Shown one piece after another: positions 1 to 64,000 of a DNA stretch of 64,000 nt. The notes beneath the pieces are model-generated. The model saw only the letters and a program-made list of their open reading frames with translations, had not been told where the DNA came from and made no database searches. How positions within the stretch are numbered: position 1 is the stretch's first letter; the number at the start of each line of letters is the position of its first letter. This DNA is from Aurantimonas aggregata (GTDB lineage Bacteria; Pseudomonadota; Alphaproteobacteria; Rhizobiales; Rhizobiaceae): the NCBI RefSeq assembly GCF_010500835.1, contig NZ_JAAAMJ010000003.1:186001-250000 (forward strand), in the 5' to 3' direction. The position numbers were made by a program, and so were the translations under genes.

Positions 1-1440
1 GGCGGCGCCGCGGGCCCGCGGCCCGTCGTCGTTGCGCATGCGCCGCAGCCGCTCGCCGAGATCGATGTCGGTTCCGCCGAGGCCTCGCTCGGTGAGCAGC
101 ACCGCCAGCATCGCCGCATCGCGCCGCGCCGCCGGATCGGCACCCACCACCATGCGGGCAAGACGCGGCGGCAGTGGCAGGGCACGCATCGCCTCGCCGG
201 CTTCGGTCAGCCGTCCGTCGGCATCGAGACCGCCGAGTTCGACCAGCAGGGCCCGCGCCTCCGCCACGGCCGGGGGCGGCGGCGTATCGAGGAAGGCCAT
301 CTCGGCCGGCTCGCCGACACCCCAGGCAGCGCAGTCGAGCACGAGGCCCGACAGGTCGCTGGCGAGGATCTCCGGGCGGTCGAAGGGCTCGAGCGCCGTC
401 GTCTGCTCGGCCCGCCACAGCCGGATCGCGGTTCCGGGCGCGGTTCGGCCGGCACGCCCTGCCCGCTGGTCGGCGGCGGCTTTCGAGATGCGCACCGTTT
501 CCAGCCGTGACAGGCCGGTCGCCGGCTCGAACACCGGCCGACGGCGGAGGCCGGAATCGATCACCACCGAGACGCCGTCGATGGTCAGCGAGGTCTCGGC
601 GATCGAGGTCGCCAGCACGATCTTGCGCGTGCCGACGGGGGCCGGCCGCACGGCGATATCCTGCGCCGCGCCTTCCATGGCGCCGTAGAGCGGGGCGACG
701 ATCACGCCCGCCGGCACCCCGTCCCGCAGCCGCTCGGCGACCCGCTCGATCTCGCGCTGGCCAGGCAGGAACACCAGCAGGCTGCCGGTCTCCTCCGCCA
801 GCGCCGCGCGGACGGCGGCGGCGACGGCGTTCTCGACTGGCTCGGTGCCCGGCCGGTCGCGGTAGCTGATCGTCACCGGAAAGGCCCGGCCCTGGCTTTC
901 GACCACCGGCGCGTCGCCGAGTAGTGCCGCCACGCGCGCGCCGTCGAGCGTCGCCGACATGACGAGGAGGCGCAGATCCTCCCGCAGCGCCGAGGCGACG
1001 TCGAGCGCCAGCGCGAGTCCGAAATCGCCGTCCAGCGAACGCTCGTGGAACTCGTCGAAGATCACCGCGGCGACGCCGGCGAGCTCGGGATCGGACAGCA
1101 CCATCCGGGTGAACACGCCCTCGGTGATCACCTCGATCCGCGTCCGCGCCGAGACTTTCGTGTCGAGCCGCATGCGCCAGCCGACGGTCTCGCCCACCGC
1201 CTCGCCGAGAATATCCGCCATCCGCCGCGCCGCCGCCCGCGCCGCGAGGCGCCGCGGCTCGACGAGCAGGATCTTGCCGTCGCCGCGAAACGCCGCGCCG
1301 AGGAGATGCAGCGGCACGAGCGTGGTCTTGCCGGCGCCGGGCGGCGCGACGAGGACGGCGCGGCGACGGCTTTCGAGCGCTTCGGTCAGTTCGTCGAGGA
1401 CGGCGGAGACCGGCAGGTCGGGCAGCGGCGGCCGGGTCAT
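1..1440 (-). CDS. hrpB: ATP-dependent helicase HrpB (partial, C-terminus outside window)
   Basis: DEAH-type superfamily 2 RNA/DNA helicase of the HrpB family. The minus frame stays open from an ATG at 1440 to base 1, giving the first 480 residues. Visible motifs are the Walker A APPGAGKTT (about residues 32-40), the DEFH box (about 130), SATLDG (about 160), the motif V-like ATSIAETSLTIDG and motif VI QRAGRAGR, all in the expected order. The start overlaps the stop of the upstream ABC ATPase gene in an ATGA, so it is probably translated as the last gene of that operon. The HrpB-specific C-terminal region lies beyond the window. Its physiological role is unclear in most bacteria. Confidence 0.93.
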   Translation of the reverse strand, partial: MTRPPLPDLPVSAVLDELTEALESRRRAVLVAPPGAGKTTLVPLHLLGAAFRGDGKILLVEPRRLAARAAARRMADILGEAVGETVGWRMRLDTKVSARTRIEVITEGVFTRMVLSDPELAGVAAVIFDEFHERSLDGDFGLALALDVASALREDLRLLVMSATLDGARVAALLGDAPVVESQGRAFPVTISYRDRPGTEPVENAVAAAVRAALAEETGSLLVFLPGQREIERVAERLRDGVPAGVIVAPLYGAMEGAAQDIAVRPAPVGTRKIVLATSIAETSLTIDGVSVVIDSGLRRRPVFEPATGLSRLETVRISKAAADQRAGRAGRTAPGTAIRLWRAEQTTALEPFDRPEILASDLSGLVLDCAAWGVGEPAEMAFLDTPPPPAVAEARALLVELGGLDADGRLTEAGEAMRALPLPPRLARMVVGADPAARRDAAMLAVLLTERGLGGTDIDLGERLRRMRNDDGPRARGAA

Positions 1441-2093
1441 TCGGGACTTTCCGCGAGATCGATCACCGGCCCGCCGGCCGCCGCCGCGTCGTCGCGATCA
1501 TGGGTGACGAGGACGGCCGAAATGCCGCGATCGGCGACCATGGCGAAGACGAGGTCGCGGACGGTCGAGCGCAGATCCGCGTCGAGCCGCGAGAACGGCT
1601 CGTCGAGGAGCAGCGCCTCCGGCTCGGCGAGCAGCGTCCGGGCGAGCGCCACCCGCGCGGCCTGGCCGCCGGAGAGCGTCGCCGGGTCGCGGCCGAGATA
1701 GCCGGCGAGCCCGACCTTCGCCAGCATCGCCTCGGCGGCCTCCAGCCGCTGGCGGCGGCCGCGCAGGCGCGGCGGCAGCGCGAAGAGCAGATTGCCGCCG
1801 ACCGACATGTGCGGATAGAGCAGCGCGTCCTGGAAGAGCAGGCCGACCCGCCGGCGCTCCGGCGGAAGGCCGGTGAGGTCGCGGCCGTTGAGGCGGACGT
1901 TGCCGCCCGCCGTGAAGGCGGGATCGAGGAAGCCGGCGATCAGCGCGAACAGGGTGGATTTGCCGGAACCGGACGGGCCCATGACGCTCAGCGTCTCGCC
2001 GCCCGCGACATGGCGATCGATGGCGAACAGGCGGCGCGTCCCGAGCCGGACGGTCAGGCTGTCGAGCCGCAGCCCCTCGTCCTCGTTGGTCAT
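1437..2093 (-). CDS. ynjD: ABC transporter ATP-binding protein, YnjD type
   Basis: Cytoplasmic ATPase of an ABC importer, 218 residues. It shows Walker A GPSGSGKST (about 39-47), a Q-loop at FQDALLYPH, the signature LSGGQ and the Walker B LLLDEPFSRLD followed by the H-loop THD. The short form without a C-terminal regulatory domain resembles ThiQ and YnjD. It overlaps the permease gene upstream by four bases and hrpB downstream by four bases, so all are probably one transcript. The substrate is unknown; the YnjBCD family is sometimes linked to thiamine because of its ThiBPQ similarity, but nothing here proves that. Confidence 0.88.
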   Translation of the reverse strand: MTNEDEGLRLDSLTVRLGTRRLFAIDRHVAGGETLSVMGPSGSGKSTLFALIAGFLDPAFTAGGNVRLNGRDLTGLPPERRRVGLLFQDALLYPHMSVGGNLLFALPPRLRGRRQRLEAAEAMLAKVGLAGYLGRDPATLSGGQAARVALARTLLAEPEALLLDEPFSRLDADLRSTVRDLVFAMVADRGISAVLVTHDRDDAAAAGGPVIDLAESPE

Positions 2094-3790
2094 GCGGCCC
2101 TCATGCCGCGTCGGCGGCCGGCAAGCAAGGCCGGCACGAGGGCGGCCAGCGCAAACAGGGCGAAGGGCAGCAGCGTCTGGAGCAGCGCATAGACGCCGAT
2201 GACGCGCCGGTCGCCGCCGGCGGCGAGCGCCACTGCCTCGGTGGTGATGGTCGGCAGCCGCCCGGCACCGATCAGCACGGTCGGCAGGTATTGGCCGATC
2301 GAGACGGCAAAGCCGATGGCGAGCGCGGTCATCACGGGGGCTGCCAGCAGCGGCAGCCGGACGCGCGTGAAGGCCGTCAGGCGCCCGCGGCCAAGGCTTG
2401 CGGCAACGCGCTCGTAGCGCGGGTCGAGGGCGAACCAGGGATCGGCCAGTGCCAGCGCCGCATAGGGCGCGACGAAGACGAGGTGCACGGCGACCAGCAG
2501 CGGCAGCGAGGGCGTCAGCCCGGCGGCGATGATCAGCACCTGCAGCCCGAATACGAAGGCCACCTGCGGCACGATCAGCGGCAGATAGATCAGCCCGGCG
2601 ACCGTCGGGGTGAGCCGGACGGCGCCAGACCGCGCCGCGGGAAACCGCCGCCGCCGGCCTTCGAGCAGCAGTACGACCAGCACCAGTGCCAGCAGAGCAG
2701 CCGCCAGCGCGACGACGAAGCTCGTCCAGAGCGGGCCGGATGCGCTGGCAAGGGCGCGCTGCCAGTTGCGCAGGGTGAGTTCCACCGGCGCAAGATCGGG
2801 AAATGCCCAGAAGCCGGCGAACGACCAGAGGACCAGCAGCAGGAGACCGACGATCACCGCCAGCCCCGACAGCGCCACCGGCAGCGCCGCGAGGGTCCGG
2901 GCCGGACCGTCGGTGGCGAAGCGCCGGCCCGAGCGCGACAGCAGACGCCGGAGCGCCAGGGCAAGCCGTTCCAGCCCCAGCCAGGCGAGGATGACCGCGA
3001 GCGTCACGGCAAGTTGCAGCAGCGCCCCCGCCGAGGCGACGAAGCGCTGCGCCAGATCCGGATCGTTCATCCAGGAGAGCAGGCGCACCGCCAGCGGCGC
3101 CGGCGTCGAGGGACCGAGGATCATCGCGACGTCGACGACCGAGGAGGCGAAGGCCGCGACGGCGACGATCGGCAGGCGGATCTGCCGGTAGACGGTCGGC
3201 CAGATGGTGAGCAGGAACGCCGCCATCCGCCCGTAGCCGAGCGAGCGGGCGAGTTGCATGCGCCGCTCCGGCTCGGCCTGCGGCAGCGCGGCGAAGGCGA
3301 CGAGCAGCAGGAACGGCATCTCCTTGGCGATCAGCGCCGCCATCATCGACAGGCCCATCGGGTCGCCGACGATCAGCAGGTCCGGCGGCCGGTCGAGCCC
3401 CAGTAACGGCGCGGCCATCCGGAAGACGAGGCCCGACGGGGCGATGAGGAAGAGCAGGCCGAAGGCGGCGGCGGCGTGCGGCACCGCGAGCAGCGGCGCG
3501 AGACCCTGGCGGGCGGCGTGAAAGGCCGGCGTGCCGAAGAAGGCGGCGAGGAAGATCGCGATGCCGGCGACCGAGACGAGGGTCGTCAGGAGACCGGCGG
3601 CAAGGCTCAGTCCCGCCGATGCGGCGAGGCCCGGCTCCGCGACGAGCTGGCGGAACGGGTCGAGGGACAGGCTGTCGCCGCCCAGCGCGGGCAGATAGCC
3701 GAAGGCCGGCAGCGCAACGCCCGCCAGCCCGACGGCAACGGGCGCCGCCAGCAGCAGCGCGATCAGCGAAGGCAGCGCCAGGCCGCGCAT
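2090..3790 (-). CDS. ynjC: ABC transporter permease, YnjC type (fused double permease)
   Basis: Inner-membrane permease of about 566 residues made of two ThiP-like halves, each with about six hydrophobic helices and an EAA-type loop (LARSLGYGRM in the first half, AASLGRGRLT in the second). The frame remains open far upstream, but that part lies across the binding-protein gene in another frame. The ATG at 3790, 20 bases after the binding-protein stop, is therefore taken as the start. Its position between binding protein and ATPase fits a complete importer. Confidence 0.87.
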   Translation of the reverse strand: MRGLALPSLIALLLAAPVAVGLAGVALPAFGYLPALGGDSLSLDPFRQLVAEPGLAASAGLSLAAGLLTTLVSVAGIAIFLAAFFGTPAFHAARQGLAPLLAVPHAAAAFGLLFLIAPSGLVFRMAAPLLGLDRPPDLLIVGDPMGLSMMAALIAKEMPFLLLVAFAALPQAEPERRMQLARSLGYGRMAAFLLTIWPTVYRQIRLPIVAVAAFASSVVDVAMILGPSTPAPLAVRLLSWMNDPDLAQRFVASAGALLQLAVTLAVILAWLGLERLALALRRLLSRSGRRFATDGPARTLAALPVALSGLAVIVGLLLLVLWSFAGFWAFPDLAPVELTLRNWQRALASASGPLWTSFVVALAAALLALVLVVLLLEGRRRRFPAARSGAVRLTPTVAGLIYLPLIVPQVAFVFGLQVLIIAAGLTPSLPLLVAVHLVFVAPYAALALADPWFALDPRYERVAASLGRGRLTAFTRVRLPLLAAPVMTALAIGFAVSIGQYLPTVLIGAGRLPTITTEAVALAAGGDRRVIGVYALLQTLLPFALFALAALVPALLAGRRRGMRAA

Positions 3791-3810
3791 GGCGCCCTGC
3801 CCGGACGGCC

Positions 3811-5034
3811 TCAACTGCCGTAGCGCTTCGTCCACTCTTCCTCGATGCGGGTCATCCAGGAGGCATGCGGTTCGGGCAGGACCGGGCCGAGTTCGTCCGG
3901 CGAGAGCGTTGCAACGCCGCGGTCGATGGCGGCGAAAGACTCGCGGTCGGCTGCCGGCAGGCTGTCCAGCTTGAGCACGGTCGGGTCGCCCCAGAACTGG
4001 GGATCTTCCTTGCGGATCTGCGCTTCCGGCGACAGCAGGAAGTTCGCCAACACCATCGCCCCGGCCTTGGCGCTGGAATTGTACGGAATGGCGACGAAAT
4101 GCGTGTTGCCGAGCGTCCCGCCCGGAAAGGTGAAGGAGCGGACGGTGTCCGGGAGCTCGCCGGCGGCGATCGCCGCCGAGGCTTCGGCCGGGTTGAAGGC
4201 GAAGATGATGTCGAGCTCGGAATCGGCCAGAAGCTGCTTCATCGCCGGATAGTTCTGCGGATAGTCGCGCCCCTCGCGCCAGAGCACCGGGCGGATCTCG
4301 TCCAGCCATTGCCAGAGCGGCGCGGTGACGATGTCGAAGGTGGCCTCGTCGACCGGTTCGGCGAGCAGCGCGGCATCCTCGATCTGCTCGATCAGCACCT
4401 GCTTGAGGAAGCTCGACCCGACGAAGTCCGGCGGTGCCGGATAGGAGAAGCGGCCCGGATGCTCGACGGCCCAGGCGAGCAGCGCGTCGGTGTCGGCCGG
4501 CATGTCGGCGATCGGGCCGGAGCGGGCGGTGTCGGTGAAGAACACCATCTTGGCGCCGCCCCAGGGCGATTCCTGGCCCAGCGTCGGCACGGTGAAATCG
4601 GTGGTGACGGTCGGATTGTCGGTGTCGACATAGCGCCAGTTCGGCAGGTCGGTGGCAAAGCCCTCGGCCAGCAGCCCCTGCTCCTGCATCGAGACAAAGT
4701 TCTCGCCGTTGATCCAGATCAGGTCGACCGAGCCGCCCTCGTCGCGGCCCGCGGCCTTTTCGGCGACCACCTTGGCGACGGCGGTCGCCGTATCCTCGAG
4801 CTTGACGTGCTCGAGCGTCACGCCGAACTGGCGCTTCACCTCCCCCGCGGCCCAGACTATGTAGTCGTTGATCGCTGACGAGCCGCCCCAGGCGTTGAAG
4901 TAGACGGTCTGGCCTTCGGCCTCGGCCATGACCGCCGGCCAGTCGGCGGGGTCGGGGTCCGCCGCAGCCGCGGGCTGTGCGAGCGAGACAAAAAGCCCGA
5001 GCAATGCACCGAGCCTGAGCAAGTTCACGATCAT
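3811..5034 (-). CDS. ynjB: ABC transporter substrate-binding protein, YnjB type
   Basis: Periplasmic solute-binding protein of 407 residues and first gene of the ynjBCD-hrpB operon. The ATG at 5034 is preferred over one 12 codons upstream: it is preceded by GGAGAG at good spacing and begins directly with a signal peptide (hydrophobic core LLRLGALLGLFVSLA, cleavage near AAAA-D). The mature part shows the extracellular family 1-type start (TVYFNAWGGS) and a conserved DLIWINGENF segment, as in YnjB-like proteins. No substrate can be assigned from sequence. Confidence 0.85.
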   Translation of the reverse strand: MIVNLLRLGALLGLFVSLAQPAAAADPDPADWPAVMAEAEGQTVYFNAWGGSSAINDYIVWAAGEVKRQFGVTLEHVKLEDTATAVAKVVAEKAAGRDEGGSVDLIWINGENFVSMQEQGLLAEGFATDLPNWRYVDTDNPTVTTDFTVPTLGQESPWGGAKMVFFTDTARSGPIADMPADTDALLAWAVEHPGRFSYPAPPDFVGSSFLKQVLIEQIEDAALLAEPVDEATFDIVTAPLWQWLDEIRPVLWREGRDYPQNYPAMKQLLADSELDIIFAFNPAEASAAIAAGELPDTVRSFTFPGGTLGNTHFVAIPYNSSAKAGAMVLANFLLSPEAQIRKEDPQFWGDPTVLKLDSLPAADRESFAAIDRGVATLSPDELGPVLPEPHASWMTRIEEEWTKRYGS

Positions 5035-5209
5035 CCCGCACTCTCCGTTCACCGCATGGCCACTCGACATTTTCGCCGCTTGGCCTCACATCGTGCCAGA
5101 TGGCCCGGCACTCGTGCTAAAAGCAACCGGTGCCCGGACCGCTCGCATTGCCTTGATCGCCGTGTGATGGCAATCGCCACCACGCGTCCAACTGGAAAGA
5201 GATCCGCCG

Positions 5210-5965
5210 ATGTCGCAGACACCAGGCGACGACCGCAAGACACTGGTCCTGACGGGTGCCTCGCGGGGCATCGGCCATGCGACGGTGAAGCGCTTCTCCC
5301 GCGAGGGCTGGCGCGTGATCACCTGTTCGCGCCAGGAATTCGCCGACAACTGCCCGTGGCCGGCGGGACCGGAGGACCATATCCGCGTCGATCTGTCGGA
5401 CCAGGAAGACGTCGGCTACGCCATCTCGGAGATCCGCCGCCGGCTCGAGGCCAACGGCTCGGAGCTGCACGCGCTGGTCAACAACGCCGCGATCTCGCCC
5501 AAGGCCGAGGCCGGCGCGCGGCTCGACTCGATCCGGACCCCGATGCATGTCTGGCGCGACGTGTTCCAGGTGAATTTCTTCGCGCCGATCATGCTGGCGC
5601 GCGGCCTGTTCAAGGAACTTGCGGCGGCGCGCGGCTCGATCGTCAACGTCACCTCGATCGTCGGCAGCCGGGTGCATCCCTTCGCCGGCACCGCCTATGC
5701 GACGTCGAAGGCGGCCCTCAACTCGCTGACCCGCGAGATGGCGGCGGATTTCGGACCGGCGGGCATTAGGGTCAACGCCATCGCGCCCGGCGAGATCGAG
5801 ACGGCGATCCTGTCGCCAGGCACCGAGAAGATGATCGACGACATCCCGCTGCGCCGGCTCGGCCAGACGGCAGAGGTCGCCGACGTGATCTATTTCCTGT
5901 GCTCGAACCAGTCGTCCTACGTCAACGGCGCCGAGCTGCACATCAATGGCGGCCAGCACGTCTGA
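5210..5965 (+). CDS. short-chain dehydrogenase/reductase
   Basis: Classical SDR of 251 residues. The cofactor motif TGASRGIG is at residues 15-22, NNAA at 91-94, and the catalytic Ser149, Tyr163 and Lys167 (YATSK) are all present; the C-terminus VNGAELHINGGQHV is typical. An Arg follows the second glycine region, so NADPH is possible, but the cofactor is not certain. It is read alone, divergent from ynjB, and ends nine bases before a convergent gene. A GGAAAGAG ribosome site precedes the ATG. The substrate is unknown. Confidence 0.9.
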   Translation: MSQTPGDDRKTLVLTGASRGIGHATVKRFSREGWRVITCSRQEFADNCPWPAGPEDHIRVDLSDQEDVGYAISEIRRRLEANGSELHALVNNAAISPKAEAGARLDSIRTPMHVWRDVFQVNFFAPIMLARGLFKELAAARGSIVNVTSIVGSRVHPFAGTAYATSKAALNSLTREMAADFGPAGIRVNAIAPGEIETAILSPGTEKMIDDIPLRRLGQTAEVADVIYFLCSNQSSYVNGAELHINGGQHV

Positions 5966-5974
5966 GCCGGTGCT

Positions 5975-6622
5975 TCAGGCGGAGGCGATGTCGTCCAGCG
6001 CCTTGTCGAGATCGGCCCTGACCAGCGCCGTCAGCAAAGCGGGGAACTGCGCGCGATCGACATGGGCGGCGAGTTGCCGCGCATCGTCGCCGAGGCCGAG
6101 CTTGCGGCCGGCTTCCAGCGCGCGGGCATCGGCGAACGGGTAGAGCTCGTCCCAGGCCAGCTGCGCCTCGCGGAAGAAGATGTCGGCACCGACGTCGCCG
6201 ATGCCCTTGAACTCCTTCAGCAGCCGGCGCTCCGCGGTCGGATCGCGGCCCGCCGCCTCACGCAATTTGCGCAGTTCGCCGCCATAGGCCTTGCGGCAAT
6301 GGTCGGCCATGTCCTTCAGAAAAGTCGAGGTCTTTTCGTCGAAGCGGGCGTAGCCATTGCGGTTGAGGATCAGCACCCGCTCCTTCCACGTCGCCTCCGC
6401 CATGCGCTCGGCGGTGGTCAGGCCCGACTCCTTCAGCGCCTTCGCCGCCTGCAGCGCCTGCTCCGCCCCGATGCGGGCGGAGAACAGGTTGGCTTCAACC
6501 AGCCAGAGGAAGAGCGGCATCGGCGTGTTCTGCGACAGGTCGAGCCCCAGGGAACCGGCATAGGTCTCGGCCCCATAGCGCTCCATCAGGCGCCCGGTCA
6601 CGTCCTTCGAGGCAGCGGCCAT
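5975..6622 (-). CDS. HhH-GPD base-excision DNA repair-like protein
   Basis: Protein of 215 residues resembling small endonuclease III/HhH-GPD proteins. The helix-hairpin-helix lies at LLKEFKGIGDVGADIF (about residues 138-153) and is followed by YPFADARAL, where the family's catalytic Asp would fall. There is no C-terminal four-cysteine iron-sulfur motif, so this is the cluster-free subtype. It probably recognises damaged or mismatched bases, but it could be a non-enzymatic member. It sits four bases downstream of the HdeD-like gene, suggesting co-transcription. Confidence 0.75.
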   Translation of the reverse strand: MAAASKDVTGRLMERYGAETYAGSLGLDLSQNTPMPLFLWLVEANLFSARIGAEQALQAAKALKESGLTTAERMAEATWKERVLILNRNGYARFDEKTSTFLKDMADHCRKAYGGELRKLREAAGRDPTAERRLLKEFKGIGDVGADIFFREAQLAWDELYPFADARALEAGRKLGLGDDARQLAAHVDRAQFPALLTALVRADLDKALDDIASA

Positions 6623-6626
6623 CCGT

Positions 6627-7229
6627 TCAGATGGTCCGGCCTGTCGGCCCGTTGCGGGACCCGAGGGCGGCGAACAGCAATGCCGCGCCGGAGCTGATGA
6701 AGGAGACGCCGAGGAACAGGCCGATCGCCCAGACCGCCGTGCCCGGCAGACCCATCACGAGGAAGATCGCCAGCGCGATGTTGATCACGCCGGAAACCAG
6801 CAGCAGCCAGAAGCGGCCGGTCGAGGCGCGCACCGCCTGGGCGATGACGATGTTGATGATGCCGGACATGAGGAAATACAGCGCCATCATCCAGGTCAGG
6901 GTCACCGATCCGGCGAAGGGATCGTAGATGATGACGAGGCCGAGCAGGACGGCGAGCACGGCCAGGACCAGGTTCGACCAGAAGCCGGGCGCCCCGCGTG
7001 CGCGGAAGGCCGAGACTGTGCCGAGGATGCCGCCGAAGACCAGCAGCCAGCCGAAAAACAGCGTAGATGCAAGGGTCGCGGCCCAGGGCGCCAAGAGCGC
7101 CAGCAGTCCCACAAGGATCATCAGCGCGCCCTGGAAGGCATAGAACTTCCAGTGATCGTGGAGATAGCGCTCCGCGAGACCGGCGGGGCCAGAGTTCGGG
7201 CGGTGGCGGGATGCGGGGTCGACGGTCAT
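6627..7229 (-). CDS. HdeD/DUF308 family membrane protein
   Basis: Integral membrane protein of about 200 residues with six hydrophobic helices (for example GALMILVGLLALLAPWAATL and LVLAVLAVLLGLVIIY) in the tandem arrangement typical of HdeD/DUF308 proteins. In E. coli HdeD is linked to acid resistance; the role here is unproven. The ATG at 7229 has an AAGGGAAA ribosome site and is preferred to an in-frame ATG 14 codons upstream. It is followed four bases later by the HhH-GPD gene. Confidence 0.82.
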   Translation of the reverse strand: MTVDPASRHRPNSGPAGLAERYLHDHWKFYAFQGALMILVGLLALLAPWAATLASTLFFGWLLVFGGILGTVSAFRARGAPGFWSNLVLAVLAVLLGLVIIYDPFAGSVTLTWMMALYFLMSGIINIVIAQAVRASTGRFWLLLVSGVINIALAIFLVMGLPGTAVWAIGLFLGVSFISSGAALLFAALGSRNGPTGRTI

Positions 7230-7328
7230 TGCCAGATTTCCCTTCGGCGAGGGCCTGTTGCCCGGGACCACCCTATAGCATGGCAGCCGGTTCCGTCACC
7301 GCCCGCCCTCGCATACGCTGGTATGGTC

Positions 7329-7913
7329 TCAGGCGTGGCGACCGAGGCTGCGGGACGTGTCGAGAAGCTTGTCGACCAGGGCCTCGAGCGCGGTGCGGGC
7401 GACGTCGTCGGCGAGCCGGCCGGTCTCGTCGAAACTCGCGGCAGCATTGGGCACGGTGCATTGCTCGGTCAGAACTTCGGCGTTCAGCGCCCGCATGACG
7501 ATGCGCAGCGCTTCCAGGCCGCGCATGCCGCCGAAGCGACCCGTCGAGGTCGATGCCAGGCCCGCGACGATGCCCTTGAAGGGCTGGATCGGGCGGCCCT
7601 GCACCTTGCGCACCCGGCTGACCCAGTCGATCGTGTTCTTGATCAGCGGCGTCAGCGAGTGGTTGTATTCGGGGCTGACCAGCAGCAGTCCATCCTGGGC
7701 GGCGATGCGCTGCGCCAGGAGGACGGCGTTCTGCGGCACGCCCTGTTCCTCCTCGTGGTCGCCGTCATAGATCGGCAGCGGATAGTCGCCGAGGTCGAGC
7801 AGCGTCACCACGGCGTCGGAGAGCGCCAGCATCCGCGTCGCCTCGGCAGCCAGCCGGCGATTGTGCGATGCCAGCCGCAGCGAGCCCGGAACGACGAGGA
7901 TGTTGACGGTCAA
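7329..7913 (-). CDS. NADPH-dependent FMN reductase (TTG start)
   Basis: Flavodoxin-fold oxidoreductase of 194 residues in the NADPH_FMN_red family. It has the FMN phosphate loop PGSLRLASHNRRLA near the N-terminus and the family motif SPEYNHSLTPLIKNTIDW. The only reasonable start is a TTG at 7913 that overlaps the stop of the upstream methyltransferase gene as TTGA, so translation is probably coupled to it. It is the last gene of the dnaJ-pmtA cluster. It probably reduces FMN, quinones or azo dyes; the physiological acceptor is unknown. Confidence 0.85.
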   Translation of the reverse strand: MTVNILVVPGSLRLASHNRRLAAEATRMLALSDAVVTLLDLGDYPLPIYDGDHEEEQGVPQNAVLLAQRIAAQDGLLLVSPEYNHSLTPLIKNTIDWVSRVRKVQGRPIQPFKGIVAGLASTSTGRFGGMRGLEALRIVMRALNAEVLTEQCTVPNAAASFDETGRLADDVARTALEALVDKLLDTSRSLGRHA

Positions 7914-8530
7914 TGCGTTGCGGCCCTTGCCGGGGCGCTCTGGTCCTCGTCGTAGACCCAGACTCTCGCCGGCGGAATGTTGCTCCAGACGATCGGCGAG
8001 TGCCGGACCGTGAATACGCCCTTCACCGGCTCGACCGGCGGCTTCCAGAGATAGGACAGCTGGGTGAGATTGCCGCCGGGCAGCAGCCGCGAGAAATAGT
8101 CGGTGAACAGCGCCTGACGCTTCGCCTGTGAAAAGCTGATGATCGGGATGGCGAAGAGGATAGCGGCGAATTTCTCGTCGCGGCGTGCGCCAAGCGTCTT
8201 GTCGAGGTCGAAGCCATCGCCCTGGATGATGTTCACCTTGGGAAAGCGCTGCTTCAGCTCGCGGGCAAACTCGGCATCGTATTCGATCGAGGTGATCCGC
8301 TCCGGCGCGACGCCGGCGCTGAGCATGGCGCGGGTGACGACGCCGAGCCCGGGTCCGAGCTCGAGGATCGGTCCGTCCAGCGACGTGGTGGCGTGTCGGA
8401 CCATCATCGCGCAATAGGACGGGCTCGACGGCGCGACGGCGCCCATCTTGACCGGATGCTTCACCCACGTGGCAAGGAAGCGTGCCCAGTCGCTCCCGCC
8501 GCCGTCTCTCACTTCGCCATTCGTCGCCAT
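7910..8530 (-). CDS. PmtA-like phospholipid N-methyltransferase, second copy
   Basis: Class I SAM-dependent methyltransferase of 206 residues in the COG3963 group (phosphatidylethanolamine N-methyltransferase PmtA type). It has the family signature KMGAVAPSSPSYCAMM and SAM motif I ELGPGLGVVTRAML. The ATG at 8530 follows GGCGGGACGG and lies 22 bases inside the end of the upstream paralogue. The two adjacent copies are clearly related but diverged (YLWKPPVEPVKG here, YALTVPVKPERI in the other). It could add further methyl groups or act on another lipid. Confidence 0.82.
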   Translation of the reverse strand: MATNGEVRDGGGSDWARFLATWVKHPVKMGAVAPSSPSYCAMMVRHATTSLDGPILELGPGLGVVTRAMLSAGVAPERITSIEYDAEFARELKQRFPKVNIIQGDGFDLDKTLGARRDEKFAAILFAIPIISFSQAKRQALFTDYFSRLLPGGNLTQLSYLWKPPVEPVKGVFTVRHSPIVWSNIPPARVWVYDEDQSAPARAATH

Positions 8531-9195
8531 GTCCGTCCCGCCTTTGGTTTGGCTGCTGCCGGCTGTCCCTCTGCCGAGCGGTAGACCAACACCCGTGCCG
8601 GCGGGAGGTTGCGTTTCACCCATGGACTGGTTTCGAGCCGGGCGCCGATACGCTCGGGCTTTACCGGAACGGTCAGCGCGTAGGAGAACTGGATGAAGGG
8701 AGCGCCCGCCGGCATCTGGCGCAGCGCGCCGCCGACGACCTCTTCGCGCTTGGCGTCAGGCTTGGTGAACAGCGGCAGGCCGGAGATCACCGCCTCGAGC
8801 CGCCGGCCCTTCAACACGTCGCGCAGCGTCTCGTGGACGGCGTAGGCATCGCCTTGGATAACCCGGGCGGCCGGAAAGCGCGCGCGCAGGAGAACGCAGA
8901 ATTCCTGCGAGTATTCGACGAGGACCAGTGCTGATTCGGGGACGCCGTGCTCGATCAGGCACTTGGTGACGACCCCCGTGCCGGGGCCAAGTTCCAGGAC
9001 GAGCGAGGTTTCGTCGAAGCCTGACGGATCGGGAACATAGGCGGCCATGGCGCGGCCCAGGCTGCGCGAGGATGGCGAGACCGCCCCCATCACCAGCGGG
9101 CGCTGCAGCCATCCCCTGAAGAACCGGGCTTCGTCGCTGACCTTCCGGCGCGGTCGGGTCCGCTGCGGAAGCCGCGGCTCAGGCGTTACCAACAC
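8509..9195 (-). CDS. pmtA: phosphatidylethanolamine N-methyltransferase PmtA-like (GTG start)
   Basis: SAM-dependent methyltransferase of 228 residues. It carries the PmtA-family segment FFRGWLQRPLVMGAVSPSSR and SAM motif I ELGPGTGVVTKCLI. The family methylates phosphatidylethanolamine towards phosphatidylcholine at the cytoplasmic membrane face. The start is a GTG at 9195 with GGGAG nine bases upstream. The location just downstream of dnaJ matches the dnaK-dnaJ-pmtA order known in rhizobia, which supports the name. A second paralogue overlaps its 3' end. Confidence 0.85.
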   Translation of the reverse strand: MLVTPEPRLPQRTRPRRKVSDEARFFRGWLQRPLVMGAVSPSSRSLGRAMAAYVPDPSGFDETSLVLELGPGTGVVTKCLIEHGVPESALVLVEYSQEFCVLLRARFPAARVIQGDAYAVHETLRDVLKGRRLEAVISGLPLFTKPDAKREEVVGGALRQMPAGAPFIQFSYALTVPVKPERIGARLETSPWVKRNLPPARVLVYRSAEGQPAAAKPKAGRTWRRMAK

Positions 9196-9306
9196 TCGCG
9201 ATACTCCCTTGCTGCGGAGCCTCTGCCCCGCCCCCTGTGTCGCCCAGCACTGTTACGGATTCACGACAGCGCCACCACAGGGGATATCATCAGCACATGG
9301 CGCAGC

Positions 9307-10449
9307 TCAGGTCTCGCTCAACCCCTCGAAGAATTCCTTCATGCGGGCGAAGAATCCGTTCGACTGCGGCGAGGTTTCCGAAGAGGACAACTCCTCGAAC
9401 TCCTCCAGCAGTTCGCGCTGGCGACGAGAAAGGTTCTGCGGCGTCTCGATCGTCACCTGGATGAACAGGTCCCCAACCTGCGTCGAACGCAGCACCGGCA
9501 TGCCCTTGCCGCGGACGCGGAACTGCTTGCCGGTCTGGGTGCCCTCCGGAACCTTGACCCGCGTCGTCGCGCCATCCAGCGTGTTGACGTCGAAATGCCC
9601 GCCCAGGGCGGCGGTAATCATCGACATCGGCGCCTTGCAGAACAGATCGGCCCCGTCGCGCTGGAAGAACTCGTGCGGCCGCACCGACAGGAAGATGTAG
9701 AGGTCGCCCGCCGGCCCACCGCGCAGGCCCGCCTCGCCCTCGCCGGCTAGGCGGATGCGGGTGCCGTCCTCGATGCCGGCCGGAATGTTCACCGACAGCT
9801 TGCGCTCTTCCGGCAGCCGTCCGTCGCCGCCGCATTTGCGGCAGGGATCGGCGATGACCTGGCCACGGCCCTCGCAGTTCGGGCACGTGCGCTCGATCGA
9901 GAAGAAACCTTGCGCGGCACGAACCCGGCCGACGCCGCCGCAGGTCGGGCAGGTCTGCGGGCTGGTGCCCGGGCGGGCGCCCGAGCCGGTGCACTCGTCG
10001 CACTGGATGGTGGTGGGGACGCTGATCTCGGCCGTCTTGCCACCGAAGGCCTCCTCCAGGGAGATCTCCATGTTGTAGCGCAGGTCCGAGCCGCGCTCGC
10101 GGCCCGAGCCGCCGGCGCTGCGGCCGCCGCGGGCGCGTCCGCCCATCATCTCGCCGAAGATGTCGTCGAAGATGTCGGCCATGGAAGAGCCGAAATCGCC
10201 GCGGAAGCCGCCGGCGCCGCCGCCGTTCTGGAACGCGGCATGGCCGAAGCGGTCATAGGCGGCACGTTTCTGCGGATCCTTGAGGACCTCGTAGGCCTCG
10301 GCAAGTTCCTTGAACTTCACTTCCGCCGCAGCGTCACCGGGGTTCTTGTCGGGATGATGCTGCATCGCGAGCTTGCGAAATGCGACCTTGAGTCCCTTTT
10401 CGTCGACCTCGCGGGACACGCCGAGCATCTCGTAGTAATCGGCCTTCAT
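9307..10449 (-). CDS. dnaJ: chaperone protein DnaJ
   Basis: Type I Hsp40 co-chaperone of 380 residues, of usual length. The J domain has HPD in [11 protein letters not shown] (about residues 32-42), followed by a Gly/Phe/Arg-rich linker, four zinc-finger repeats ([32 protein letters not shown]) and the C-terminal substrate-binding domains. It stimulates DnaK ATPase activity and delivers unfolded clients. It is separated from dnaK by an acyltransferase gene and a terminator, so it must be transcribed from its own promoter or by readthrough. Confidence 0.98.
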
Positions 10450-10586
10450 TCACGCTTCCATCGTTTGTTCGGCGGGCTGGGACGCAGCAGACGACGGCGC
10501 CGGTGACGCCTTTCGTCGCAAGCCCAGCATGTAGGAATGGCCGCCGGGGGTTACCATAGCGGCAGCCGGAATGGAATCGGGCGGCT

Positions 10587-11669
10587 TCAGGCGGAAGCCA
10601 GCCGCGCTTCGCAAGCCGGCCGCGGCCGCGGGCCGGCGATCAGGGCGCCGAAGCGCTTCTCCAGATAGCGATCCGACAGCATCGCCACCGCCAGCGTCGC
10701 CGCCATCGGCAGCAGCCAGAAGACGTAGAAGTCGACGATGCCGGCGGGCTCGAGCCAGCGGGTCCAGATGACGGTAAGGAACAGGAACTCCATCACCGGG
10801 TGCCAGAGATAGATGCCGAAAGAGACGCGGGTCACCGGCATGGCGAAGCGCAGCGCGGCGGTGGAATTCGGCCGGGCGGTCTCCGCCAGCGCCGTCGCGC
10901 TCAGCGAGAAGGCGAGCAGCGCCAGCACGAGATAGGTCGGCAGTTGCCAGATCATCGCGGCGAGCGCTCCGGCGAGCAGGGCAAGGCCCGGAAGGTGCGA
11001 TCGAATGTCAAGCGCCCGCCGGGCGACGACCCCGGCGATGCAGGCGCCGATGCAGAAATCGGCGAAGGCCCGGTAGGCGCCCATTGTGTCGGCGGTCGTC
11101 CAGTGGCCGGACGGAAAGACGCCCCACTGCGACGCCATCTCGAGCGCGGCGATCCAGCCGAGGGTCAGGAGGCCGAGACCCGGCAGCCCCTTCCATCGCA
11201 TCGCGACGATGATCAGCGGAAACGCCGCGTAGCAGAAGATTTCGGCACTGACCGACCAGGAAACGAAGTTGAGCGCCAGATGGTCGGTGGTTCCCAGCGC
11301 GTGGATAGCCAGGAGATGCAGCGGCATCGCTTCCAGCTCCTGGCGCCATGGATAGTTGTCGGCGCCGGCGATCATCGCCAGCAGAGCCACCGCGACGAAG
11401 AACAGCGTGACGATGACGTGCAGCGGATAGAGCCGGGCGATCCGCCGCCGCAGGAAGCCGCGATAGTCGGCGACGTCCCGCAGCTCGCCGCCGTAGCGCG
11501 TGGTGATGAAGAAGCCGGAGATCATGAAGAACATGTCGAGCAGCGGCAGCAACCGGTGGAGGAACTCCGTGCCGGCCTCGGCCCCATAGGGTGCCGCGAA
11601 CAGGAAATGATACGCCATGATAAGGATGGCAGCGACAAGGCGCCAGCAGTCGAACAGGCGAAAGTACAC
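10587..11669 (-). CDS. acyltransferase 3 family membrane protein (OafA/ExoZ type)
   Basis: Multi-pass inner-membrane acyltransferase of 360 residues. It begins FRLFDCWRLVAAILIMAYHF, carrying the catalytic-type His of the family, and includes RRRIARLYPLHV and about ten hydrophobic helices. Such enzymes O-acylate surface polysaccharides, lipid A or other glycans. The start is GTG at 11669 with GGAG seven bases upstream. It lies between dnaK and dnaJ, which are usually adjacent, and is flanked by the dnaK terminator, so it looks like an independent insertion of chromosomal type. The target glycan is unknown. Confidence 0.86.
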   Translation of the reverse strand: MYFRLFDCWRLVAAILIMAYHFLFAAPYGAEAGTEFLHRLLPLLDMFFMISGFFITTRYGGELRDVADYRGFLRRRIARLYPLHVIVTLFFVAVALLAMIAGADNYPWRQELEAMPLHLLAIHALGTTDHLALNFVSWSVSAEIFCYAAFPLIIVAMRWKGLPGLGLLTLGWIAALEMASQWGVFPSGHWTTADTMGAYRAFADFCIGACIAGVVARRALDIRSHLPGLALLAGALAAMIWQLPTYLVLALLAFSLSATALAETARPNSTAALRFAMPVTRVSFGIYLWHPVMEFLFLTVIWTRWLEPAGIVDFYVFWLLPMAATLAVAMLSDRYLEKRFGALIAGPRPRPACEARLASA

Positions 11670-11828
11670 GGCACGCTCCGGTCCGATGCGGGGCAGCGCG
11701 ATACGCGAAAGCCCGACGTGGAAACGCTGTCCATTGGCACGACCGGCCCCCCACCGTGCAAGCGGAAGGTGAAAACTCCGTTAACAGCGCAGTAGCCACG
11801 AGGGTGGGTGCCGCAACGCCGCGGCCAT

Positions 11829-11863
11829 TAAAAAAGCCCCGGCGGTTTGGTCCGCCGGGGCTT
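11829..11863 (-). terminator. intrinsic terminator of dnaK
   Basis: A perfect inverted repeat (AAAGCCCCGGCGG, loop TTTGGT, matching right arm) begins 28 bases beyond the dnaK stop. On the minus strand it is followed by a run of six T, the classic Rho-independent layout. Confidence 0.9.
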
Positions 11864-11890
11864 TCGTCTGTCTCGCTGTGGTCTGAAGCG

Positions 11891-13819
<1,929 letters not shown>

Positions 13820-14147
13820 GAGCATTCTCCTTTGCGAGCGAGCCGCCCGGGACCCTCTAAGAGGCATTCCGCCAAGGGCGGCCCCCAGAATTCTTGGATA
13901 CACCGCCGGGCCAAAACCGTTGAACAATCAGGCTCTGCGGGGCTGGCGGCTATATATGAACCGGCATTTGGGCGCGCAAGGCGGACGGTCGCGGTTTCGT
14001 GAGCAGGCCCACAGCGATCGGCCCGAATCCCGGGAATGCGACAACGGTAGGGAACCGCAACCGTTCTCGTGCCCTTTACCGACCATATGATCCCAAAACG
14101 GGTGGCCAGGCCAGCCTGAGCGGGGTCCTCGCAACTGGAGTACCGTC
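13820..14147. other. divergent intergenic region dnaK / 24-residue peptide gene
   Basis: This 328-base gap holds the dnaK heat-shock promoter and leader on the minus strand and, at its right end, the ribosome site (GGAG) of the small peptide gene. I see no further gene. No CIRCE-type inverted repeat was found. Confidence 0.6.
13951..13980 (-). promoter_or_regulatory. heat-shock (sigma-32) promoter of dnaK
   Basis: On the minus strand, CTTG (13980-13977) is followed after 18 bases by CATATAT (13958-13952). This agrees with the alphaproteobacterial heat-shock consensus CTTG-N17/18-CnTATnT. It lies about 130 bases upstream of the dnaK start on the same strand. Confidence 0.75.
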
Positions 14148-14222
14148 ATGAACAGTATCATTTATATCGTCGGGCTGGTCGTCGTGGTCGCCATCGTGCT
14201 GTCGCTTATCGGCGTCCTCTGA
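14148..14222 (+). CDS. 24-residue single-helix membrane peptide
   Basis: Very short gene encoding 24 residues. After MNSIIYIVG the product is almost entirely one hydrophobic helix (runs of V, A, I and L). GGAG lies eight bases before the ATG and a hairpin follows the stop, so it looks like a complete small transcription unit. Similar tiny peptides starting with an IIYIVGLVV-like pattern are, from memory, widespread in rhizobia, but their function is not known. It could be a stress-related membrane peptide; a toxin of a type I system is an alternative. Confidence 0.65.
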   Translation: MNSIIYIVGLVVVVAIVLSLIGVL

Positions 14223-14255
14223 CGCACCGCGACGCTTCACCGATCACAACGTGAT

Positions 14256-14288
14256 TTTGGCCCTGCCGGTCCTGCCGGCGGGGCCAAA
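14256..14288. terminator. bidirectional terminator hairpin
   Basis: A 14-bp stem (TTTGGCCCTGCCGG, with one wobble pair) with a five-base loop lies between the 3' ends of the small peptide gene (plus) and the penicillin-binding protein gene (minus). T/A tracts border both sides, fitting termination in both directions. Confidence 0.65.
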
Positions 14289-14317
14289 TTGCGTCCGGCG
14301 CCAGATTTCATTCTTTC

Positions 14318-16570
14318 CTAGCCGCCGAAGATGCGACGGAACAGCGACTCGTCGCTTGATCTCCCGCCGCTACCGACGCGGCCCTCCACGGTCAGGCCCG
14401 GTGGTGGCGGACCGTCGCTGATGATCGCGCCGCGCGGGATGTCGCCCGGCGGCACCGGAGCGCCTCCCTGGCCATCGTAGTAATAGCCGCTGTCCGGCGA
14501 TGCCGGATCGTAGTAGCCGCCTTCGCCGTAGCCGCTGTCGGCCGTCAGCGGGGCTTCCTGTTCGCCGATGCGGTAATCGCCCGGCAGCGGCGTCGCCGGC
14601 AGACCTTCATGCGCGGCGACCATGAAGGCGTGCCAGGCCTGCGCCGGCAGCGTGCCGCCGGTGACCTTCTGCATGTTGGCGCCGTTGTCGTTGCCGAGCC
14701 AGACGCCGGTGATCAGATTGGCCGTGTAGCCGACGAACCAGGCATCCTTGAAATCCTGGGTCGTGCCGGTCTTGCCAGCGGCCTGCCAGCCCTCGATCGC
14801 GGCGCGCTGGCCGGTGCCGGCTGCCACGACCTGGGTCATCATCGCGTTCATCATCCCCACCACCTCGGCGGAAACGAGGATCGGCGGGACCTCGGCGCCG
14901 CGTTCCCACAGCACCTTGCCGTCCTCCGAGGTGACGCGGTTGACCAGATGCGGCGTCGCCCGGTAGCCGCCATTGGCGAACGGCGCGAAGGCGCCGGTCA
15001 GTTCCAGCAACGAAACTTCCGACGTGCCGAGCGCGATCGAGGCATTCTCGACCAGCGCCGACCCGATCCCCAGCCGGCTGGCCATCTCGATGACGGCCGG
15101 CGCGCCGACGGCCTCGACCAGCTTGGCGGCGACGGTGTTCAGCGACTGGCGCAGCGCGTCGGCGAGCGTAACCGGACCGCGGAAGCGGTTGTCGTAGTTC
15201 TGCGGCGACCAGTTGCCGATCTGGACCGGTCCGTCCTCGATCATCGTCTCCGGGCGCCAGCCTGCCTCGATCGCGGCGGCATAGACGAACGGCTTGAAGG
15301 TCGAGCCCGGCTGGCGCTTGGCATCCACGGCACGGTTGAACTGGCTCTGGGCGTAATCCCTCCCGCCGACCATGGCCCGGATCGCGCCGGTTCCGTCGAG
15401 GGCGACGAGCGCGCCCTGGCTGACATTCTGCTTGGCACCGTCGACGGTGGCGCGGATCGCCTTCTCGGCGGCCCGCTCGAGGCCGAGATCGATCGTCGTC
15501 TCGACGATCACGTCCTCCTTCACCTGCCCGACGAGGTCGAGGATATCGCGCATGACGACGTCGGCGGCGTAATGCTCGGCGCCGTTCCAGTAGCTGCGCG
15601 CGCTGGTCGGCTTCTGCGCCCTCGCATCGGCCAGCGCAACGTCGTCGATGAAGCCCGTCTCGCGCATCGCCGAAAGCACGACTTCGGCGCGGGCCTTGGC
15701 GGCCTCCGGGTCGCGAGCCGGGGACAGTCGCGAGGGCGCCTTGAGGAGGCCCGCGAGCAGTGCCGCCTCGGCGAGGTCGAGTTCGGACGCCGGCTTGTCG
15801 TAATAGCGTCCCGCCGCCGCCTCGATGCCGGTGGCGCCCGAGCCGAAATAGACCCGGTTGAGATACATCTCGAGGATCTGGTCCTTGGTGAACTGGTGCT
15901 CCAGCCAGAGCGCCAGCACCGCCTCCTGGAGCTTGCGCTCCATGGACTGCTCGGGGCTGAGGAAGATGTTCTTCGCTAGCTGCTGGGTCAGCGTCGAGCC
16001 CCCCTGCACGGTCTCGCCGGCAGCCATGTTCTCGAAGAAGGCGCGGACGATGCCGACCGGGTCGATGCCGTAATGGTCGTAGAACCGCCGGTCCTCGATG
16101 GCGATCACCGCCTGGGGCACGTAGGGGCTGATCTCGTCGAGGGCGACGGCCTTGCCGCCGGTCAGGCCGCGATTAGCGAGGACCTCGCCAGCGACCGAGA
16201 CGATCTTGACGTTGGGCGGCCGGTCCGGGATCGCCCAGGCTTCCTGCGGCAGCTTGACGGCGACGTAGCCGACGAGGCCGGCGACGGCGAGGCCGCCGAC
16301 CATGCCGACGAGGACGAACAGGCGGAACAGGTGACCGATGAAGCTGCGCCGGCGCCGGCCGCCGCCTGCACCGCCGGAACCGGAGGAGCGGCCGCGGCGC
16401 GCGGCGTTCCGGCTGCCGGAAGCGGCGCCGGCCTTGGCGTTCTTGCGCGATGACTTGCGGCGAATGTCGTTGGCGGCGGGCGGCACGGCGCGGTCGTCGG
16501 CGCTGATCCGGAACTCGTCGTCGGCCGGCCCGGAAAAGGTCGGTTCGATTCGCTCGTGCCGTTTCGCAGC
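14318..16570 (-). CDS. class A penicillin-binding protein 1A family
   Basis: Bifunctional peptidoglycan transglycosylase/transpeptidase of about 750 residues. A basic cytoplasmic N-terminus is followed by one membrane helix (FRLFVLVGMVGGLAVAGLVG). The GT51 domain has the catalytic Glu in EDRRFYDHYGID and the QGGSTLTQQLAKN motif. The transpeptidase domain has STFK, SLN and KTGTT. The C-terminus is rich in Tyr, Gly and Pro. The start at 16570 is chosen because the family typically begins near MAxKRxxRIEP; an in-frame ATG at 16675 is an alternative. A CtrA-like box lies upstream. Confidence 0.92.
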   Translation of the reverse strand, partial: AAKRHERIEPTFSGPADDEFRISADDRAVPPAANDIRRKSSRKNAKAGAASGSRNAARRGRSSGSGGAGGGRRRRSFIGHLFRLFVLVGMVGGLAVAGLVGYVAVKLPQEAWAIPDRPPNVKIVSVAGEVLANRGLTGGKAVALDEISPYVPQAVIAIEDRRFYDHYGIDPVGIVRAFFENMAAGETVQGGSTLTQQLAKNIFLSPEQSMERKLQEAVLALWLEHQFTKDQILEMYLNRVYFGSGATGIEAAAGRYYDKPASELDLAEAALLAGLLKAPSRLSPARDPEAAKARAEVVLSAMRETGFIDDVALADARAQKPTSARSYWNGAEHYAADVVMRDILDLVGQVKEDVIVETTIDLGLERAAEKAIRATVDGAKQNVSQGALVALDGTGAIRAMVGGRDYAQSQFNRAVDAKRQPGSTFKPFVYAAAIEAGWRPETMIEDGPVQIGNWSPQNYDNRFRGPVTLADALRQSLNTVAAKLVEAVGAPAVIEMASRLGIGSALVENASIALGTSEVSLLELTGAFAPFANGGYRATPHLVNRVTSEDGKVLWERGAEVPPILVSAEVVGMMNAMMTQVVAAGTGQRAAIEGWQAAGKTGTTQDFKDAWFVGYTANLITGVWLGNDNGANMQKVTGGTLPAQAWHAFMVAAHEGLPATPLPGDYRIGEQEAPLTADSGYGEGGYYDPASPDSGYYYDGQGGAPVPPGDIPRGAIISDGPPPPGLTVEGRVGSGGRSSDESLFRRIFGG

Positions 16571-16733
16571 CATCTGCAGCCCTTGTCCGAAGGGCAAGCC
16601 GGCATGCCCGGCAGCCCTGTCCCCACTCGATCCCCCGGCGGGCCGGCCTTCCGGGGAAGTCGGCACCGCCTGCATCGCCGCCCTTGGTCGAAGCGGCGAA
16701 ACGATCGTCGGGGTGGAGCCTAAATGCGGCGAA

Positions 16734-16748
16734 TTAACGGGGCGTTAA
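16734..16748. promoter_or_regulatory. CtrA-like box upstream of the penicillin-binding protein gene
   Basis: TTAA-CGGGGCG-TTAA is an exact match to the CtrA consensus TTAA-N7-TTAA. It lies 60-165 bases upstream of the two possible starts of the penicillin-binding protein gene, in the gap after the MipA-like gene. CtrA is the cell-cycle master regulator of alphaproteobacteria, so control of a cell-wall synthase is plausible, but only by inference. Confidence 0.5.
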
Positions 16749-16803
16749 GCAATGCGGCGGGGCATGGACCGGCGGTTTGCTGCCGATGCGGCGAGCGCCG
16801 CGC

Positions 16804-17634
16804 CTACCAGAGGTCGAGCGAGAAGCGCTTCGAGACGCCGAGGCCGAAGGTGAACTGGTTGGCGTCGCCCGCCTCGACGATCGGCGAATCCTTGGCGTCG
16901 CCGATCAGCCGCGCATAGGAAGCGTCGGCGTCGACGAACCAGTCGGTGTAGACCTCGTAGCGGGCCGACGCCGCGACGCCGACGCTCTTGAAGCCGCCAT
17001 CGGGATCATAGGGCTCCAGCCGGCCACCGGTGTTGAAGGATTCCGACGTCGTCACGCCGAAATAGGCGTCCATGTAGTCGCTGGACGCGAAGCTGGCGGT
17101 CGGGCCGGCCTTGAGGACAAGGCGCTCGGTCGGCCGGGAAATCAGGTTGGCGCCGATATCGCCGACGACACCGTCAGCGCCGCCGAAGGCGTAGCGCACG
17201 GCACCGTAGATTTCGGCATGGTCCCATTCGTAGCCGGCTCTCACGCCCAGCTCGTAGGTGTCGTCGACGTCGTCAAGTCCGTCCAGGCCATCGAAATCCG
17301 AGGCGTCGCGCTCGCCGACATAGCCGAAGGAGGGACCGATCGAGAAGCCGAGGCCATCCTTGCCACCGAAGGCGCCGATACCTGGGATGCTCAGATACTC
17401 GACATTGATGATCGGCCGGGGACTCAGTTCGTAGTCGTCGGCGCCGTCATACTGCGGCGTGACGGTCCCGCCGATACCGAGGAAGATGACGAGATCGGTG
17501 TCGCCGTAATCGAAGGCCGCGGGCGCCGGCGGCGCCGGGTTCGGATCGTAGGGCGCATAGACGTCCGCAGCGGCCGCGCCAAGGCTCGTGCCGAGCAGTA
17601 GGGCGAGGCCCGCGGCGGCGGTAAGAATACGCAT
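16804..17634 (-). CDS. MipA/OmpV family outer-membrane protein
   Basis: Outer-membrane beta-barrel protein of 276 residues. The signal peptide RILTAAAGLALLLGTSLGAAAA is cut near ADVYAPY. The mature part shows the MipA/OmpV pattern (GIGGTVTPQYDGADDYELSPRP near the start, then alternating strands) and ends in a C-terminal aromatic (FSLDLW) as outer-membrane porins do. An unusual Asp-rich loop (DFDGLDGLDDVDDTYE) may bind cations. The start at 17634 is chosen for the signal peptide. MipA proteins scaffold murein enzymes in E. coli, but most relatives are uncharacterised. Confidence 0.85.
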   Translation of the reverse strand: MRILTAAAGLALLLGTSLGAAAADVYAPYDPNPAPPAPAAFDYGDTDLVIFLGIGGTVTPQYDGADDYELSPRPIINVEYLSIPGIGAFGGKDGLGFSIGPSFGYVGERDASDFDGLDGLDDVDDTYELGVRAGYEWDHAEIYGAVRYAFGGADGVVGDIGANLISRPTERLVLKAGPTASFASSDYMDAYFGVTTSESFNTGGRLEPYDPDGGFKSVGVAASARYEVYTDWFVDADASYARLIGDAKDSPIVEAGDANQFTFGLGVSKRFSLDLW

Positions 17635-17955
17635 GTCCTGATACTCCAGCCTTCCGCGTCTCTTCAGTCGCCAGTCAAGCCGGCAGGACGCGTGATGCCC
17701 TCCGTTCATACGGGAAATTTATGAATCGACAATCAAGGATTGGTCGCTCTGGCGGCGGTGTTCGATGTTTGCGTGGGAGCGTTGCGCCGCGACAACAGCG
17801 ACGCGATCCGGGCCACCGTAAACGCAGAAGGGCGCGGCAACCCCCTCGGCGCCGCGCCCTTCCGTCTAACCCCGCTTCCCCGTCGGACGAATCACGCCCA
17901 GGGAAAGTGCGGCACCCCTCATAAGTCAGATTGGCGGCAATCCGTTAAGCCTTCC
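17635..17955. other. intergenic region MipA-like gene / M20 dipeptidase
   Basis: A 321-base gap. It contains the hairpin terminator of the dipeptidase gene and presumably the promoter of the MipA-like gene; a CtrA-like box straddles its right edge. No gene is recognised in it. Confidence 0.5.
17827..17862 (-). terminator. probable terminator of the M20 dipeptidase gene
   Basis: A perfect 12-bp stem (GAAGGGCGCGGC and its complement) with a 12-base loop lies about 94 bases beyond the dipeptidase stop. The following minus-strand sequence has only a short T run, so termination may be partial. Confidence 0.55.
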
Positions 17956-17959
17956 TTAA
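17945..17959. promoter_or_regulatory. CtrA-like box
   Basis: TTAA-GCCTTCC-TTAA matches the CtrA consensus exactly and overlaps the stop codon of the M20 dipeptidase gene. It lies about 310 bases upstream of the MipA-like gene start on the same strand. A regulatory role is uncertain. Confidence 0.3.
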
Positions 17960-19350
17960 CGCGGCCCGCCGCCCAGCGCCGCCAGCACCCGCGCCCAGGA
18001 GCGCTGGCCCTTGTGGTAGGACGACATCTCGTACTTCTCGTTCGGCGAATGGATGGCGTCGTCGCCGAGACCGAAGCCGATCAGCAGCGACTCCATGCCG
18101 AGCAGTTCCTTGAACTCGCCGACTACCGGGATCGAGCCGCCCATGGCGATCATCACCGCCGGCTTCGGCCATTCGTCCGAGAGCGCCGTCTTCGCCGCCC
18201 CGAGCCAGGGCGAGTCGAAGGGCATCTGGATCGCCGGCGACCCGCCATGGTCCTCGAACTCGGCCGTGCAGTCGGCCGGCAGGCGCTCGGTGACGAACTG
18301 GCGGAAGGCGGCGCGGATGGCCTCGGGATCCTGCCGCGAGACCAGGCGGAACGAGATCTTGGCATGCGCTTCGGCGGCAATCACCGTCTTGAAGCCCTCG
18401 CCGGTATAGCCGCCCTCGATGCCGTTGAATTCGGCCGTCGGCCGCGACCAGACCTGCTCCAGCACCGAGCGATCCTTCTCGCCGGCCGGCACCGACAGGC
18501 CGACCTCGCCGAGGAAGTCCGTCTCGGAAAAGCCGAGCCCGTCCCAGATCGCGCGGACCGAGTCCGGCAGTTCGTCGACGCCGTCGTAGAAGCCAGGGAT
18601 GGTCACCCGACCGTCGGCATCGTGGATGTCGGCGAGGATCTTCGCCAGCACCCGCACCGGGTTCTGGGCCGCGCCGCCGTAATAGCCCGAATGCAGGTCC
18701 CGGCTGGCCGCCTTGATCGTGACCTCCTCGCCGACCATGCCGCGCAGGCCGGTCGAGATCGCCGGCGTCTCGCGGTTCCACATGTTGGTATCGCAGACCA
18801 GCGCGACGTCGGCTGTGAGCTCGGATCGGTTGGTCTCGAGGAACGGGCGCAGCGAGGGCGAGCCGGATTCCTCCTCGCCCTCGAGAAAGATCGTGACCTT
18901 GCAGGGCAGACCGCCGGTCTCCGCCTTGAAGGCGCGGCAGGCTTCGATGAAGGTCATCAGCTGACCCTTGTCGTCGGCGGCGCCGCGGGCGACGATCCGC
19001 TTCGAGCCGTCGGGCATGGTGACGACGCGGGGCTCGAATGGATCGGTATCCCAGAGCGCGACCGGGTCGACCGGCTGGACGTCGTAATGGCCATAGAAGA
19101 GGACGTGCGCCGCACCGTCGGGGCCGGCGTGATGGGCGACGACCATCGGATGGCCCGGCGTGTCGCGCACGGCGGCGTCGAAGCCGATCGCCGACAGGTC
19201 GCCGGCCAAGTATTCCGCCGCGCGCCGGCAATCGGCGGCATAGGCCGGATCGGTGGAGATGGACGGGATCCGCAGAAGGTCGTTCAGGCGCTCGACCGAC
19301 CGGTCGAGATTGAGGTCGAGCCAGGCGAGGACACTGTCGAGCTTGGGCAT
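17956..19350 (-). CDS. M20 family dipeptidase/carboxypeptidase
   Basis: Zinc metallopeptidase of 464 residues in the M20 family (ArgE/DapE/carnosinase group, dipeptidase subtype). Metal and catalytic motifs are visible: GHYDVQP (His about 88), the Asp-containing GAADDKGQ, the general-base EGEEESGS (about 157-160), and a late His in the C-terminal DAIHSPNE. The dimerisation domain lies between. It probably hydrolyses dipeptides in the cytoplasm. The start at 19350 is preceded by AAGGA at good spacing. It is transcribed alone. Confidence 0.92.
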   Translation of the reverse strand: MPKLDSVLAWLDLNLDRSVERLNDLLRIPSISTDPAYAADCRRAAEYLAGDLSAIGFDAAVRDTPGHPMVVAHHAGPDGAAHVLFYGHYDVQPVDPVALWDTDPFEPRVVTMPDGSKRIVARGAADDKGQLMTFIEACRAFKAETGGLPCKVTIFLEGEEESGSPSLRPFLETNRSELTADVALVCDTNMWNRETPAISTGLRGMVGEEVTIKAASRDLHSGYYGGAAQNPVRVLAKILADIHDADGRVTIPGFYDGVDELPDSVRAIWDGLGFSETDFLGEVGLSVPAGEKDRSVLEQVWSRPTAEFNGIEGGYTGEGFKTVIAAEAHAKISFRLVSRQDPEAIRAAFRQFVTERLPADCTAEFEDHGGSPAIQMPFDSPWLGAAKTALSDEWPKPAVMIAMGGSIPVVGEFKELLGMESLLIGFGLGDDAIHSPNEKYEMSSYHKGQRSWARVLAALGGGPR

Positions 19351-20028
19351 GGCGCGGATCCTTGGAAGGCGGCGGTGAACGCTGGCCGCCACGCAAAGAG
19401 CGGGCAGCGCGAGCGGATGCCAATGCCTAGAGGAGCCGGTGCGCCGTGATCAAGGGCGAGCGGCGACATCAGCCGTCATTTCGCGACGCCGAGGTCGGCG
19501 CCGAACGGCACCCGCAGGCCCAAAGGCCTAGTAGTTCCGAAGATCACAAATGCCTGGAATGAAGTGATCCCAAAGCAAAGAGAGCCGCCGCGGCCTGGAG
19601 GGGGATACACCGCAACGACTCTCTCGCTTTCAACGAGCGACGGTCCCGGAGAGGGGGAAGAGGACCGGATCGCTCTTATATTCGGCACAAGAGCGGGGGA
19701 CGTGCTTTGGCCGAACACGGCACCAATGATGCCGTCCTCAACAAGATGCGACTCGCCCATAGGGAAATCAAGACCGCGCACGGGCGCGTTCGTCACAACG
19801 GCGTGAAGATTTATTAACCGACGGTAACAAACACGGAGTAGTGCCGGAACGCAAGAGGGCACGCATGCCGCAGGGTCAATTATCGTGCTCAGTGGTCTGC
19901 GGTCGCGCCGGCCAGCCGCCGTCGCCCGTGTTGCGGACGATTCAAGTCGGACCGCGCCATCCACGGTGCCGCCCGGAGAGGTCTGGCAGCCGATGGACTT
20001 GGGCGAAGACCCGCGATACCACCGGCGC
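19351..20028. other. long intergenic region M20 dipeptidase / polA
   Basis: A 678-base divergent gap, the longest in the window, with local sequence more A/T-rich than its neighbours around 19,540-19,870. It should contain promoters for the dipeptidase (minus) and polA (plus). I recognise no established gene; a possible 36-codon frame at 19707-19817 is listed separately. A GAGAG...CTCTC inverted repeat lies within about 19,579-19,624, but no RNA family is recognised. Confidence 0.5.
19707..19817 (+). CDS. possible 36-residue basic peptide (TTG start)
   Basis: Short frame in the polA upstream region with a protein-like composition (Lys, Arg, His, Asn; for example NDAVLNKMRLAHREIKTAHG), ending ...VKIY and TAA. 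A GGGGGA purine run lies about ten bases before the TTG. There is no known family and no hydrophobic segment. It could equally be chance; the support is only amino-acid composition and position. Confidence 0.22.
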   Translation: MAEHGTNDAVLNKMRLAHREIKTAHGRVRHNGVKIY

Positions 20029-22956
20029 ATGAACAAGGGTGATCATCTCTTCCTCGTCGACGGCTCGGCCTACATCTTCCGGGCCTATCACGCGCTGCCG
20101 CCGCTCACCCGCAAGTCCGACGGCATGCCGGTCGGCGCGGTCGCCGGCTTCTGCAACATGTTGTGGAAGCTGGTCGAGGAGTCGCGCGACACGTCGGTCG
20201 GCGTCGCGCCGACGCATTTCGCGGTGATCTTCGACCATTCCTCGACGACGTTCCGCAACGAGCTCTATGCCGAGTACAAGGCCAACCGGACGGCCCCGCC
20301 GGAAGACCTCGTGCCGCAATTCGCGCTGATCCGCGAGGCGGTGCGCGCCTTCGACCTGCCCTGCATCGAGAAGCAGGGCTTCGAGGCCGACGACCTGATC
20401 GCCGCCTATACGTGCCGGGCAATCGAGGCCGGCGGCGACGTCACCATCGTGTCCTCCGACAAGGACCTGATGCAGCTGATCCGGCCGGGCGTCGTGCTCT
20501 ACGACCAGATGAAGGACAAGCGCCTCGGCCGCGACGAGGTGCACGAGAAGTTCGGCGTCTATCCGGAAAAGATGATCGACCTGCAGGCGCTGGTCGGCGA
20601 CACCTCCGACAACGTTCCGGGGGTGCCCGGCATCGGCCCGAAGACCGCGGCGCAGCTGCTCGACGAGTACGGCGACCTCGAGACGCTGCTTTCGCGGGCG
20701 GGCGAGATCAAGCAGGCGAAGCGGCGAGAGAACCTCCTCGCCTTCGCCGACCAGGCGCGGCTGTCGAAGCAGCTGGTGACGCTCGACTGCGACACGCCGC
20801 TCGACGTGCCGCTCGAGGATCTGTTCATCCACGAGCCGGACGGCGAGAAGCTCGTCGGGTTCCTCAAGGCGATGGAGTTCGTCACGCTGACGCGGCGCGT
20901 CGCAGCCCAGCTCGGCACCGACGCCAGCGGCGTGGCGAGCGCCGAGATCGCCGTCGACGGGCCGGCACGCGGTCCCGACCTCGATCCGGCCGCGGCGATG
21001 GCGGCAGCAGGATCCGGCACGGCGCAGTTGTCGTTCACCCCGGCACAGCTGGCGGAAACCCGCCGCGCGGCGGCGATCAGCTCCGTCTTCGACCGCAGCG
21101 CCTACGTCACCATCCGCGACGCCGCGACGCTTTCCGCCTGGATGGACGAGGCCCGCCAGACCGGCATTCTTTCGATCGACACCGAGATCTCGTCGCTGTC
21201 GGCGATGACCGGCGACCTCATCGGCGTCTCCTTCGCGACGCGGGCCGGCCGGGCCGCTTATCTGCCGCTCGCCCATGTCTCGCCCTCCGGCGAGGCGGAT
21301 CTTCTCTCGGACAAGAAGGTCGAGGAGGAGATCGGTCCGCAGGTACCGTTCGCCGAGGCCATGGCGATCCTGAAAATAGTGCTGGAGGACGCCGCGGTCC
21401 TGAAGATCGGCCAGAACATCAAGTTCGACTATCTGGTCCTGCGCCGCCACGGCATCACCGTGTCGCCGTTCGACGACACGATGCTGATCTCCTACGCGCT
21501 CGATGCCTCCGCCTCGCTCGAAGGCCACGGCATGGACGAGTTGTCCGAGCGGCTGCTCGGCCACAAGCCGATTTCCTACAAGGAGCTCTGCGGCTCGGGA
21601 CGCGGCGTGAAGGCGATCGCCGCCTGCTCGATCGACAAGGTCACCGAATACGCCGCCGAGGATGCCGACGTGACGCTGCGGCTGTGGCTGGTCCTCAAGC
21701 CGCGGCTCGCTGCCGAAGGGCTCGCCGCGGTCTACGAGCGGCTGGAGCGGCCGCTGGTGCCGGTGCTGGCGCGCATGGAAGAGCGCGGCATCACCACCGA
21801 CCGGCAGATCCTCTCGCGGCTCTCCGGCCGCTTCGCCCAGAAATTGGCGGGGCTGGAGGCGGAGATCGCCGAGATGGCCGGCGAGGCGTTCAATCCGGGC
21901 TCGCCCAAGCAGCTCGGCGAGATCCTGTTCGGCAAGCTCGGGCTGCCCGGCGGTCGCAAGACCAAGACCGGCCAGTGGTCGACCGACGTGAAGGTGCTGG
22001 AGGAGCTCGCCGCCGAAGGCCACGAGCTGCCGCGCCGCATCGTCGACTGGCGCCAGCTCGCCAAGCTGAAGGGCACCTACACCGACACGCTGCCGGCGCA
22101 CATGGACCGCGAGGGGCGGATCCACACCAGCTACGCCATGGCCTCGACCACGACCGGCCGGCTATCCTCCTCCGAGCCGAACCTGCAGAACATCCCGGTG
22201 CGCACGGAAGAAGGGCGGGCGATCCGCACGGCTTTCGTCGCGCCGCCCGGCAAGCTCCTGGTCTCGGCCGACTACAGCCAGATCGAGCTCCGTATCCTCG
22301 CCCATATCGCCGACATCCCTCAGCTCAAGGATGCCTTCCGCCAGCGCCACGACATCCACGCCATGACCGCCTCGGAGATGTTCGGGGTACCGGTGGAGGG
22401 GATGCCGGCCGAGGTGCGGCGGCGCGCAAAGGCGATCAATTTCGGCATCATCTACGGGATCTCGGCCTTCGGCCTCGCCAACCAGCTGTCGATCCCGCGC
22501 GACGAGGCCGGGCTCTACATCAAGCGGTATTTCGAGCGCTTCCCGGGCATCCGCGACTACATGGATTCGACCAAGGCCTTCGCCAAGAAGCATCTCTATG
22601 TCGAGACGCTGTTCGGCCGGCGGGTGCACTATCCCGACATCAAGTCGCCCAACGCGTCGGTGCGCGCCTTTTGCGAGCGCGCCGCGATCAACGCGCCGAT
22701 CCAGGGCACGGCCGCCGACATCATCCGCCGCGCGATGATCCGCATGGAGCCGGCGCTGGCGGAAGCCGGCCTGTCGGCCCGGATGCTGCTGCAGGTCCAC
22801 GACGAGCTGATCTTCGAGGTCGAGGAGGACGAGGTCGAGGCGACGCTGCCGGTGATCCAGAAGACCATGGCCGAGGCCGCGCATCCGAAGGTGGACTTGT
22901 CGGTGCCGCTCGAAGTCGACGCCAAGGCCGCAGGCAACTGGGACGAGGCGCACTAA
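20029..22956 (+). CDS. polA: DNA polymerase I
   Basis: DNA polymerase I of 975 residues with all three domains. The N-terminal 5'-nuclease starts HLFLVDGSAYIFRAYHALPP and includes the Asp cluster FEADDLIA. The 3'-5' exonuclease has SIDTEIS with conserved acidic residues, so proofreading is likely intact. The polymerase has DYSQIELR (motif A), RRAKAINFGIIYG (motif B) and VHDEL (motif C). It fills gaps in repair and removes RNA primers. The start at 20029 matches the usual rhizobial N-terminus; an in-frame ATG at 19993 is an alternative. Neither has a strong ribosome site. Confidence 0.97.
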   Translation: MNKGDHLFLVDGSAYIFRAYHALPPLTRKSDGMPVGAVAGFCNMLWKLVEESRDTSVGVAPTHFAVIFDHSSTTFRNELYAEYKANRTAPPEDLVPQFALIREAVRAFDLPCIEKQGFEADDLIAAYTCRAIEAGGDVTIVSSDKDLMQLIRPGVVLYDQMKDKRLGRDEVHEKFGVYPEKMIDLQALVGDTSDNVPGVPGIGPKTAAQLLDEYGDLETLLSRAGEIKQAKRRENLLAFADQARLSKQLVTLDCDTPLDVPLEDLFIHEPDGEKLVGFLKAMEFVTLTRRVAAQLGTDASGVASAEIAVDGPARGPDLDPAAAMAAAGSGTAQLSFTPAQLAETRRAAAISSVFDRSAYVTIRDAATLSAWMDEARQTGILSIDTEISSLSAMTGDLIGVSFATRAGRAAYLPLAHVSPSGEADLLSDKKVEEEIGPQVPFAEAMAILKIVLEDAAVLKIGQNIKFDYLVLRRHGITVSPFDDTMLISYALDASASLEGHGMDELSERLLGHKPISYKELCGSGRGVKAIAACSIDKVTEYAAEDADVTLRLWLVLKPRLAAEGLAAVYERLERPLVPVLARMEERGITTDRQILSRLSGRFAQKLAGLEAEIAEMAGEAFNPGSPKQLGEILFGKLGLPGGRKTKTGQWSTDVKVLEELAAEGHELPRRIVDWRQLAKLKGTYTDTLPAHMDREGRIHTSYAMASTTTGRLSSSEPNLQNIPVRTEEGRAIRTAFVAPPGKLLVSADYSQIELRILAHIADIPQLKDAFRQRHDIHAMTASEMFGVPVEGMPAEVRRRAKAINFGIIYGISAFGLANQLSIPRDEAGLYIKRYFERFPGIRDYMDSTKAFAKKHLYVETLFGRRVHYPDIKSPNASVRAFCERAAINAPIQGTAADIIRRAMIRMEPALAEAGLSARMLLQVHDELIFEVEEDEVEATLPVIQKTMAEAAHPKVDLSVPLEVDAKAAGNWDEAH

Positions 22957-23063
22957 ACCCCGGGCTGCACGATGTCGCAGCGTGTCGCGGCTCCGCAACC
23001 CTGCCTTGCCGGCCATCGCGGAAGCGTTAGAATGACGCGGTTCGTCCCGTCGGTCTCTCCCGC

Positions 23064-24344
23064 ATGACGAACACGGTCGAGCGGCGGCGGAGCGGTATGG
23101 GTCACCAGGAACGAGAACAGACGGGCACGAGTGCGATGCCTGCCGGAGTCAGCGCGGCTGCGCTGGCGAAGGTCCCCTTGGCGCTCGTGCTGACGAATCC
23201 GTATCTCGACGGCAATCCGATCGTCTATGCCAACCGCGCCTTCGAGAAGATCACGCGCTACAGCGTCGAGGCGGCGATCGGGCGCAATTGCAAGTTCCTG
23301 CAGGGCGACGACACCGATCCGGCGCATGTCCGCCAGATCAGCGAGGCGCTTGCCGCCGAGCGCGACGTATCGGTCGACATCGTCAATTACCGGGCCGATG
23401 GCACCAAGTTCCTCAACCGGCTGATGATCACCCCGCTCTATGACGATGACGGCAGGCTGCAGTGCTTCCTCGGCGTCCAGCGCGACATGAGCGAAGGCGA
23501 GGATCTCAGCATTCCCGCCGCCGCCGACCAGGTCAGCGAACTCGACGCGGCGCTCGGCGAGATCCAGCACCGGGTGAAGAACCATCTGGCGATGATCATC
23601 GGCATGATCCGCATGCAGGCCCGCACCAACACCAGCGAGGAATCCTTCCACACGCTGGCCCGCCGGATCGAGAGCCTGCAGCTGCTCTACCAGGAGATGA
23701 CCGAGGCCGGCATCGGCTCGGCGTTCTCCAAGCGACTGCCGCTGGGCGCCTATGTCAGCCGGATCGCCTCGACGATCGGCCATCTCGACGGCCGCCGTTC
23801 GGTTCGGATCAATGTCGACTGCGACGCCGTCGAAGTCAGCGTCGAGCGGGCCGCCCGGGTGGGGCTCCTGTTCTCCGAATTGCTGACCAACGCGCTGAAG
23901 CATGCCTTCGCGGGTCGCGAGGAAGGACTCGTCGAGGCGCGGCTGAAGATGCTCTCGTCCGGCGTGATCCGGATGACCGTCACCGACGACGGCATTGGCC
24001 TGCCGGAGGGCAGCGACTGGCCGTATGGCGGCGGCAAGGAGCCTGCCCCGATCGACGCCGAGACCGTCGCGACGATCAGTGAAGCCGCCGAAGAGCCCAA
24101 CGCGGCGCGGGAGATTGCCAGCGCGATGGGCATGTCCCGGCACGGCGAGGCCGACGAAGGCAGTGCGGTCGTCGAGAGCGGCGAGCAGGCGGCGCGTCGG
24201 CAGCGGGCCCGCGAGGCACAGCGCGGTCTCGGCGGGCGGATCATCGTGTCGCTGGTGCGCGGCCTCGGCGCCCGGCTCGACGTCAACGCCAATACCTCCG
24301 GCACCACGGTGACGGTCGACATTCCCCCGGACCCCGAGGATTGA
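23064..24344 (+). CDS. LOV-domain blue-light sensor histidine kinase
   Basis: Cytoplasmic photoreceptor kinase of up to 426 residues. The LOV/PAS domain (about 35-140) contains GRNCKFLQ with the flavin-adduct Cys76 and an RADGTKFLN strand. The HWE/HisKA_2-type kinase has phosphoacceptor His169 in [10 protein letters not shown], the N box [12 protein letters not shown] (271-282) and DDGIGLP (308-314). Between this and the glycine-rich [19 protein letters not shown] (387-405) lies an extra acidic stretch of about 70 residues, which is unusual. Start: ATG at 23064, or better-supported ATG at 23097 (GGAG). Its stop overlaps the pyrF start. No response regulator is adjacent. Confidence 0.92.
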
Positions 24345-25060
24345 TGACAGACCTGCAGAACACTGCACGCGACCGGCTGATCGTCGGTCTCGACGTGGCG
24401 ACGCGTGCCGAGGCCGAGGCGATCGTCGGGCAGCTGGGCGAGACGGTCCTGTGGTACAAGATCGGCTACCAGCTGGCCTATGGCGGCGGCCTGCCGCTGG
24501 TCGGCGAGCTGACACGGGCCGGCAAGAAGGTCTTCCTCGACCTGAAGCTGCTCGACATTCCCCATACGGTCGAGAAGGGCGTCGAGTCCGCCATCGGTCT
24601 CGGCGCGGCGATGCTGACCGTGCACGCCTACCCCCACGCGATGAGGGCGGCGGTCGCAGCAGCCCGCGGCACCGATACGACGTTGCTCGGCGTCACTGTG
24701 CTGACGTCGCTCGACGAGGCCGATCTGAAGGAGGCCGGCTACGCCCTCGGTGTCGCCGATCTCGTGCGGCGACGGGCGACCCAGGCGCGCGACATCGGCA
24801 TGGGCGGCATCGTTTCCGCGGTGTCCGAGGCAGCCGCAATGCGCGCCCTGCTCGGCCCGGACATCGCGATCGTCACGCCCGGCATCCGCCCGGCCGGATC
24901 GGCGGCGGGCGACCAGAAGCGCGTCGCGACGCCGGCCGAGGCGTTGATGGCTGGCGCCTCGCATCTCGTCGTGGCCCGGCCGATCATCGCAGCTGCGGAT
25001 CCGCGGCAGGCGGCGGCTTCCATTCTGGCCGAAATGAACGCGTCCGGCGTTACGGCGTGA
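24344..25060 (+). CDS. pyrF: orotidine 5'-phosphate decarboxylase
   Basis: Last enzyme of de novo UMP synthesis (OMP to UMP plus CO2), 238 residues. It has the substrate region LIVGLDVAT, the catalytic [13 protein letters not shown] (Lys-Asp pair; the family consensus is DxKxxDI) and the phosphate-binding VTPGIRPAG. The ATG overlaps the LOV kinase stop as TGATG, so translation is probably coupled. It is followed by a DUF1330 gene 49 bases downstream, an arrangement often seen in rhizobia. Confidence 0.96.
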
Positions 25061-25109
25061 CAACCGGCGCCGGCATGGTCCGGCAGATGACAGACTGAGG
25101 AGAGAACCG

Positions 25110-25403
25110 ATGGCGAAGGGTTACTGGATCGCGCGCGTCGACGTCCACGATGCCGAGGCCTACAAGGATTACGTCGCCACCGCCGCGCCGGCCTTCCAGC
25201 AATATGGCGCGAAATTCCTGGCGCGGGGCGGGCTATACGTCCAGCTCGAGGGCCCGGTGCGCGGGCGCAACGTCGTCATCGAGTTCGACAGCGTCGAGAC
25301 CGCCAAGGCCTGCTACGACAGCGAACAGTACCAGAAGGCGGCGGCGATCCGGCAACGCTGCGCCGACGCCGAGATGGTCATCGTCGAGGGTCACGACGGC
25401 TGA
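25110..25403 (+). CDS. DUF1330 family protein
   Basis: Small cytoplasmic protein of 97 residues in the dimeric ferredoxin-like-fold DUF1330 family (GYWIARVDVHDAEAYKDYV at the N-terminus; VVIEFDSVETAKACYDSEQYQ in the middle). GAGGAGAGAACC precedes the ATG. It follows pyrF and precedes the GNAT gene with a one-base gap, so it belongs to the same operon. Its function is unknown. Confidence 0.88.
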   Translation: MAKGYWIARVDVHDAEAYKDYVATAAPAFQQYGAKFLARGGLYVQLEGPVRGRNVVIEFDSVETAKACYDSEQYQKAAAIRQRCADAEMVIVEGHDG

Positions 25404-25404
25404 C

Positions 25405-25935
25405 ATGGGCGTTGCCGCGCGCCCGATCTCCGGGCGCAAGCCGTTCCGGGGCATGGCGCCGAAGGGCTATCGGCTGCGGATGATGGAGCCCGGCGAGGCC
25501 GAGGCGCTGCTGGCGATCCGTCGCGCCTCGGCAGAGCCCGACGCGCAGCCCCTGGACATGGCGGATTTCATTCGCCTGATCCTCACCCACGAGGTCTATG
25601 TGGCGGTGGCCAAGCGCGAGGATCGCGCCGTGGGTTACGCCGTCGCGGGCGGGCGTGGGCCGGTCTACTGGCTCGTCGACCACCGCGTTGCCGCAGATCA
25701 TCGCGGCCGAGGCGTGGGTGCTGCGCTGCTCGATTCCGTGTCCCTGAGGGCCCGCTGGTTCGACCATCGCGCCCTCGCCTTGCCTGCCCCTGTCGGACGG
25801 GATCGGATTGCGTCATTCTATCGTCGTCTTGGGTTCATGCCGGCGTCACCGGGGGACCTGCCGCTGCGGCCGGACAGCGGCCCGGCAGCGGAGATGCCAG
25901 TCATGGGCGGGCCCGTGATGGTGAAATGGGTTTGA
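25405..25935 (+). CDS. GNAT family N-acetyltransferase
   Basis: Acetyltransferase-like protein of 176 residues. It begins just after the DUF1330 stop. The GNAT fold is visible in YRLRMMEPGEAEALLAIR, the beta-4 strand YWLVDHRVAADHRGRGVGAALLDSV with the acetyl-CoA loop RGRGVGAALL, and a final SFYRRLGF. The substrate is unknown. Coupling to pyrF and DUF1330 suggests a housekeeping or stress role only by position. Confidence 0.85.
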   Translation: MGVAARPISGRKPFRGMAPKGYRLRMMEPGEAEALLAIRRASAEPDAQPLDMADFIRLILTHEVYVAVAKREDRAVGYAVAGGRGPVYWLVDHRVAADHRGRGVGAALLDSVSLRARWFDHRALALPAPVGRDRIASFYRRLGFMPASPGDLPLRPDSGPAAEMPVMGGPVMVKWV

Positions 25936-26031
25936 GCGACCGGCCGGAGTCACGGCAACCGGGCACCTCGTTTGTGCGTTGCAGCATTCATTGCTATATT
26001 CGATGTCACTCCGGGAGAAGATCGGCGACTG

Positions 26032-28002
26032 ATGTTGTACCATTTCTACGAAATGAACCATGCGGCACTCGTGCCGCTGCGCGCCATGGCGGACGCCACG
26101 CGCCTGTTCTACCAGCATCCGTTCAACCCGATGTCCCACACCCAGGCCGGCCGTTCGATCGCCGCGGCCGCGGAAGTCTTCGAGCGTAACACCCGGGTCT
26201 ATGCGAAGCCGGAATTCGGCCTTCACGAGACTGTCGTCGCCGGCCAGCGCGTCCCGGTGCAGGACAAGGTCGTCTGGGAAAAGCCGTTCGGGCGGCTGCT
26301 GCATTTCGAGCGTGCGACACCGCCGCGGCATGGCCAGGATCCGCGCATCCTGATCGTGGCGCCGATGTCCGGCCATTACGCGACGCTGCTGCGCGGCACG
26401 GTGGAAGCGCTGCTGCCCTATGCGGACGTCTACATCACCGACTGGACCGACGCCCGCATGGTGCCGATCACCGAGGGCCGCTTCGATCTCGACGACTATG
26501 TCGACTACCTGATCGAGATGATGCGCTTTCTCGGGCCGGATACACACGTCGTCGGCGTCTGCCAGCCGGCGGTGCCGGTGATGATCGCGACGGCGCTGAT
26601 GGAAGCGGATGAGGATCCCTGCGCGCCGGCGACGATGACGCTGATGGGCGGGCCGATCGACACGCGGGAGAACCCGACCGCGGTCAACCGGCTGGCACAG
26701 GAAAAGGGCATCGACTGGTTCCGCGACAACGTCATCATGGCGGTGCCCTTCCCGCAGCCGGGCTTCATGCGGCCAGTCTATCCGGGCTTCCTGCAGCTCA
26801 CCGGCTTCATGTCGATGAATCTCGACCGGCACATGACCGCCCACAAGGATTTCTTCTGGCACCTCGTCAAGGATGACGGCGACTCGGCCGACAAGCACCG
26901 CGGCTTCTATGACGAGTACAACGCCGTGATGGACCTGACCGCGGAGTTCTATCTCCAGACGGTGGAGGAGGTGTTCATCAAGCACTCGCTGCCGAAGGGC
27001 GAAATGATGCATCGCGGCAAGCGCGTCGACCTCACGGCGATCCGCCGGACGGCGCTGCTCACCGTCGAGGGCGAGAATGACGACATTTCCGGCGTCGGCC
27101 AGACCAAGGCGGCCCAGAAGCTCTGCATCAACATCCCCGAGGACAAGCGCGTCCATTACATGCAGCCGAAGGTCGGCCATTACGGCGTGTTCAACGGCTC
27201 GCGCTTCCGCGCCGAGATCGCACCGCGCATCGTCGACTTCGCTTTGACCCACGGCACCACTCATGCGGCCGCCGCGCTGCCGCGCAAGGCCGCGGCGCCG
27301 AAGATGGAGAGCCTGAAGCCGGAGACGGCCGCGACGCCCAGCGAGAACGCCAAGAGCGCGAAGGCCGCCGAGAGCCTGGCGGCTGCGACCGTTGTGCCGG
27401 CCGAGGTTAAGAAGCCCGCTACGCCAGCCAGGCCTGCTGCCAAGGCCAAGCCCGCCGCCAAGGCCAGGCCAGCTGCCGAGGCCAAGCCAGCGAAGGCCGA
27501 ATCCCGCGCCACGATGTCCGCAGACGCTAAGCCAGTGAAGCCGGCCGCCAAGCCGGCCCAGCCGAAGGCTGACAAACCGACGGCTGCTGCCGCGACCCAG
27601 GACGAGCCGCCGCGCCGCGCCGACAACGACCAGCCGGCAAGAGCTCCCGAGGCTGCGCCCGCCCCGGCCGATCCCGTCACGCCGGCCAAGGCCGCCGCCC
27701 GGCCGAAGGCCGCGCCGCGGCCCGTGCAGAAGAAGGAGCGGCGCAAGCCCGTCGCGCCGCAGGGTCCGCAGAAGTTGCGCATGGTGACGGCGGCGAGCCC
27801 ACGCTCGCCCACCCGCGCGGCGGCAAATGCTGCTGCGCCGGCAAAGACCGCAGAGCCGGCCGCGGCCGCTCCGGCCAAGGAGAAGGTCGCGCGGGGCCGC
27901 AAGGCGTCCACCGACCCCAAGGCGACGAAGGGCAAGACCGGCACACGTCAGAACCGCCGGACGCCGCGCGCCGGCAAGCGGACGCTCACCAGCCGACGCT
28001 AA
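26032..28002 (+). CDS. phaZ: intracellular poly(3-hydroxyalkanoate) depolymerase with histone-H1-like tail
   Basis: PHA depolymerase, 656 residues. The first about 410 residues match intracellular PhaZ: start MLYHFYEMNHAAL, lipase-box analogue VGVCQPA with nucleophile Cys177, Asp around 350 (GENDDISG) and His383 (KVGHYGVFNG). It releases hydroxybutyrate units from storage granules. The last about 240 residues are an Ala/Lys/Pro-rich low-complexity tail ending in basic KTGTRQNRRTP...RR, resembling histone H1 or the PhaF phasin tail. Such an extension is not typical of PhaZ, which is usually about 420 residues. The start at 26032 fits the family. Confidence 0.9.
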   Translation: MLYHFYEMNHAALVPLRAMADATRLFYQHPFNPMSHTQAGRSIAAAAEVFERNTRVYAKPEFGLHETVVAGQRVPVQDKVVWEKPFGRLLHFERATPPRHGQDPRILIVAPMSGHYATLLRGTVEALLPYADVYITDWTDARMVPITEGRFDLDDYVDYLIEMMRFLGPDTHVVGVCQPAVPVMIATALMEADEDPCAPATMTLMGGPIDTRENPTAVNRLAQEKGIDWFRDNVIMAVPFPQPGFMRPVYPGFLQLTGFMSMNLDRHMTAHKDFFWHLVKDDGDSADKHRGFYDEYNAVMDLTAEFYLQTVEEVFIKHSLPKGEMMHRGKRVDLTAIRRTALLTVEGENDDISGVGQTKAAQKLCINIPEDKRVHYMQPKVGHYGVFNGSRFRAEIAPRIVDFALTHGTTHAAAALPRKAAAPKMESLKPETAATPSENAKSAKAAESLAAATVVPAEVKKPATPARPAAKAKPAAKARPAAEAKPAKAESRATMSADAKPVKPAAKPAQPKADKPTAAAATQDEPPRRADNDQPARAPEAAPAPADPVTPAKAAARPKAAPRPVQKKERRKPVAPQGPQKLRMVTAASPRSPTRAAANAAAPAKTAEPAAAAPAKEKVARGRKASTDPKATKGKTGTRQNRRTPRAGKRTLTSRR

Positions 28003-28065
28003 TCCACAGGCTCCTCCGCTCCGCGGGAGCTTGGCGGGCGACGCCGAAGCGCCGCCCCGTCAACC

Positions 28066-30237
28066 TCAGCCCGCGAGCTGGGCCTTCTTCTCCAGACGGC
28101 GGCGATGCAGCACCGGCTCGGTGTAGCCCGAGGGCTGTACCCGTCCCTCGAAGACGAGGTCGCAGGCGGCCTTGAAGGCGATCGAGTTGTCGAAGTCGGC
28201 CGCCATCTTCGTGTAGGCCGGGTCGCCGGCGTTCTGCTGGTCGACCTTCTCCGCCATCTCCTTCATCGCGGCCATCACCTCGTCCTTCGAGACGACGCCG
28301 TGATGCAGCCAGTTGGCGATGTGCTGGGAAGAGATCCGGCAGGTTGCGCGGTCCTCCATCAGGCCGACATCGTTGATGTCCGGCACGGTGGAGCAACCGA
28401 TGCCCTGGTCGATCCATCGCACGACATAGCCGAGAATGCCCTGGGCGTTGTTGCGCAGCTCGCCGCGGATCTGCTCCTCCGGCCAGTTCGCCCGATTGGC
28501 GAGCGGGATGGTCAGGATGTCGGAGAGGATCGCCCGGCGGCCCTTGGCGGCAATCGAGTCCTGCCAGGCCAGCACGTCGACCTTGTGGTAGTGGGTCGCG
28601 TGCAGCGTCGCCGCGGTCGGGCTCGGTACCCAGGCGCAGTTGGCGCCGGCCTGCGGATGGCCGATCTTCTGGGCCAGCATGTCGTGCATCTTGGCGGGGG
28701 CCGCCCACATGCCCTTGCCGATCTGCGCCTTGCCGCGGAAGCCGCAGGCTAGACCCACGTCGACGTTCCAGTCCTCGTAGGCGGCGATCCAGGTGCGGTC
28801 CTTCATCACGGTCTTGCGGACCATCGGACCGGCCTCGATCGAGGTGTGGATCTCGTCGCCGGTGCGGTCGAGGAAGCCGGTGTTGATGAAGAACACCCGG
28901 TGGCGGGCGGCGCGGATCGCCTCCTTGAGGTTCACCGTGGTGCGGCGCTCCTCGTCCATGATCCCCATCTTCAGCGTGTAGCGGTCGAGGCCGAGAATGT
29001 CCTCGACGCGGCCGAAGATCGCGTCGGAGAAGGCGACTTCTTCCGGCCCGTGCATCTTCGGCTTGACGATGTAGGCCGATCTCGTGCGCGAATTGCGCAT
29101 GCCGCCGGTCTTCTTCAGGTCGTGCATGGCGATCATCGACGTGATCATCGCGTCGAGCAGGCCTTCCGGCGCATCCGTGCCGTCGCTGAGCTGGATCGCC
29201 GGGTTGGTCATCAGGTGGCCGACATTGCGGATCAGCAGCAGCGAGCGGCCGGGCAGGGTGAAGGCGTGGCCGTCCGGGCCGACATAGTTGCGGTCGGGGT
29301 TGAGCCGGCGGGTGACGGGCGTGCCGCCCTTGTCGAACGTGTCCTCGAGGTCGCCCTTCATCAGGCCGAGCCAGTTGCGGTAGACGGCGGTCTTGTCCTC
29401 GGCGTCGACGGCGGCGATGGAATCCTCGCAGTCGCAGATCGTCGAGATCGCCGATTCCATCAGCATGTCGGCGACATTCGCGCGGTCGTTCTTGCCGACG
29501 CGGTGCTCGGCGTCGATCACCACTTCCAGGTGCAGGCCGTTGTGCTTGACGAGGATCGCCGAGGGCGAGGCCGCGTCGCCGCGATGGCCGGCAAAGGCCG
29601 CGGGGTTCTTCAGCTTGGCGGTCTTGCCGCCATTGTACTCCGCGACCAGCGTGCCGCCGGCGACGGTGTAGCGCTCGACGTCGATATGCGAGATGCGGTC
29701 GAGCGGCGCCAGGCCGTCGAGGAAGCCCTTCGCCCAGCTGACCACGCGGGCGCCGCGGGCGCGGTCGTAGCCCTTGCCTTCCGGCATGTCGCCCATGGCA
29801 TCGGTGCCGTAGAGCGCGTCGTAGAGCGAGCCCCAGCGGGCATTGGCGGCGTTCAGCGTGTAACGCGCGTTCATCAGCGGCACGACCAGCTGCGGGCCCG
29901 GGATCAGCGCGATCTCCGGGTCGACATTGGCGGTGTCGATGGAAAAGTCAGGGCCTTCCGGCACCAGATAGCCGATGTCGCGCAGGAAGGACTGGTATTT
30001 CTTCATGTCGATGGGCTTGCCGCGGCGCTCGCGATGCCAGTCGTCGATCTTTTCCTGCAGCGTGTCGCGGGTCTGCAGCAGTTCACGGTTCTTCGGCGCG
30101 AGATCCTCGAGCATCCCGGCAAAGCCCTGCCAGAAGGTCCGGGCTTCGATGCCCGTGCCCGGCAACGCTTCCTCGTCGATGAAGGTCTTCAGTATTGCCG
30201 CGACCTTCAGGCCGTGAACATCGATCATATCCGGCAT
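28066..30237 (-). CDS. glcB: malate synthase G
   Basis: Glyoxylate-bypass enzyme condensing acetyl-CoA and glyoxylate to malate; 723 residues, exactly the usual length. Signature regions include [23 protein letters not shown], the catalytic-site [20 protein letters not shown]-type [12 protein letters not shown], and the C-terminal [13 protein letters not shown] with the Asp-containing [13 protein letters not shown]. The ATG at 30237 has GGGAG eight bases upstream; a longer open frame upstream is not used. It stands alone on the minus strand, convergent with phaZ, a sensible partner since PHA breakdown yields acetyl-CoA. Confidence 0.97.
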
Positions 30238-30335
30238 GCGCCCACTCCCGTTAGCTTCGGGAGCGGACATCGGCCATGGTGTTCGCGAAGTCAAATTCTT
30301 CGGGGCGGTGACCGTTTCCGCGCGGGACCAAGCCC

Positions 30336-30476
30336 CTACTCGGGACCCGGGTCGGGCGCTTCCATCCCCTGCAACTCGCCTTCGGGCGCGTTGCTCGCCT
30401 GCGAGAGGTAAAAGCTGGCGAGGCCGACCAGAATGAACAGCACGATGCCAATGGCGACGGCGACTGGTGTCTTCAT
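30336..30476 (-). CDS. 46-residue single-pass membrane protein
   Basis: Small gene with an excellent AAGGAG ribosome site seven bases before its ATG. The product has a short N-terminus, one hydrophobic helix ([20 protein letters not shown]) and an acidic Pro/Glu-rich tail ([17 protein letters not shown]). It is 98 bases upstream of glcB on the same strand and divergent from the TAXI transporter genes. No family is recognised. Confidence 0.6.
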
Positions 30477-30660
30477 GGATATCTCCTTCGTGTTGAAGGA
30501 CGAAACAGTAAGCCGTTCGGTTCCGCGGCTTCCCCGCCTGACTTCTTGCCCGGGCATCGATCCGGTTCCTGGGACGTTTACCGGCCGCGGCCTTGAGCTT
30601 TGCGTCCCGGCAGGTACTAATCGCGCCGAGAGCCATGCCGGCTCTATGGGAGGATCATGC

Positions 30661-31611
30661 ATGAAGATTTTCAACCGGCTTGCCGGGACCGCCATCGTCG
30701 CAGCGCTTGCCTTCGCGCCCGCCAGCGCCTCGGCGCAGCAGTTCATCAACGTCCTGACCGGCGGCACGTCGGGCGTCTACTATCCGCTCGGCGTCGCGCT
30801 GGCGAAGATCTACGGCGAGAACATCGAGGGTGTGAAGACCCAGGTGCAGGCCACCAAGGCGTCCGTCGAGAACATCAACCTGATCGCCCAGGGGCGCGGC
30901 GAGATCGGCTTCGCGCTCGGCGATTCCGTCAAGGCGGCCGTCGAAGGCGACACCGATGCGGGTTTCCAGGCGCCGGTCGAGAACCTGCGCGCCATCGCCG
31001 CGATCTATCCGAATTTCGTGCAGATCGTCGCTTCACGTGAGTCAGGCGTCACGGATCTCGCGGGCCTCAAGGGCAAGGGCCTCTCAGTCGGCGCACCGGC
31101 GTCCGGCACCGAGCTCAACGCGCGGGCGATCTTCGAGGCGGCCGGGATGAGCTACGACGATCTCAGCAAGACCGAGTATCTGCCCTTCGCCGAATCGGTG
31201 GAGCTGATCAAGAACCGCCAGCTCGACGCCACGCTGCAGTCGGCCGGGCTGGGCGTCGCCTCGATCCGCGATCTCGCCTCGTCGCTGCCGATCAACGTCG
31301 TGTCGGTCCCGGCCGAGATCGCCGAGACGCTCGGCGCGCCGTTCCAGGCAGCCGAGATTCCGGCCGGCACCTACGAGGGCCAGGACGCGGCGGTGCCGAC
31401 GCTGGCGATCACCAACATCCTCGTCACCTCGAGCGATGTCGACGAGGAACTCGTCTACCAGATGACCAAGCAGCTCTTCGAGCACATCCCGGACCTCGTC
31501 GCGGCGCATAACGCGGCGACGGCGATCGACCCGGCGACGGCGGCGAAGAACCTGCCGGCACCGCTGCATCCGGGCGCCGAGCGCTACTTCAAGGAAGCCG
31601 GCCTGCTCTAG
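30661..31611 (+). CDS. TAXI family TRAP transporter solute-binding protein
   Basis: Periplasmic binding protein of 316 residues. A signal peptide (LAGTAIVAALAFAPASASA, cut before QQF) is followed by the TAXI signature INVLTGGTSGVYYPLGVALAKIY. TAXI-TRAP systems import organic acids such as glutamate or C4-dicarboxylates by ion-coupled secondary transport; the ligand here is unknown. GGGAGG precedes the ATG. The gene is followed by a hairpin and the fused permease. Confidence 0.92.
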   Translation: MKIFNRLAGTAIVAALAFAPASASAQQFINVLTGGTSGVYYPLGVALAKIYGENIEGVKTQVQATKASVENINLIAQGRGEIGFALGDSVKAAVEGDTDAGFQAPVENLRAIAAIYPNFVQIVASRESGVTDLAGLKGKGLSVGAPASGTELNARAIFEAAGMSYDDLSKTEYLPFAESVELIKNRQLDATLQSAGLGVASIRDLASSLPINVVSVPAEIAETLGAPFQAAEIPAGTYEGQDAAVPTLAITNILVTSSDVDEELVYQMTKQLFEHIPDLVAAHNAATAIDPATAAKNLPAPLHPGAERYFKEAGLL

Positions 31612-31620
31612 GCCCCTCCC

Positions 31621-31660
31621 GCCCCCGGCCAGGCCTCGATCGACAGGTCCGGCCGGGGGC
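31621..31660 (+). terminator. intercistronic hairpin after the TAXI binding-protein gene
   Basis: A perfect 10-bp GC stem (GCCCCCGGCC / GGCCGGGGGC) with a 20-base loop lies ten bases after the binding-protein stop and before the permease gene. It has only a short T run. Such structures usually let binding protein exceed permease by partial termination or mRNA protection. Confidence 0.55.
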
Positions 31661-31721
31661 ATTTGCGCCCTTCCGCCCGCGTCGCTAATGTCCCGCGCGA
31701 CAAGGGTTCGGAGAGATTCGC

Positions 31722-33914
31722 ATGACCAGCCAGAGCGCTGCCCACAAGCCGGACGGGGCGGAGACCGGCGGCGGCGAGAACGCCGAGCTGCAGGATCCGC
31801 TCGCCTCGGCCTTTCCCGCCAGCCTCGAAGGCAGGATCCTCTTCGCGATCGCCTTCCTGTTCTCGATCTTCCAGCTTGCCACCGCCGCGCATCTCCTCGA
31901 CATGCCGTCGCAGATCGTGCGGGCGATCCATGTCGGCTTCCTCTGCCTGCTCGGCCTGCCGCTCGTCGCCGCCATCAGGGGCGACAGCGTCCCGGTGCGG
32001 GCGGTGTTCTGGGCGCTCGGCGTGCTCGGGATGGCCGTCGCCGCCTACCAGTGGTGGGAATACCGCGCGCTGATCTTCCGCGCCGGCCTGCCGCTGCCGA
32101 CCGATACGGTGGTCGGCGTCGGCGCCCTCGTCATCCTGTTCGTCGCCACATGGCGGATCATGGGCCCTGCGCTGCCGATCATCGCCGGCGCGTTCCTCGC
32201 CTACTGCCTGTTCGGCAACTATCTGCCGTCGCCCTTCGTGACCCGCGGCTATTCCTTCTCGCAGGTCATCGACCACATGGCCTTCGGCACCGAGGGCATC
32301 TACGGCATCCCGACCTACGTCTCCTCCACCTACATCTTCCTGTTCATCCTGTTCGGCTCATTCCTCGAGCGCGCCGGCATGATCAAGCTGTTCACCGACG
32401 TCTCGCTCGGCCTCGTCGGCGGGGCGCGCGGTGGCGCGGCGAAGGTGGCGGTGATCTCCTCCGGCCTGATGGGCACGATCTCCGGCTCCGGCGTCGCCAA
32501 TGTCGTGACGACCGGCCAGTTCACCATCCCGCTGATGAAGCGCTTCGGCTACAAGCCGGCCTTTGCCGGCGGCGTCGAGGCGACCGCCTCGATGGGCGGG
32601 CAGATCATGCCGCCGGTAATGGGCGCCGTCGCCTTCATCATGGCCGAGACGCTGAACGTGCCCTATGCCGCCGTCGTTCAGGCGGCGATCATCCCGGCGG
32701 TCCTTTATTTCGGCTCGGTGTTCTGGATGGTGCATCTGGAGGCCGGCAAGCGCGGCCTGATGGGCCTGACGCGGGCCGAACTGCCCTCGCCGCTCAAGGC
32801 GCTGCGCGAGGGCTGGTACCTGTTGCTGCCGCTCGGCGTCCTCGTCTGGCTGCTGTTCTCCGGCTACACGCCGCTCTATGCCGGCACGATCGGCCTGGCG
32901 CTGACGGCGCTCCTGATCATCGGGGCACCGCTCGCCGGGCGGATCTCCGTCCAGGCCCTGCGCTACGTCTTCTGGATCGGGCTCGGCGTGTCGGCCGCCT
33001 CGTTCTTCCAGTACGGCATCATGCCGGTGGCGGTGACGCTGGTGGTGCTGATGCTGCTTGCCGCCCTCTTCCGCGGCGGCCGCGAGACGCTGCTGCTCAC
33101 CCGCGACGCGCTCGCCGAGGGCGCCAAGACGGCGCTGCCGGTCGGTATCGCCTGCGCCATCGTCGGCATCATCGTCGGCACGATGACGCTGACCGGCGTC
33201 GCCAACACGTTCGGCCAGTTCATCGTGGCGGTCGGCGACAACTCGCTGTTCCTGTCGCTGGTGCTGACGATGATCACCTGCCTGATTCTCGGCATGGGGA
33301 TCCCGACCATCCCCAACTACATCATCACCGCCTCGATCGCCGGCCCGGCGCTGCTGGCGCTCGGCGTGCCGCTGATCGTCAGCCACATGTTCGTGTTCTA
33401 TTTCGGCATCCTCGCCGACCTGACGCCGCCGGTGGCGCTCGCCTGCTACGCAGCCGCACCGATCGCCAAGGCCCCGGGGCTGCAGATCTCGTTCCAGGCC
33501 GTGAAGGTGGCGCTGGCCGGCTTCGTCATCCCGTTCATGGCGGTCTACACGCCGGCGCTGATGATGCAGGACGGCGGGCCGCTCAGTGACGCGATCGGCT
33601 TCTGGCCGGCCGTAATCTACATCGTCTTCAAGGCGTCGCTGTCGATCGCGCTGTGGGGCGCGGCGGCGATCGGCTTCCTGTTGATGCCGCTGAAATGGTG
33701 GGAGCGGATCGTCGCCACCGTCGCCGCCTTCACGCTGGTCGCGGCACTGCCGATCACCGACGAGATCGGCTTCGGCCTGTCGGCCGCCTTCATCGCCTGG
33801 CACGTCTACCAGCGGCGGCGGCACGGCGCGCCGGCGATCGCCAACCAGACCGGCGGCGGCACGACGCCGCGCGCAGCGGCCTCCGCCGACGAGCGCGTCT
33901 CCGCCGCGCAATGA
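31722..33914 (+). CDS. TRAP transporter fused permease (DctQM type)
   Basis: Inner-membrane permease of 730 residues in which the small (4-TM) and large (12-TM) subunits are fused, as usual for TAXI-TRAP systems. The large-subunit signature is seen at GLMGTISGSGVANVVTTGQFTIPLMKRFG-type sequence and the second-repeat IGMGIPTIPNYIITAS-like segment. GGAGAG precedes the ATG at 31722. The stop overlaps the next start as ATGA. Confidence 0.93.
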   Translation: MTSQSAAHKPDGAETGGGENAELQDPLASAFPASLEGRILFAIAFLFSIFQLATAAHLLDMPSQIVRAIHVGFLCLLGLPLVAAIRGDSVPVRAVFWALGVLGMAVAAYQWWEYRALIFRAGLPLPTDTVVGVGALVILFVATWRIMGPALPIIAGAFLAYCLFGNYLPSPFVTRGYSFSQVIDHMAFGTEGIYGIPTYVSSTYIFLFILFGSFLERAGMIKLFTDVSLGLVGGARGGAAKVAVISSGLMGTISGSGVANVVTTGQFTIPLMKRFGYKPAFAGGVEATASMGGQIMPPVMGAVAFIMAETLNVPYAAVVQAAIIPAVLYFGSVFWMVHLEAGKRGLMGLTRAELPSPLKALREGWYLLLPLGVLVWLLFSGYTPLYAGTIGLALTALLIIGAPLAGRISVQALRYVFWIGLGVSAASFFQYGIMPVAVTLVVLMLLAALFRGGRETLLLTRDALAEGAKTALPVGIACAIVGIIVGTMTLTGVANTFGQFIVAVGDNSLFLSLVLTMITCLILGMGIPTIPNYIITASIAGPALLALGVPLIVSHMFVFYFGILADLTPPVALACYAAAPIAKAPGLQISFQAVKVALAGFVIPFMAVYTPALMMQDGGPLSDAIGFWPAVIYIVFKASLSIALWGAAAIGFLLMPLKWWERIVATVAAFTLVAALPITDEIGFGLSAAFIAWHVYQRRRHGAPAIANQTGGGTTPRAAASADERVSAAQ

Positions 33915-34309
33915 TCTGCATCCTTGCCGCCGGCAAGGCGCTGACGCTGGCGGCGTCCGCCTTCACCCTCGCCTGGACGCATTCGGTCGAGAAGACCTTG
34001 TGGGAAGAGAGCTGGACCGCCGGTCCGGCGGGCCTGACGGTGGTCGAAGGCCAGATCGCCGGCTCGGGCGCCGGCATGGAGCCGCCACCGGACGCGGTGC
34101 GCGAGGGCGATGCGTATGTCTACCGGCCGAGCGTGCCAGCGATCCCGGAGCTGGTATTGGCGGCATCGGGCGCGACCGGGTCGGGCTGGACGCTCTGTCC
34201 GGCAGGCGGCGGGGCGGCTTCCTGCCTCACGCTCGGGGCGGAGCCGGGGCCGCCGATCACCGTGCGCTGGTGCGATTTGCCCCTCGGCAGCGGTTCGGCA
34301 CCGCGCTAA
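33911..34309 (+). CDS. DUF1850 family protein
   Basis: Small protein of 132 residues, starting in the ATGA overlap with the TRAP permease. It has an N-terminal hydrophobic stretch (AGKALTLAASAFTLAWTHSVEK) and the family's conserved THSVEKTLWEE. DUF1850 genes regularly accompany TAXI-TRAP permeases, so a role in assembly or function of that transporter is likely but unproven. Two C-terminal Cys-containing segments (TLCPAGGGAASC) may form a disulfide. Confidence 0.85.
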   Translation: MICILAAGKALTLAASAFTLAWTHSVEKTLWEESWTAGPAGLTVVEGQIAGSGAGMEPPPDAVREGDAYVYRPSVPAIPELVLAASGATGSGWTLCPAGGGAASCLTLGAEPGPPITVRWCDLPLGSGSAPR

Positions 34310-34345
34310 GTCAGCGACAATGCGAAGAAGCCAGGAGCCCGCTTC

Positions 34346-34777
34346 ATGTCATTCACCGGCGCGATCCTGTCGGCCCTTTCCCAGTACGCGACGTTTCGCG
34401 GCCGGGCCCAGCGCGCCGAGTTCTGGTGGTTCGTGCTGTTCGCGCTCCTCGGCAATCTGGTTCTCTTCATCGTCGACGGGCTCATCGTCGGCCCGATCCT
34501 CGGCTATCCGGTGTTTTCGCTCGAGGGTGCGCAGCCGGCCGAATCGTTGTTCAGCCTCGCGATCCTTCTGCCAGGGCTCGCCGTCGGCGCCCGCCGCATG
34601 CACGATACCGGCCGCTCGGGCTGGTGGTGGCTGATCAACCTCGTGCCGGTGGTCGGCTGGGGCATCTATCTCTATTTCGCCAGCCAGCCCGGCGAGAGGG
34701 CGATCAACGCCTATGGCCCGCCGCCGCCTGCAGCGGGCACCCCGCGCCCGTCCCGGCGGCCATCACGGCGTTCATAG
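34346..34777 (+). CDS. DUF805 family membrane protein
   Basis: Inner-membrane protein of 143 residues. The DUF805 pattern is clear: YATFRGRAQRAEFWWFVLF near the start, then ARRMHDTGRSGWWWLINLVPVVG, with four hydrophobic helices and a short Pro/Arg tail. It lies 36 bases after DUF1850 and may be co-transcribed. The function is unknown. Confidence 0.87.
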   Translation: MSFTGAILSALSQYATFRGRAQRAEFWWFVLFALLGNLVLFIVDGLIVGPILGYPVFSLEGAQPAESLFSLAILLPGLAVGARRMHDTGRSGWWWLINLVPVVGWGIYLYFASQPGERAINAYGPPPPAAGTPRPSRRPSRRS

Positions 34778-34781
34778 CCGC

Positions 34782-36473
34782 CTAGCGCTGCGCGTCCCGC
34801 CAGCCGGGATTCATCCAGGGCTGCTTGTCCGGCTGCGGCGCCAGCATGCCTTCGCCGAGAATGTGGTCGGCGGCCTTCTCGCCGACCATGATCGACGGGC
34901 CGTTGAGGTTGCCGTTGGTGATGCGCGGGAAGATCGAGGAATCGGCGAGGCGCAGATTCTGCGTGCCGATCACCCGGCATTCCGGATCGACCACGGCGTC
35001 CGGATCGCCAACCGCGCCCATGCGCGCCGCGCCGCACGGGTGATAGGCGCTCTCGGCATGCTCGGCGATGAAGCCGTCGAGCGCCTCGTCGCTCTGGAGC
35101 GCATCGCCCGGCTGGATTTCGGCCCCGCGATAGGCGTCGAAGACCGGCTGGCCGAAGATCTCCCGGGTCAACCGGATCGCCTGGCGGAACTCCGCGAAGT
35201 CGTCTGGATGCGACATGTAGTTGAAGCGGATCGCCGGTGGCTCGGACGGGTCGCTGCTCTTCAGCCGGATATGGCCGCGCGACTTGGAGCGCATCGGCCC
35301 GACATGCGCCTGGAAGCCATGGCCGGCCGCCGCCGCCTGGCCGTCATAGCGGATCGCGCCGGGCAGGAAGTGATACTGGATGTCCGGGTACTCGATCCCG
35401 GGGGCGGAGCGGATGAAGCCCGCCGCCTCGAAATGGTTGGTGGCGCCGTGGCCGGTATGCAGCATCATCCATTCGAGCCCGACCCGGCCCTTGCCGAACA
35501 GGTTGAGATAGCCGTTCAGGGTAATCGGCTGGGTGCAGGACTGCTGGATGTAGAGCTCCAGATGGTCCTGCAGATTGCTGCCGACGCCGGGGCGCGGCAG
35601 GCGGGCGTCGATGCCGACGCGGCCGAGATCGGCGGGATCGCCAATGCCCGAATGCATCAGCAGCAGCGGCGAGTTGATCGCGCCGGCGGCGAGCACCACC
35701 TCGCGCCGCGCCTTGACGAGGCCTTTGCGGCCGGCGCCGCGCAGGCCGGGGCGGGAGATTTCGACCCCCTTGGCGCGCAGGTCCCCATCGCCGCTCTCGA
35801 AGGCGACCCGCAGGGCGTTGCCATGCAGAAGCCGGCAATTGCCGCGGGCGATGGCGGGCCTCAGATAGGCGTTGGCGGCGGACCAGCGGCGCCCGCGCCA
35901 GATCGTCTGCTGCATCGGGCCGAAGCCCTCCTGCGCGTAGCCGTTGTAATCGTCGGTCACCGGGTAGCCGGCCTCGCGCCCGGCCTCGATGAAGGTCTGG
36001 TAGAGCGGGTTCAGCATGTCGCCGCGCCGCACGTTCAGCGGCCCCTTCGTACCCCGCCAGGCCGGATCGCCGCCCTCGAAGGCCTCCATGCGCTGGAAAT
36101 ACGGGAGCACGTCGGCAAAGCCCCAGCCGTCCGCGCCGGTATCGGCCCAATGGTCGAAATCCTTGGCGTGGCCGCGCACATAGACCATGCCGTTGATCGA
36201 GGACGAGCCGCCGATCACCCGGCCGCGCGGCGTCGCCAGCCGGCGGCCGCCGAGCGCCGGTTCCGGCTCGGCGCGATAGCCCCAGTCGTAGCGGCGCATG
36301 TTCATCGGGAAGGACAGCGCGCCCGGCATCTGGATGAACGGCCCGGCGTCGGTGCCGCCCGCCTCGATCACCACGACGTCGTAGCGGCCCGATTCCGACA
36401 GGCGGTAGGCGAGCGCGGAACCCGCCGAGCCGGACCCCACGACAACGTAATCGGCTTCGTCGACGACCTTCAT
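34782..36473 (-). CDS. betA: choline dehydrogenase / GMC oxidoreductase
   Basis: FAD-dependent GMC oxidoreductase of 563 residues. The ADP-binding motif [12 protein letters not shown] (about 8-19) is followed by the GMC signature [14 protein letters not shown] and the C-terminal active-site His in [10 protein letters not shown] and the NGNLN region. The family oxidises choline to betaine aldehyde at the membrane. Its start overlaps the stop of the BetI-type repressor gene (ATGA), which supports the choline role. betB and betC are not in the window, so the pathway would need genes elsewhere. Confidence 0.88.
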
Positions 36474-37072
36474 TTCGCACCCATTTCAGCATCGATGTAG
36501 CGTTCGACCATCGCGATGGCCGTGGCCCCGTCCGGAGCGGTGAGCGGCGTCAGCGCCTGGCGCAGCCACACGCCGTCGATCATCGCACCGGCAGCGGCGG
36601 CGACGCCCTGCGCCCGCGGCATGCCGAGCAGCGGCGTCAGCGCCGATACCAGATTGGTTTCCAATCGCCGGAAATACAGCCGCAACAGCCGGGCGGCCTC
36701 GGCCGAGCGGCGGGCATAGAGATAGAACGCCAGCCAGGCAGCGATCGCTTCGCTGACGAACTGGCTCGGGTCGAAGGACGCCTCGATGATCGCCGAGACC
36801 CGCCGGCGCGGGGTCTCAGCCTGCCGGAGCCGGCTGGTGACGCCGGCGCGAAAGCCCTGCAGCAGATGGCGCATGGCGGCGATCAGCAGGTCATCCTTGG
36901 TGCCGAAATAATGATGCACGAGCGCGGGCGACACGCCGGCGCGCGCGGCGATGTCGGCAACGGTCACGTCGAGCGAGCCGGCGGCCTCGATGGCGCCGAT
37001 CGTCGCGACGATCAGCGCTTCGCGCCGCGCTGCCTCGCCGCGACCGTTTCGGGGAATGGAAAGATGGGACAT
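36470..37072 (-). CDS. betI: TetR-family repressor BetI-like
   Basis: Transcriptional repressor of 200 residues. The N-terminal helix-turn-helix is [28 protein letters not shown] (about 36-63), closely following BetI sequence, and the C-terminal ligand domain includes [12 protein letters not shown]. It is expected to block betIA and release on choline. A 22-base inverted repeat lies about 18 bases upstream of its start and is the probable operator. Confidence 0.88.
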
Positions 37073-37089
37073 GGCCGTAAGATATGGTC

Positions 37090-37111
37090 GTTGATTGATC
37101 AGTCAATCAAC
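37090..37111. promoter_or_regulatory. BetI operator (inverted repeat)
   Basis: GTTGATTGA, four bases (TCAG), TCAATCAAC: a perfect 9-bp dyad just upstream of betI. TTGATTGA/TCAATCAA is the core pattern of known bet operators, so self-repression of betIA is the simplest reading. Confidence 0.8.
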
Positions 37112-37234
37112 GTTGCGACCGAAACGCGATGGCTGCGCTGCAGTGCCGCATCGCCCCTGTTCAAGCGGCGGGCGCCCCGCCTATGATCGTCGGGCCAAGG
37201 CGCTCGATGCGCCGATCCCACGGAAGGATGTGAC

Positions 37235-38836
37235 ATGCGGCTTCTCTTCAGCACCGCCGCCGCCCTCGCGATCGTCGCGGCGGCCGGCGGTATCGCGCGC
37301 GCCGAGTTTCGACTGACGATCCTGCACACCAACGACTTCCACAGCCGGATCGAGCCGATCAACAAATACGATTCCACCTGCTCGGCGGAGGAAGCGACGG
37401 CCGACGAATGCTTCGGTGGCTCGGCGCGGCTGTTCACCGCCATCAGGGCGGCGCGCGAATCCGCCACGAACCCGATCCTCGTCGATGGCGGCGACCAGTT
37501 CCAGGGCTCGCTCTTCTACAACCAGTACAAGGGCGCGGCCGCGGCGGAGATGATGAACGCCATCGGCTACGACGCCATGACGGTCGGCAACCACGAGTTC
37601 GACGACGGGCCCGAGGTGCTGCGCGCCTTCATCGAGGCGGTGGACTTCCCGATCCTCCTCGCCAATGCCGATGTCAGCAAGGAGCCGGAACTCGCCGAGA
37701 CGCTGAAGCCCTCTACGGTGATCGAGCGGGACGGCGAGAAGATCGGCCTCGTCGGCGTCACCCCGGTCGACACGGCGGAACTGTCGAGCCCCGGCCCGAA
37801 CATCACCTTCGAGGAGCCGGTCGCCGCGCTCACCGAGGCGGTGAAGGCGCTGACCGACCAGGGCGTCGACAAGATTGTCGTGCTCAGCCATTCCGGCTAC
37901 GAGGCCGACCAGCGCATCGCCGCCGCCGTCCCCGGCATCGACGTCATCGTCGGCGGCCATTCGCACACGCTGCTCGCCAACAACGACGACAAGGCCGCCG
38001 GTCCCTACCCGACGATGGTCGAGGGCCCCGACGGCCATGACGTGCCGATCGTCCAGGCCTATGCCTACGGCAAGTATCTCGGCGAACTCGTCGTCATGTT
38101 CGACGATGCCGGCGTGGTCACCGAGGCGAGCGGCACGCCGCTGATCATGAACGGCACGATCCCGCAGGATTCCACCCTTCTCGCCCGCATCGACGAGCTG
38201 GCGAAGCCGCTGGAAGCGATCCGCACCGAGGTGGTCGCCAGCACGGCGGCGCCGCTCGACGGCTCGCGCGAGGTCTGCCGGGTCAGCGAATGCAGCATGG
38301 GCAATCTCGTCGCCGACGCGATGCTCGACCGGGTGCGTGACCAGGGCGCCAGCCTCGCCATCACCAATGGCGGCGGGCTGCGCGCCTCGATCGACCAGGG
38401 CGAGGTGACGATGGGCGAGGTGCTGACGGTGCTGCCGTTCCAGAACACGCTCTCGACCTTCAAGCTGACCGGCGCCGATATCAAGGCGGCGCTGGAGAAC
38501 GGCGTCTCGCAGGTCGAGGAGGGCGGCGGGCGCTTCCCGCAGGTGTCGGGCCTGAAATTCACCTGGTCGAAAACCGCCGCACCCGGCAGCCGCATCGACT
38601 CGGTCGAGGTCAAGGAGGGCGATGCCTTCGTGCCGCTCGATCCGGCAAAGACCTATCTCGTCGTGTCCAACAACTTCCTGCGCGGCGGCGGCGACGGCTA
38701 CAGCGTCTTCGCCGAGAAGGGCCTCGAAGCCTACGATTACGGTCCGACCCTGGAGGACGTGGTCGCCGCCTATCTCAGCCGCGACACGGCGCCCTACGAG
38801 CCCTACACCGACGGTCGCATCACCGCGGCCGAATAG
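37235..38836 (+). CDS. secreted 5'-nucleotidase / metallophosphoesterase (UshA-like)
   Basis: Periplasmic enzyme of 533 residues. The signal peptide (LLFSTAAALAIVAAAGGIARA) precedes the calcineurin-like domain with LHTNDFHSR, VDGGDQFQGS, VGNHEFDDG and GGHSHTLL metal motifs. The 5'-nucleotidase C-terminal substrate domain includes TNGGGLRASI and NNFLRGGGDGYSVF. It dephosphorylates extracellular nucleotides to supply nucleosides and phosphate. GGAAGG precedes the ATG. It is divergent from betI. Confidence 0.93.
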   Translation: MRLLFSTAAALAIVAAAGGIARAEFRLTILHTNDFHSRIEPINKYDSTCSAEEATADECFGGSARLFTAIRAARESATNPILVDGGDQFQGSLFYNQYKGAAAAEMMNAIGYDAMTVGNHEFDDGPEVLRAFIEAVDFPILLANADVSKEPELAETLKPSTVIERDGEKIGLVGVTPVDTAELSSPGPNITFEEPVAALTEAVKALTDQGVDKIVVLSHSGYEADQRIAAAVPGIDVIVGGHSHTLLANNDDKAAGPYPTMVEGPDGHDVPIVQAYAYGKYLGELVVMFDDAGVVTEASGTPLIMNGTIPQDSTLLARIDELAKPLEAIRTEVVASTAAPLDGSREVCRVSECSMGNLVADAMLDRVRDQGASLAITNGGGLRASIDQGEVTMGEVLTVLPFQNTLSTFKLTGADIKAALENGVSQVEEGGGRFPQVSGLKFTWSKTAAPGSRIDSVEVKEGDAFVPLDPAKTYLVVSNNFLRGGGDGYSVFAEKGLEAYDYGPTLEDVVAAYLSRDTAPYEPYTDGRITAAE

Positions 38837-38923
38837 TCCGGGACGGCTGGCGCCTAGCCGGGCGGCCGCATCCGTAATTGCTATGCCGGATGCGCCGCTG
38901 GCGGATCCGGCACGGGGGGAACG

Positions 38924-39499
38924 ATGAACCGTGCAGGAAACCGGATCGGCTGGCGCCACGCGCTCGCCGCGACAGCGATCGTCGCCGCCACGGCGGCGGT
39001 CCTCCTGTGGATGGGACGGCTGCCGATCTGCGAATGCGGAACGGTCAAGCTGTGGCACGGCGCGGTCGTCAGCTCGGAGAACTCCCAGCATCTGTCGGAC
39101 TGGTATTCCCCGTCGCACCTCATCCACGGCTTCCTGTTCTATCTTGCCACCTGGCTGCTGCTGCCGCGCCTGTCGCTCGGCGGGCGGCTGATCCCGGCGC
39201 TGCTGCTGGAATGCGCCTGGGAGATCGCCGAGAACACCGATGCGGTCATCCAGCGCTACCGCGAGGCGACCATTGCGCTGGACTATTTCGGCGACAGCGT
39301 CGTCAACTCCGTCGCCGATATCGGCTTCATGGTGCTCGGCTTCTGGCTCGCCAGCCGGCTGCCGGTGTGGCTCACCGTGGCGATCGCTGTGGTCTTCGAG
39401 CTGTTCACCCTGTGGTGGATCCGGGACAATCTCACCCTCAACGTGCTGATGCTGGTCTGGCCGGTGGATGCGGTGCGGACCTGGCAGGGCGGCGGGTAA
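38924..39499 (+). CDS. UPF0314 / DUF2585 family membrane protein
   Basis: Inner-membrane protein of 191 residues. Conserved blocks are [31 protein letters not shown] and [11 protein letters not shown], with about five hydrophobic helices. The family is largely restricted to alphaproteobacteria and has no known function. The motifs with conserved Glu, Asp and His in membrane segments suggest an enzyme or metal site, but this is only an inference. Confidence 0.88.
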
Positions 39500-39544
39500 C
39501 AGACCTTTGCGAAAGCCCACGATCTGCCGGACCGGCAAGCCGTA

Positions 39545-39574
39545 TTGACCAAGGCACTATATGTTGATATCAAC
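39545..39574 (+). promoter_or_regulatory. candidate promoter with palindrome upstream of the GST gene
   Basis: TTGACC (39545-39550) is followed by 17 bases and TATCAA (39568-39573), a reasonable sigma-70 pair. The -10 hexamer lies inside the perfect 12-base palindrome GTTGATATCAAC (39563-39574), which could be an operator. It lies about 40 bases upstream of the GST ATG. Confidence 0.4.
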
Positions 39575-39613
39575 TCATCTGCAAGAGAAGCCATCGATCG
39601 TTGGGAGGACGTG

Positions 39614-40291
39614 ATGCCACTAGACCCGCAGGCCGCCGTCGAGATCAGCGCGTTCAGATGGGTGCCGCCCTTCGCGCAGGGCCTGGTCAAGGATCTGCGC
39701 GTCCGCTGGGCGCTGGAGGAAGCCGGCATTCCCTATCGCGTCCGCCTGCTCGACGCGATGGCCGAGCGCCCCGAGGACTATTTCCAGGAACAGCCCTTCG
39801 GCCAGGTGCCGGTCTTCCGTGACGCAGCGGTCCGCCTGTTCGAGAGCGGCGCCATCGTCCTGCATGTCGCCGAAACCGCGCCGGCGCTGATGCCGCGCGA
39901 TCCGGCGGGCCGGGCACGGGCAACGGCCTGGGTGTTCGCCGCCCTCAACAGCATCGAACCGATGGTCTCCGAACTCGGCACGATCGACCTGTTCCATGCC
40001 GATGCCGACTGGGCGCGGATCCGCCGGCCCGAGGTGGAGGCCAAGGTGCGCGGCCGGCTCGGCCGGCTGGCGGACCGGCTCGCTGGCCGTGACTATCTCG
40101 AGGACCGGTTCACCGCCGGCGACCTGATGATGACGACGGTCCTGCGCAATCTGCGCGACACCGACCTCGTGGCCGCCGATCCGGTGCTTGGCCCCTATCA
40201 GGCGCGTTGCGAGGCCCGGCCGGCGTTCAAGCGGGCGCTGGACGCGCAGCTGGCGCCCTTCCGGCAGGCAGAACCCGCCGAGATGGCCTGA
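39614..40291 (+). CDS. glutathione S-transferase family protein
   Basis: GST-like protein of 225 residues. The thioredoxin-like N-domain contains KDLRVRWALEEAGIPYRVRLLD, PFGQVPVF (cis-Pro) and LFESGAIVLHVAE (glutathione-binding Glu-Ser). The helical C-domain has LEDRFTAGDLMMTTVLR. The ATG at 39614 has GGGAGG upstream, which rules out the longer in-frame start. A conjugating or detoxifying role is likely; the substrate is unknown. Confidence 0.9.
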   Translation: MPLDPQAAVEISAFRWVPPFAQGLVKDLRVRWALEEAGIPYRVRLLDAMAERPEDYFQEQPFGQVPVFRDAAVRLFESGAIVLHVAETAPALMPRDPAGRARATAWVFAALNSIEPMVSELGTIDLFHADADWARIRRPEVEAKVRGRLGRLADRLAGRDYLEDRFTAGDLMMTTVLRNLRDTDLVAADPVLGPYQARCEARPAFKRALDAQLAPFRQAEPAEMA

Positions 40292-40366
40292 CAGGCGCCC
40301 TACGATCGCTAAAATTGCCGGCGCGCGGTAACCGGGCCTTAGCGGCTCCGCCGCTACCGTCGGGGC

Positions 40367-41011
40367 ATGGCTCCGAAACCACGGTCCCGACAGCGCAAGG
40401 TATCCCGTCGTCCCAGCGGCTGGGCTTTCGCGCCGCGCCGCCTATTCGGTGGCCGGACGAAACGTCGGCGTCAATCCCGGCTCTGGCCGATGTTCCTCGC
40501 CGCCTGCACCATCGCCTTCGTATCGCCCTTTGCCGCCGATCGGCTGTCCGGTTTCAGCTTCGCCGCCGTCAGCCTGCCGGAACTGCCGCGCGTTATCGCC
40601 GGCGGATACGAGGTCATGCCGCGCTCCCTCGCCGTCACGCCTGCCGATCGCCCCTTGCAGTATCGCTCGATGCCGACCTGCCGTGGCGGGGCCCGGGCGG
40701 AACGCGGCGTGACCTGCCTCGTCGACGGCGATACCGGCTGGGAGAAGGGCGAGAAATGGCGGATCGCCGGGATCGACACGCCCGAACTCAGCAAGCCGGA
40801 ATGCGCCGCCGAACGCCGGGCCGCCGTGGCGGCGCGGGACCGGATGCAGACGCTGATGAGCGGCGGCTATTCGCTGTCAGGCGGTGATACCGACCGATAC
40901 GGGCGCCGGCTGGTGACCGTGACGCTGTCGGATGGGCGCGACGCCGGCGAGGTGCTGGTGGCCGAAGGCCTCTCGCAACGCTGGCCGAACCGCGGCAACC
41001 CTTGGTGCTGA
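40367..41011 (+). CDS. membrane-anchored staphylococcal-nuclease-like protein
   Basis: Protein of 214 residues. A strongly basic N-terminus is followed by one hydrophobic helix (about 39-58), so the C-terminal domain is outside the cytoplasm. The SNase fold is visible in CLVDGDTGWEKGEKWRIAGIDTPE (Ca-binding Asp and catalytic-type Arg) and RYGRRLVTVTLSDG followed by LVAEGLSQRWP. The protein ends two residues after a Cys. It probably cuts extracellular nucleic acid; some relatives are inactive. Confidence 0.8.
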   Translation: MAPKPRSRQRKVSRRPSGWAFAPRRLFGGRTKRRRQSRLWPMFLAACTIAFVSPFAADRLSGFSFAAVSLPELPRVIAGGYEVMPRSLAVTPADRPLQYRSMPTCRGGARAERGVTCLVDGDTGWEKGEKWRIAGIDTPELSKPECAAERRAAVAARDRMQTLMSGGYSLSGGDTDRYGRRLVTVTLSDGRDAGEVLVAEGLSQRWPNRGNPWC

Positions 41012-41142
41012 TGGCGCCCAGAGACGCCAAACGAGCGCGCCACGCCCCTCAACTTGCCAGACCGCGCGGCACGACCCTATAGAGGGGACCGGCCGCGCCA
41101 ACTGAAGGCGCTGCCGGCATCGGAGCAGGAAACCACCGCCGC

Positions 41143-42213
41143 GTGCCCGAATCTGACCTGCCGACCCATCCGCCCGTTTCGCCCACCGGGCCTGCCGATG
41201 GCGCCGCGTCCGACTTCCTCGCCGGGCTTGGCTGGAGCGACTTCTTCGCCGAGCAGCTGAAGCCGGACGAGACGGGCTTCGTGCGCGCCCGCATTTCCGC
41301 CGTCCACCGCACGCGCCTGACCGCGACCACCGAAACCGGGCAGATCCGGCTGGCGCTGCCGGCCCATGCCAGCACCGCGGGCTTTGCGGTCGGCGACTGG
41401 GTCCTTGCGGACCCGCAGACGCACGTGCTGCACCGGCGGCTGGAACGCCGCACGCTGATCTCGCGGCGCCTCGAGGGCAGTCGCATGCCGCAGCTGACCG
41501 GCGCCAATGTCGACACGCTGTTCATCGTCACTTCCTGCAACGCCGACTTCAATCCGGCCCGGCTGGAGCGCTACCTGGCGCTCGCCAACGAGGCCGGGAC
41601 CGAGCCGGTGATCGTCCTGACCAAGGCCGATACGGTGGAGGACGCCGCCGATTTCGAGCGCCAGGCCGCCGCGCTGCAGCGCGGGCTGGTCGTTGTGACG
41701 CTGAATGCCCGCAGCCCGGAAGCCGCCGCAGCGCTGGCGCCCTGGTGCGGGCCGGGGCAGACCGTGGCGCTGATCGGCTCCTCCGGCGTCGGCAAGTCGA
41801 CGCTCTTGAACACGCTGGCTGGGCCCGGGCAGGAACGCCCGCAGGAGACCGGCGCGATCCGCGAACACGATGCCAAGGGCCGCCATACCACGACGTCGCG
41901 CTCGCTGCACGCCATCGCGGCGGGCGGCTGGGTCATCGATTCGCCCGGCATGCGGACCCTGCATGTCAGCGATTCCGAGGGCGGCATCGACACGCTGTTC
42001 GCAGAAATCATCGAGCTCGCGCCGAACTGCCGCTTCCGCGACTGCACGCATCAGCATGAGCCCGGCTGCGCCGTGCTGGCGGCGGTGGAGGCCGGCACGC
42101 TCGATCCGGAACGCCTCGCCCGCTGGCGCAAGCTCCGGGACGAAAACCGCGACAACACGCCGGTTGCCGGCCCGCGCGGCGGCAGCCCGGCTGGTCGCGC
42201 CCGCAAGCGCTGA
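41143..42213 (+). CDS. rsgA: ribosome small subunit-dependent GTPase A
   Basis: Circularly permuted GTPase of 356 residues that checks late 30S assembly. An OB fold is followed by permuted GTPase motifs: G4 LTKAD, G1 GSSGVGKSTLLN, G2 region HTTTSRSLH and G3 DSPGMR. The C-terminal zinc site is C-x4-C-T-H-x5-C (CRFRDCTHQHEPGC). The start is a GTG at 41143, with an upstream purine-rich segment. It is transcribed alone and convergent with frcR. Confidence 0.93.
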   Translation: MPESDLPTHPPVSPTGPADGAASDFLAGLGWSDFFAEQLKPDETGFVRARISAVHRTRLTATTETGQIRLALPAHASTAGFAVGDWVLADPQTHVLHRRLERRTLISRRLEGSRMPQLTGANVDTLFIVTSCNADFNPARLERYLALANEAGTEPVIVLTKADTVEDAADFERQAAALQRGLVVVTLNARSPEAAAALAPWCGPGQTVALIGSSGVGKSTLLNTLAGPGQERPQETGAIREHDAKGRHTTTSRSLHAIAAGGWVIDSPGMRTLHVSDSEGGIDTLFAEIIELAPNCRFRDCTHQHEPGCAVLAAVEAGTLDPERLARWRKLRDENRDNTPVAGPRGGSPAGRARKR

Positions 42214-42234
42214 TCGGCGCGGCCTGGCGTCGCG

Positions 42235-43464
42235 TCAGGCTCCGCCATCGGCGTAGAGCACCCGGTGGTCGAGCAGAAACCTTGCGAACAGCGGCAGGCT
42301 GGCTGCCCCGATCTCCCGCGCGCCGGCGCCGATCGTGCCCTCGCTTATGTCGAGCGGCGACAGGCCCTGGCGCTCCAGCGCCGCCATTTCCCGAGCCGTC
42401 GCCGCGACCAGCCGGGCACGGATCGTGGGTGGAAAACTTCCATCGATGACGGCGCATTCGAAGTCGTAGACCGCACTGGCCGCGACCAGCGCATGCGCCA
42501 GCGCCCGTGCTGCCGCGGCGAGCCAGCGCTCCAGGATCGGACCGAGCCCGTCCCAGGCCGACGCGTCGCGCCAGATCGCCAGCGGGTCGCCGCCCTCGGC
42601 TGCGATCATCTTCTCGAGCACGTGGATCGAGGCGACGTCGATCAGCTGGCAGACGCCGCCCGCCCCGTCGGGAACCGGCATCGAGCCGAGCGCCGCGGCG
42701 TTGCCGGTCCGTCCGGTGACGAGATCGCCGTCGATTACGATGCCGCCGCCGACGAAAGCGCCGACGAAGAGATAGACATAGTCGGTGGAGCGCGTGGCGC
42801 CGAAGACGTTCTCGGCGGCGCAAGCGGCCGTTGCGTCATTGGCGAGATGCACCGACAGGCCGGTGACGTTCGCCAGCTCGGCGACGATGTCGGCGGTGCG
42901 CCATTCGTCCATGGCGGCTGGCGGAGCACCGACAGCATCGGGCCAGGACCAGAGGTCGAAGGGGATCGCAATGCCGAGCCCGGCGATTCGACTGGCCAAG
43001 GCCGGCGCCAGCGTCGCGGTCACTTCGGCTTCGGCCTGATGCACGAAGGCAAGGATCTCGGCGAGACGCGGATAGGAGTAGGCGAGCCGGCGGCGCGCCC
43101 GTACCACGCCGACGAAATCCATCAGCACCAGCTCCACCGTCCGCCGGCCGATCTTCAGCCCCAGCGAGAAGGCGCCGTCCGGATTGAGCCGCATCGGCAC
43201 GGAGGGCTGGCCGACGCGGCCACGGCGGGGCGTCTCGCGCAGCACCAGCGCCTCGGCCTCGAGGACGCGCATGATCACCGAGGCGGTCTGCGCCGACAGG
43301 CCGGAACGCCGCGCGATATCGGCGCGCGCGATCTCGCCGTGGCGGCGGATCAGGGTCAGCACCGCCCGCTCGTTATGGGCGCGCAGGCCCGCCTGGTTGG
43401 AGCCGCGCATGCGCTCGTCCTGCCGGCGGCGTGGGGCCGGCAGCACCGCATCGTTTTCCTGCAT
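42235..43464 (-). CDS. frcR: ROK-family transcriptional regulator of the frc operon
   Basis: Sugar-responsive regulator of 409 residues. A winged helix-turn-helix (HGEIARADIARRSGLSAQTASVIMRVL, about 43-69) precedes a ROK sugar-kinase-like domain (FSLGLKIGRRTVELVLMDFVG). The kinase zinc motif CxCGxxGC is replaced by GAGGVC, consistent with a regulator rather than an enzyme. It is divergent from frcBCA, the arrangement of rhizobial frcR, and an inverted repeat in the 247-base gap is the likely operator. Confidence 0.88.
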   Translation of the reverse strand: MQENDAVLPAPRRRQDERMRGSNQAGLRAHNERAVLTLIRRHGEIARADIARRSGLSAQTASVIMRVLEAEALVLRETPRRGRVGQPSVPMRLNPDGAFSLGLKIGRRTVELVLMDFVGVVRARRRLAYSYPRLAEILAFVHQAEAEVTATLAPALASRIAGLGIAIPFDLWSWPDAVGAPPAAMDEWRTADIVAELANVTGLSVHLANDATAACAAENVFGATRSTDYVYLFVGAFVGGGIVIDGDLVTGRTGNAAALGSMPVPDGAGGVCQLIDVASIHVLEKMIAAEGGDPLAIWRDASAWDGLGPILERWLAAAARALAHALVAASAVYDFECAVIDGSFPPTIRARLVAATAREMAALERQGLSPLDISEGTIGAGAREIGAASLPLFARFLLDHRVLYADGGA

Positions 43465-43571
43465 CGCCGCCTCCTGTCCGCAGCCTGGCCGTCCTGCCGC
43501 GCGATCACTGCCGCCCGCGGAATGAACGCTCCCGGCGCGAGACTCTCACCCTTATGCAGAGGCGTCAATAA

Positions 43572-43590
43572 ATAAATCCACCTGATTTAT
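43572..43590. promoter_or_regulatory. inverted repeat, candidate FrcR operator
   Basis: ATAAATC, five bases, GATTTAT: a perfect 7-bp dyad of a kind bound by ROK regulators, in the gap between frcR and frcB. A TTGACA -35-like hexamer begins at 43596, so binding here could block frcBCA transcription; its -10 (near TTTCGT) is weak. Confidence 0.5.
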
Positions 43591-43711
43591 GTTCGTTGAC
43601 AAGCCGTCTTGGCTGGTGTTTCGTAAGGGTGATCGGGTCGCGAGGAGGCGACCCGGCCTCGTCGACCGGGCCTACCCGGCGTCGAGCCATCGACATTCGG
43701 GAGGATAGTCC

Positions 43712-44740
43712 GTGAGATTCCGCACGCTCTTTGCTTCGACCGCCATTGCCGCGGTCGCCACCATCGCCTCGCCCGCCCTCGCCCAGGACGGGCCGGTCCG
43801 CGCCTGCCTGATCACCAAGACCGACATCAACCCGTTCTTCGTCAAGATGAAGGAAGGCGCCACCGCCAAGGCCGCCGAACTCGGCGTCGAGCTCTCGACC
43901 TATGCCGGCAAGGTGGACGGCGATCACGAGACCCAGGTCCAGGCGGTGGAGAGCTGCATTGCGGCCGGAGCCAAGGGCATCCTGATCACCGCCTCCGACA
44001 CCAAGGCGATCACCGACGTCACCCAGCAGGCCCGCGACGCCGGCCTCCTCGTCATCGCCCTCGACACGCCGCTGGAGCCGATCGACGCGGCCGACGCGAC
44101 CTTTGCGACCGACAATTTCAAGGCCGGAGAGCTGATCGGCCAGTGGGCCAAGGGCACGCTGGGCGACGAGGCGGCGAACGCCAAGATCGCCATGCTCGAC
44201 CTGACGCCCTCGGCGCCCTCGGTCGACGTGCTGCGCGACCAGGGCTTCCTGCAGGGCTTCGGCATCGACATCAAGGATCCGAACCAGATCGGCGACGAGG
44301 AGGATCCGCGCATCGTCGGCCACGACATCACCAACGGCAACGAGGAAGGCGGGCGGACCGCCATGGAGAACCTTCTCCAGCAGGATCCGGACATCAACGT
44401 CGTCTATACGATCAACGAACCGGCCGCGGCGGGCGCCTACGAGGCGCTGCGCTCCTTCGGCAAGGAGAACGACGTCCTGATCGTCTCGATCGACGGTGGC
44501 TGCCCGGGGGTCAAGAACGTCGAGGAGGGCGTCATCGGCGCCACCTCGCAGCAATATCCGCTCGACATGGCCGCGAAGGGCATCGAGGCGGTCGCCGCCT
44601 TCGCCAAGGACGGCACCGTGCCGCAGCCGAGCGAGGGGCTGGACTTCTTCGACACCGGCGTCAATCTCGTCACCGACGAGCCGGTCGACGGCGTCGACTC
44701 GATCAGCGTCGAGGAAGGCACGTCCCGCTGCTGGGGCTGA
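43712..44740 (+). CDS. frcB: sugar ABC transporter substrate-binding protein FrcB-like
   Basis: Periplasmic sugar-binding protein of 342 residues (ribose-type, family 4B). Signal peptide [19 protein letters not shown] is followed by [22 protein letters not shown] and repeated sugar-contact regions such as ITASDTKAI and NEPAAAGA. It resembles FrcB, which carries fructose, mannose and ribose in rhizobia. The start is GTG at 43712 with GGGAGG upstream. A hairpin follows the gene. Confidence 0.9.
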
Positions 44741-44750
44741 TACTCTCGCG

Positions 44751-44781
44751 ACGGGTGGCTCCCTTCTCGGGGGCCACCCGT
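44751..44781 (+). terminator. intercistronic hairpin after frcB
   Basis: A 13-bp stem (ACGGGTGGCTCCC with a single wobble pair) with a short loop begins ten bases after the frcB stop and precedes frcC. It probably reduces expression of the membrane components relative to the binding protein. Confidence 0.6.
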
Positions 44782-44841
44782 TCCTGATGCGCTTGCCGGC
44801 GTCCGAACGGACGGCCGGGACCCCTGCCGGAGCGAGACGCC

Positions 44842-45909
44842 ATGAGTGAGAGCAAGAAGCCCGCCGACTACGAGACCGCGCTTGCCGGCAGCGACGGCGC
44901 CGTTGCCGCCTTCCAGCACCGCTCGCGCGGCCCGCTCGATACCGTGCAGCATTTCCTGCACGGCTCCCCCACCATGGTGCCGATCATCGTCCTGCTGATC
45001 TCGGTGGCGGTGTTCGGCATGGTGTCGAACAATTTCTTCTCGGCCTTCAACCTGTCGCTGATCATGCAGCAGGTGGCGATCGTCGGCATCCTGGCGGCGG
45101 CGCAGAGCCTCGTCATCCTCACCGCCGGCATCGATTTGTCGATCGCCGCGGTGATGGTGATGGTCTCGGTGATCATGGGCCGGCTCAGCATCGACTATGG
45201 CCTGCCGGTGACCCTGTCGATCGCCATCGGCCTGATTGTCGGCTCGCTGACCGGGCTGCTCAACGGCATCCTCATCACCAAGGTGCGGCTGCCGCCCTTC
45301 ATCACCACGCTCGGCACCTGGAACGTCTTCCTGGCGATGAACTACTATCTCTCCAATCGCGAGACGATCCGAAGCCAAACGCTCGATGCCGAGGCGCCGC
45401 TGCTGAAGATCTTCGGCGAGCGCTTCACCCTCGGCGGCGCCGTCCTGACCTGGGGCGTCGTGCTGATGGTCGTGATCTTTGCGGTGCTCTGGTACATGCT
45501 CAACCGCACCGCCTGGGGCCGCCACGTCTACGCCATCGGCGACGACAAGGAGGCAGCGGAACTCGCCGGCATCCGCACCGACCGGACGCTGGTCTCGGTC
45601 TATGTCATGGCCGGTTTCATTGCCGGCATCGCCGCCTGGGCCTCGATCGGCCGCGTCGGCTCGGTCAGTCCCACCTCGTTCTTCGAAGCCAACCTGGAAT
45701 CGATCACCGCGGTGGTGATCGGCGGCATCTCGCTGTTCGGCGGGCGCGGCTCGATCCTCGGCCCGATGATCGGCGCGCTGATCGTCGGCGTGTTCAATTC
45801 CGGCCTCCGCCTCGCCGGCGTCGACGTGCTCTGGCAGGTCTTCGCCACCGGCTGGCTGATCATCCTCGCCGTCGCCATCGACCAGTGGATCAGGAAGGTG
45901 TCCGCATGA
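44842..45909 (+). CDS. frcC: sugar ABC transporter permease FrcC-like
   Basis: Inner-membrane permease of 355 residues in the ribose/xylose type (BPD_transp_2). About nine hydrophobic helices and the family's GIDLSIAAVMV, GLLNGILITKVRLPPFITTLGT and GGISLFGGRGSILGPMIGALIV are present. The cytoplasmic N-terminus is about 45 residues. Its stop overlaps frcA as ATGA. Confidence 0.93.
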   Translation: MSESKKPADYETALAGSDGAVAAFQHRSRGPLDTVQHFLHGSPTMVPIIVLLISVAVFGMVSNNFFSAFNLSLIMQQVAIVGILAAAQSLVILTAGIDLSIAAVMVMVSVIMGRLSIDYGLPVTLSIAIGLIVGSLTGLLNGILITKVRLPPFITTLGTWNVFLAMNYYLSNRETIRSQTLDAEAPLLKIFGERFTLGGAVLTWGVVLMVVIFAVLWYMLNRTAWGRHVYAIGDDKEAAELAGIRTDRTLVSVYVMAGFIAGIAAWASIGRVGSVSPTSFFEANLESITAVVIGGISLFGGRGSILGPMIGALIVGVFNSGLRLAGVDVLWQVFATGWLIILAVAIDQWIRKVSA

Positions 45910-46685
45910 GCGTCCAGCCCCCGGTTCTCTCCGCCCGCGGAATCGTCAAGAACTATGGCCGGGTCACCGCCCTCGACCATGCCGATTTCGACCTTTATGC
46001 CGGCGAGATCCTGGCGGTGATCGGCGACAACGGCGCCGGCAAATCGTCGCTGATCAAGGCGCTGTCGGGCGCGATCAGCATCGACGAGGGCGAGATCCGC
46101 CTCAACGGCGACGCCGTGCGCTTCACCTCGCCGATGCAGGCGCGCGACGCCGGCATCGAGACCGTCTACCAGAATCTTGCCTTGTCGCCGGCGCTGTCGA
46201 TCGCCGACAACATGTTTCTCGGCCGCGAGATCCGCAAGCCGGGCTTCCTCGGCAAATATCTGAAGATGCTCGACCGCCCGGCGATGGAGCGGATCGCGCG
46301 CGAAAAGCTCTCCGAACTCGGCCTGATGACCATCCAGAACATCGGCCAGGCGGTGGAGACGCTGTCCGGCGGCCAGCGCCAGGGCGTCGCTGTCGCCCGG
46401 GCCGCCGCCTTCGGCTCGAAGGTGCTGATCCTCGACGAGCCGACCGCCGCGCTCGGGGTGAAGGAATCGCGCAAGGTGCTGGAGCTGATCCAGGACGTGC
46501 GCTCGCGCGGCATGCCGATCGTCCTGATCTCGCACAACATGCCGCATGTCTTCGAGGTCGCCGACCGCATCCACATCCACCGGCTCGGCCGCCGCCTCTG
46601 CGTGATCGACCCGAAGAACTCGACGATGAACGACGCCGTCGCGCTGATGACCGGGGCGAAACAGCCGGAGCAGATGGCGGCATAG
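45906..46685 (+). CDS. frcA: sugar ABC transporter ATP-binding protein FrcA-like
   Basis: Single-domain ABC ATPase of 259 residues: Walker A GDNGAGKSSLIK, signature LSGGQRQG, Walker B VLILDEPTAAL and H-loop SHN. It lacks the second half found in RbsA, as is typical of FrcA. The ATG at 45906 lies in the ATGA overlap with frcC. No fructokinase gene follows, unlike in Sinorhizobium frc loci. Confidence 0.92.
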   Translation: MSVQPPVLSARGIVKNYGRVTALDHADFDLYAGEILAVIGDNGAGKSSLIKALSGAISIDEGEIRLNGDAVRFTSPMQARDAGIETVYQNLALSPALSIADNMFLGREIRKPGFLGKYLKMLDRPAMERIAREKLSELGLMTIQNIGQAVETLSGGQRQGVAVARAAAFGSKVLILDEPTAALGVKESRKVLELIQDVRSRGMPIVLISHNMPHVFEVADRIHIHRLGRRLCVIDPKNSTMNDAVALMTGAKQPEQMAA

Positions 46686-46707
46686 GGCGCGGGGCCCTGT
46701 CGTCGTT

Positions 46708-47190
46708 CTACCGCCTCGCGCGGTTCGCGATGATGGATGCCTCGCGTTCGGCCTGCCGAACCGCCGCGGCCTTTTCCTCTCGCCAACGCTCGGCGAGGGC
46801 CTGGAACTTGATGTAGAGAGCCGGGGTCTCGGTCAGCGTGCGAACCTGCACGATATACGCCTCGAGCGCCTCGTAATCCTGAATATAGGTACTCAGGAAC
46901 CAGTCCCGGTAGAAGTCCTCGTCGATGATGTCGCGCTCGATCGCGATCGCGATGATCTCGTGGTCGTTGGCAATGCTGTTGATGGCTTCGCGCGTCTCCC
47001 GGTCCTCGGCGTACTGAAGCGGGTCGAAGTTCGCGAAGTCGACGAGGTTGCGTTTCAGCCGAAGTGCCTGGACCAGCCGCGTGCGGGCGGAAATGTAATC
47101 CTTGTCCCAGGATTTCTGCACGACGTTCTTGTAGGCCTCGAGGACTTTCGCCGTCTCCCGCTGCGCCCGCGCCGACCGGTCGAGGTCCAT
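46708..47190 (-). CDS. DUF4760-like cytoplasmic domain (C-terminal part of a probably frameshifted gene)
   Basis: A helical, charged 160-residue frame (YKNVVQKSWDKDYISARTRL, LVDFANFDPLQYAEDRETRE, IDEDFYRDWF) like the soluble domain of DUF4760 membrane proteins. Such proteins normally have one or two N-terminal membrane helices directly before this region. Here the helices are encoded just upstream in another frame (see next entry), and the two frames meet around 47,185-47,195. The ATG at 47190 has no good ribosome site. I therefore infer a one-base frameshift, though separate translation by coupling cannot be excluded. Confidence 0.6.
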   Translation of the reverse strand: MDLDRSARAQRETAKVLEAYKNVVQKSWDKDYISARTRLVQALRLKRNLVDFANFDPLQYAEDRETREAINSIANDHEIIAIAIERDIIDEDFYRDWFLSTYIQDYEALEAYIVQVRTLTETPALYIKFQALAERWREEKAAAVRQAEREASIIANRARR

Positions 47191-47375
47191 AGAGCCGCGG
47201 CCGATCCGACGAACGCCGTAACGAGAACGACGATCATGGCGATGACCGGAGCCGCCCGGACAGTGGCATCCGGTGCATGAAGATAAAGGAAGAAGATGAC
47301 CACGGCCGCAATCAAGAGCGGGTTAGCCGCGATCAGAAAGGGGGCCCAAGGCGCTGGCTGCCTGGGAACCGGCAT
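47191..47375 (-). pseudogene. N-terminal membrane segment of the DUF4760-like gene (frame disrupted)
   Basis: From an ATG at 47375 (GAGG upstream) this frame encodes two hydrophobic helices (FLIAANPLLIAAVVIFFLYL and VIAMIVVLVTAFVGSAAALW). After ALWTS the frame runs antagonistically to the DUF4760 frame and becomes Arg-rich, low-quality sequence. The natural continuation is the charged DUF4760 domain in the neighbouring frame. A single-base indel or sequencing error near 47,190 is the simplest explanation. Confidence 0.5.
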
Positions 47376-47627
47376 TTCGACCTCAGACGGTCAACGGGGC
47401 CTTCGGAATGATTCCGCCCCAGCCTTCGCGCCGCATCATGTCCGTACTCCGATTGCTACCAACATGGTCGATATGGGGACCGTCCTGGAAGAGCGCAAAT
47501 TAGCCCGGCCTCCTATAACCGTCCATCCCTCTCGTTAAGTTTCCGTTGACGTCCGGGACGTCCTCAGGGCGGTGGAGCCAGGCTCATCTGTACTGGGGAA
47601 GTGGCCACGCTCGCCTGAGCCGAGCGC

Positions 47628-48692
47628 TCAGCTGCCGATTGCCGGCGCGGCCGCGATGCCGGCTCCAGGTGGCGCGGCGGCACGGCTTGCCCTCGCCACG
47701 CGGGCACGCGCCTCCTCCCCCGCAAACAGGCACGCGGCCCGGTGATCCTCCGACACAGCGACCAGCGGCGGGACTTCCTCCGCGCAGACCGGCTCCGCGA
47801 TCGGGCAGCGGGTGCGGAAGGCGCAGCCGGACGGCGGGTCGATCGGCGACGGCGGATCGCCCTTCAGCACCGTGCGCTGCCGCTGCCGGGCGACCACCGG
47901 ATCGGGGATCGGCGCCGCCGACAGCAGCGCCTGGGAGTAAGGATGCGCCGGGGCGTCGAACACCGCGGCGCGGCTGCCGATCTCGACCACCCGGCCGAGA
48001 TACAGCACCAGGATGCGGTCAGAGACCAGGCGCACGACAGACAGGTCGTGGCTGATGAAGATCAGCGTCAGGCCGAGCCGTTCCCGCAGGCTCTTCAAGA
48101 GGTTGACGATCTGCGCCTGGATCGAGACGTCGAGCGCCGAGACCGGCTCGTCGCAGACGATCAGCATCGGCTCGGTGATGATCGCCCGGGCGATGCCGAT
48201 GCGCTGCGCCTGCCCACCGGAAAACTCGTGCGGATAGCGGCTCGCCATCTCGGGCGCGAGGCCGACCTCGTCCATCGCCTTCAGCACCCGCTCCCGCCGC
48301 GCCTTGCGGTCGAGCGACGGCTCGGCGACCCGCAGCGGCTCGGCGATGATCTCGGCCACCGTCATGCGCGGATCGAGCGAGGCGATCGGGTCCTGGAAGA
48401 TGATCGACAGGTCCCGCCGCGCCCGGCGCATGTCGCCGTCCGAGAGGTCGGTGAGGTTGCGCCCCTGCCAGACGACGCGGCCGGCCGTCGGCTCGATCAG
48501 CCGCAGGATCGAGCGTCCGAGGGTCGACTTGCCGCAGCCGGATTCCCCGACGATGCCGAGCGTCTCGCCCTTCCGCAGGTCAAACGACACGTCGTTGACC
48601 GCGGCAAGCCGCGCCGGCTTGGAAAACATCGTCCGACCGCGCAGCTCGAACACCGTCGACAGGTTCTGGACCGACAGCAGCGTCTCAGCCAT
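47628..48692 (-). CDS. oppF: oligopeptide ABC transporter ATP-binding protein OppF
   Basis: ATPase of 354 residues, the second of two peptide-transport ATPases. Walker A GESGCGKST, signature FSGGQAQRIGIARA and Walker B LIVCDEPVSALD are intact, and the C-terminal Cys region (CAFRTRCPIAEPVC) is typical of OppF/DppF. The ATG at 48692 overlaps the end of oppD by eight bases. It is the last gene of the operon; the tail is Ala-rich. Confidence 0.94.
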   Translation of the reverse strand: MAETLLSVQNLSTVFELRGRTMFSKPARLAAVNDVSFDLRKGETLGIVGESGCGKSTLGRSILRLIEPTAGRVVWQGRNLTDLSDGDMRRARRDLSIIFQDPIASLDPRMTVAEIIAEPLRVAEPSLDRKARRERVLKAMDEVGLAPEMASRYPHEFSGGQAQRIGIARAIITEPMLIVCDEPVSALDVSIQAQIVNLLKSLRERLGLTLIFISHDLSVVRLVSDRILVLYLGRVVEIGSRAAVFDAPAHPYSQALLSAAPIPDPVVARQRQRTVLKGDPPSPIDPPSGCAFRTRCPIAEPVCAEEVPPLVAVSEDHRAACLFAGEEARARVARASRAAAPPGAGIAAAPAIGS

Positions 48693-49707
48693 GGGCGGGC
48701 TCCGCGGGCAATGTGACAGCGCCGGAAGCCGCGTCGACGAAGGGGAACCAGCAGGCGGCACGGCGACCCGGCGCGACCTCGGCCAGAGGCGGGCGCTCGC
48801 GCCGGCAGCGATCCTCGGCGTGCCGGCAGCGCGGATGGAACGGGCAACCCGGTGGCGGCCGCATGACGTCCGGCGGCCGACCGGGGATCGGGTCCACCGC
48901 CTCGATCTCGCGGTCGACGCGCGGGATCGAGCGCATCAGCGCCGCCGTGTAGGGATGGGCGGGGCGCTGAAACAGCGCGTCCACCGCCGCCTCTTCGACG
49001 ACCCGGCCGGCATACATCACCGCCACCCTGTCGGCGATGCCGGCGACGACGCCGAGATCGTGGGTGATCAGCACCAGCGCGGTGCCGAACTCGGCGGTCA
49101 GGTCGCGGAAGAGGTCGAGGATCTGCGCCTGGATGGTGACGTCGAGCGCGGTCGTCGGCTCGTCGGCGACGATCAGCTTCGGCCGGCAGAGCAGCGCCAT
49201 GGCGATGACGACGCGCTGGCGCATGCCGCCGGACAGCTGGTGCGGATATTGCTCGAAGCGCCGCTCGGCCTCGGGAATGCCGACCAGCCGCAGCATCGCC
49301 AGCGCCGCCGCCTCCGCGTCGCGGCGCTTCATGCCCTTGTGCACCTGCAGCGTCTCGGACAACTGGTGGCGGATCTTCATCGCCGGGTTGAGCGCGGTCA
49401 TCGGATCCTGGAACACCATCGCCATGTCTTGGCCGCGGATGGCGTCGAGGCCCTTCTCCGACATCGACAGGAGGTTGCGGCCCTCGACCAGCGCCGCCCC
49501 GGTAGCGCGGCCGTTGCGCGACAGCAGCCCGAAGACGCCGTTGAAGGTCTGGCTCTTGCCGGAGCCGGATTCGCCGACGACGGCGAGCGTCTCGCCCGCC
49601 CCGACGGAAAGGTCGAGATCGCTGACCGCCGCGACCTCGCCGTCCGGGGTCGAGAAACGCACCGAGTAGTCGCGCAGTTCGAGCACAGGCTGGGGGGTTG
49701 CTTGCAT
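48685..49707 (-). CDS. oppD: oligopeptide ABC transporter ATP-binding protein OppD
   Basis: ATPase of 340 residues. Walker A is GESGSGKSQ (Gln in place of the usual Thr/Ser, as in many OppD proteins), signature LSGGMRQRVVIAMAL, Walker B LIVADEPTTALD, and the C-terminal cysteine motif CPFHPRCRHAEDRC. It follows oppC by four bases and overlaps oppF. Together with OppF it powers peptide uptake. Confidence 0.95.
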   Translation of the reverse strand: MQATPQPVLELRDYSVRFSTPDGEVAAVSDLDLSVGAGETLAVVGESGSGKSQTFNGVFGLLSRNGRATGAALVEGRNLLSMSEKGLDAIRGQDMAMVFQDPMTALNPAMKIRHQLSETLQVHKGMKRRDAEAAALAMLRLVGIPEAERRFEQYPHQLSGGMRQRVVIAMALLCRPKLIVADEPTTALDVTIQAQILDLFRDLTAEFGTALVLITHDLGVVAGIADRVAVMYAGRVVEEAAVDALFQRPAHPYTAALMRSIPRVDREIEAVDPIPGRPPDVMRPPPGCPFHPRCRHAEDRCRRERPPLAEVAPGRRAACWFPFVDAASGAVTLPAEPAHG

Positions 49708-49711
49708 GGAG

Positions 49712-50635
49712 CTACCGGTCCTTCGGGTCGAAGGCATCGCGCAGACCGTCGCCGACGAAGGCGAAGGCCAGCAGCAGCGTGACGAGGAAGCCGCCCGGGA
49801 ACAGCAGCAGCCACGGGCTTACCTCCAGGAGGTCCGAGCCCTCCGAGATCAGCGTGCCGAGCGAAGTCAGCGGCTCCTGAACGCCGAAACCGAGATAGGA
49901 CAGGAAGCTCTCGGTGATGACGATCTCGGGGATGGTCAGCGTCGCGTAGATCACCACCGGCCCGACCAGATTGGGCACGATGTGGCGCAGGATGATCGGG
50001 AAGGTGGCGACGCCCGAGGCCCTTGCCGCCTCGACGAATTCCCGCTCCTTGAGGCTGAGCGTCTGACCGCGGACGATGCGCGCCATGGTCAGCCATTCCA
50101 GAAGGCCGATCGCGGCGAAGAGCAGATAGACGTTGCGGCCGAAAATCACCATCAAGAGGATGACGAACAGGATGTAGGGCAGCGCGTACATGACATCGAC
50201 GAAGCGCATCATCGCCTGGTCGACCCGGCCGCCGACAAAGCCCGAAATCGCCCCGTAGAGCACCCCGACGATCACCGAGACGGTGGTGGCGATGACCGCC
50301 ACGAGCAGCGAGACGCGGGTGCCGTAGAGCGTGCGGGCGAGCAGGTCGCGGCCGTTTTGGTCGGTGCCGAAATAGTGCCCGCTCTCGATCGACGGCGGCG
50401 CGCCGAAGGCCGACCAGTCCGGCGTCTCGTAATCGTAGGGGACGAGCAGCGGGCCGATCAGGGCGGCGAGGACGATGAGCGCCAGAAGCACCAGCGACAC
50501 GACGGCCGCCTTATTGGCGAACAGCCGCCGCATGGCGTCGCGGGTCAGCGAGCGCGGCTTGCCCGCCGGCATCTCGGTGTCGGTCGGGACGAAGACCTTC
50601 TCCAGCGCCTCGCGCTTGTCCACGAAGAGCGTCAT
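49712..50635 (-). CDS. oppC: oligopeptide ABC transporter permease OppC
   Basis: Inner-membrane permease of 307 residues with a long cytoplasmic N-terminus, a first helix (AAVVSLVLLALIVLAALIGP) and the OppC/DppC region YFGTDQNGRDLLARTLYGTR, followed by five more helices and the EAA-like loop EAARASGVATFPIILRHIVPN. It overlaps oppB by four bases. Confidence 0.95.
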   Translation of the reverse strand: MTLFVDKREALEKVFVPTDTEMPAGKPRSLTRDAMRRLFANKAAVVSLVLLALIVLAALIGPLLVPYDYETPDWSAFGAPPSIESGHYFGTDQNGRDLLARTLYGTRVSLLVAVIATTVSVIVGVLYGAISGFVGGRVDQAMMRFVDVMYALPYILFVILLMVIFGRNVYLLFAAIGLLEWLTMARIVRGQTLSLKEREFVEAARASGVATFPIILRHIVPNLVGPVVIYATLTIPEIVITESFLSYLGFGVQEPLTSLGTLISEGSDLLEVSPWLLLFPGGFLVTLLLAFAFVGDGLRDAFDPKDR

Positions 50636-51555
50636 CGCGTCCGCACCTTGGGGTCGAGCCAGGCATAGGCGAGATCGACCAGGAGGTTCAGGGCGACGAT
50701 CAGAACCATGTAGAAGATCACCGTGCCGAGAACCATGCCGTAGTCGCGGTTGAGGGCGGCGCCGATGAAATAGCGCCCGATGCCGGGAAGCCCGAAGATC
50801 TGCTCGACGACGATCGAGCCGGTGAGGAGATAGCCGGCGGCGGGCCCGAGATAGGACACGACCGGCGTCAGCGCCGGGCGCAGCGCGTGGCGCAGGATGA
50901 TGCGGCGCCGGCCGATCCCCTTGGCACGCGCGGTCTTGACGAAATTGGCGTTCAGCGTCTCGATCATCGAGCCGCGCATCAGCCGCGAGATCCGCGCGAC
51001 ATGTGGCAGGGCCAGCACGATCACCGGCAGGAGCAGGAAGCGCGGCGAGCCGTCGCCCCAGCCGCCCACCGGCAGCCAGTCGAGCTTGATGCCGAAGACC
51101 AGCTGCAGGATCGGCGCGACGAGGAAGTTCGGCACGACGAGGCCGGCCATCACCATCGCGGCGATGACATAGTCGGCCGCGCGGTTCTGGTAGAGCGCGC
51201 CATAGATGCCGGCCGCGATCCCGCCGAGAACCGCGACGACGAAGGCCGTGCCGCCGAGGATCAGCGTATAGGGCAGGCCGATGGCGAGCTGGCGCGCCAC
51301 CGAGAAGTCCTTGGTGACGAAGGACGGGCCGAGGTCGAACTGCGCCAGCCGCCCGAGATAGCGCAGATACTGCACGATCAGCGTGTCATCGAGGTGGTAG
51401 TAGGCGCGCAGATTGGCCAGCACCTCGGGCGGCAGCGCGCGCTCCTGGTCGAATGGCCCGCCGGGCGCGAGCCGCAGGATGAAGAAGCAGGCGGTGACGG
51501 CGATCAGGAGGACCGGGATCGTCGACAGGAGACGCCTGAGGGCGAAGGCCAGCAT
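50632..51555 (-). CDS. oppB: oligopeptide ABC transporter permease OppB
   Basis: Inner-membrane permease of 307 residues. The N-terminal helix LLSTIPVLLIAVTACFFILRLAPG and the EAA loop KTARAKGIGRRRIILRHALRPAL are typical of OppB/DppB. It starts 77 bases after oppA, and a short hairpin lies in between. Confidence 0.95.
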   Translation of the reverse strand: MLAFALRRLLSTIPVLLIAVTACFFILRLAPGGPFDQERALPPEVLANLRAYYHLDDTLIVQYLRYLGRLAQFDLGPSFVTKDFSVARQLAIGLPYTLILGGTAFVVAVLGGIAAGIYGALYQNRAADYVIAAMVMAGLVVPNFLVAPILQLVFGIKLDWLPVGGWGDGSPRFLLLPVIVLALPHVARISRLMRGSMIETLNANFVKTARAKGIGRRRIILRHALRPALTPVVSYLGPAAGYLLTGSIVVEQIFGLPGIGRYFIGAALNRDYGMVLGTVIFYMVLIVALNLLVDLAYAWLDPKVRTR

Positions 51556-51590
51556 CGCTCAGCGCTTCCCCGACCGGCACATGACGGCAA

Positions 51591-51607
51591 GGCGGCCCGA
51601 CGCCGCC
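51591..51607 (-). terminator. short intercistronic hairpin oppA-oppB
   Basis: A 6-bp GC stem (GGCGGC/GCCGCC) with a five-base loop lies in the oppA-oppB gap. It has no T run; it could act as an mRNA-stabilising structure for oppA. Confidence 0.3.
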
Positions 51608-51632
51608 CTCCCGCTCGACAGGGGCGCCATGC

Positions 51633-53219
51633 TCACTCGGCCTTGGTGAGCCAGCGGGTGCGATGGATGTCGAAGGCATTGTCCTCGTAGCCGGAGATCT
51701 TTGGCGAGACGACGCTGCGCGAGGCGTAGAAATAGATCGGGATCGCCGCCGTCTCTGCCATGGCGAGCGTCTCGGCCTGCTTCAGCAGATCGGCGCGCGC
51801 CGCCATGTCGGTGGTGGCGGCGGCCTCGGTCAGCAGCTTGTCATAATCCGGATTGACCCACCGGCCGTAATTCATCTCGACGCCGGATTTCAGCAGATTG
51901 AGGAAATTGTCCGGGTCGTTGTAGTCGGCGAGCCAGCCGGCGCGCGCGACCTCGAAATCGCCCTGGCGCAGATCGGCGTAATGCACCTTCACCTCGGTGT
52001 TGAGCAGCTCGACATTGACGCCCAGCGGCTTCCACATCGCCGCGATCGCCACGGCGACGCGCTTGTGGTTGTCGTCGGTGTTGTAGCGCAGCGTGACGTC
52101 GAGCGGCTTGTCGGGACCGTAGCCGGCCTCGGCGAGCAGTGCCTTGGCCTGCTCCAGCTTTTCCGGATAGGGCAGCTCCGACCAGTCGACCTTGACGTCC
52201 GGCCCGTCGTAATTGGCCATGCCCGGCGGCACCCAGCCATAGGCCGGCAGCTCGCCGGTGCCGAGAATGTCCGGCCCGATCACCTCGCGGTAGACGGCCA
52301 TCGACAGCGCCTGGCGCACCTTGGCGTCGTCGAAGGGCGGCTTGCTCGAGTTGAGGACGTAGTAATAGAGGCCCGCGAAGGGCGCGACATGCGCCTCGCC
52401 CGGCAGGTTCTCCTCCAGCCATTCGTACTGGTCCGTGGGGAATTGCGTGATGATGTCGAACTCGCCGGCGCGGTAGCGGCGGAGCGCGGCGGCATTGTCC
52501 TCGAGGGTGAAGAACTTGACGCCGTCGATGGCAAGGCTCTCGCTGTCGTACCATTCGGGGTTCTTCTCGGTCAGCACGTGGCTGCCGGGGATCCACTCGA
52601 TCGGGCGGTAGGGGCCGTTGGTGACGATGTTGTCGATCTGGACCCAGTCGCCGCCCTTTTCCTCGAGCACGTGCTGCGGCAGCGGATAGGCGGTGTAGTG
52701 GGTCAGCGAGCCGAGGAAATACGGCGTCGGCTGTTCGAGCGTAATTTCCAGGGTCCGATCGTCGATCGCCCTGACGCCGAGCTGCTCGGGATCGGTGATC
52801 TCGCCCTTGTTGATCTTCTCGGCGTTCTTGATGGCGTATTGCAGATAGGCGTATTCGGCGGCGTTTGCCGGGTCGAGGAGCCGGCGGAAGGCGAAGACGA
52901 AATCATCCGCCGTCACCGGCTCGCCGTCGGACCAGCTGGCGTCCTCGCGCAACTTGAAGGTGTAGACCAGCTGGTCGTCGGAGAGGGTGTAGCTCTCGGC
53001 CTGGCCCGGCACCGGCTCTGCCTTGGCATCCTCGGTCATCAGACCCTCGAAGATGTCGCCGGAGACCCGGTTCTCCCAGTCGCCCGACAGGCGCTGGGGA
53101 TCCAGCGACGTCACGTCGCCGCCATTGTGGAGGTTGAGCTGGACGGCACCGGCGGCGCTGACGCCGAGCACGGTGGAAAGCGCCAGCGCGGCGGCGATGC
53201 GGCGGAAGGCAAAAACCAT
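51633..53219 (-). CDS. oppA: oligopeptide ABC transporter substrate-binding protein OppA
   Basis: Periplasmic peptide-binding protein of 528 residues and first gene of oppABCDF. Signal peptide (IAAALALSTVLGVSAAGA) precedes QLNLHNGGDVTSLDPQRLSG; the OppA pattern LREDASWSDGEPVTADDFVFAFRRLLDP is clear. The close match to OppA/MppA-type proteins suggests tri- to pentapeptides, or murein peptides, as ligands. GAGGATCCAG precedes the ATG. Confidence 0.95.
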   Translation of the reverse strand: MVFAFRRIAAALALSTVLGVSAAGAVQLNLHNGGDVTSLDPQRLSGDWENRVSGDIFEGLMTEDAKAEPVPGQAESYTLSDDQLVYTFKLREDASWSDGEPVTADDFVFAFRRLLDPANAAEYAYLQYAIKNAEKINKGEITDPEQLGVRAIDDRTLEITLEQPTPYFLGSLTHYTAYPLPQHVLEEKGGDWVQIDNIVTNGPYRPIEWIPGSHVLTEKNPEWYDSESLAIDGVKFFTLEDNAAALRRYRAGEFDIITQFPTDQYEWLEENLPGEAHVAPFAGLYYYVLNSSKPPFDDAKVRQALSMAVYREVIGPDILGTGELPAYGWVPPGMANYDGPDVKVDWSELPYPEKLEQAKALLAEAGYGPDKPLDVTLRYNTDDNHKRVAVAIAAMWKPLGVNVELLNTEVKVHYADLRQGDFEVARAGWLADYNDPDNFLNLLKSGVEMNYGRWVNPDYDKLLTEAAATTDMAARADLLKQAETLAMAETAAIPIYFYASRSVVSPKISGYEDNAFDIHRTRWLTKAE

Positions 53220-53583
53220 TCTGGATCCTCGCGATACAGGCGGCAGCGCGGCCCACGGCGCTGCGCAAGGCCTATGTGTCGCCCGCGTCCACGACGATGT
53301 CCAGAGCTCAGAAGCCTATCAAAGCGGCATGACGTAAGGGCGCTTCATATGCAGGCAGCCCGCCAAAGGCCGGCGGTAGGCCCTCAGCTGGCCGAATTAT
53401 CCTTGTGGAAATGCCCTCTCCGGAACCCGCCATCGCAGAGATTCCGGGCCTTGCTGCCCTCATCCGCGCATGGCCTGCCGCACGCACGATGCGCAATGGG
53501 TCGTGGCGAACGTCTTCTCAAGCCGATTGACGTCGGACGGGTCCATTACAACTGCAACGAAGAAACGAACAACAGGAGCACCC
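53220..53583. other. divergent intergenic region oppA / GST
   Basis: A 364-base gap that must carry the promoters of oppABCDF (minus) and of the GST gene (plus). I see no convincing gene, repeat or operator in it; GAGCAC just before the GST ATG can serve as ribosome site. Confidence 0.5.
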
Positions 53584-54315
53584 ATGGCCTACGACCTCTA
53601 TTACTGGCCGATGATCCCCGGCCGCGGCGAGTATCCGCGCCTCGTGCTCGAGGCGGCCGAGGCGCCTTATCGCGATGTCGCCCGCCTGCCGGAGTCGGAC
53701 GGCGGCGGCATGGCGGCAATGACGGCGTTTCTCGAGGGCGAGCGCGGTGCGCTCATCCCCTTCGCGCCGCCGTTCCTCGTCGACGACGACATCGTCATCG
53801 TCCAGGCGGCCGAAATCTCGGCCTATGTCGGCGAGCGCCATGGTCTCGCCCCGCTGACCGAGCCGGAGCGTCATTTCGCCCGGTCGATCGCGCTGACCAC
53901 CGCCGATCTTGTTGCCGAGACGCACGACGTCCATCATCCGCTCGGCGCCGGGCTCTATTACGAGGACCAGAAGCCGGAAGCGAAGCGACGGGCGGAAGGG
54001 TTCCGAAACGAGCGCATGCCGAAATTCCTTGGCTGGTACGAGCAGCTTCTCGAACGCAACCCGGAGTGCGACGCCTATCTCGTCGGCGACGGCCTGAGCC
54101 ATGCCGATCTCGGCCTGTTCCAGACCGTCGAAGGGCTCACCTACGCCTTTCCGAAGCGGATGCAGACGTTGATGACGGACTACCCGAAAGTGGCGGCGCT
54201 GCGCGACCGGGTCGCCGACCACCCGCCCGTTGCCGCCTATCTGAAGAGCGAGCGGCGCATGGCGTTCAACGAGGACGGGATCTTCCGCCACTATCCCGAG
54301 CTCGACGCCGCCTGA
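53584..54315 (+). CDS. glutathione S-transferase family protein
   Basis: GST-like protein of 243 residues of the sigma/prostaglandin-synthase-like type: DLYYWPMIPGRGEYPRLVLEAAEAPY with the catalytic-type Tyr near the N-terminus, PFAPPFLVDDDIVIVQAAEISAY (cis-Pro and the glutathione contact), and a helical C-domain with LSHADLGLFQTVEG. Expressed alone; a terminator follows. The substrate is unknown. Confidence 0.88.
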   Translation: MAYDLYYWPMIPGRGEYPRLVLEAAEAPYRDVARLPESDGGGMAAMTAFLEGERGALIPFAPPFLVDDDIVIVQAAEISAYVGERHGLAPLTEPERHFARSIALTTADLVAETHDVHHPLGAGLYYEDQKPEAKRRAEGFRNERMPKFLGWYEQLLERNPECDAYLVGDGLSHADLGLFQTVEGLTYAFPKRMQTLMTDYPKVAALRDRVADHPPVAAYLKSERRMAFNEDGIFRHYPELDAA

Positions 54316-54332
54316 ACAGCGGCGGACATGAA

Positions 54333-54359
54333 AACGCCCCAGCCAATGGCCGGGGCGTT
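54333..54359. terminator. bidirectional terminator between GST and lytic transglycosylase
   Basis: A 12-bp stem (AACGCCCCAGCC with one mismatch) and three-base loop lies between the two convergent genes. A T run follows on the minus strand, so it serves mainly the transglycosylase gene. Confidence 0.75.
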
Positions 54360-54395
54360 GCCGTATCGTTCAGGCCGAAAGGCCCCAAGGCATGA

Positions 54396-55223
54396 TCAGT
54401 TGGCGAGCTTGGTCGCGAATAGGGCCAGTGCCTTCTGGTAGACGCCGGCGCGGTTCCAGTCGCGCAGCCGGGCGAAGTTCGGCTGGCCTTCCTGGTAGCC
54501 GGCGCCCGGCTGCCAGCCGTGCTGGCGCAGGAAGTTGGCGGTCGAGTACAAGACGTCGGGCGTCGAGTTGATCAGGTCGCGGCGGCCGTTGCCGTCGCCG
54601 TCCACGGCAAAGCGCAGATAGTTCTTGGCGAGGAACTGGGTCTGGCCGATCTCGCCGGCCCAGGCGCCGCGCATCTGGCCGGGCTGCATGTCGCCGCGCT
54701 CGACGATGGCGAGAGCCGCGAGCAGCTCCTCGGTGAAGAAGGCCGAGCGACGGCAGTCATAGGACAGCGTCGCCAGCGACGAGAAGATGTTCATGTTGCC
54801 GGAATTGGCGCCGAAGCCGGTTTCCATGCCCCAGATCGCGACCAGCACTTCCTTCGGCACGCCGTAGCGCTGCTCGACGGCGTTGAGCAGGCTGGCGTTC
54901 TGCTGGATGATGCGCTTGCCCTTGGCGACGAAGGACGCCGGCGCGCGGCGCTCCATGAACGCTTCCAGCGAGATGTTCATCGAATGCTGGTTGCGGTCGA
55001 GGCTGACGACCTTGGACGAATACTGGGTCGGCATCAGCGCGGACTGGATCGTGCCCTGCGAGATGCCGGCCTGCTGTGCCTCGGCGGCGAATTGCTGCTT
55101 CCATTCGTTGAAGCCCGCGGCGCTGTTGCCACACTGCGCGGCCAGCGCCGGGCCCGCGGTCACCCCAAGCGCCAAAGCCGCCATCGCAGCGAGCTTTCTC
55201 GCGTTCTTCAGTCTGGCCATCAT
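54396..55223 (-). CDS. lytic murein transglycosylase (MltB type)
   Basis: Secreted peptidoglycan-cleaving enzyme of 275 residues. Signal peptide (LAAMAALALGVTAGPALA) is followed by the SLT_2/MltB fold: FNEWKQQFAAEAQQAG, the catalytic Glu in IWGMETGFGAN, and GEIGQTQFLAKNYLRFAVDGDG. It lacks a lipobox, so it is periplasmic and soluble. It is shorter than MltB because it has no peptidoglycan-binding domain. Confidence 0.92.
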   Translation of the reverse strand: MMARLKNARKLAAMAALALGVTAGPALAAQCGNSAAGFNEWKQQFAAEAQQAGISQGTIQSALMPTQYSSKVVSLDRNQHSMNISLEAFMERRAPASFVAKGKRIIQQNASLLNAVEQRYGVPKEVLVAIWGMETGFGANSGNMNIFSSLATLSYDCRRSAFFTEELLAALAIVERGDMQPGQMRGAWAGEIGQTQFLAKNYLRFAVDGDGNGRRDLINSTPDVLYSTANFLRQHGWQPGAGYQEGQPNFARLRDWNRAGVYQKALALFATKLAN

Positions 55224-55572
55224 GTCGTCTTCCTCGTCGTTGCGGATCGGGAAACCTGCAATGGTCGTGCCCGAGCGTTTCTGAATTACCGGTTCCCTAG
55301 CCGATCGGGCTGCCGTTGCGTAGTGCAGGGCGGCGACACTGGCGGGCTGGAGGCCCGGCGCTGCTCGCGCCCTGCCCCATCAGGTCGGCAGGGGCTTCGC
55401 ATGCATTTACGCGCGATCTTGCCGCAGGCCCGGTTTACGCGGGGTTACAGGCCGTGCGGCGTCGGTTGCCGAGTATGCCATCGGCAGGGCGGTCGCGCGC
55501 TGAACTCGACATGAAACCTTCGTGAGCAGCCGCCTCCGGACGATTGCGCGGCTACCAAAACCGGCGCCTCGC
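55224..55572. other. intergenic region upstream of the lytic transglycosylase
   Basis: A 349-base gap between two minus-strand genes. It should contain the transglycosylase promoter. No gene, RNA or repeat is recognised. Confidence 0.5.
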
Positions 55573-55860
55573 CTATCCTGCCGGGTCCCGACGCAGCCAG
55601 TTGAGCGCGCCGGGGGCGAAACCCTTGAACTTCGGCGCCTCATCGAGACCGGCCACGACCAGGCGTTCGGGCGCCACGCGTCGCTTGACGAAATGGTAGA
55701 GCCGCGAGCGTGTCTCGCCGGTGCGCACCAGCAGCATCGTCGGAGCGAGCGCGAAGGCGTCGAGCTCGCCGGCGAGATCGGCCAGCGATGCGCCACCCTC
55801 GGCGATGACGAGATAGAGGCGGCTGGCGCCGTCCGTGCAGCCATCATCGTCGTCATTCAT
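55573..55860 (-). CDS. hypothetical protein (95 residues)
   Basis: Unrecognised small protein: an acidic N-terminus (MNDDDDGCTD), then an alpha/beta pattern (SRLYLVIAEGGASLADLAGEL; PTMLLVRTGETRSRLYHFV; RLVVAGLDEAPKF). GGAGGGG precedes the ATG. It follows the YcaQ-like gene by 39 bases on the same strand, so co-transcription is likely. It may be an uncharacterised small repair- or metabolism-related protein. Confidence 0.6.
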   Translation of the reverse strand: MNDDDDGCTDGASRLYLVIAEGGASLADLAGELDAFALAPTMLLVRTGETRSRLYHFVKRRVAPERLVVAGLDEAPKFKGFAPGALNWLRRDPAG

Positions 55861-55899
55861 GCCGTAAGCCCCTCCCGGCCGGCCATCCCAGCCCCTGCC

Positions 55900-57054
55900 T
55901 CACTTCGCCAGCTGGAACTGCTCGAAACGCTGCAGCGCTGCCTCGATCGCCGGCTTGTCCGCCGCGGAGCCCTCGCCCACCCAGTTCCATTGCTGGATCA
56001 GGATCTTGCCGGCAACGCGGTCGGTCTTGAGGTCCAGCGCCGCGACGATGCGGTCGCCAAGCAGCACCGGCAGGGCGAAATAGCCGAGCACGCGCTTTTC
56101 CTTCGGCACATAGGCCTCGAAGCGATGGGCATAGCCGAAGAACTGCTCCAGCCGCTTGCGCTGGATGACCAGCGGATCGAAGGGCGACAGGATATGGACG
56201 AGGTCGGGACCCGGCTCCGGGATCGTGTCGAGGGTTTCCGGCAATGCCCAATGCGGGATGTCCCCCGCGCCCTCGATCTGCAGCTCCACCAGCTGCCGGC
56301 GCCTCGCGCGCGCCTCGAGCAGCGGGCGGATCGCCGGCTTCAGCGATGGCTGCAGATGGCAGATCGAATCGAGGCTCACCAGCCCCTGCGACCGCAGTGC
56401 CCGGTCGATGCGATAGTCGAGCACCTGGCGCACGGTGGCCGGCCGCGGCCGCTCCTCCCAGCCGAAATGCCGGTCCGTGAGCTCGTAGGTCTTCAGCATG
56501 CCGGCGCGGGCCGAGACGACGAGGTCGCCATTGTAGAAGGCCAGCTGCAGGGCTCGCTTGGAAGGCTTGCGGCTCGCCCAGGCATGGTCCTTGTCGACCA
56601 GAACGTCGTCGTCGATGTCGCGGATGGTGAGCGGCCCGTTTTCCCGGATCAGGTCCAGAACCTTGCGCATGTCGGCCTTGCCGACCGAGCCGAACCATTT
56701 CGCCGGGGCCGCGCGATGCCGTTTCATGGCCGGCAGGAAGAAGCGGATGTCGCGCGTCGGCACGAAAGCCAGCGCGTGGGTCCAGTATTCGAAGACCGTC
56801 TTGTCGATGCTCTGGGCGCGGTGAAGATCGGCCCGCTCGTAGGTCGGGATGCGCGTCCAGAGGATATGGTGGTGGCAGCGTTCGACGACATGGATCGTGT
56901 CGATCTGCACATAGCCGAGCTGCGCCACCGCCGCCGGCGTCGCGGCCGGCCCCGCACCGAAGGGCGCCGGGCGGTCGAGGCATTGTACGCCGAGCCAGAT
57001 CCGCCTTGCCGCGTCCTGGCTGAGCGTTGGCCGGGTGCGGGGCGCTGGCGGCAT
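55900..57054 (-). CDS. ycaQ: YcaQ/AlkX-like winged-helix DNA glycosylase
   Basis: Protein of 384 residues of the HTH_42 (DUF1006) family. The N-terminal QxD-type catalytic motif is at YVQIDTIHVVERCHHHILW, and three winged-helix units follow, with NPFDPLVIQR-like SPFDPLVIQRKRLEQFFGY and YFALPVLLGDRIVAALDLK. E. coli YcaQ unhooks interstrand cross-links and removes bulky alkylated bases. It stands alone except for the short gene downstream. Confidence 0.88.
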   Translation of the reverse strand: MPPAPRTRPTLSQDAARRIWLGVQCLDRPAPFGAGPAATPAAVAQLGYVQIDTIHVVERCHHHILWTRIPTYERADLHRAQSIDKTVFEYWTHALAFVPTRDIRFFLPAMKRHRAAPAKWFGSVGKADMRKVLDLIRENGPLTIRDIDDDVLVDKDHAWASRKPSKRALQLAFYNGDLVVSARAGMLKTYELTDRHFGWEERPRPATVRQVLDYRIDRALRSQGLVSLDSICHLQPSLKPAIRPLLEARARRRQLVELQIEGAGDIPHWALPETLDTIPEPGPDLVHILSPFDPLVIQRKRLEQFFGYAHRFEAYVPKEKRVLGYFALPVLLGDRIVAALDLKTDRVAGKILIQQWNWVGEGSAADKPAIEAALQRFEQFQLAK

Positions 57055-57182
57055 GACGAACTCCTCTTCGGGGTGGCCCGATGCCGGAATATCGGGGGAT
57101 AGTCGCTTTTCCTAGCTGGGCCGGCGATCCCCGTCACCGCCACCAAACGATGGCGTCTCGCCAATCGTCGGGAAGCGCACAC

Positions 57183-57213
57183 AAAAAAGGCCGTTCCCGG
57201 AGGAACGACCCTT
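57183..57213 (-). terminator. intrinsic terminator of the 138-residue secreted protein gene
   Basis: A stem AAGGGTCGTTCC / GGAACGGCCTT followed on the minus strand by six T, about 40 bases after the stop of the gene at 57254. Confidence 0.8.
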
Positions 57214-57253
57214 GATGAAGCGGTAGACGGGTCGAAGCGACCCGGTTGCCAGC

Positions 57254-57670
57254 TTACTGAACGGCGGAGGTGGTCGACTCGTCCTGCAGAGCCTCACCCG
57301 ACTGGGTGACCGGCGCGGTTTCCGGCGAGAAGGTCGCGCCCGAACCCGGGACCAGCACGTCGGAGACGGTGTCGGCAGCGCCAACAGTTCCGCCGGCGAC
57401 GCCTTCGGCCACAGCCTCGCGCTCGGCGGCGCGGTTCAGCTCGATCTCGGCCTCGTTGCCGGGGACGATCGTGTCGTTGACGGGGCTCTGCACGGCGACG
57501 GCCGCCTCGTTGCCCGGCGTTGCCGCCACGGCGTCGCGCTCATCGGCACGGTCGAGTTCGATGGTCGTCTCCGAACCCGGAATCTGCGGGGTGGCTTCCT
57601 GCGCAAGGGCAGCGCCCGAGAGCAGCGTTGCGGAAAACAGTGCGATAGTGAAATTGCGGACGTTCGTCAT
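57254..57670 (-). CDS. secreted acidic protein with internal repeat
   Basis: Protein of 138 residues with a signal peptide (LFSATLLSGAALA, cut near QEATP). The mature chain is acidic and poor in hydrophobic residues. A unit of about 35-40 residues is repeated: PGSETTIELDRADERDAVA and PGNEAEIELNRAAEREAVA, with a third, shorter PGNEAAVAV. No family is recognised. It is probably periplasmic and intrinsically disordered. It has its own terminator and a T-rich leader upstream. Confidence 0.7.
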   Translation of the reverse strand: MTNVRNFTIALFSATLLSGAALAQEATPQIPGSETTIELDRADERDAVAATPGNEAAVAVQSPVNDTIVPGNEAEIELNRAAEREAVAEGVAGGTVGAADTVSDVLVPGSGATFSPETAPVTQSGEALQDESTTSAVQ

Positions 57671-57876
57671 TTGTGATCAGTCTTTCTTCTGCAGTAGCAG
57701 CTTATTCTGTTTTTATTCGGATGATCGATGTCGGTGCATCGTCGTCGGGGTGCTAACCAGTGCAGGGCCGAATGGTTTCTTCACGGACTGTCAATGAAAC
57801 GTGTACGTTCGCGTGAACGATGGTTCTTGCGGTCGCGCGCACCCCGCCCGCCCACGCCTGCCAGCGGGGCAAGAGC

Positions 57877-57907
57877 GAGCGGGTGCGGCCAGCTGCCGCA
57901 CCCGTTC
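57877..57907 (-). terminator. probable terminator of the metal ATPase operon
   Basis: A 13-bp stem (GAGCGGGTGCGGC with one mismatch) with a five-base loop lies 24 bases after the ATPase stop. The T run is short, so efficiency is uncertain. Confidence 0.55.
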
Positions 57908-57930
57908 AAGACAATTCGGTGACGCCCGGA

Positions 57931-59814
57931 TCAGTTACTGGCGGTCGACCGTGCCGGGCGCGCAAGCGTGACCGGCATCGATTCCGACGACCGGGGCCCC
58001 GACAGGGCGCGCAGGGCATTGAGGATCACCGCGACATCGATGACCTCCTGGAACAGTGCCCCGGCGATCGGCGTCAGATAGCCGAAGGCGGCGGCGACCA
58101 TGCCGATCCCGGAGAGCGCCAGCCCGACGACGACGCTCTGCATGGCGATGCCGCGCGACCGACGGGCGATGACGACCGCCTCGGCGACACGGTCGATGCT
58201 GTCGACGAGTAGCACGACATCGGCCGCCTGCGAGGAGGCGGTGGCGCCGCGGGCACCCAGCGCGATGCCGACACTGGCGGCGGCGAGCGCCGGCGCATCG
58301 TTGATGCCGTCGCCCACCATCATCGTCGAGGCCAGCCGACCTTCGGCGCGCACGACATCGACCTTCTCTTCCGGCGTGCAGTCGGCATGGACGAAATCGA
58401 GGCCGAGGACGGCATCGATGGCGTGCGCCGTGGCCGCGTCGTCGCCGGTCACCATGCCGATGCGCCGGATGCCGGCACTGCGCAACGCCTCGACCGTGGC
58501 AGCCGCCTCCGGCCGCAGCGCATCGCCCATTAGCAGCAGGGCGGCCAGCTCGCCGTCTATGCTGACGAAGATCCGGAGCGTTTCGCTTTCGGTCCCCGGC
58601 AGTGCCCATTCGGGCAGGCTGCCCTCGGCCCACACCATCTGGCGCGAACCGGCCCGCACCAGCCGGCCGTCGACCCTGCCCTCGAGCCCGGCACCGCGGG
58701 TCTCGCGGATGTCGGACGGGAGACTCAGCGATGCCCCGCGCTGGCGCGCCGCGGCGATGACGGCCTCGGCGAGGACGTGGTGCGAGGCCTGCTCCAGCGA
58801 GGCCGCAAGCCCCAGCACGTCGACCGGGTCGACGCCCGGCGCCGTGCGGATGGCGACAAGACGGGCGCCGCCTTCGGTCAGCGTGCCGGTCTTGTCGAAC
58901 AGAGCGGTGCGCACCTCCGACATGGCTTCCAGCGCCGCGCCGCCCTTCATCAGGATGCCGCGGCGGGCGGCGCGCGAGACGCCGCCGATCAGTGCCACGG
59001 GGGCGGCAAGGATCAGCGGGCAGGGCGTTGCCACCACCAGCACCGCCAGGCCCCGGATCGGATCGCCCGACAGCGCCCATGCCGCCCCGGCGACGGCCAG
59101 CGTCAGCGGCAGCAGCAGGATGGCGAAACGGTCGGCCATGCGGATGAACGGTGCCTTCTCCGTCTGCGCCGCCTCGACCATGCGGACGATGCCGGCATAG
59201 GTACTCGCCTCGACCCGAGCCGTGGCGCGCAGGTGAAACGCCTCGCCGGCATTGACGCTGCCGCTGCGCAGCACGTCGCCGGCCTTCCAGCGGACAGCGA
59301 GCGGCTCGCCGGTCAGGGCGGACTCGTCGAGGCTGGCCTGCGGATCGAGCAGCACGCCGTCGACCGGCAAGACCTCGCCCGCCCGCACCAGCAGCCGGTC
59401 GTCCACCTCGACGTCGTTTACCGGAACGTCGACATAGGTCTCGTCCGCCTGGCGGTGGGCGAGGCGCGGCGTGCGGTCGGTCAACGCCGTCAGGTCGGCC
59501 TCGGCACGCCGCATCGCGAAATCCTCGAGAACGTTGCCGCCGGCGAACATGATCGCCACGACCAGCGCCGCCAGCGGCTCGCCGAGCACCAGCGCCGCGC
59601 TCATCGAGACGAGCGCGATGGCATCGACGCCGACCCGTCGCTGCCAGAGCTTCAGGGCAATCGAGCCGGCCAGCACCGCGACGACCGGCCCGGTCGCGAC
59701 CGCCCAGGCGAGCGCTGCCGTGTCGCCTGCGCCGCGCCACCAGAAGACGCCGCCGGCAACGAGGCCGACGAGCGCGATGGCCAGCATGGCGCCATGCAGC
59801 AACCGGGTGTTCAT
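57931..59814 (-). CDS. heavy-metal translocating P-type ATPase (TPC motif)
   Basis: P1B-type ATPase of 627 residues. TGEP (168-171), the membrane metal motif ATPCPLILAAP (TPC at 263-265), DKTGTLT (307-313) and GDGINDAP (501-508) are in order. There is no N-terminal metal-binding domain. The usual SxHP nucleotide-binding motif is altered to SHHVL (344-348). Because the membrane site is TPC rather than CPC or SPC, the metal cannot be assigned; TPC-type pumps form a separate group. A 63-residue gene lies 34 bases upstream on the same strand; an FNR/FixK box lies in the upstream gap. Confidence 0.92.
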   Translation of the reverse strand: MNTRLLHGAMLAIALVGLVAGGVFWWRGAGDTAALAWAVATGPVVAVLAGSIALKLWQRRVGVDAIALVSMSAALVLGEPLAALVVAIMFAGGNVLEDFAMRRAEADLTALTDRTPRLAHRQADETYVDVPVNDVEVDDRLLVRAGEVLPVDGVLLDPQASLDESALTGEPLAVRWKAGDVLRSGSVNAGEAFHLRATARVEASTYAGIVRMVEAAQTEKAPFIRMADRFAILLLPLTLAVAGAAWALSGDPIRGLAVLVVATPCPLILAAPVALIGGVSRAARRGILMKGGAALEAMSEVRTALFDKTGTLTEGGARLVAIRTAPGVDPVDVLGLAASLEQASHHVLAEAVIAAARQRGASLSLPSDIRETRGAGLEGRVDGRLVRAGSRQMVWAEGSLPEWALPGTESETLRIFVSIDGELAALLLMGDALRPEAAATVEALRSAGIRRIGMVTGDDAATAHAIDAVLGLDFVHADCTPEEKVDVVRAEGRLASTMMVGDGINDAPALAAASVGIALGARGATASSQAADVVLLVDSIDRVAEAVVIARRSRGIAMQSVVVGLALSGIGMVAAAFGYLTPIAGALFQEVIDVAVILNALRALSGPRSSESMPVTLARPARSTASN

Positions 59815-59848
59815 GGGCGCTGATACCTGCCGCTCGTTCCTGCCCGCA

Positions 59849-60040
59849 TCATCGAAGCCGCGTCCCGGGGGCTACCGCCGCCCGGTCGCACTCGGCGAAC
59901 ACGCTTTCGGCAAGGTCGACGCTCGCCTGAAGCTTTCGCCAGCGTTCCTGCAGCCGAAGAGGCGCGCGCGGCCAGGGGCGCCCTGCCGGCCTGCGGTTCT
60001 GAGGATCGGCGTCGTGCCTGATCGGCAGCGGCGGTTGCAT
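59849..60040 (-). CDS. 63-residue basic protein upstream of the metal ATPase
   Basis: Small protein (MQPPLPIRHDADPQNRRPAG...) with an Arg/Pro-rich N-terminal half and a more helical end (RLQERWRKLQASVDLAESVFA). AAGGGGAG lies seven bases before the ATG, an excellent site. It has no family I know; it may be a regulator, small adaptor or leader of the ATPase. Confidence 0.5.
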   Translation of the reverse strand: MQPPLPIRHDADPQNRRPAGRPWPRAPLRLQERWRKLQASVDLAESVFAECDRAAVAPGTRLR

Positions 60041-60087
60041 CGGTTTCTCCCCTTCCGGAAAGCATACGCGCCTTGGTGGTACCCGCC

Positions 60088-60101
60088 TTGATCTGCCGCA
60101 A
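60088..60101. promoter_or_regulatory. weak second FNR/FixK-like half site
   Basis: TTGAT-CTGC-CGCAA matches the left half of the FNR/FixK pattern but only three of five bases of the right half. Confidence 0.2.
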
Positions 60102-60125
60102 CCAGGCTGCACCGGATCGACGCGC

Positions 60126-60139
60126 TTGACCAGCATCAA
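60126..60139. promoter_or_regulatory. FNR/FixK-type box between metal ATPase and flavodoxin-fold gene
   Basis: TTGAC-CAGC-ATCAA matches the anaerobox TTGAT-N4-ATCAA in nine of ten positions. Its centre is about 62 bases before the oxidoreductase ATG and 92 bases before the 63-residue gene, so it could activate either or both under low oxygen. Confidence 0.6.
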
Positions 60140-60194
60140 GGCGCCGTTCGCGCGCACGGGCAGGATGACGGCCACCCGCAGCCGGAGCCAGCTC

Positions 60195-60785
60195 ATGTCC
60201 CGCCGTATCCTGATCATCGTCGGACATCCCGACCCGGCGCCGGAACGTCTCTGCCGCGCCCTCGCCGCGGCCTACCGCGCAGGTGCCGAGAGCGCCGGTC
60301 ATACCGTCCGCGAGATCGGCCTCGCGACACTCGAGATACCGATGCTGCGCAGCCAGGACGACTTCCTCCACGGCAGCGTACCGGCGAGCCTGGCGGCGGC
60401 CAGCGCGGCGCTCCTCGAGGCCGAGCACATCGTCCTGGTCTTTCCGCTCTGGCTGGGCACCATGCCGGCCCTGCTCAAGGCCTTTCTCGAACAGACGATG
60501 CGGCCCGGCCTCGCCTTCCTGTACGGCGCGGGACCCGCGGGCATGCCGAAGCCGGCGCTTGCCGGCCGCTCGGCCCGGATCGTCGTCACCATGGGCATGC
60601 CGGCGCTGGCCTACCGGCTCTGGTTCCGCAATCACGGCATCGCGTGTCTCAGGCGCAACATCCTCAATTTCGTCGGCATCAAGCCGGTGCGCGAGACATT
60701 GTTCGGTCAGGTGGAATCCGTCGGAAAGGCCCGGCGCGAAAGCTGGATCGCGGCGATGCACAGGCTCGGTGCGCGCGGCATCTGA
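60195..60785 (+). CDS. flavodoxin-fold NAD(P)H oxidoreductase
   Basis: Protein of 196 residues in the Flavodoxin_2/NQO group. RILIIVGHPDPAPERLCRALAAAY carries the FMN/FAD phosphate loop, and LVFPLWLGTMPALLKAFLEQTM matches the family's active-site loop. The ATG at 60195 is chosen for GGAG seven bases upstream over a longer in-frame start. It is divergent from the metal ATPase genes and probably reduces quinones or nitro compounds. Confidence 0.87.
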   Translation: MSRRILIIVGHPDPAPERLCRALAAAYRAGAESAGHTVREIGLATLEIPMLRSQDDFLHGSVPASLAAASAALLEAEHIVLVFPLWLGTMPALLKAFLEQTMRPGLAFLYGAGPAGMPKPALAGRSARIVVTMGMPALAYRLWFRNHGIACLRRNILNFVGIKPVRETLFGQVESVGKARRESWIAAMHRLGARGI

Positions 60786-60856
60786 CATGCCCCTCCGGGC
60801 CTTTGCCCTCGCGGCCCTTCTCCCCGTGGGCCCGCGGGATCAGCGGGCAGCCCAGG

Positions 60857-62311
60857 CTAACGCTCGATGCGGTCGATGAACCAGCGGGTGAGCCGGGTCC
60901 AGACCTCGTCCTTCTCCGCGGCGTCCTCGACGCCGTGCTCGAGATTGGGATTGTCGTTGATCTCGATGAGGAAGACGCCGTCGTCGGTCTCCTTGAGGTC
61001 GACGCCGTACAGCCCGTCGCCGATGCAGCGGGCGCCCTTGAGCCCCGCATCGAGGACGTGCGGCGGCGCGTCGGCGAGCTGGAACGCCCGGAAGCCGCCC
61101 TCCAGCGGCCGGCCGCCGGCCTCGTGGTTGATGATCTGCCAGTGCTCGCCGGCCATCAGATACTGCACGGCGAACAGCGGCTCGCCGCCGAGCACGCCGA
61201 TGCGCCAGTCGAAGCGCGTCGGCATGAATTTCTGCGCGATCAGGAGGTCGCTGTCCTCCAGCCAGGCATGCGCCAGCGCTTCCAGCCCGGCCTTGTCGTC
61301 GACCTTCTTGACGCCGCGCGAGAACGAGCCGTCGGGGATCTTCAGCACCATCGGGAAGCCGAGCAGGTCGGCCGCCCGCACCAGGTCCTCCTTGCCGCCG
61401 ATCATCACCGAGGGCGGCGTCGCAATGCCGTTCTGCGCCATCAGCTCGTTGCAATAGACCTTGTTGGTGCAGCGGATCATCGAGATCGGATCGTCGATGA
61501 CCGGCATTCCCTCCTGCATCGCGCGGCGGGCGAAGCGGTAGGTGTGGTTGGAGATCGACGTCGTCTCGCGGATGAACAGCGCATCGAAATTGGCCAGCCG
61601 CGGCAGCTCCTTGCGGGTGATCGGCTCGACATCGACCCCGAGCCGCCCGGCAATGCGGGCCCAGTGCTTGAGGCTGGCGACCGAGGAAGGCGGCAGCGTC
61701 TCCTTGGGATCGTAGAGCGTGGCGAAGGCGTATTTCGCCGGCGTCTTCGCCTTGGCCTCGCGCCATTCGCGCGCCGTGTGCTTCGCCATTGCCGCCAGCA
61801 GCCGCTCCGTCTGGCCGGCGTCCAGCTTGCCGATCGAGGCGAAGCCGATGCGCTTGATCGCCGGCCGTCCGGCCCTGGCTTCCAGGTGGATCTCCAGCGC
61901 CGGCGCGCGGAACCAGTCGAACACCAGCTTGGCGAAGCGCTCGAGGCGCGGATCCTCGCCATAGCCGAAATACACCCGGATCGGGGATTGCGGCAGCGGC
62001 GCGTCGCCCAGCGCCTTGCCGAGGACGGCGTCGAGCTCCGGCAGGGCGTTATCGTAGAGCTTCTTCTCCGACAGGTCGATCATCGTCTCGACCGAGGGAA
62101 TGATGCGGTGGCCGCGCGCCTCGGCGAGCAGCGAGGCATAGTAGCCGCGGCTCTGATAGGCGTAGGAGCGCGAGAGGTTGATGATCTTCGGCCGCTGGCC
62201 CTGGAACAGGCCGGGTCGCGCCAGATAGTCGCGACTCGTCATGATCTTGTGCGGCGTCAAGCCGTTGTCGAGGTCGGCAGCGCGGCCGACCAGAACCACC
62301 CATTGCGACAT
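60857..62311 (-). CDS. RimK-like ATP-grasp ligase with N-terminal RLAN domain
   Basis: Amide ligase-like protein of 484 residues. The N-terminal domain (about 1-260; VVLVGRAADLDNGLTPHKIMTSRDYL) corresponds to the RimK-like N-terminal extension. The ATP-grasp fold (about 270-480) includes FPMVLKIPDGSFSRGVKKV (Lys324), FDWRIGVLGG and the metal ligands EINDNPN (450-456). RimK relatives add amino acids to peptide or protein carboxyl ends. Its start is eight bases after the stop of the GNAT/C39 gene, so the two are one operon. The substrate is unknown. Confidence 0.86.
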   Translation of the reverse strand: MSQWVVLVGRAADLDNGLTPHKIMTSRDYLARPGLFQGQRPKIINLSRSYAYQSRGYYASLLAEARGHRIIPSVETMIDLSEKKLYDNALPELDAVLGKALGDAPLPQSPIRVYFGYGEDPRLERFAKLVFDWFRAPALEIHLEARAGRPAIKRIGFASIGKLDAGQTERLLAAMAKHTAREWREAKAKTPAKYAFATLYDPKETLPPSSVASLKHWARIAGRLGVDVEPITRKELPRLANFDALFIRETTSISNHTYRFARRAMQEGMPVIDDPISMIRCTNKVYCNELMAQNGIATPPSVMIGGKEDLVRAADLLGFPMVLKIPDGSFSRGVKKVDDKAGLEALAHAWLEDSDLLIAQKFMPTRFDWRIGVLGGEPLFAVQYLMAGEHWQIINHEAGGRPLEGGFRAFQLADAPPHVLDAGLKGARCIGDGLYGVDLKETDDGVFLIEINDNPNLEHGVEDAAEKDEVWTRLTRWFIDRIER

Positions 62312-62319
62312 GACGGAAC

Positions 62320-63471
62320 TCAGGCCTCGCGTCTGGAGAGGAAGACGGCCGCCCGAAGCCCCACCTTGCCGAAGCGGGCGATCCGGTCGAAGGTCTCGTA
62401 GGGGATCGGCAGGCTGGCCGCGTCGGCAGCCGTCTCGCCGCGTTCGTCGGCAACCCAGGGGTCGTGGATGACGATGTGGCGTCCGTCGTCGCCATGGGCG
62501 AGGACCCAGTGCGGCACCTTCTTGTCGAACATGTGGTAGCCGGAAATCAGCACCACCGCCGTCTTGCCGGCGGCGATCGCGGCGCGCAGGTCTACCAGGG
62601 TGAACGGCCGGATCAGCACCGGGATTGCGTAGGAAACGGCGCGGCGACGGAAATCCTCCTGGGCGAGCGCCATCACCACCTGCTTTTCGGCGCTGCGAAC
62701 GCTTTCCAGGAACAGGTCGCCCGGCTCCGAGACGTGGATCTCGGCATCGAGGCCAAATTCATGCGCCGCCACCGCCAGGCCGTAGGGGTCGCAGCCGCCC
62801 GGCCCCGACATCATGAAGACCGTCGTCGCCTCCCGCCAAAGCCGGATCTCGGTGACCGGCTCGAGCGGGAAGTCCGCCACGTCGCGCGCCATCGCCATCA
62901 TCAGGCAGCAGGCGCCGCAGGTGAAATCGGTGGTCTGGGCGTAGTAGGGAACGCCCGTATCGATCGCCGTCTCGCCGCGCAGCGTCTTCTCGAAGCGCAG
63001 CGCCGGGCTGTGGTCGGCGTAATAGTCGAGGCTCCGGCCGATCTTGCGGTAGCCGGCCGACCGGTAGAGCGACAGGGCACGGGCATTGTCCTCGCGCACT
63101 TCCAGCCTGAGGGCGATCCGGTCGCTCGCGTAGGCCGCCTTCTCGGCCGCCTCCAGCAGCGCCCGGCCGATGCCCTGCCCCGTCGCCCGCGGCGATACCG
63201 CCAGCGAATAGAGCCGGGCAAGGCCTGTGCCGCGCCGCAAGAGCAGCGCCGCATAGCCGGCGAATGGCGCGCCGGGGGCGGCCCCGGCCGTCTCGGCGAC
63301 GAGGAGAATGGCGCTGGATGCACTCACCAGCCGGCGGAAGGAGCGGCGGGATAGCCGGTCGGCGTCGAAGGCTTCGTTCTCGAGCCGCTCGAGCCGCTCG
63401 ATGTCGCCCTGGCCGGCACGCCTGAGGACGAGGTCGGCGACGGGCGAGGCGGGGCGGGCGGCGTGCGACAT
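62320..63471 (-). CDS. GNAT acetyltransferase fused to C39-like cysteine peptidase
   Basis: Two-domain protein of 383 residues. Residues about 13-162 are a GNAT domain with the acetyl-CoA loop PRATGQGIGRALL and SLYRSAGYRKIGR. Residues about 172-383 are a papain/C39-like peptidase: nucleophile Cys185 in TDFTCGACC, His321 in PHWVLAHG and Asp337 in IHDPW, with the mid-domain GPGGCDPYGLAVAAHEFG. It precedes the RimK-like gene in an operon. Comparative work, from memory, has noted such GNAT-peptidase proteins next to RimK-like ligases in peptide-modification contexts. Start chosen at ATG 63471; it has no strong ribosome site. Confidence 0.85.
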   Translation of the reverse strand: MSHAARPASPVADLVLRRAGQGDIERLERLENEAFDADRLSRRSFRRLVSASSAILLVAETAGAAPGAPFAGYAALLLRRGTGLARLYSLAVSPRATGQGIGRALLEAAEKAAYASDRIALRLEVREDNARALSLYRSAGYRKIGRSLDYYADHSPALRFEKTLRGETAIDTGVPYYAQTTDFTCGACCLMMAMARDVADFPLEPVTEIRLWREATTVFMMSGPGGCDPYGLAVAAHEFGLDAEIHVSEPGDLFLESVRSAEKQVVMALAQEDFRRRAVSYAIPVLIRPFTLVDLRAAIAAGKTAVVLISGYHMFDKKVPHWVLAHGDDGRHIVIHDPWVADERGETAADAASLPIPYETFDRIARFGKVGLRAAVFLSRREA

Positions 63472-63758
63472 CGTGGAAGCCAGTGACGCGAGACCCGCGC
63501 CGGTGCGCGCATCTATAGATCGCGGCCCGCCGGAAGGCGACGGGAATTTCCGCGCCCGGCTGCGGCGCAGCGGGATGGCAGCGAGGAGCGCTCGCGATCG
63601 ACGAACGATGGCCAATGCCCGCACGCGGGCGCCGACAACAAGGTCGATGCCGCGAAGGCCCATCGGCTTCCCGTCCGTGACGCGCGAAGCTTCCTTGCGG
63701 GCGCCGGCCGGATCGGTTATCGAGTGACGATATCTGGCCCGCCCGCGCGGCGGCCCGG

Positions 63759-63835
<77 letters not shown>

Positions 63836-64000
63836 TTTCCCTGAAAATTGCGAAGCGTTTCCGGCCTGCGACACAGGTCCCGACGGCGTCTGCTCCAGCG
63901 TCACCTTTTCGCAAAAAGGGATCTCGGAATAGATCGTGGTGAAGGGGCAACGACATCGAGACGGCCGTGAGTCGGCGCAGATCCGGCTGTTCAGGTCAAG
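63836..64000. other. sequence downstream of tRNA-Arg
   Basis: Final 165 bases. No gene is recognised. A GTG-initiated frame is open to the window end (from about 63,943) but is too short to judge. Confidence 0.3.

Follow-up and report, generated by a model that had tools for sequence, protein, structure and literature searches.

RimK modifies the C-terminus of ribosomal protein S6 and is opposed by the retropepsin RimB; RimI acetylates the N-terminus of ribosomal protein S18. RimK and the LysX/ArgX ligases add glutamate-type residues onto a carboxylate, and RimI and archaeal Ard1 are acetyltransferases acting on alpha-amines. RimK-like ligases with a linked protease are exemplified by the RimK/RimB and RloC/RloA pairs (PMC12239564). 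N-acetylglutaminylglutamine amide (NAGGN) is made by a GNAT and ATP-grasp protein, and a peptidase is encoded in the same operon (PMC8070244), which consists of genes for an AsnB-like amidotransferase, a GNAT-ATP-grasp fusion (TIGR03103) and an M42 peptidase (TIGR03106). GNAT proteins encoded beside other ATP-grasp ligases were proposed in 2015 to cap the ligated product (PMC4431377). Fusion of a GNAT domain to DUF3335 is stated in PMC10318531, which for the likely activity of the fusion refers to an amidoligase survey of 2009. We found no experimental function for the RLAN ligase family, or for its pair with the GNAT-DUF3335 protein, in the literature searched.

A pair of this kind is encoded on the minus strand of the 64,000-nucleotide stretch of Aurantimonas aggregata DNA analysed here (the window). 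The upstream gene (62320..63471) encodes a GNAT-DUF3335 fusion protein of 383 aa and the downstream one (60857..62311) an RLAN and RimK/LysX-like ATP-grasp ligase of 484 aa, both assigned from Pfam domains and AlphaFold models. The two are separated by 8 bases (62312..62319), a gap suggesting that they form a single transcription unit. This layout, with a ligase gene eight bases from a GNAT/C39-peptidase gene, was reported in the earlier note, and its coordinates and Pfam domains were confirmed. The upstream gene probably starts with the ATG at 63471; the resulting MSxA start is also found in the relatives L036 and L037. A longer, GTG-started frame reaching 63762 was considered unlikely because a tRNA-Arg gene (63759-63835) is located upstream on the opposite strand. 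The next genes of the window beside the pair encode a flavodoxin-fold reductase and a heavy-metal P-type ATPase, and neither an AsnB-like amidotransferase nor an M42 peptidase was found among these neighbours.

The ligase combines in a single protein an RLAN domain (PF14401, residues 27-171, E 8e-42) and a RimK domain (PF08443, residues 282-459, E 3e-9). Its ATP-grasp residues are kept, K284, K324, D438 and E450 being invariant among relatives. The AlphaFold model (pLDDT 88.2, pTM 0.62) gave LysX/ArgX (5k2m, E 6e-18) and RimK (5zct, E 1.5e-17) as the top structural matches, and in the profile search Thermus LysX (3vpd) ranked first. In addition, the invariant H390-W391 of the ligase aligns with an 'HW' in Thermus LysX that RimK does not share. 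The score against the RimK family model TIGR00768 was 88.1 bits, under the curated cut-off of 143.4.

The GNAT region of the fusion protein spans approximately residues 14-164 (Acetyltransf_1, PF00583, residues 45-141, E 3e-13) and is followed by DUF3335, the 'Peptidase_C39 like family' (PF11814, residues 174-378, E 3e-76); the Peptidase_C39 model itself matches the latter domain weakly (E 0.018). By profile and fold, the closest relatives of the GNAT domain are the RimI/Ard1 N-terminal acetyltransferases, albeit with a score of 67.1 bits against the RimI model TIGR01575, below the curated cut-off of 86.4. The AlphaFold model of the whole protein (pLDDT 91.7, pTM 0.86) likewise matched RimI and archaeal Ard1 best. 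All of the structural matches listed fall on the GNAT half, so that the peptidase half has no independent placement by fold search. Judged by position and conservation, the predicted nucleophile of this half is Cys185 (codon at 62917..62919, minus strand), with His321 (62509..62511, minus strand) and Asp337 (62461..62463, minus strand) as the other catalytic residues and Gln179 standing six residues ahead of the cysteine. The intact Cys185-His321-Asp337 set named in the earlier note is thus present with exactly that numbering, and it is conserved across the family as well: in a 41-row alignment of family proteins no row departs from Gln179, Cys185 or His321, and at least 90% of rows have Asp at position 337, the only departure there being Glu, in four loci (L052, L054, L055 and L057). 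The DUF3335 domain is predicted to be a cysteine peptidase, with its catalytic residues in place.

In all of these respects the locus is a typical representative of a family pair already described. Its ligase carries RLAN and RimK domains together, a GNAT protein is encoded in the adjacent gene and is fused to DUF3335 as in most members, and the Gln-Cys-His-Asp set is kept. Comparison with the RLAN and GNAT-DUF3335 pairs of other Proteobacteria (Aurantimonas, Mesorhizobium and Azospirillum among them) revealed identical domains, order and adjacency, and nothing important differs.

The pair and the NAGGN operon are alike in grouping a peptidase with an ATP-grasp ligase and an acetyltransferase, and the product of the operon is a non-ribosomal N-acetyl dipeptide (PMC8070244). 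Unlike in that operon, however, the GNAT domain is fused to a cysteine peptidase rather than to the ligase, and the amidotransferase is missing. The GNAT protein scored 24.8 bits against TIGR03103, for which the cut-off is 569, and a pairwise comparison of the ligase with the genome's own NAGGN synthetase gave no significant match (E 0.15). This synthetase is complete-looking (L172:1117-2919, contig C3; 911 bits against TIGR03103) and is followed by an M42 peptidase (TIGR03106) running into the end of the locus, indicating that the organism has a separate pathway for the osmolyte dipeptide. Membership of the pair in the NAGGN system was ruled out by these scores and by the separate operon. In another genome (L052:796-10961), NAGGN amidotransferase and synthetase genes are found ∼4 kb from a GNAT-DUF3335 gene; it is this last gene that is followed by a DUF2817 gene, and its RLAN partner is encoded elsewhere in that genome.

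The other described systems resemble the pair in part. RimK/RimB and RloC/RloA likewise join a RimK-like ligase to a linked protease, but here the protease is of another class, the ligase has an added RLAN domain and the RimB-family retropepsin (PF05618) has no match in the whole genome. A retropepsin partner was thus rejected for this locus, and among the PF05618 positions listed for the sampled genomes none matches that of RLAN. The LysX/ArgX ligases acting on amino-group carriers share with the present ligase the HW motif and provide its best structural match (5k2m), but they lack the RLAN domain, and no LysW-like carrier gene was seen near the ligase. RimI and Ard1 are closest to the GNAT domain, which differs from them in its sub-cut-off RimI score, its fusion to a peptidase and its ligase neighbour.

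In order to follow the pair across genomes, two samples were used. Among 61 close genomes, most of them as distant as genus or family, RLAN was detected in 21 and DUF3335 in 17, and every one of the 17 carries both genes, adjacent to each other. In 319 genomes spread across the phylum of the window, RLAN was detected in 58, DUF3335 in 48 and both in 47, a co-occurrence with a Fisher p of 2e-44 that ignores relatedness, the 47 genomes spanning many families. Co-inheritance, on which the earlier note had staked its reading, is therefore borne out for DUF3335, which is accompanied by RLAN in 47 of 48 genomes and stands without it in one, while DUF3335 is wholly absent from 11 of the 58 RLAN genomes. 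Both genes are retained in relatives at 28–98% identity, which indicates that the pairing is not due to chance. The ligase, GNAT and C39 parts, each compared separately with four relatives of the same genus and family, all display dN well under dS. Constraint is strongest in the peptidase (dN 0.009 and dS 0.27 against relative L036, as compared to 0.069 and 0.36 for GNAT).

Two genomes of unusual content were also observed. The single phylum-sample genome with DUF3335 and no RLAN contains a lone DUF3335 without GNAT (L085:9120-9821), adjoining a gene that was identified by eye as dihydrolipoamide dehydrogenase-like. The other possesses two DUF3335 paralogues (L086:4633-5694 and 13689-14897), both far from RLAN and both with an N-terminal part unmatched by the GNAT query.

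A different picture emerged when the loci were compared from the side of the ligase. Of the 139 loci with an RLAN ligase, 136 have a GNAT gene close to it; the peptidase is fused to the GNAT domain in 89 of these and absent in 47, proportions that do not equal population frequencies, since 80 of the 139 loci were picked by similarity to the window. In 114 of the 136 loci the GNAT gene precedes the ligase gene on the same strand; it is divergent in 19, and in three it follows the ligase gene in the same orientation. As the two remain neighbours despite this shuffling of order and strand, the ligase and the acetyltransferase probably act together. On the ligase tree the peptidase state changes 20 times, at least 16 of the changes being forced by well-supported branches; the exact number is soft, the tree having been built with FastTree and containing several long branches. 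The conserved core thus consists of the ligase and the acetyltransferase, to which the peptidase is an optional addition. Of the three-part operon proposed in the earlier note, the ligase and GNAT parts stand, whereas the protease can be dispensed with.

No further gene could be added to this core. Clustering of small ORFs in 137 loci yielded none conserved across families within 2.5 kb: the clusters comprised antisense frames in the ligase gene, which formed the widest cluster, and ORFs of one syntenic Mesorhizobium/Nitratireductor group. The result is in line with the lack of an obvious substrate peptide gene remarked on before and extends it to the neighbourhoods of orthologues; it speaks against a ribosomal precursor encoded beside the pair but has no bearing on more distant ones. 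In the neighbourhoods compared, no third gene was common to the loci above background, and there was no conserved transporter or regulator, nor an ABC transporter consistently linked to the pair. A gene for DUF2817 (PF10994, a family assigned from the L052 member) lies a few kb or less from the pair in only four loci (L052:9792-10961, L054:12582-13715, L055:11225-12472 and L057:10848-12026) and is a possible further accessory gene. A distinct arrangement was found in Legionella adelaidensis (NZ_LR134436.1, L168:41-3232), where the RLAN ligase gene is followed by those for a GCS2-family ligase and an N-formylglutamate amidohydrolase, and GNAT is absent. Here the same ligase belongs to another operon, and this single case suggests substrates of the glutamate type. 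Neither of the two additional families was matched in any other locus searched; a query of only 60 residues from the Legionella-type GCS2 gave no match across 249 genomes, a result that carries no weight.

We consider the locus best explained as a cytoplasmic unit that makes a short N-acetylated peptide without the ribosome and in which the peptidase serves in turnover or trimming, an explanation whose probability we put slightly short of even. In an ATP-dependent step, the RLAN/ATP-grasp enzyme would attach an amino acid, probably glutamate or another acidic one like it, to a carboxylate carried by a second amino acid or by a short peptide. The RimI/Ard1-like GNAT domain would then acetylate the alpha-amine, leaving the product capped, and the fused C39-like peptidase, where kept, would cleave this product or the precursor directly before it. 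Ligation of the glutamate type is supported by the proximity of the ligase to LysX/ArgX and RimK, and acetylation of an alpha-amine by that of the GNAT domain to RimI/Ard1. The two Legionella neighbours likewise place glutamate-type chemistry around the same ligase. The lack of a conserved small ORF within 2.5 kb fits a non-ribosomal product, and the dispensability of the peptidase fits turnover better than an obligatory maturation step. The NAGGN operon, in which a GNAT and ATP-grasp protein is the synthetase and a peptidase is also encoded, provides a precedent for this logic. Against the short-peptide reading we count that RimK and RimI, which are among the closest relatives, act on ribosomal proteins and not on free peptides; that the ligase, as judged from the pairwise comparison, does not significantly resemble the NAGGN synthetase of its own genome; that the Legionella link is one record; and that the surroundings of the pair show no conserved transporter or regulator. 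Action of the three predicted enzymes, from one transcription unit, on a peptide or a protein end, much as first proposed from the window, is still the best reading, with the protease as an optional part.

Modification of a protein end is the main alternative, though a rather unlikely one, in which the ligase would extend the C-terminus of a single target, the GNAT domain acetylate an N-terminus and the C39 domain remove the tag. It draws on the appearance of RimK and RimI/Ard1 among the nearest solved relatives of the parts, on the RimK/RimB precedent of a ligase with an opposing protease (PMC12239564) and on the absence of the PF05618 retropepsin from this genome, which leaves room for another protease. 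However, the genome encodes a separate RimI-like protein that scores better (84 vs 70 bits) and a separate RimK-family ligase that passes the TIGR00768 cut-off (160.3 bits), so that the ribosomal jobs look taken. Moreover, no conserved candidate target gene was found nearby, and tag removal cannot be an essential step when the peptidase is missing in 47 of 139 loci.

We regard as improbable a role in detoxification or amino-acid salvage, whereby the acetyltransferase would inactivate, and the ligase conjugate, a toxic amine or amino-acid analogue and the peptidase would recover amino acids. Secondary matches of the GNAT domain to resistance acetyltransferases and the patchy occurrence of the pair (RLAN in 21 of 61 close relatives) would agree with such a role, but N-terminal acetyltransferases are the best GNAT matches, with far better scores, and purifying selection over a broad phylogenetic range suits a more general metabolite. 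A graspetide-like ribosomal peptide, crosslinked or extended by the ligase, freed of its leader by the C39 domain and capped by GNAT, is very improbable: ATP-grasp ligases and C39 peptidases are both known in RiPP pathways (PMC8939145), but the small ORFs near the ligase are not conserved past one syntenic group in 137 loci, linkage to ABC transporters is inconsistent, and the C39 domain belongs to the separate, often missing family DUF3335, with a weak Peptidase_C39 match.

The description of the locus as 'under-described' in the earlier note is fair with respect to function, but the pair is already annotated in Pfam as RLAN and DUF3335; what may be new is its description as a core with an optional peptidase. 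Extending the short-peptide reading to the family, we would suggest, with considerable doubt, that around a fifth of the sampled genomes of the phylum make an N-acetylated peptide other than NAGGN, by means of a core of a RimK/LysX-like ligase and a RimI-like GNAT protein, to which many lineages add, or from which they drop, a fused cysteine peptidase setting turnover. The division into a ligase and GNAT core and an add-on peptidase gives a simple order of work: the product in a lineage free of the peptidase, before the role of the peptidase. With the RLAN ligase family present in 58 of 319 genomes of the phylum, the capped peptide, if the reading is true, would be a widespread metabolite still without a name.
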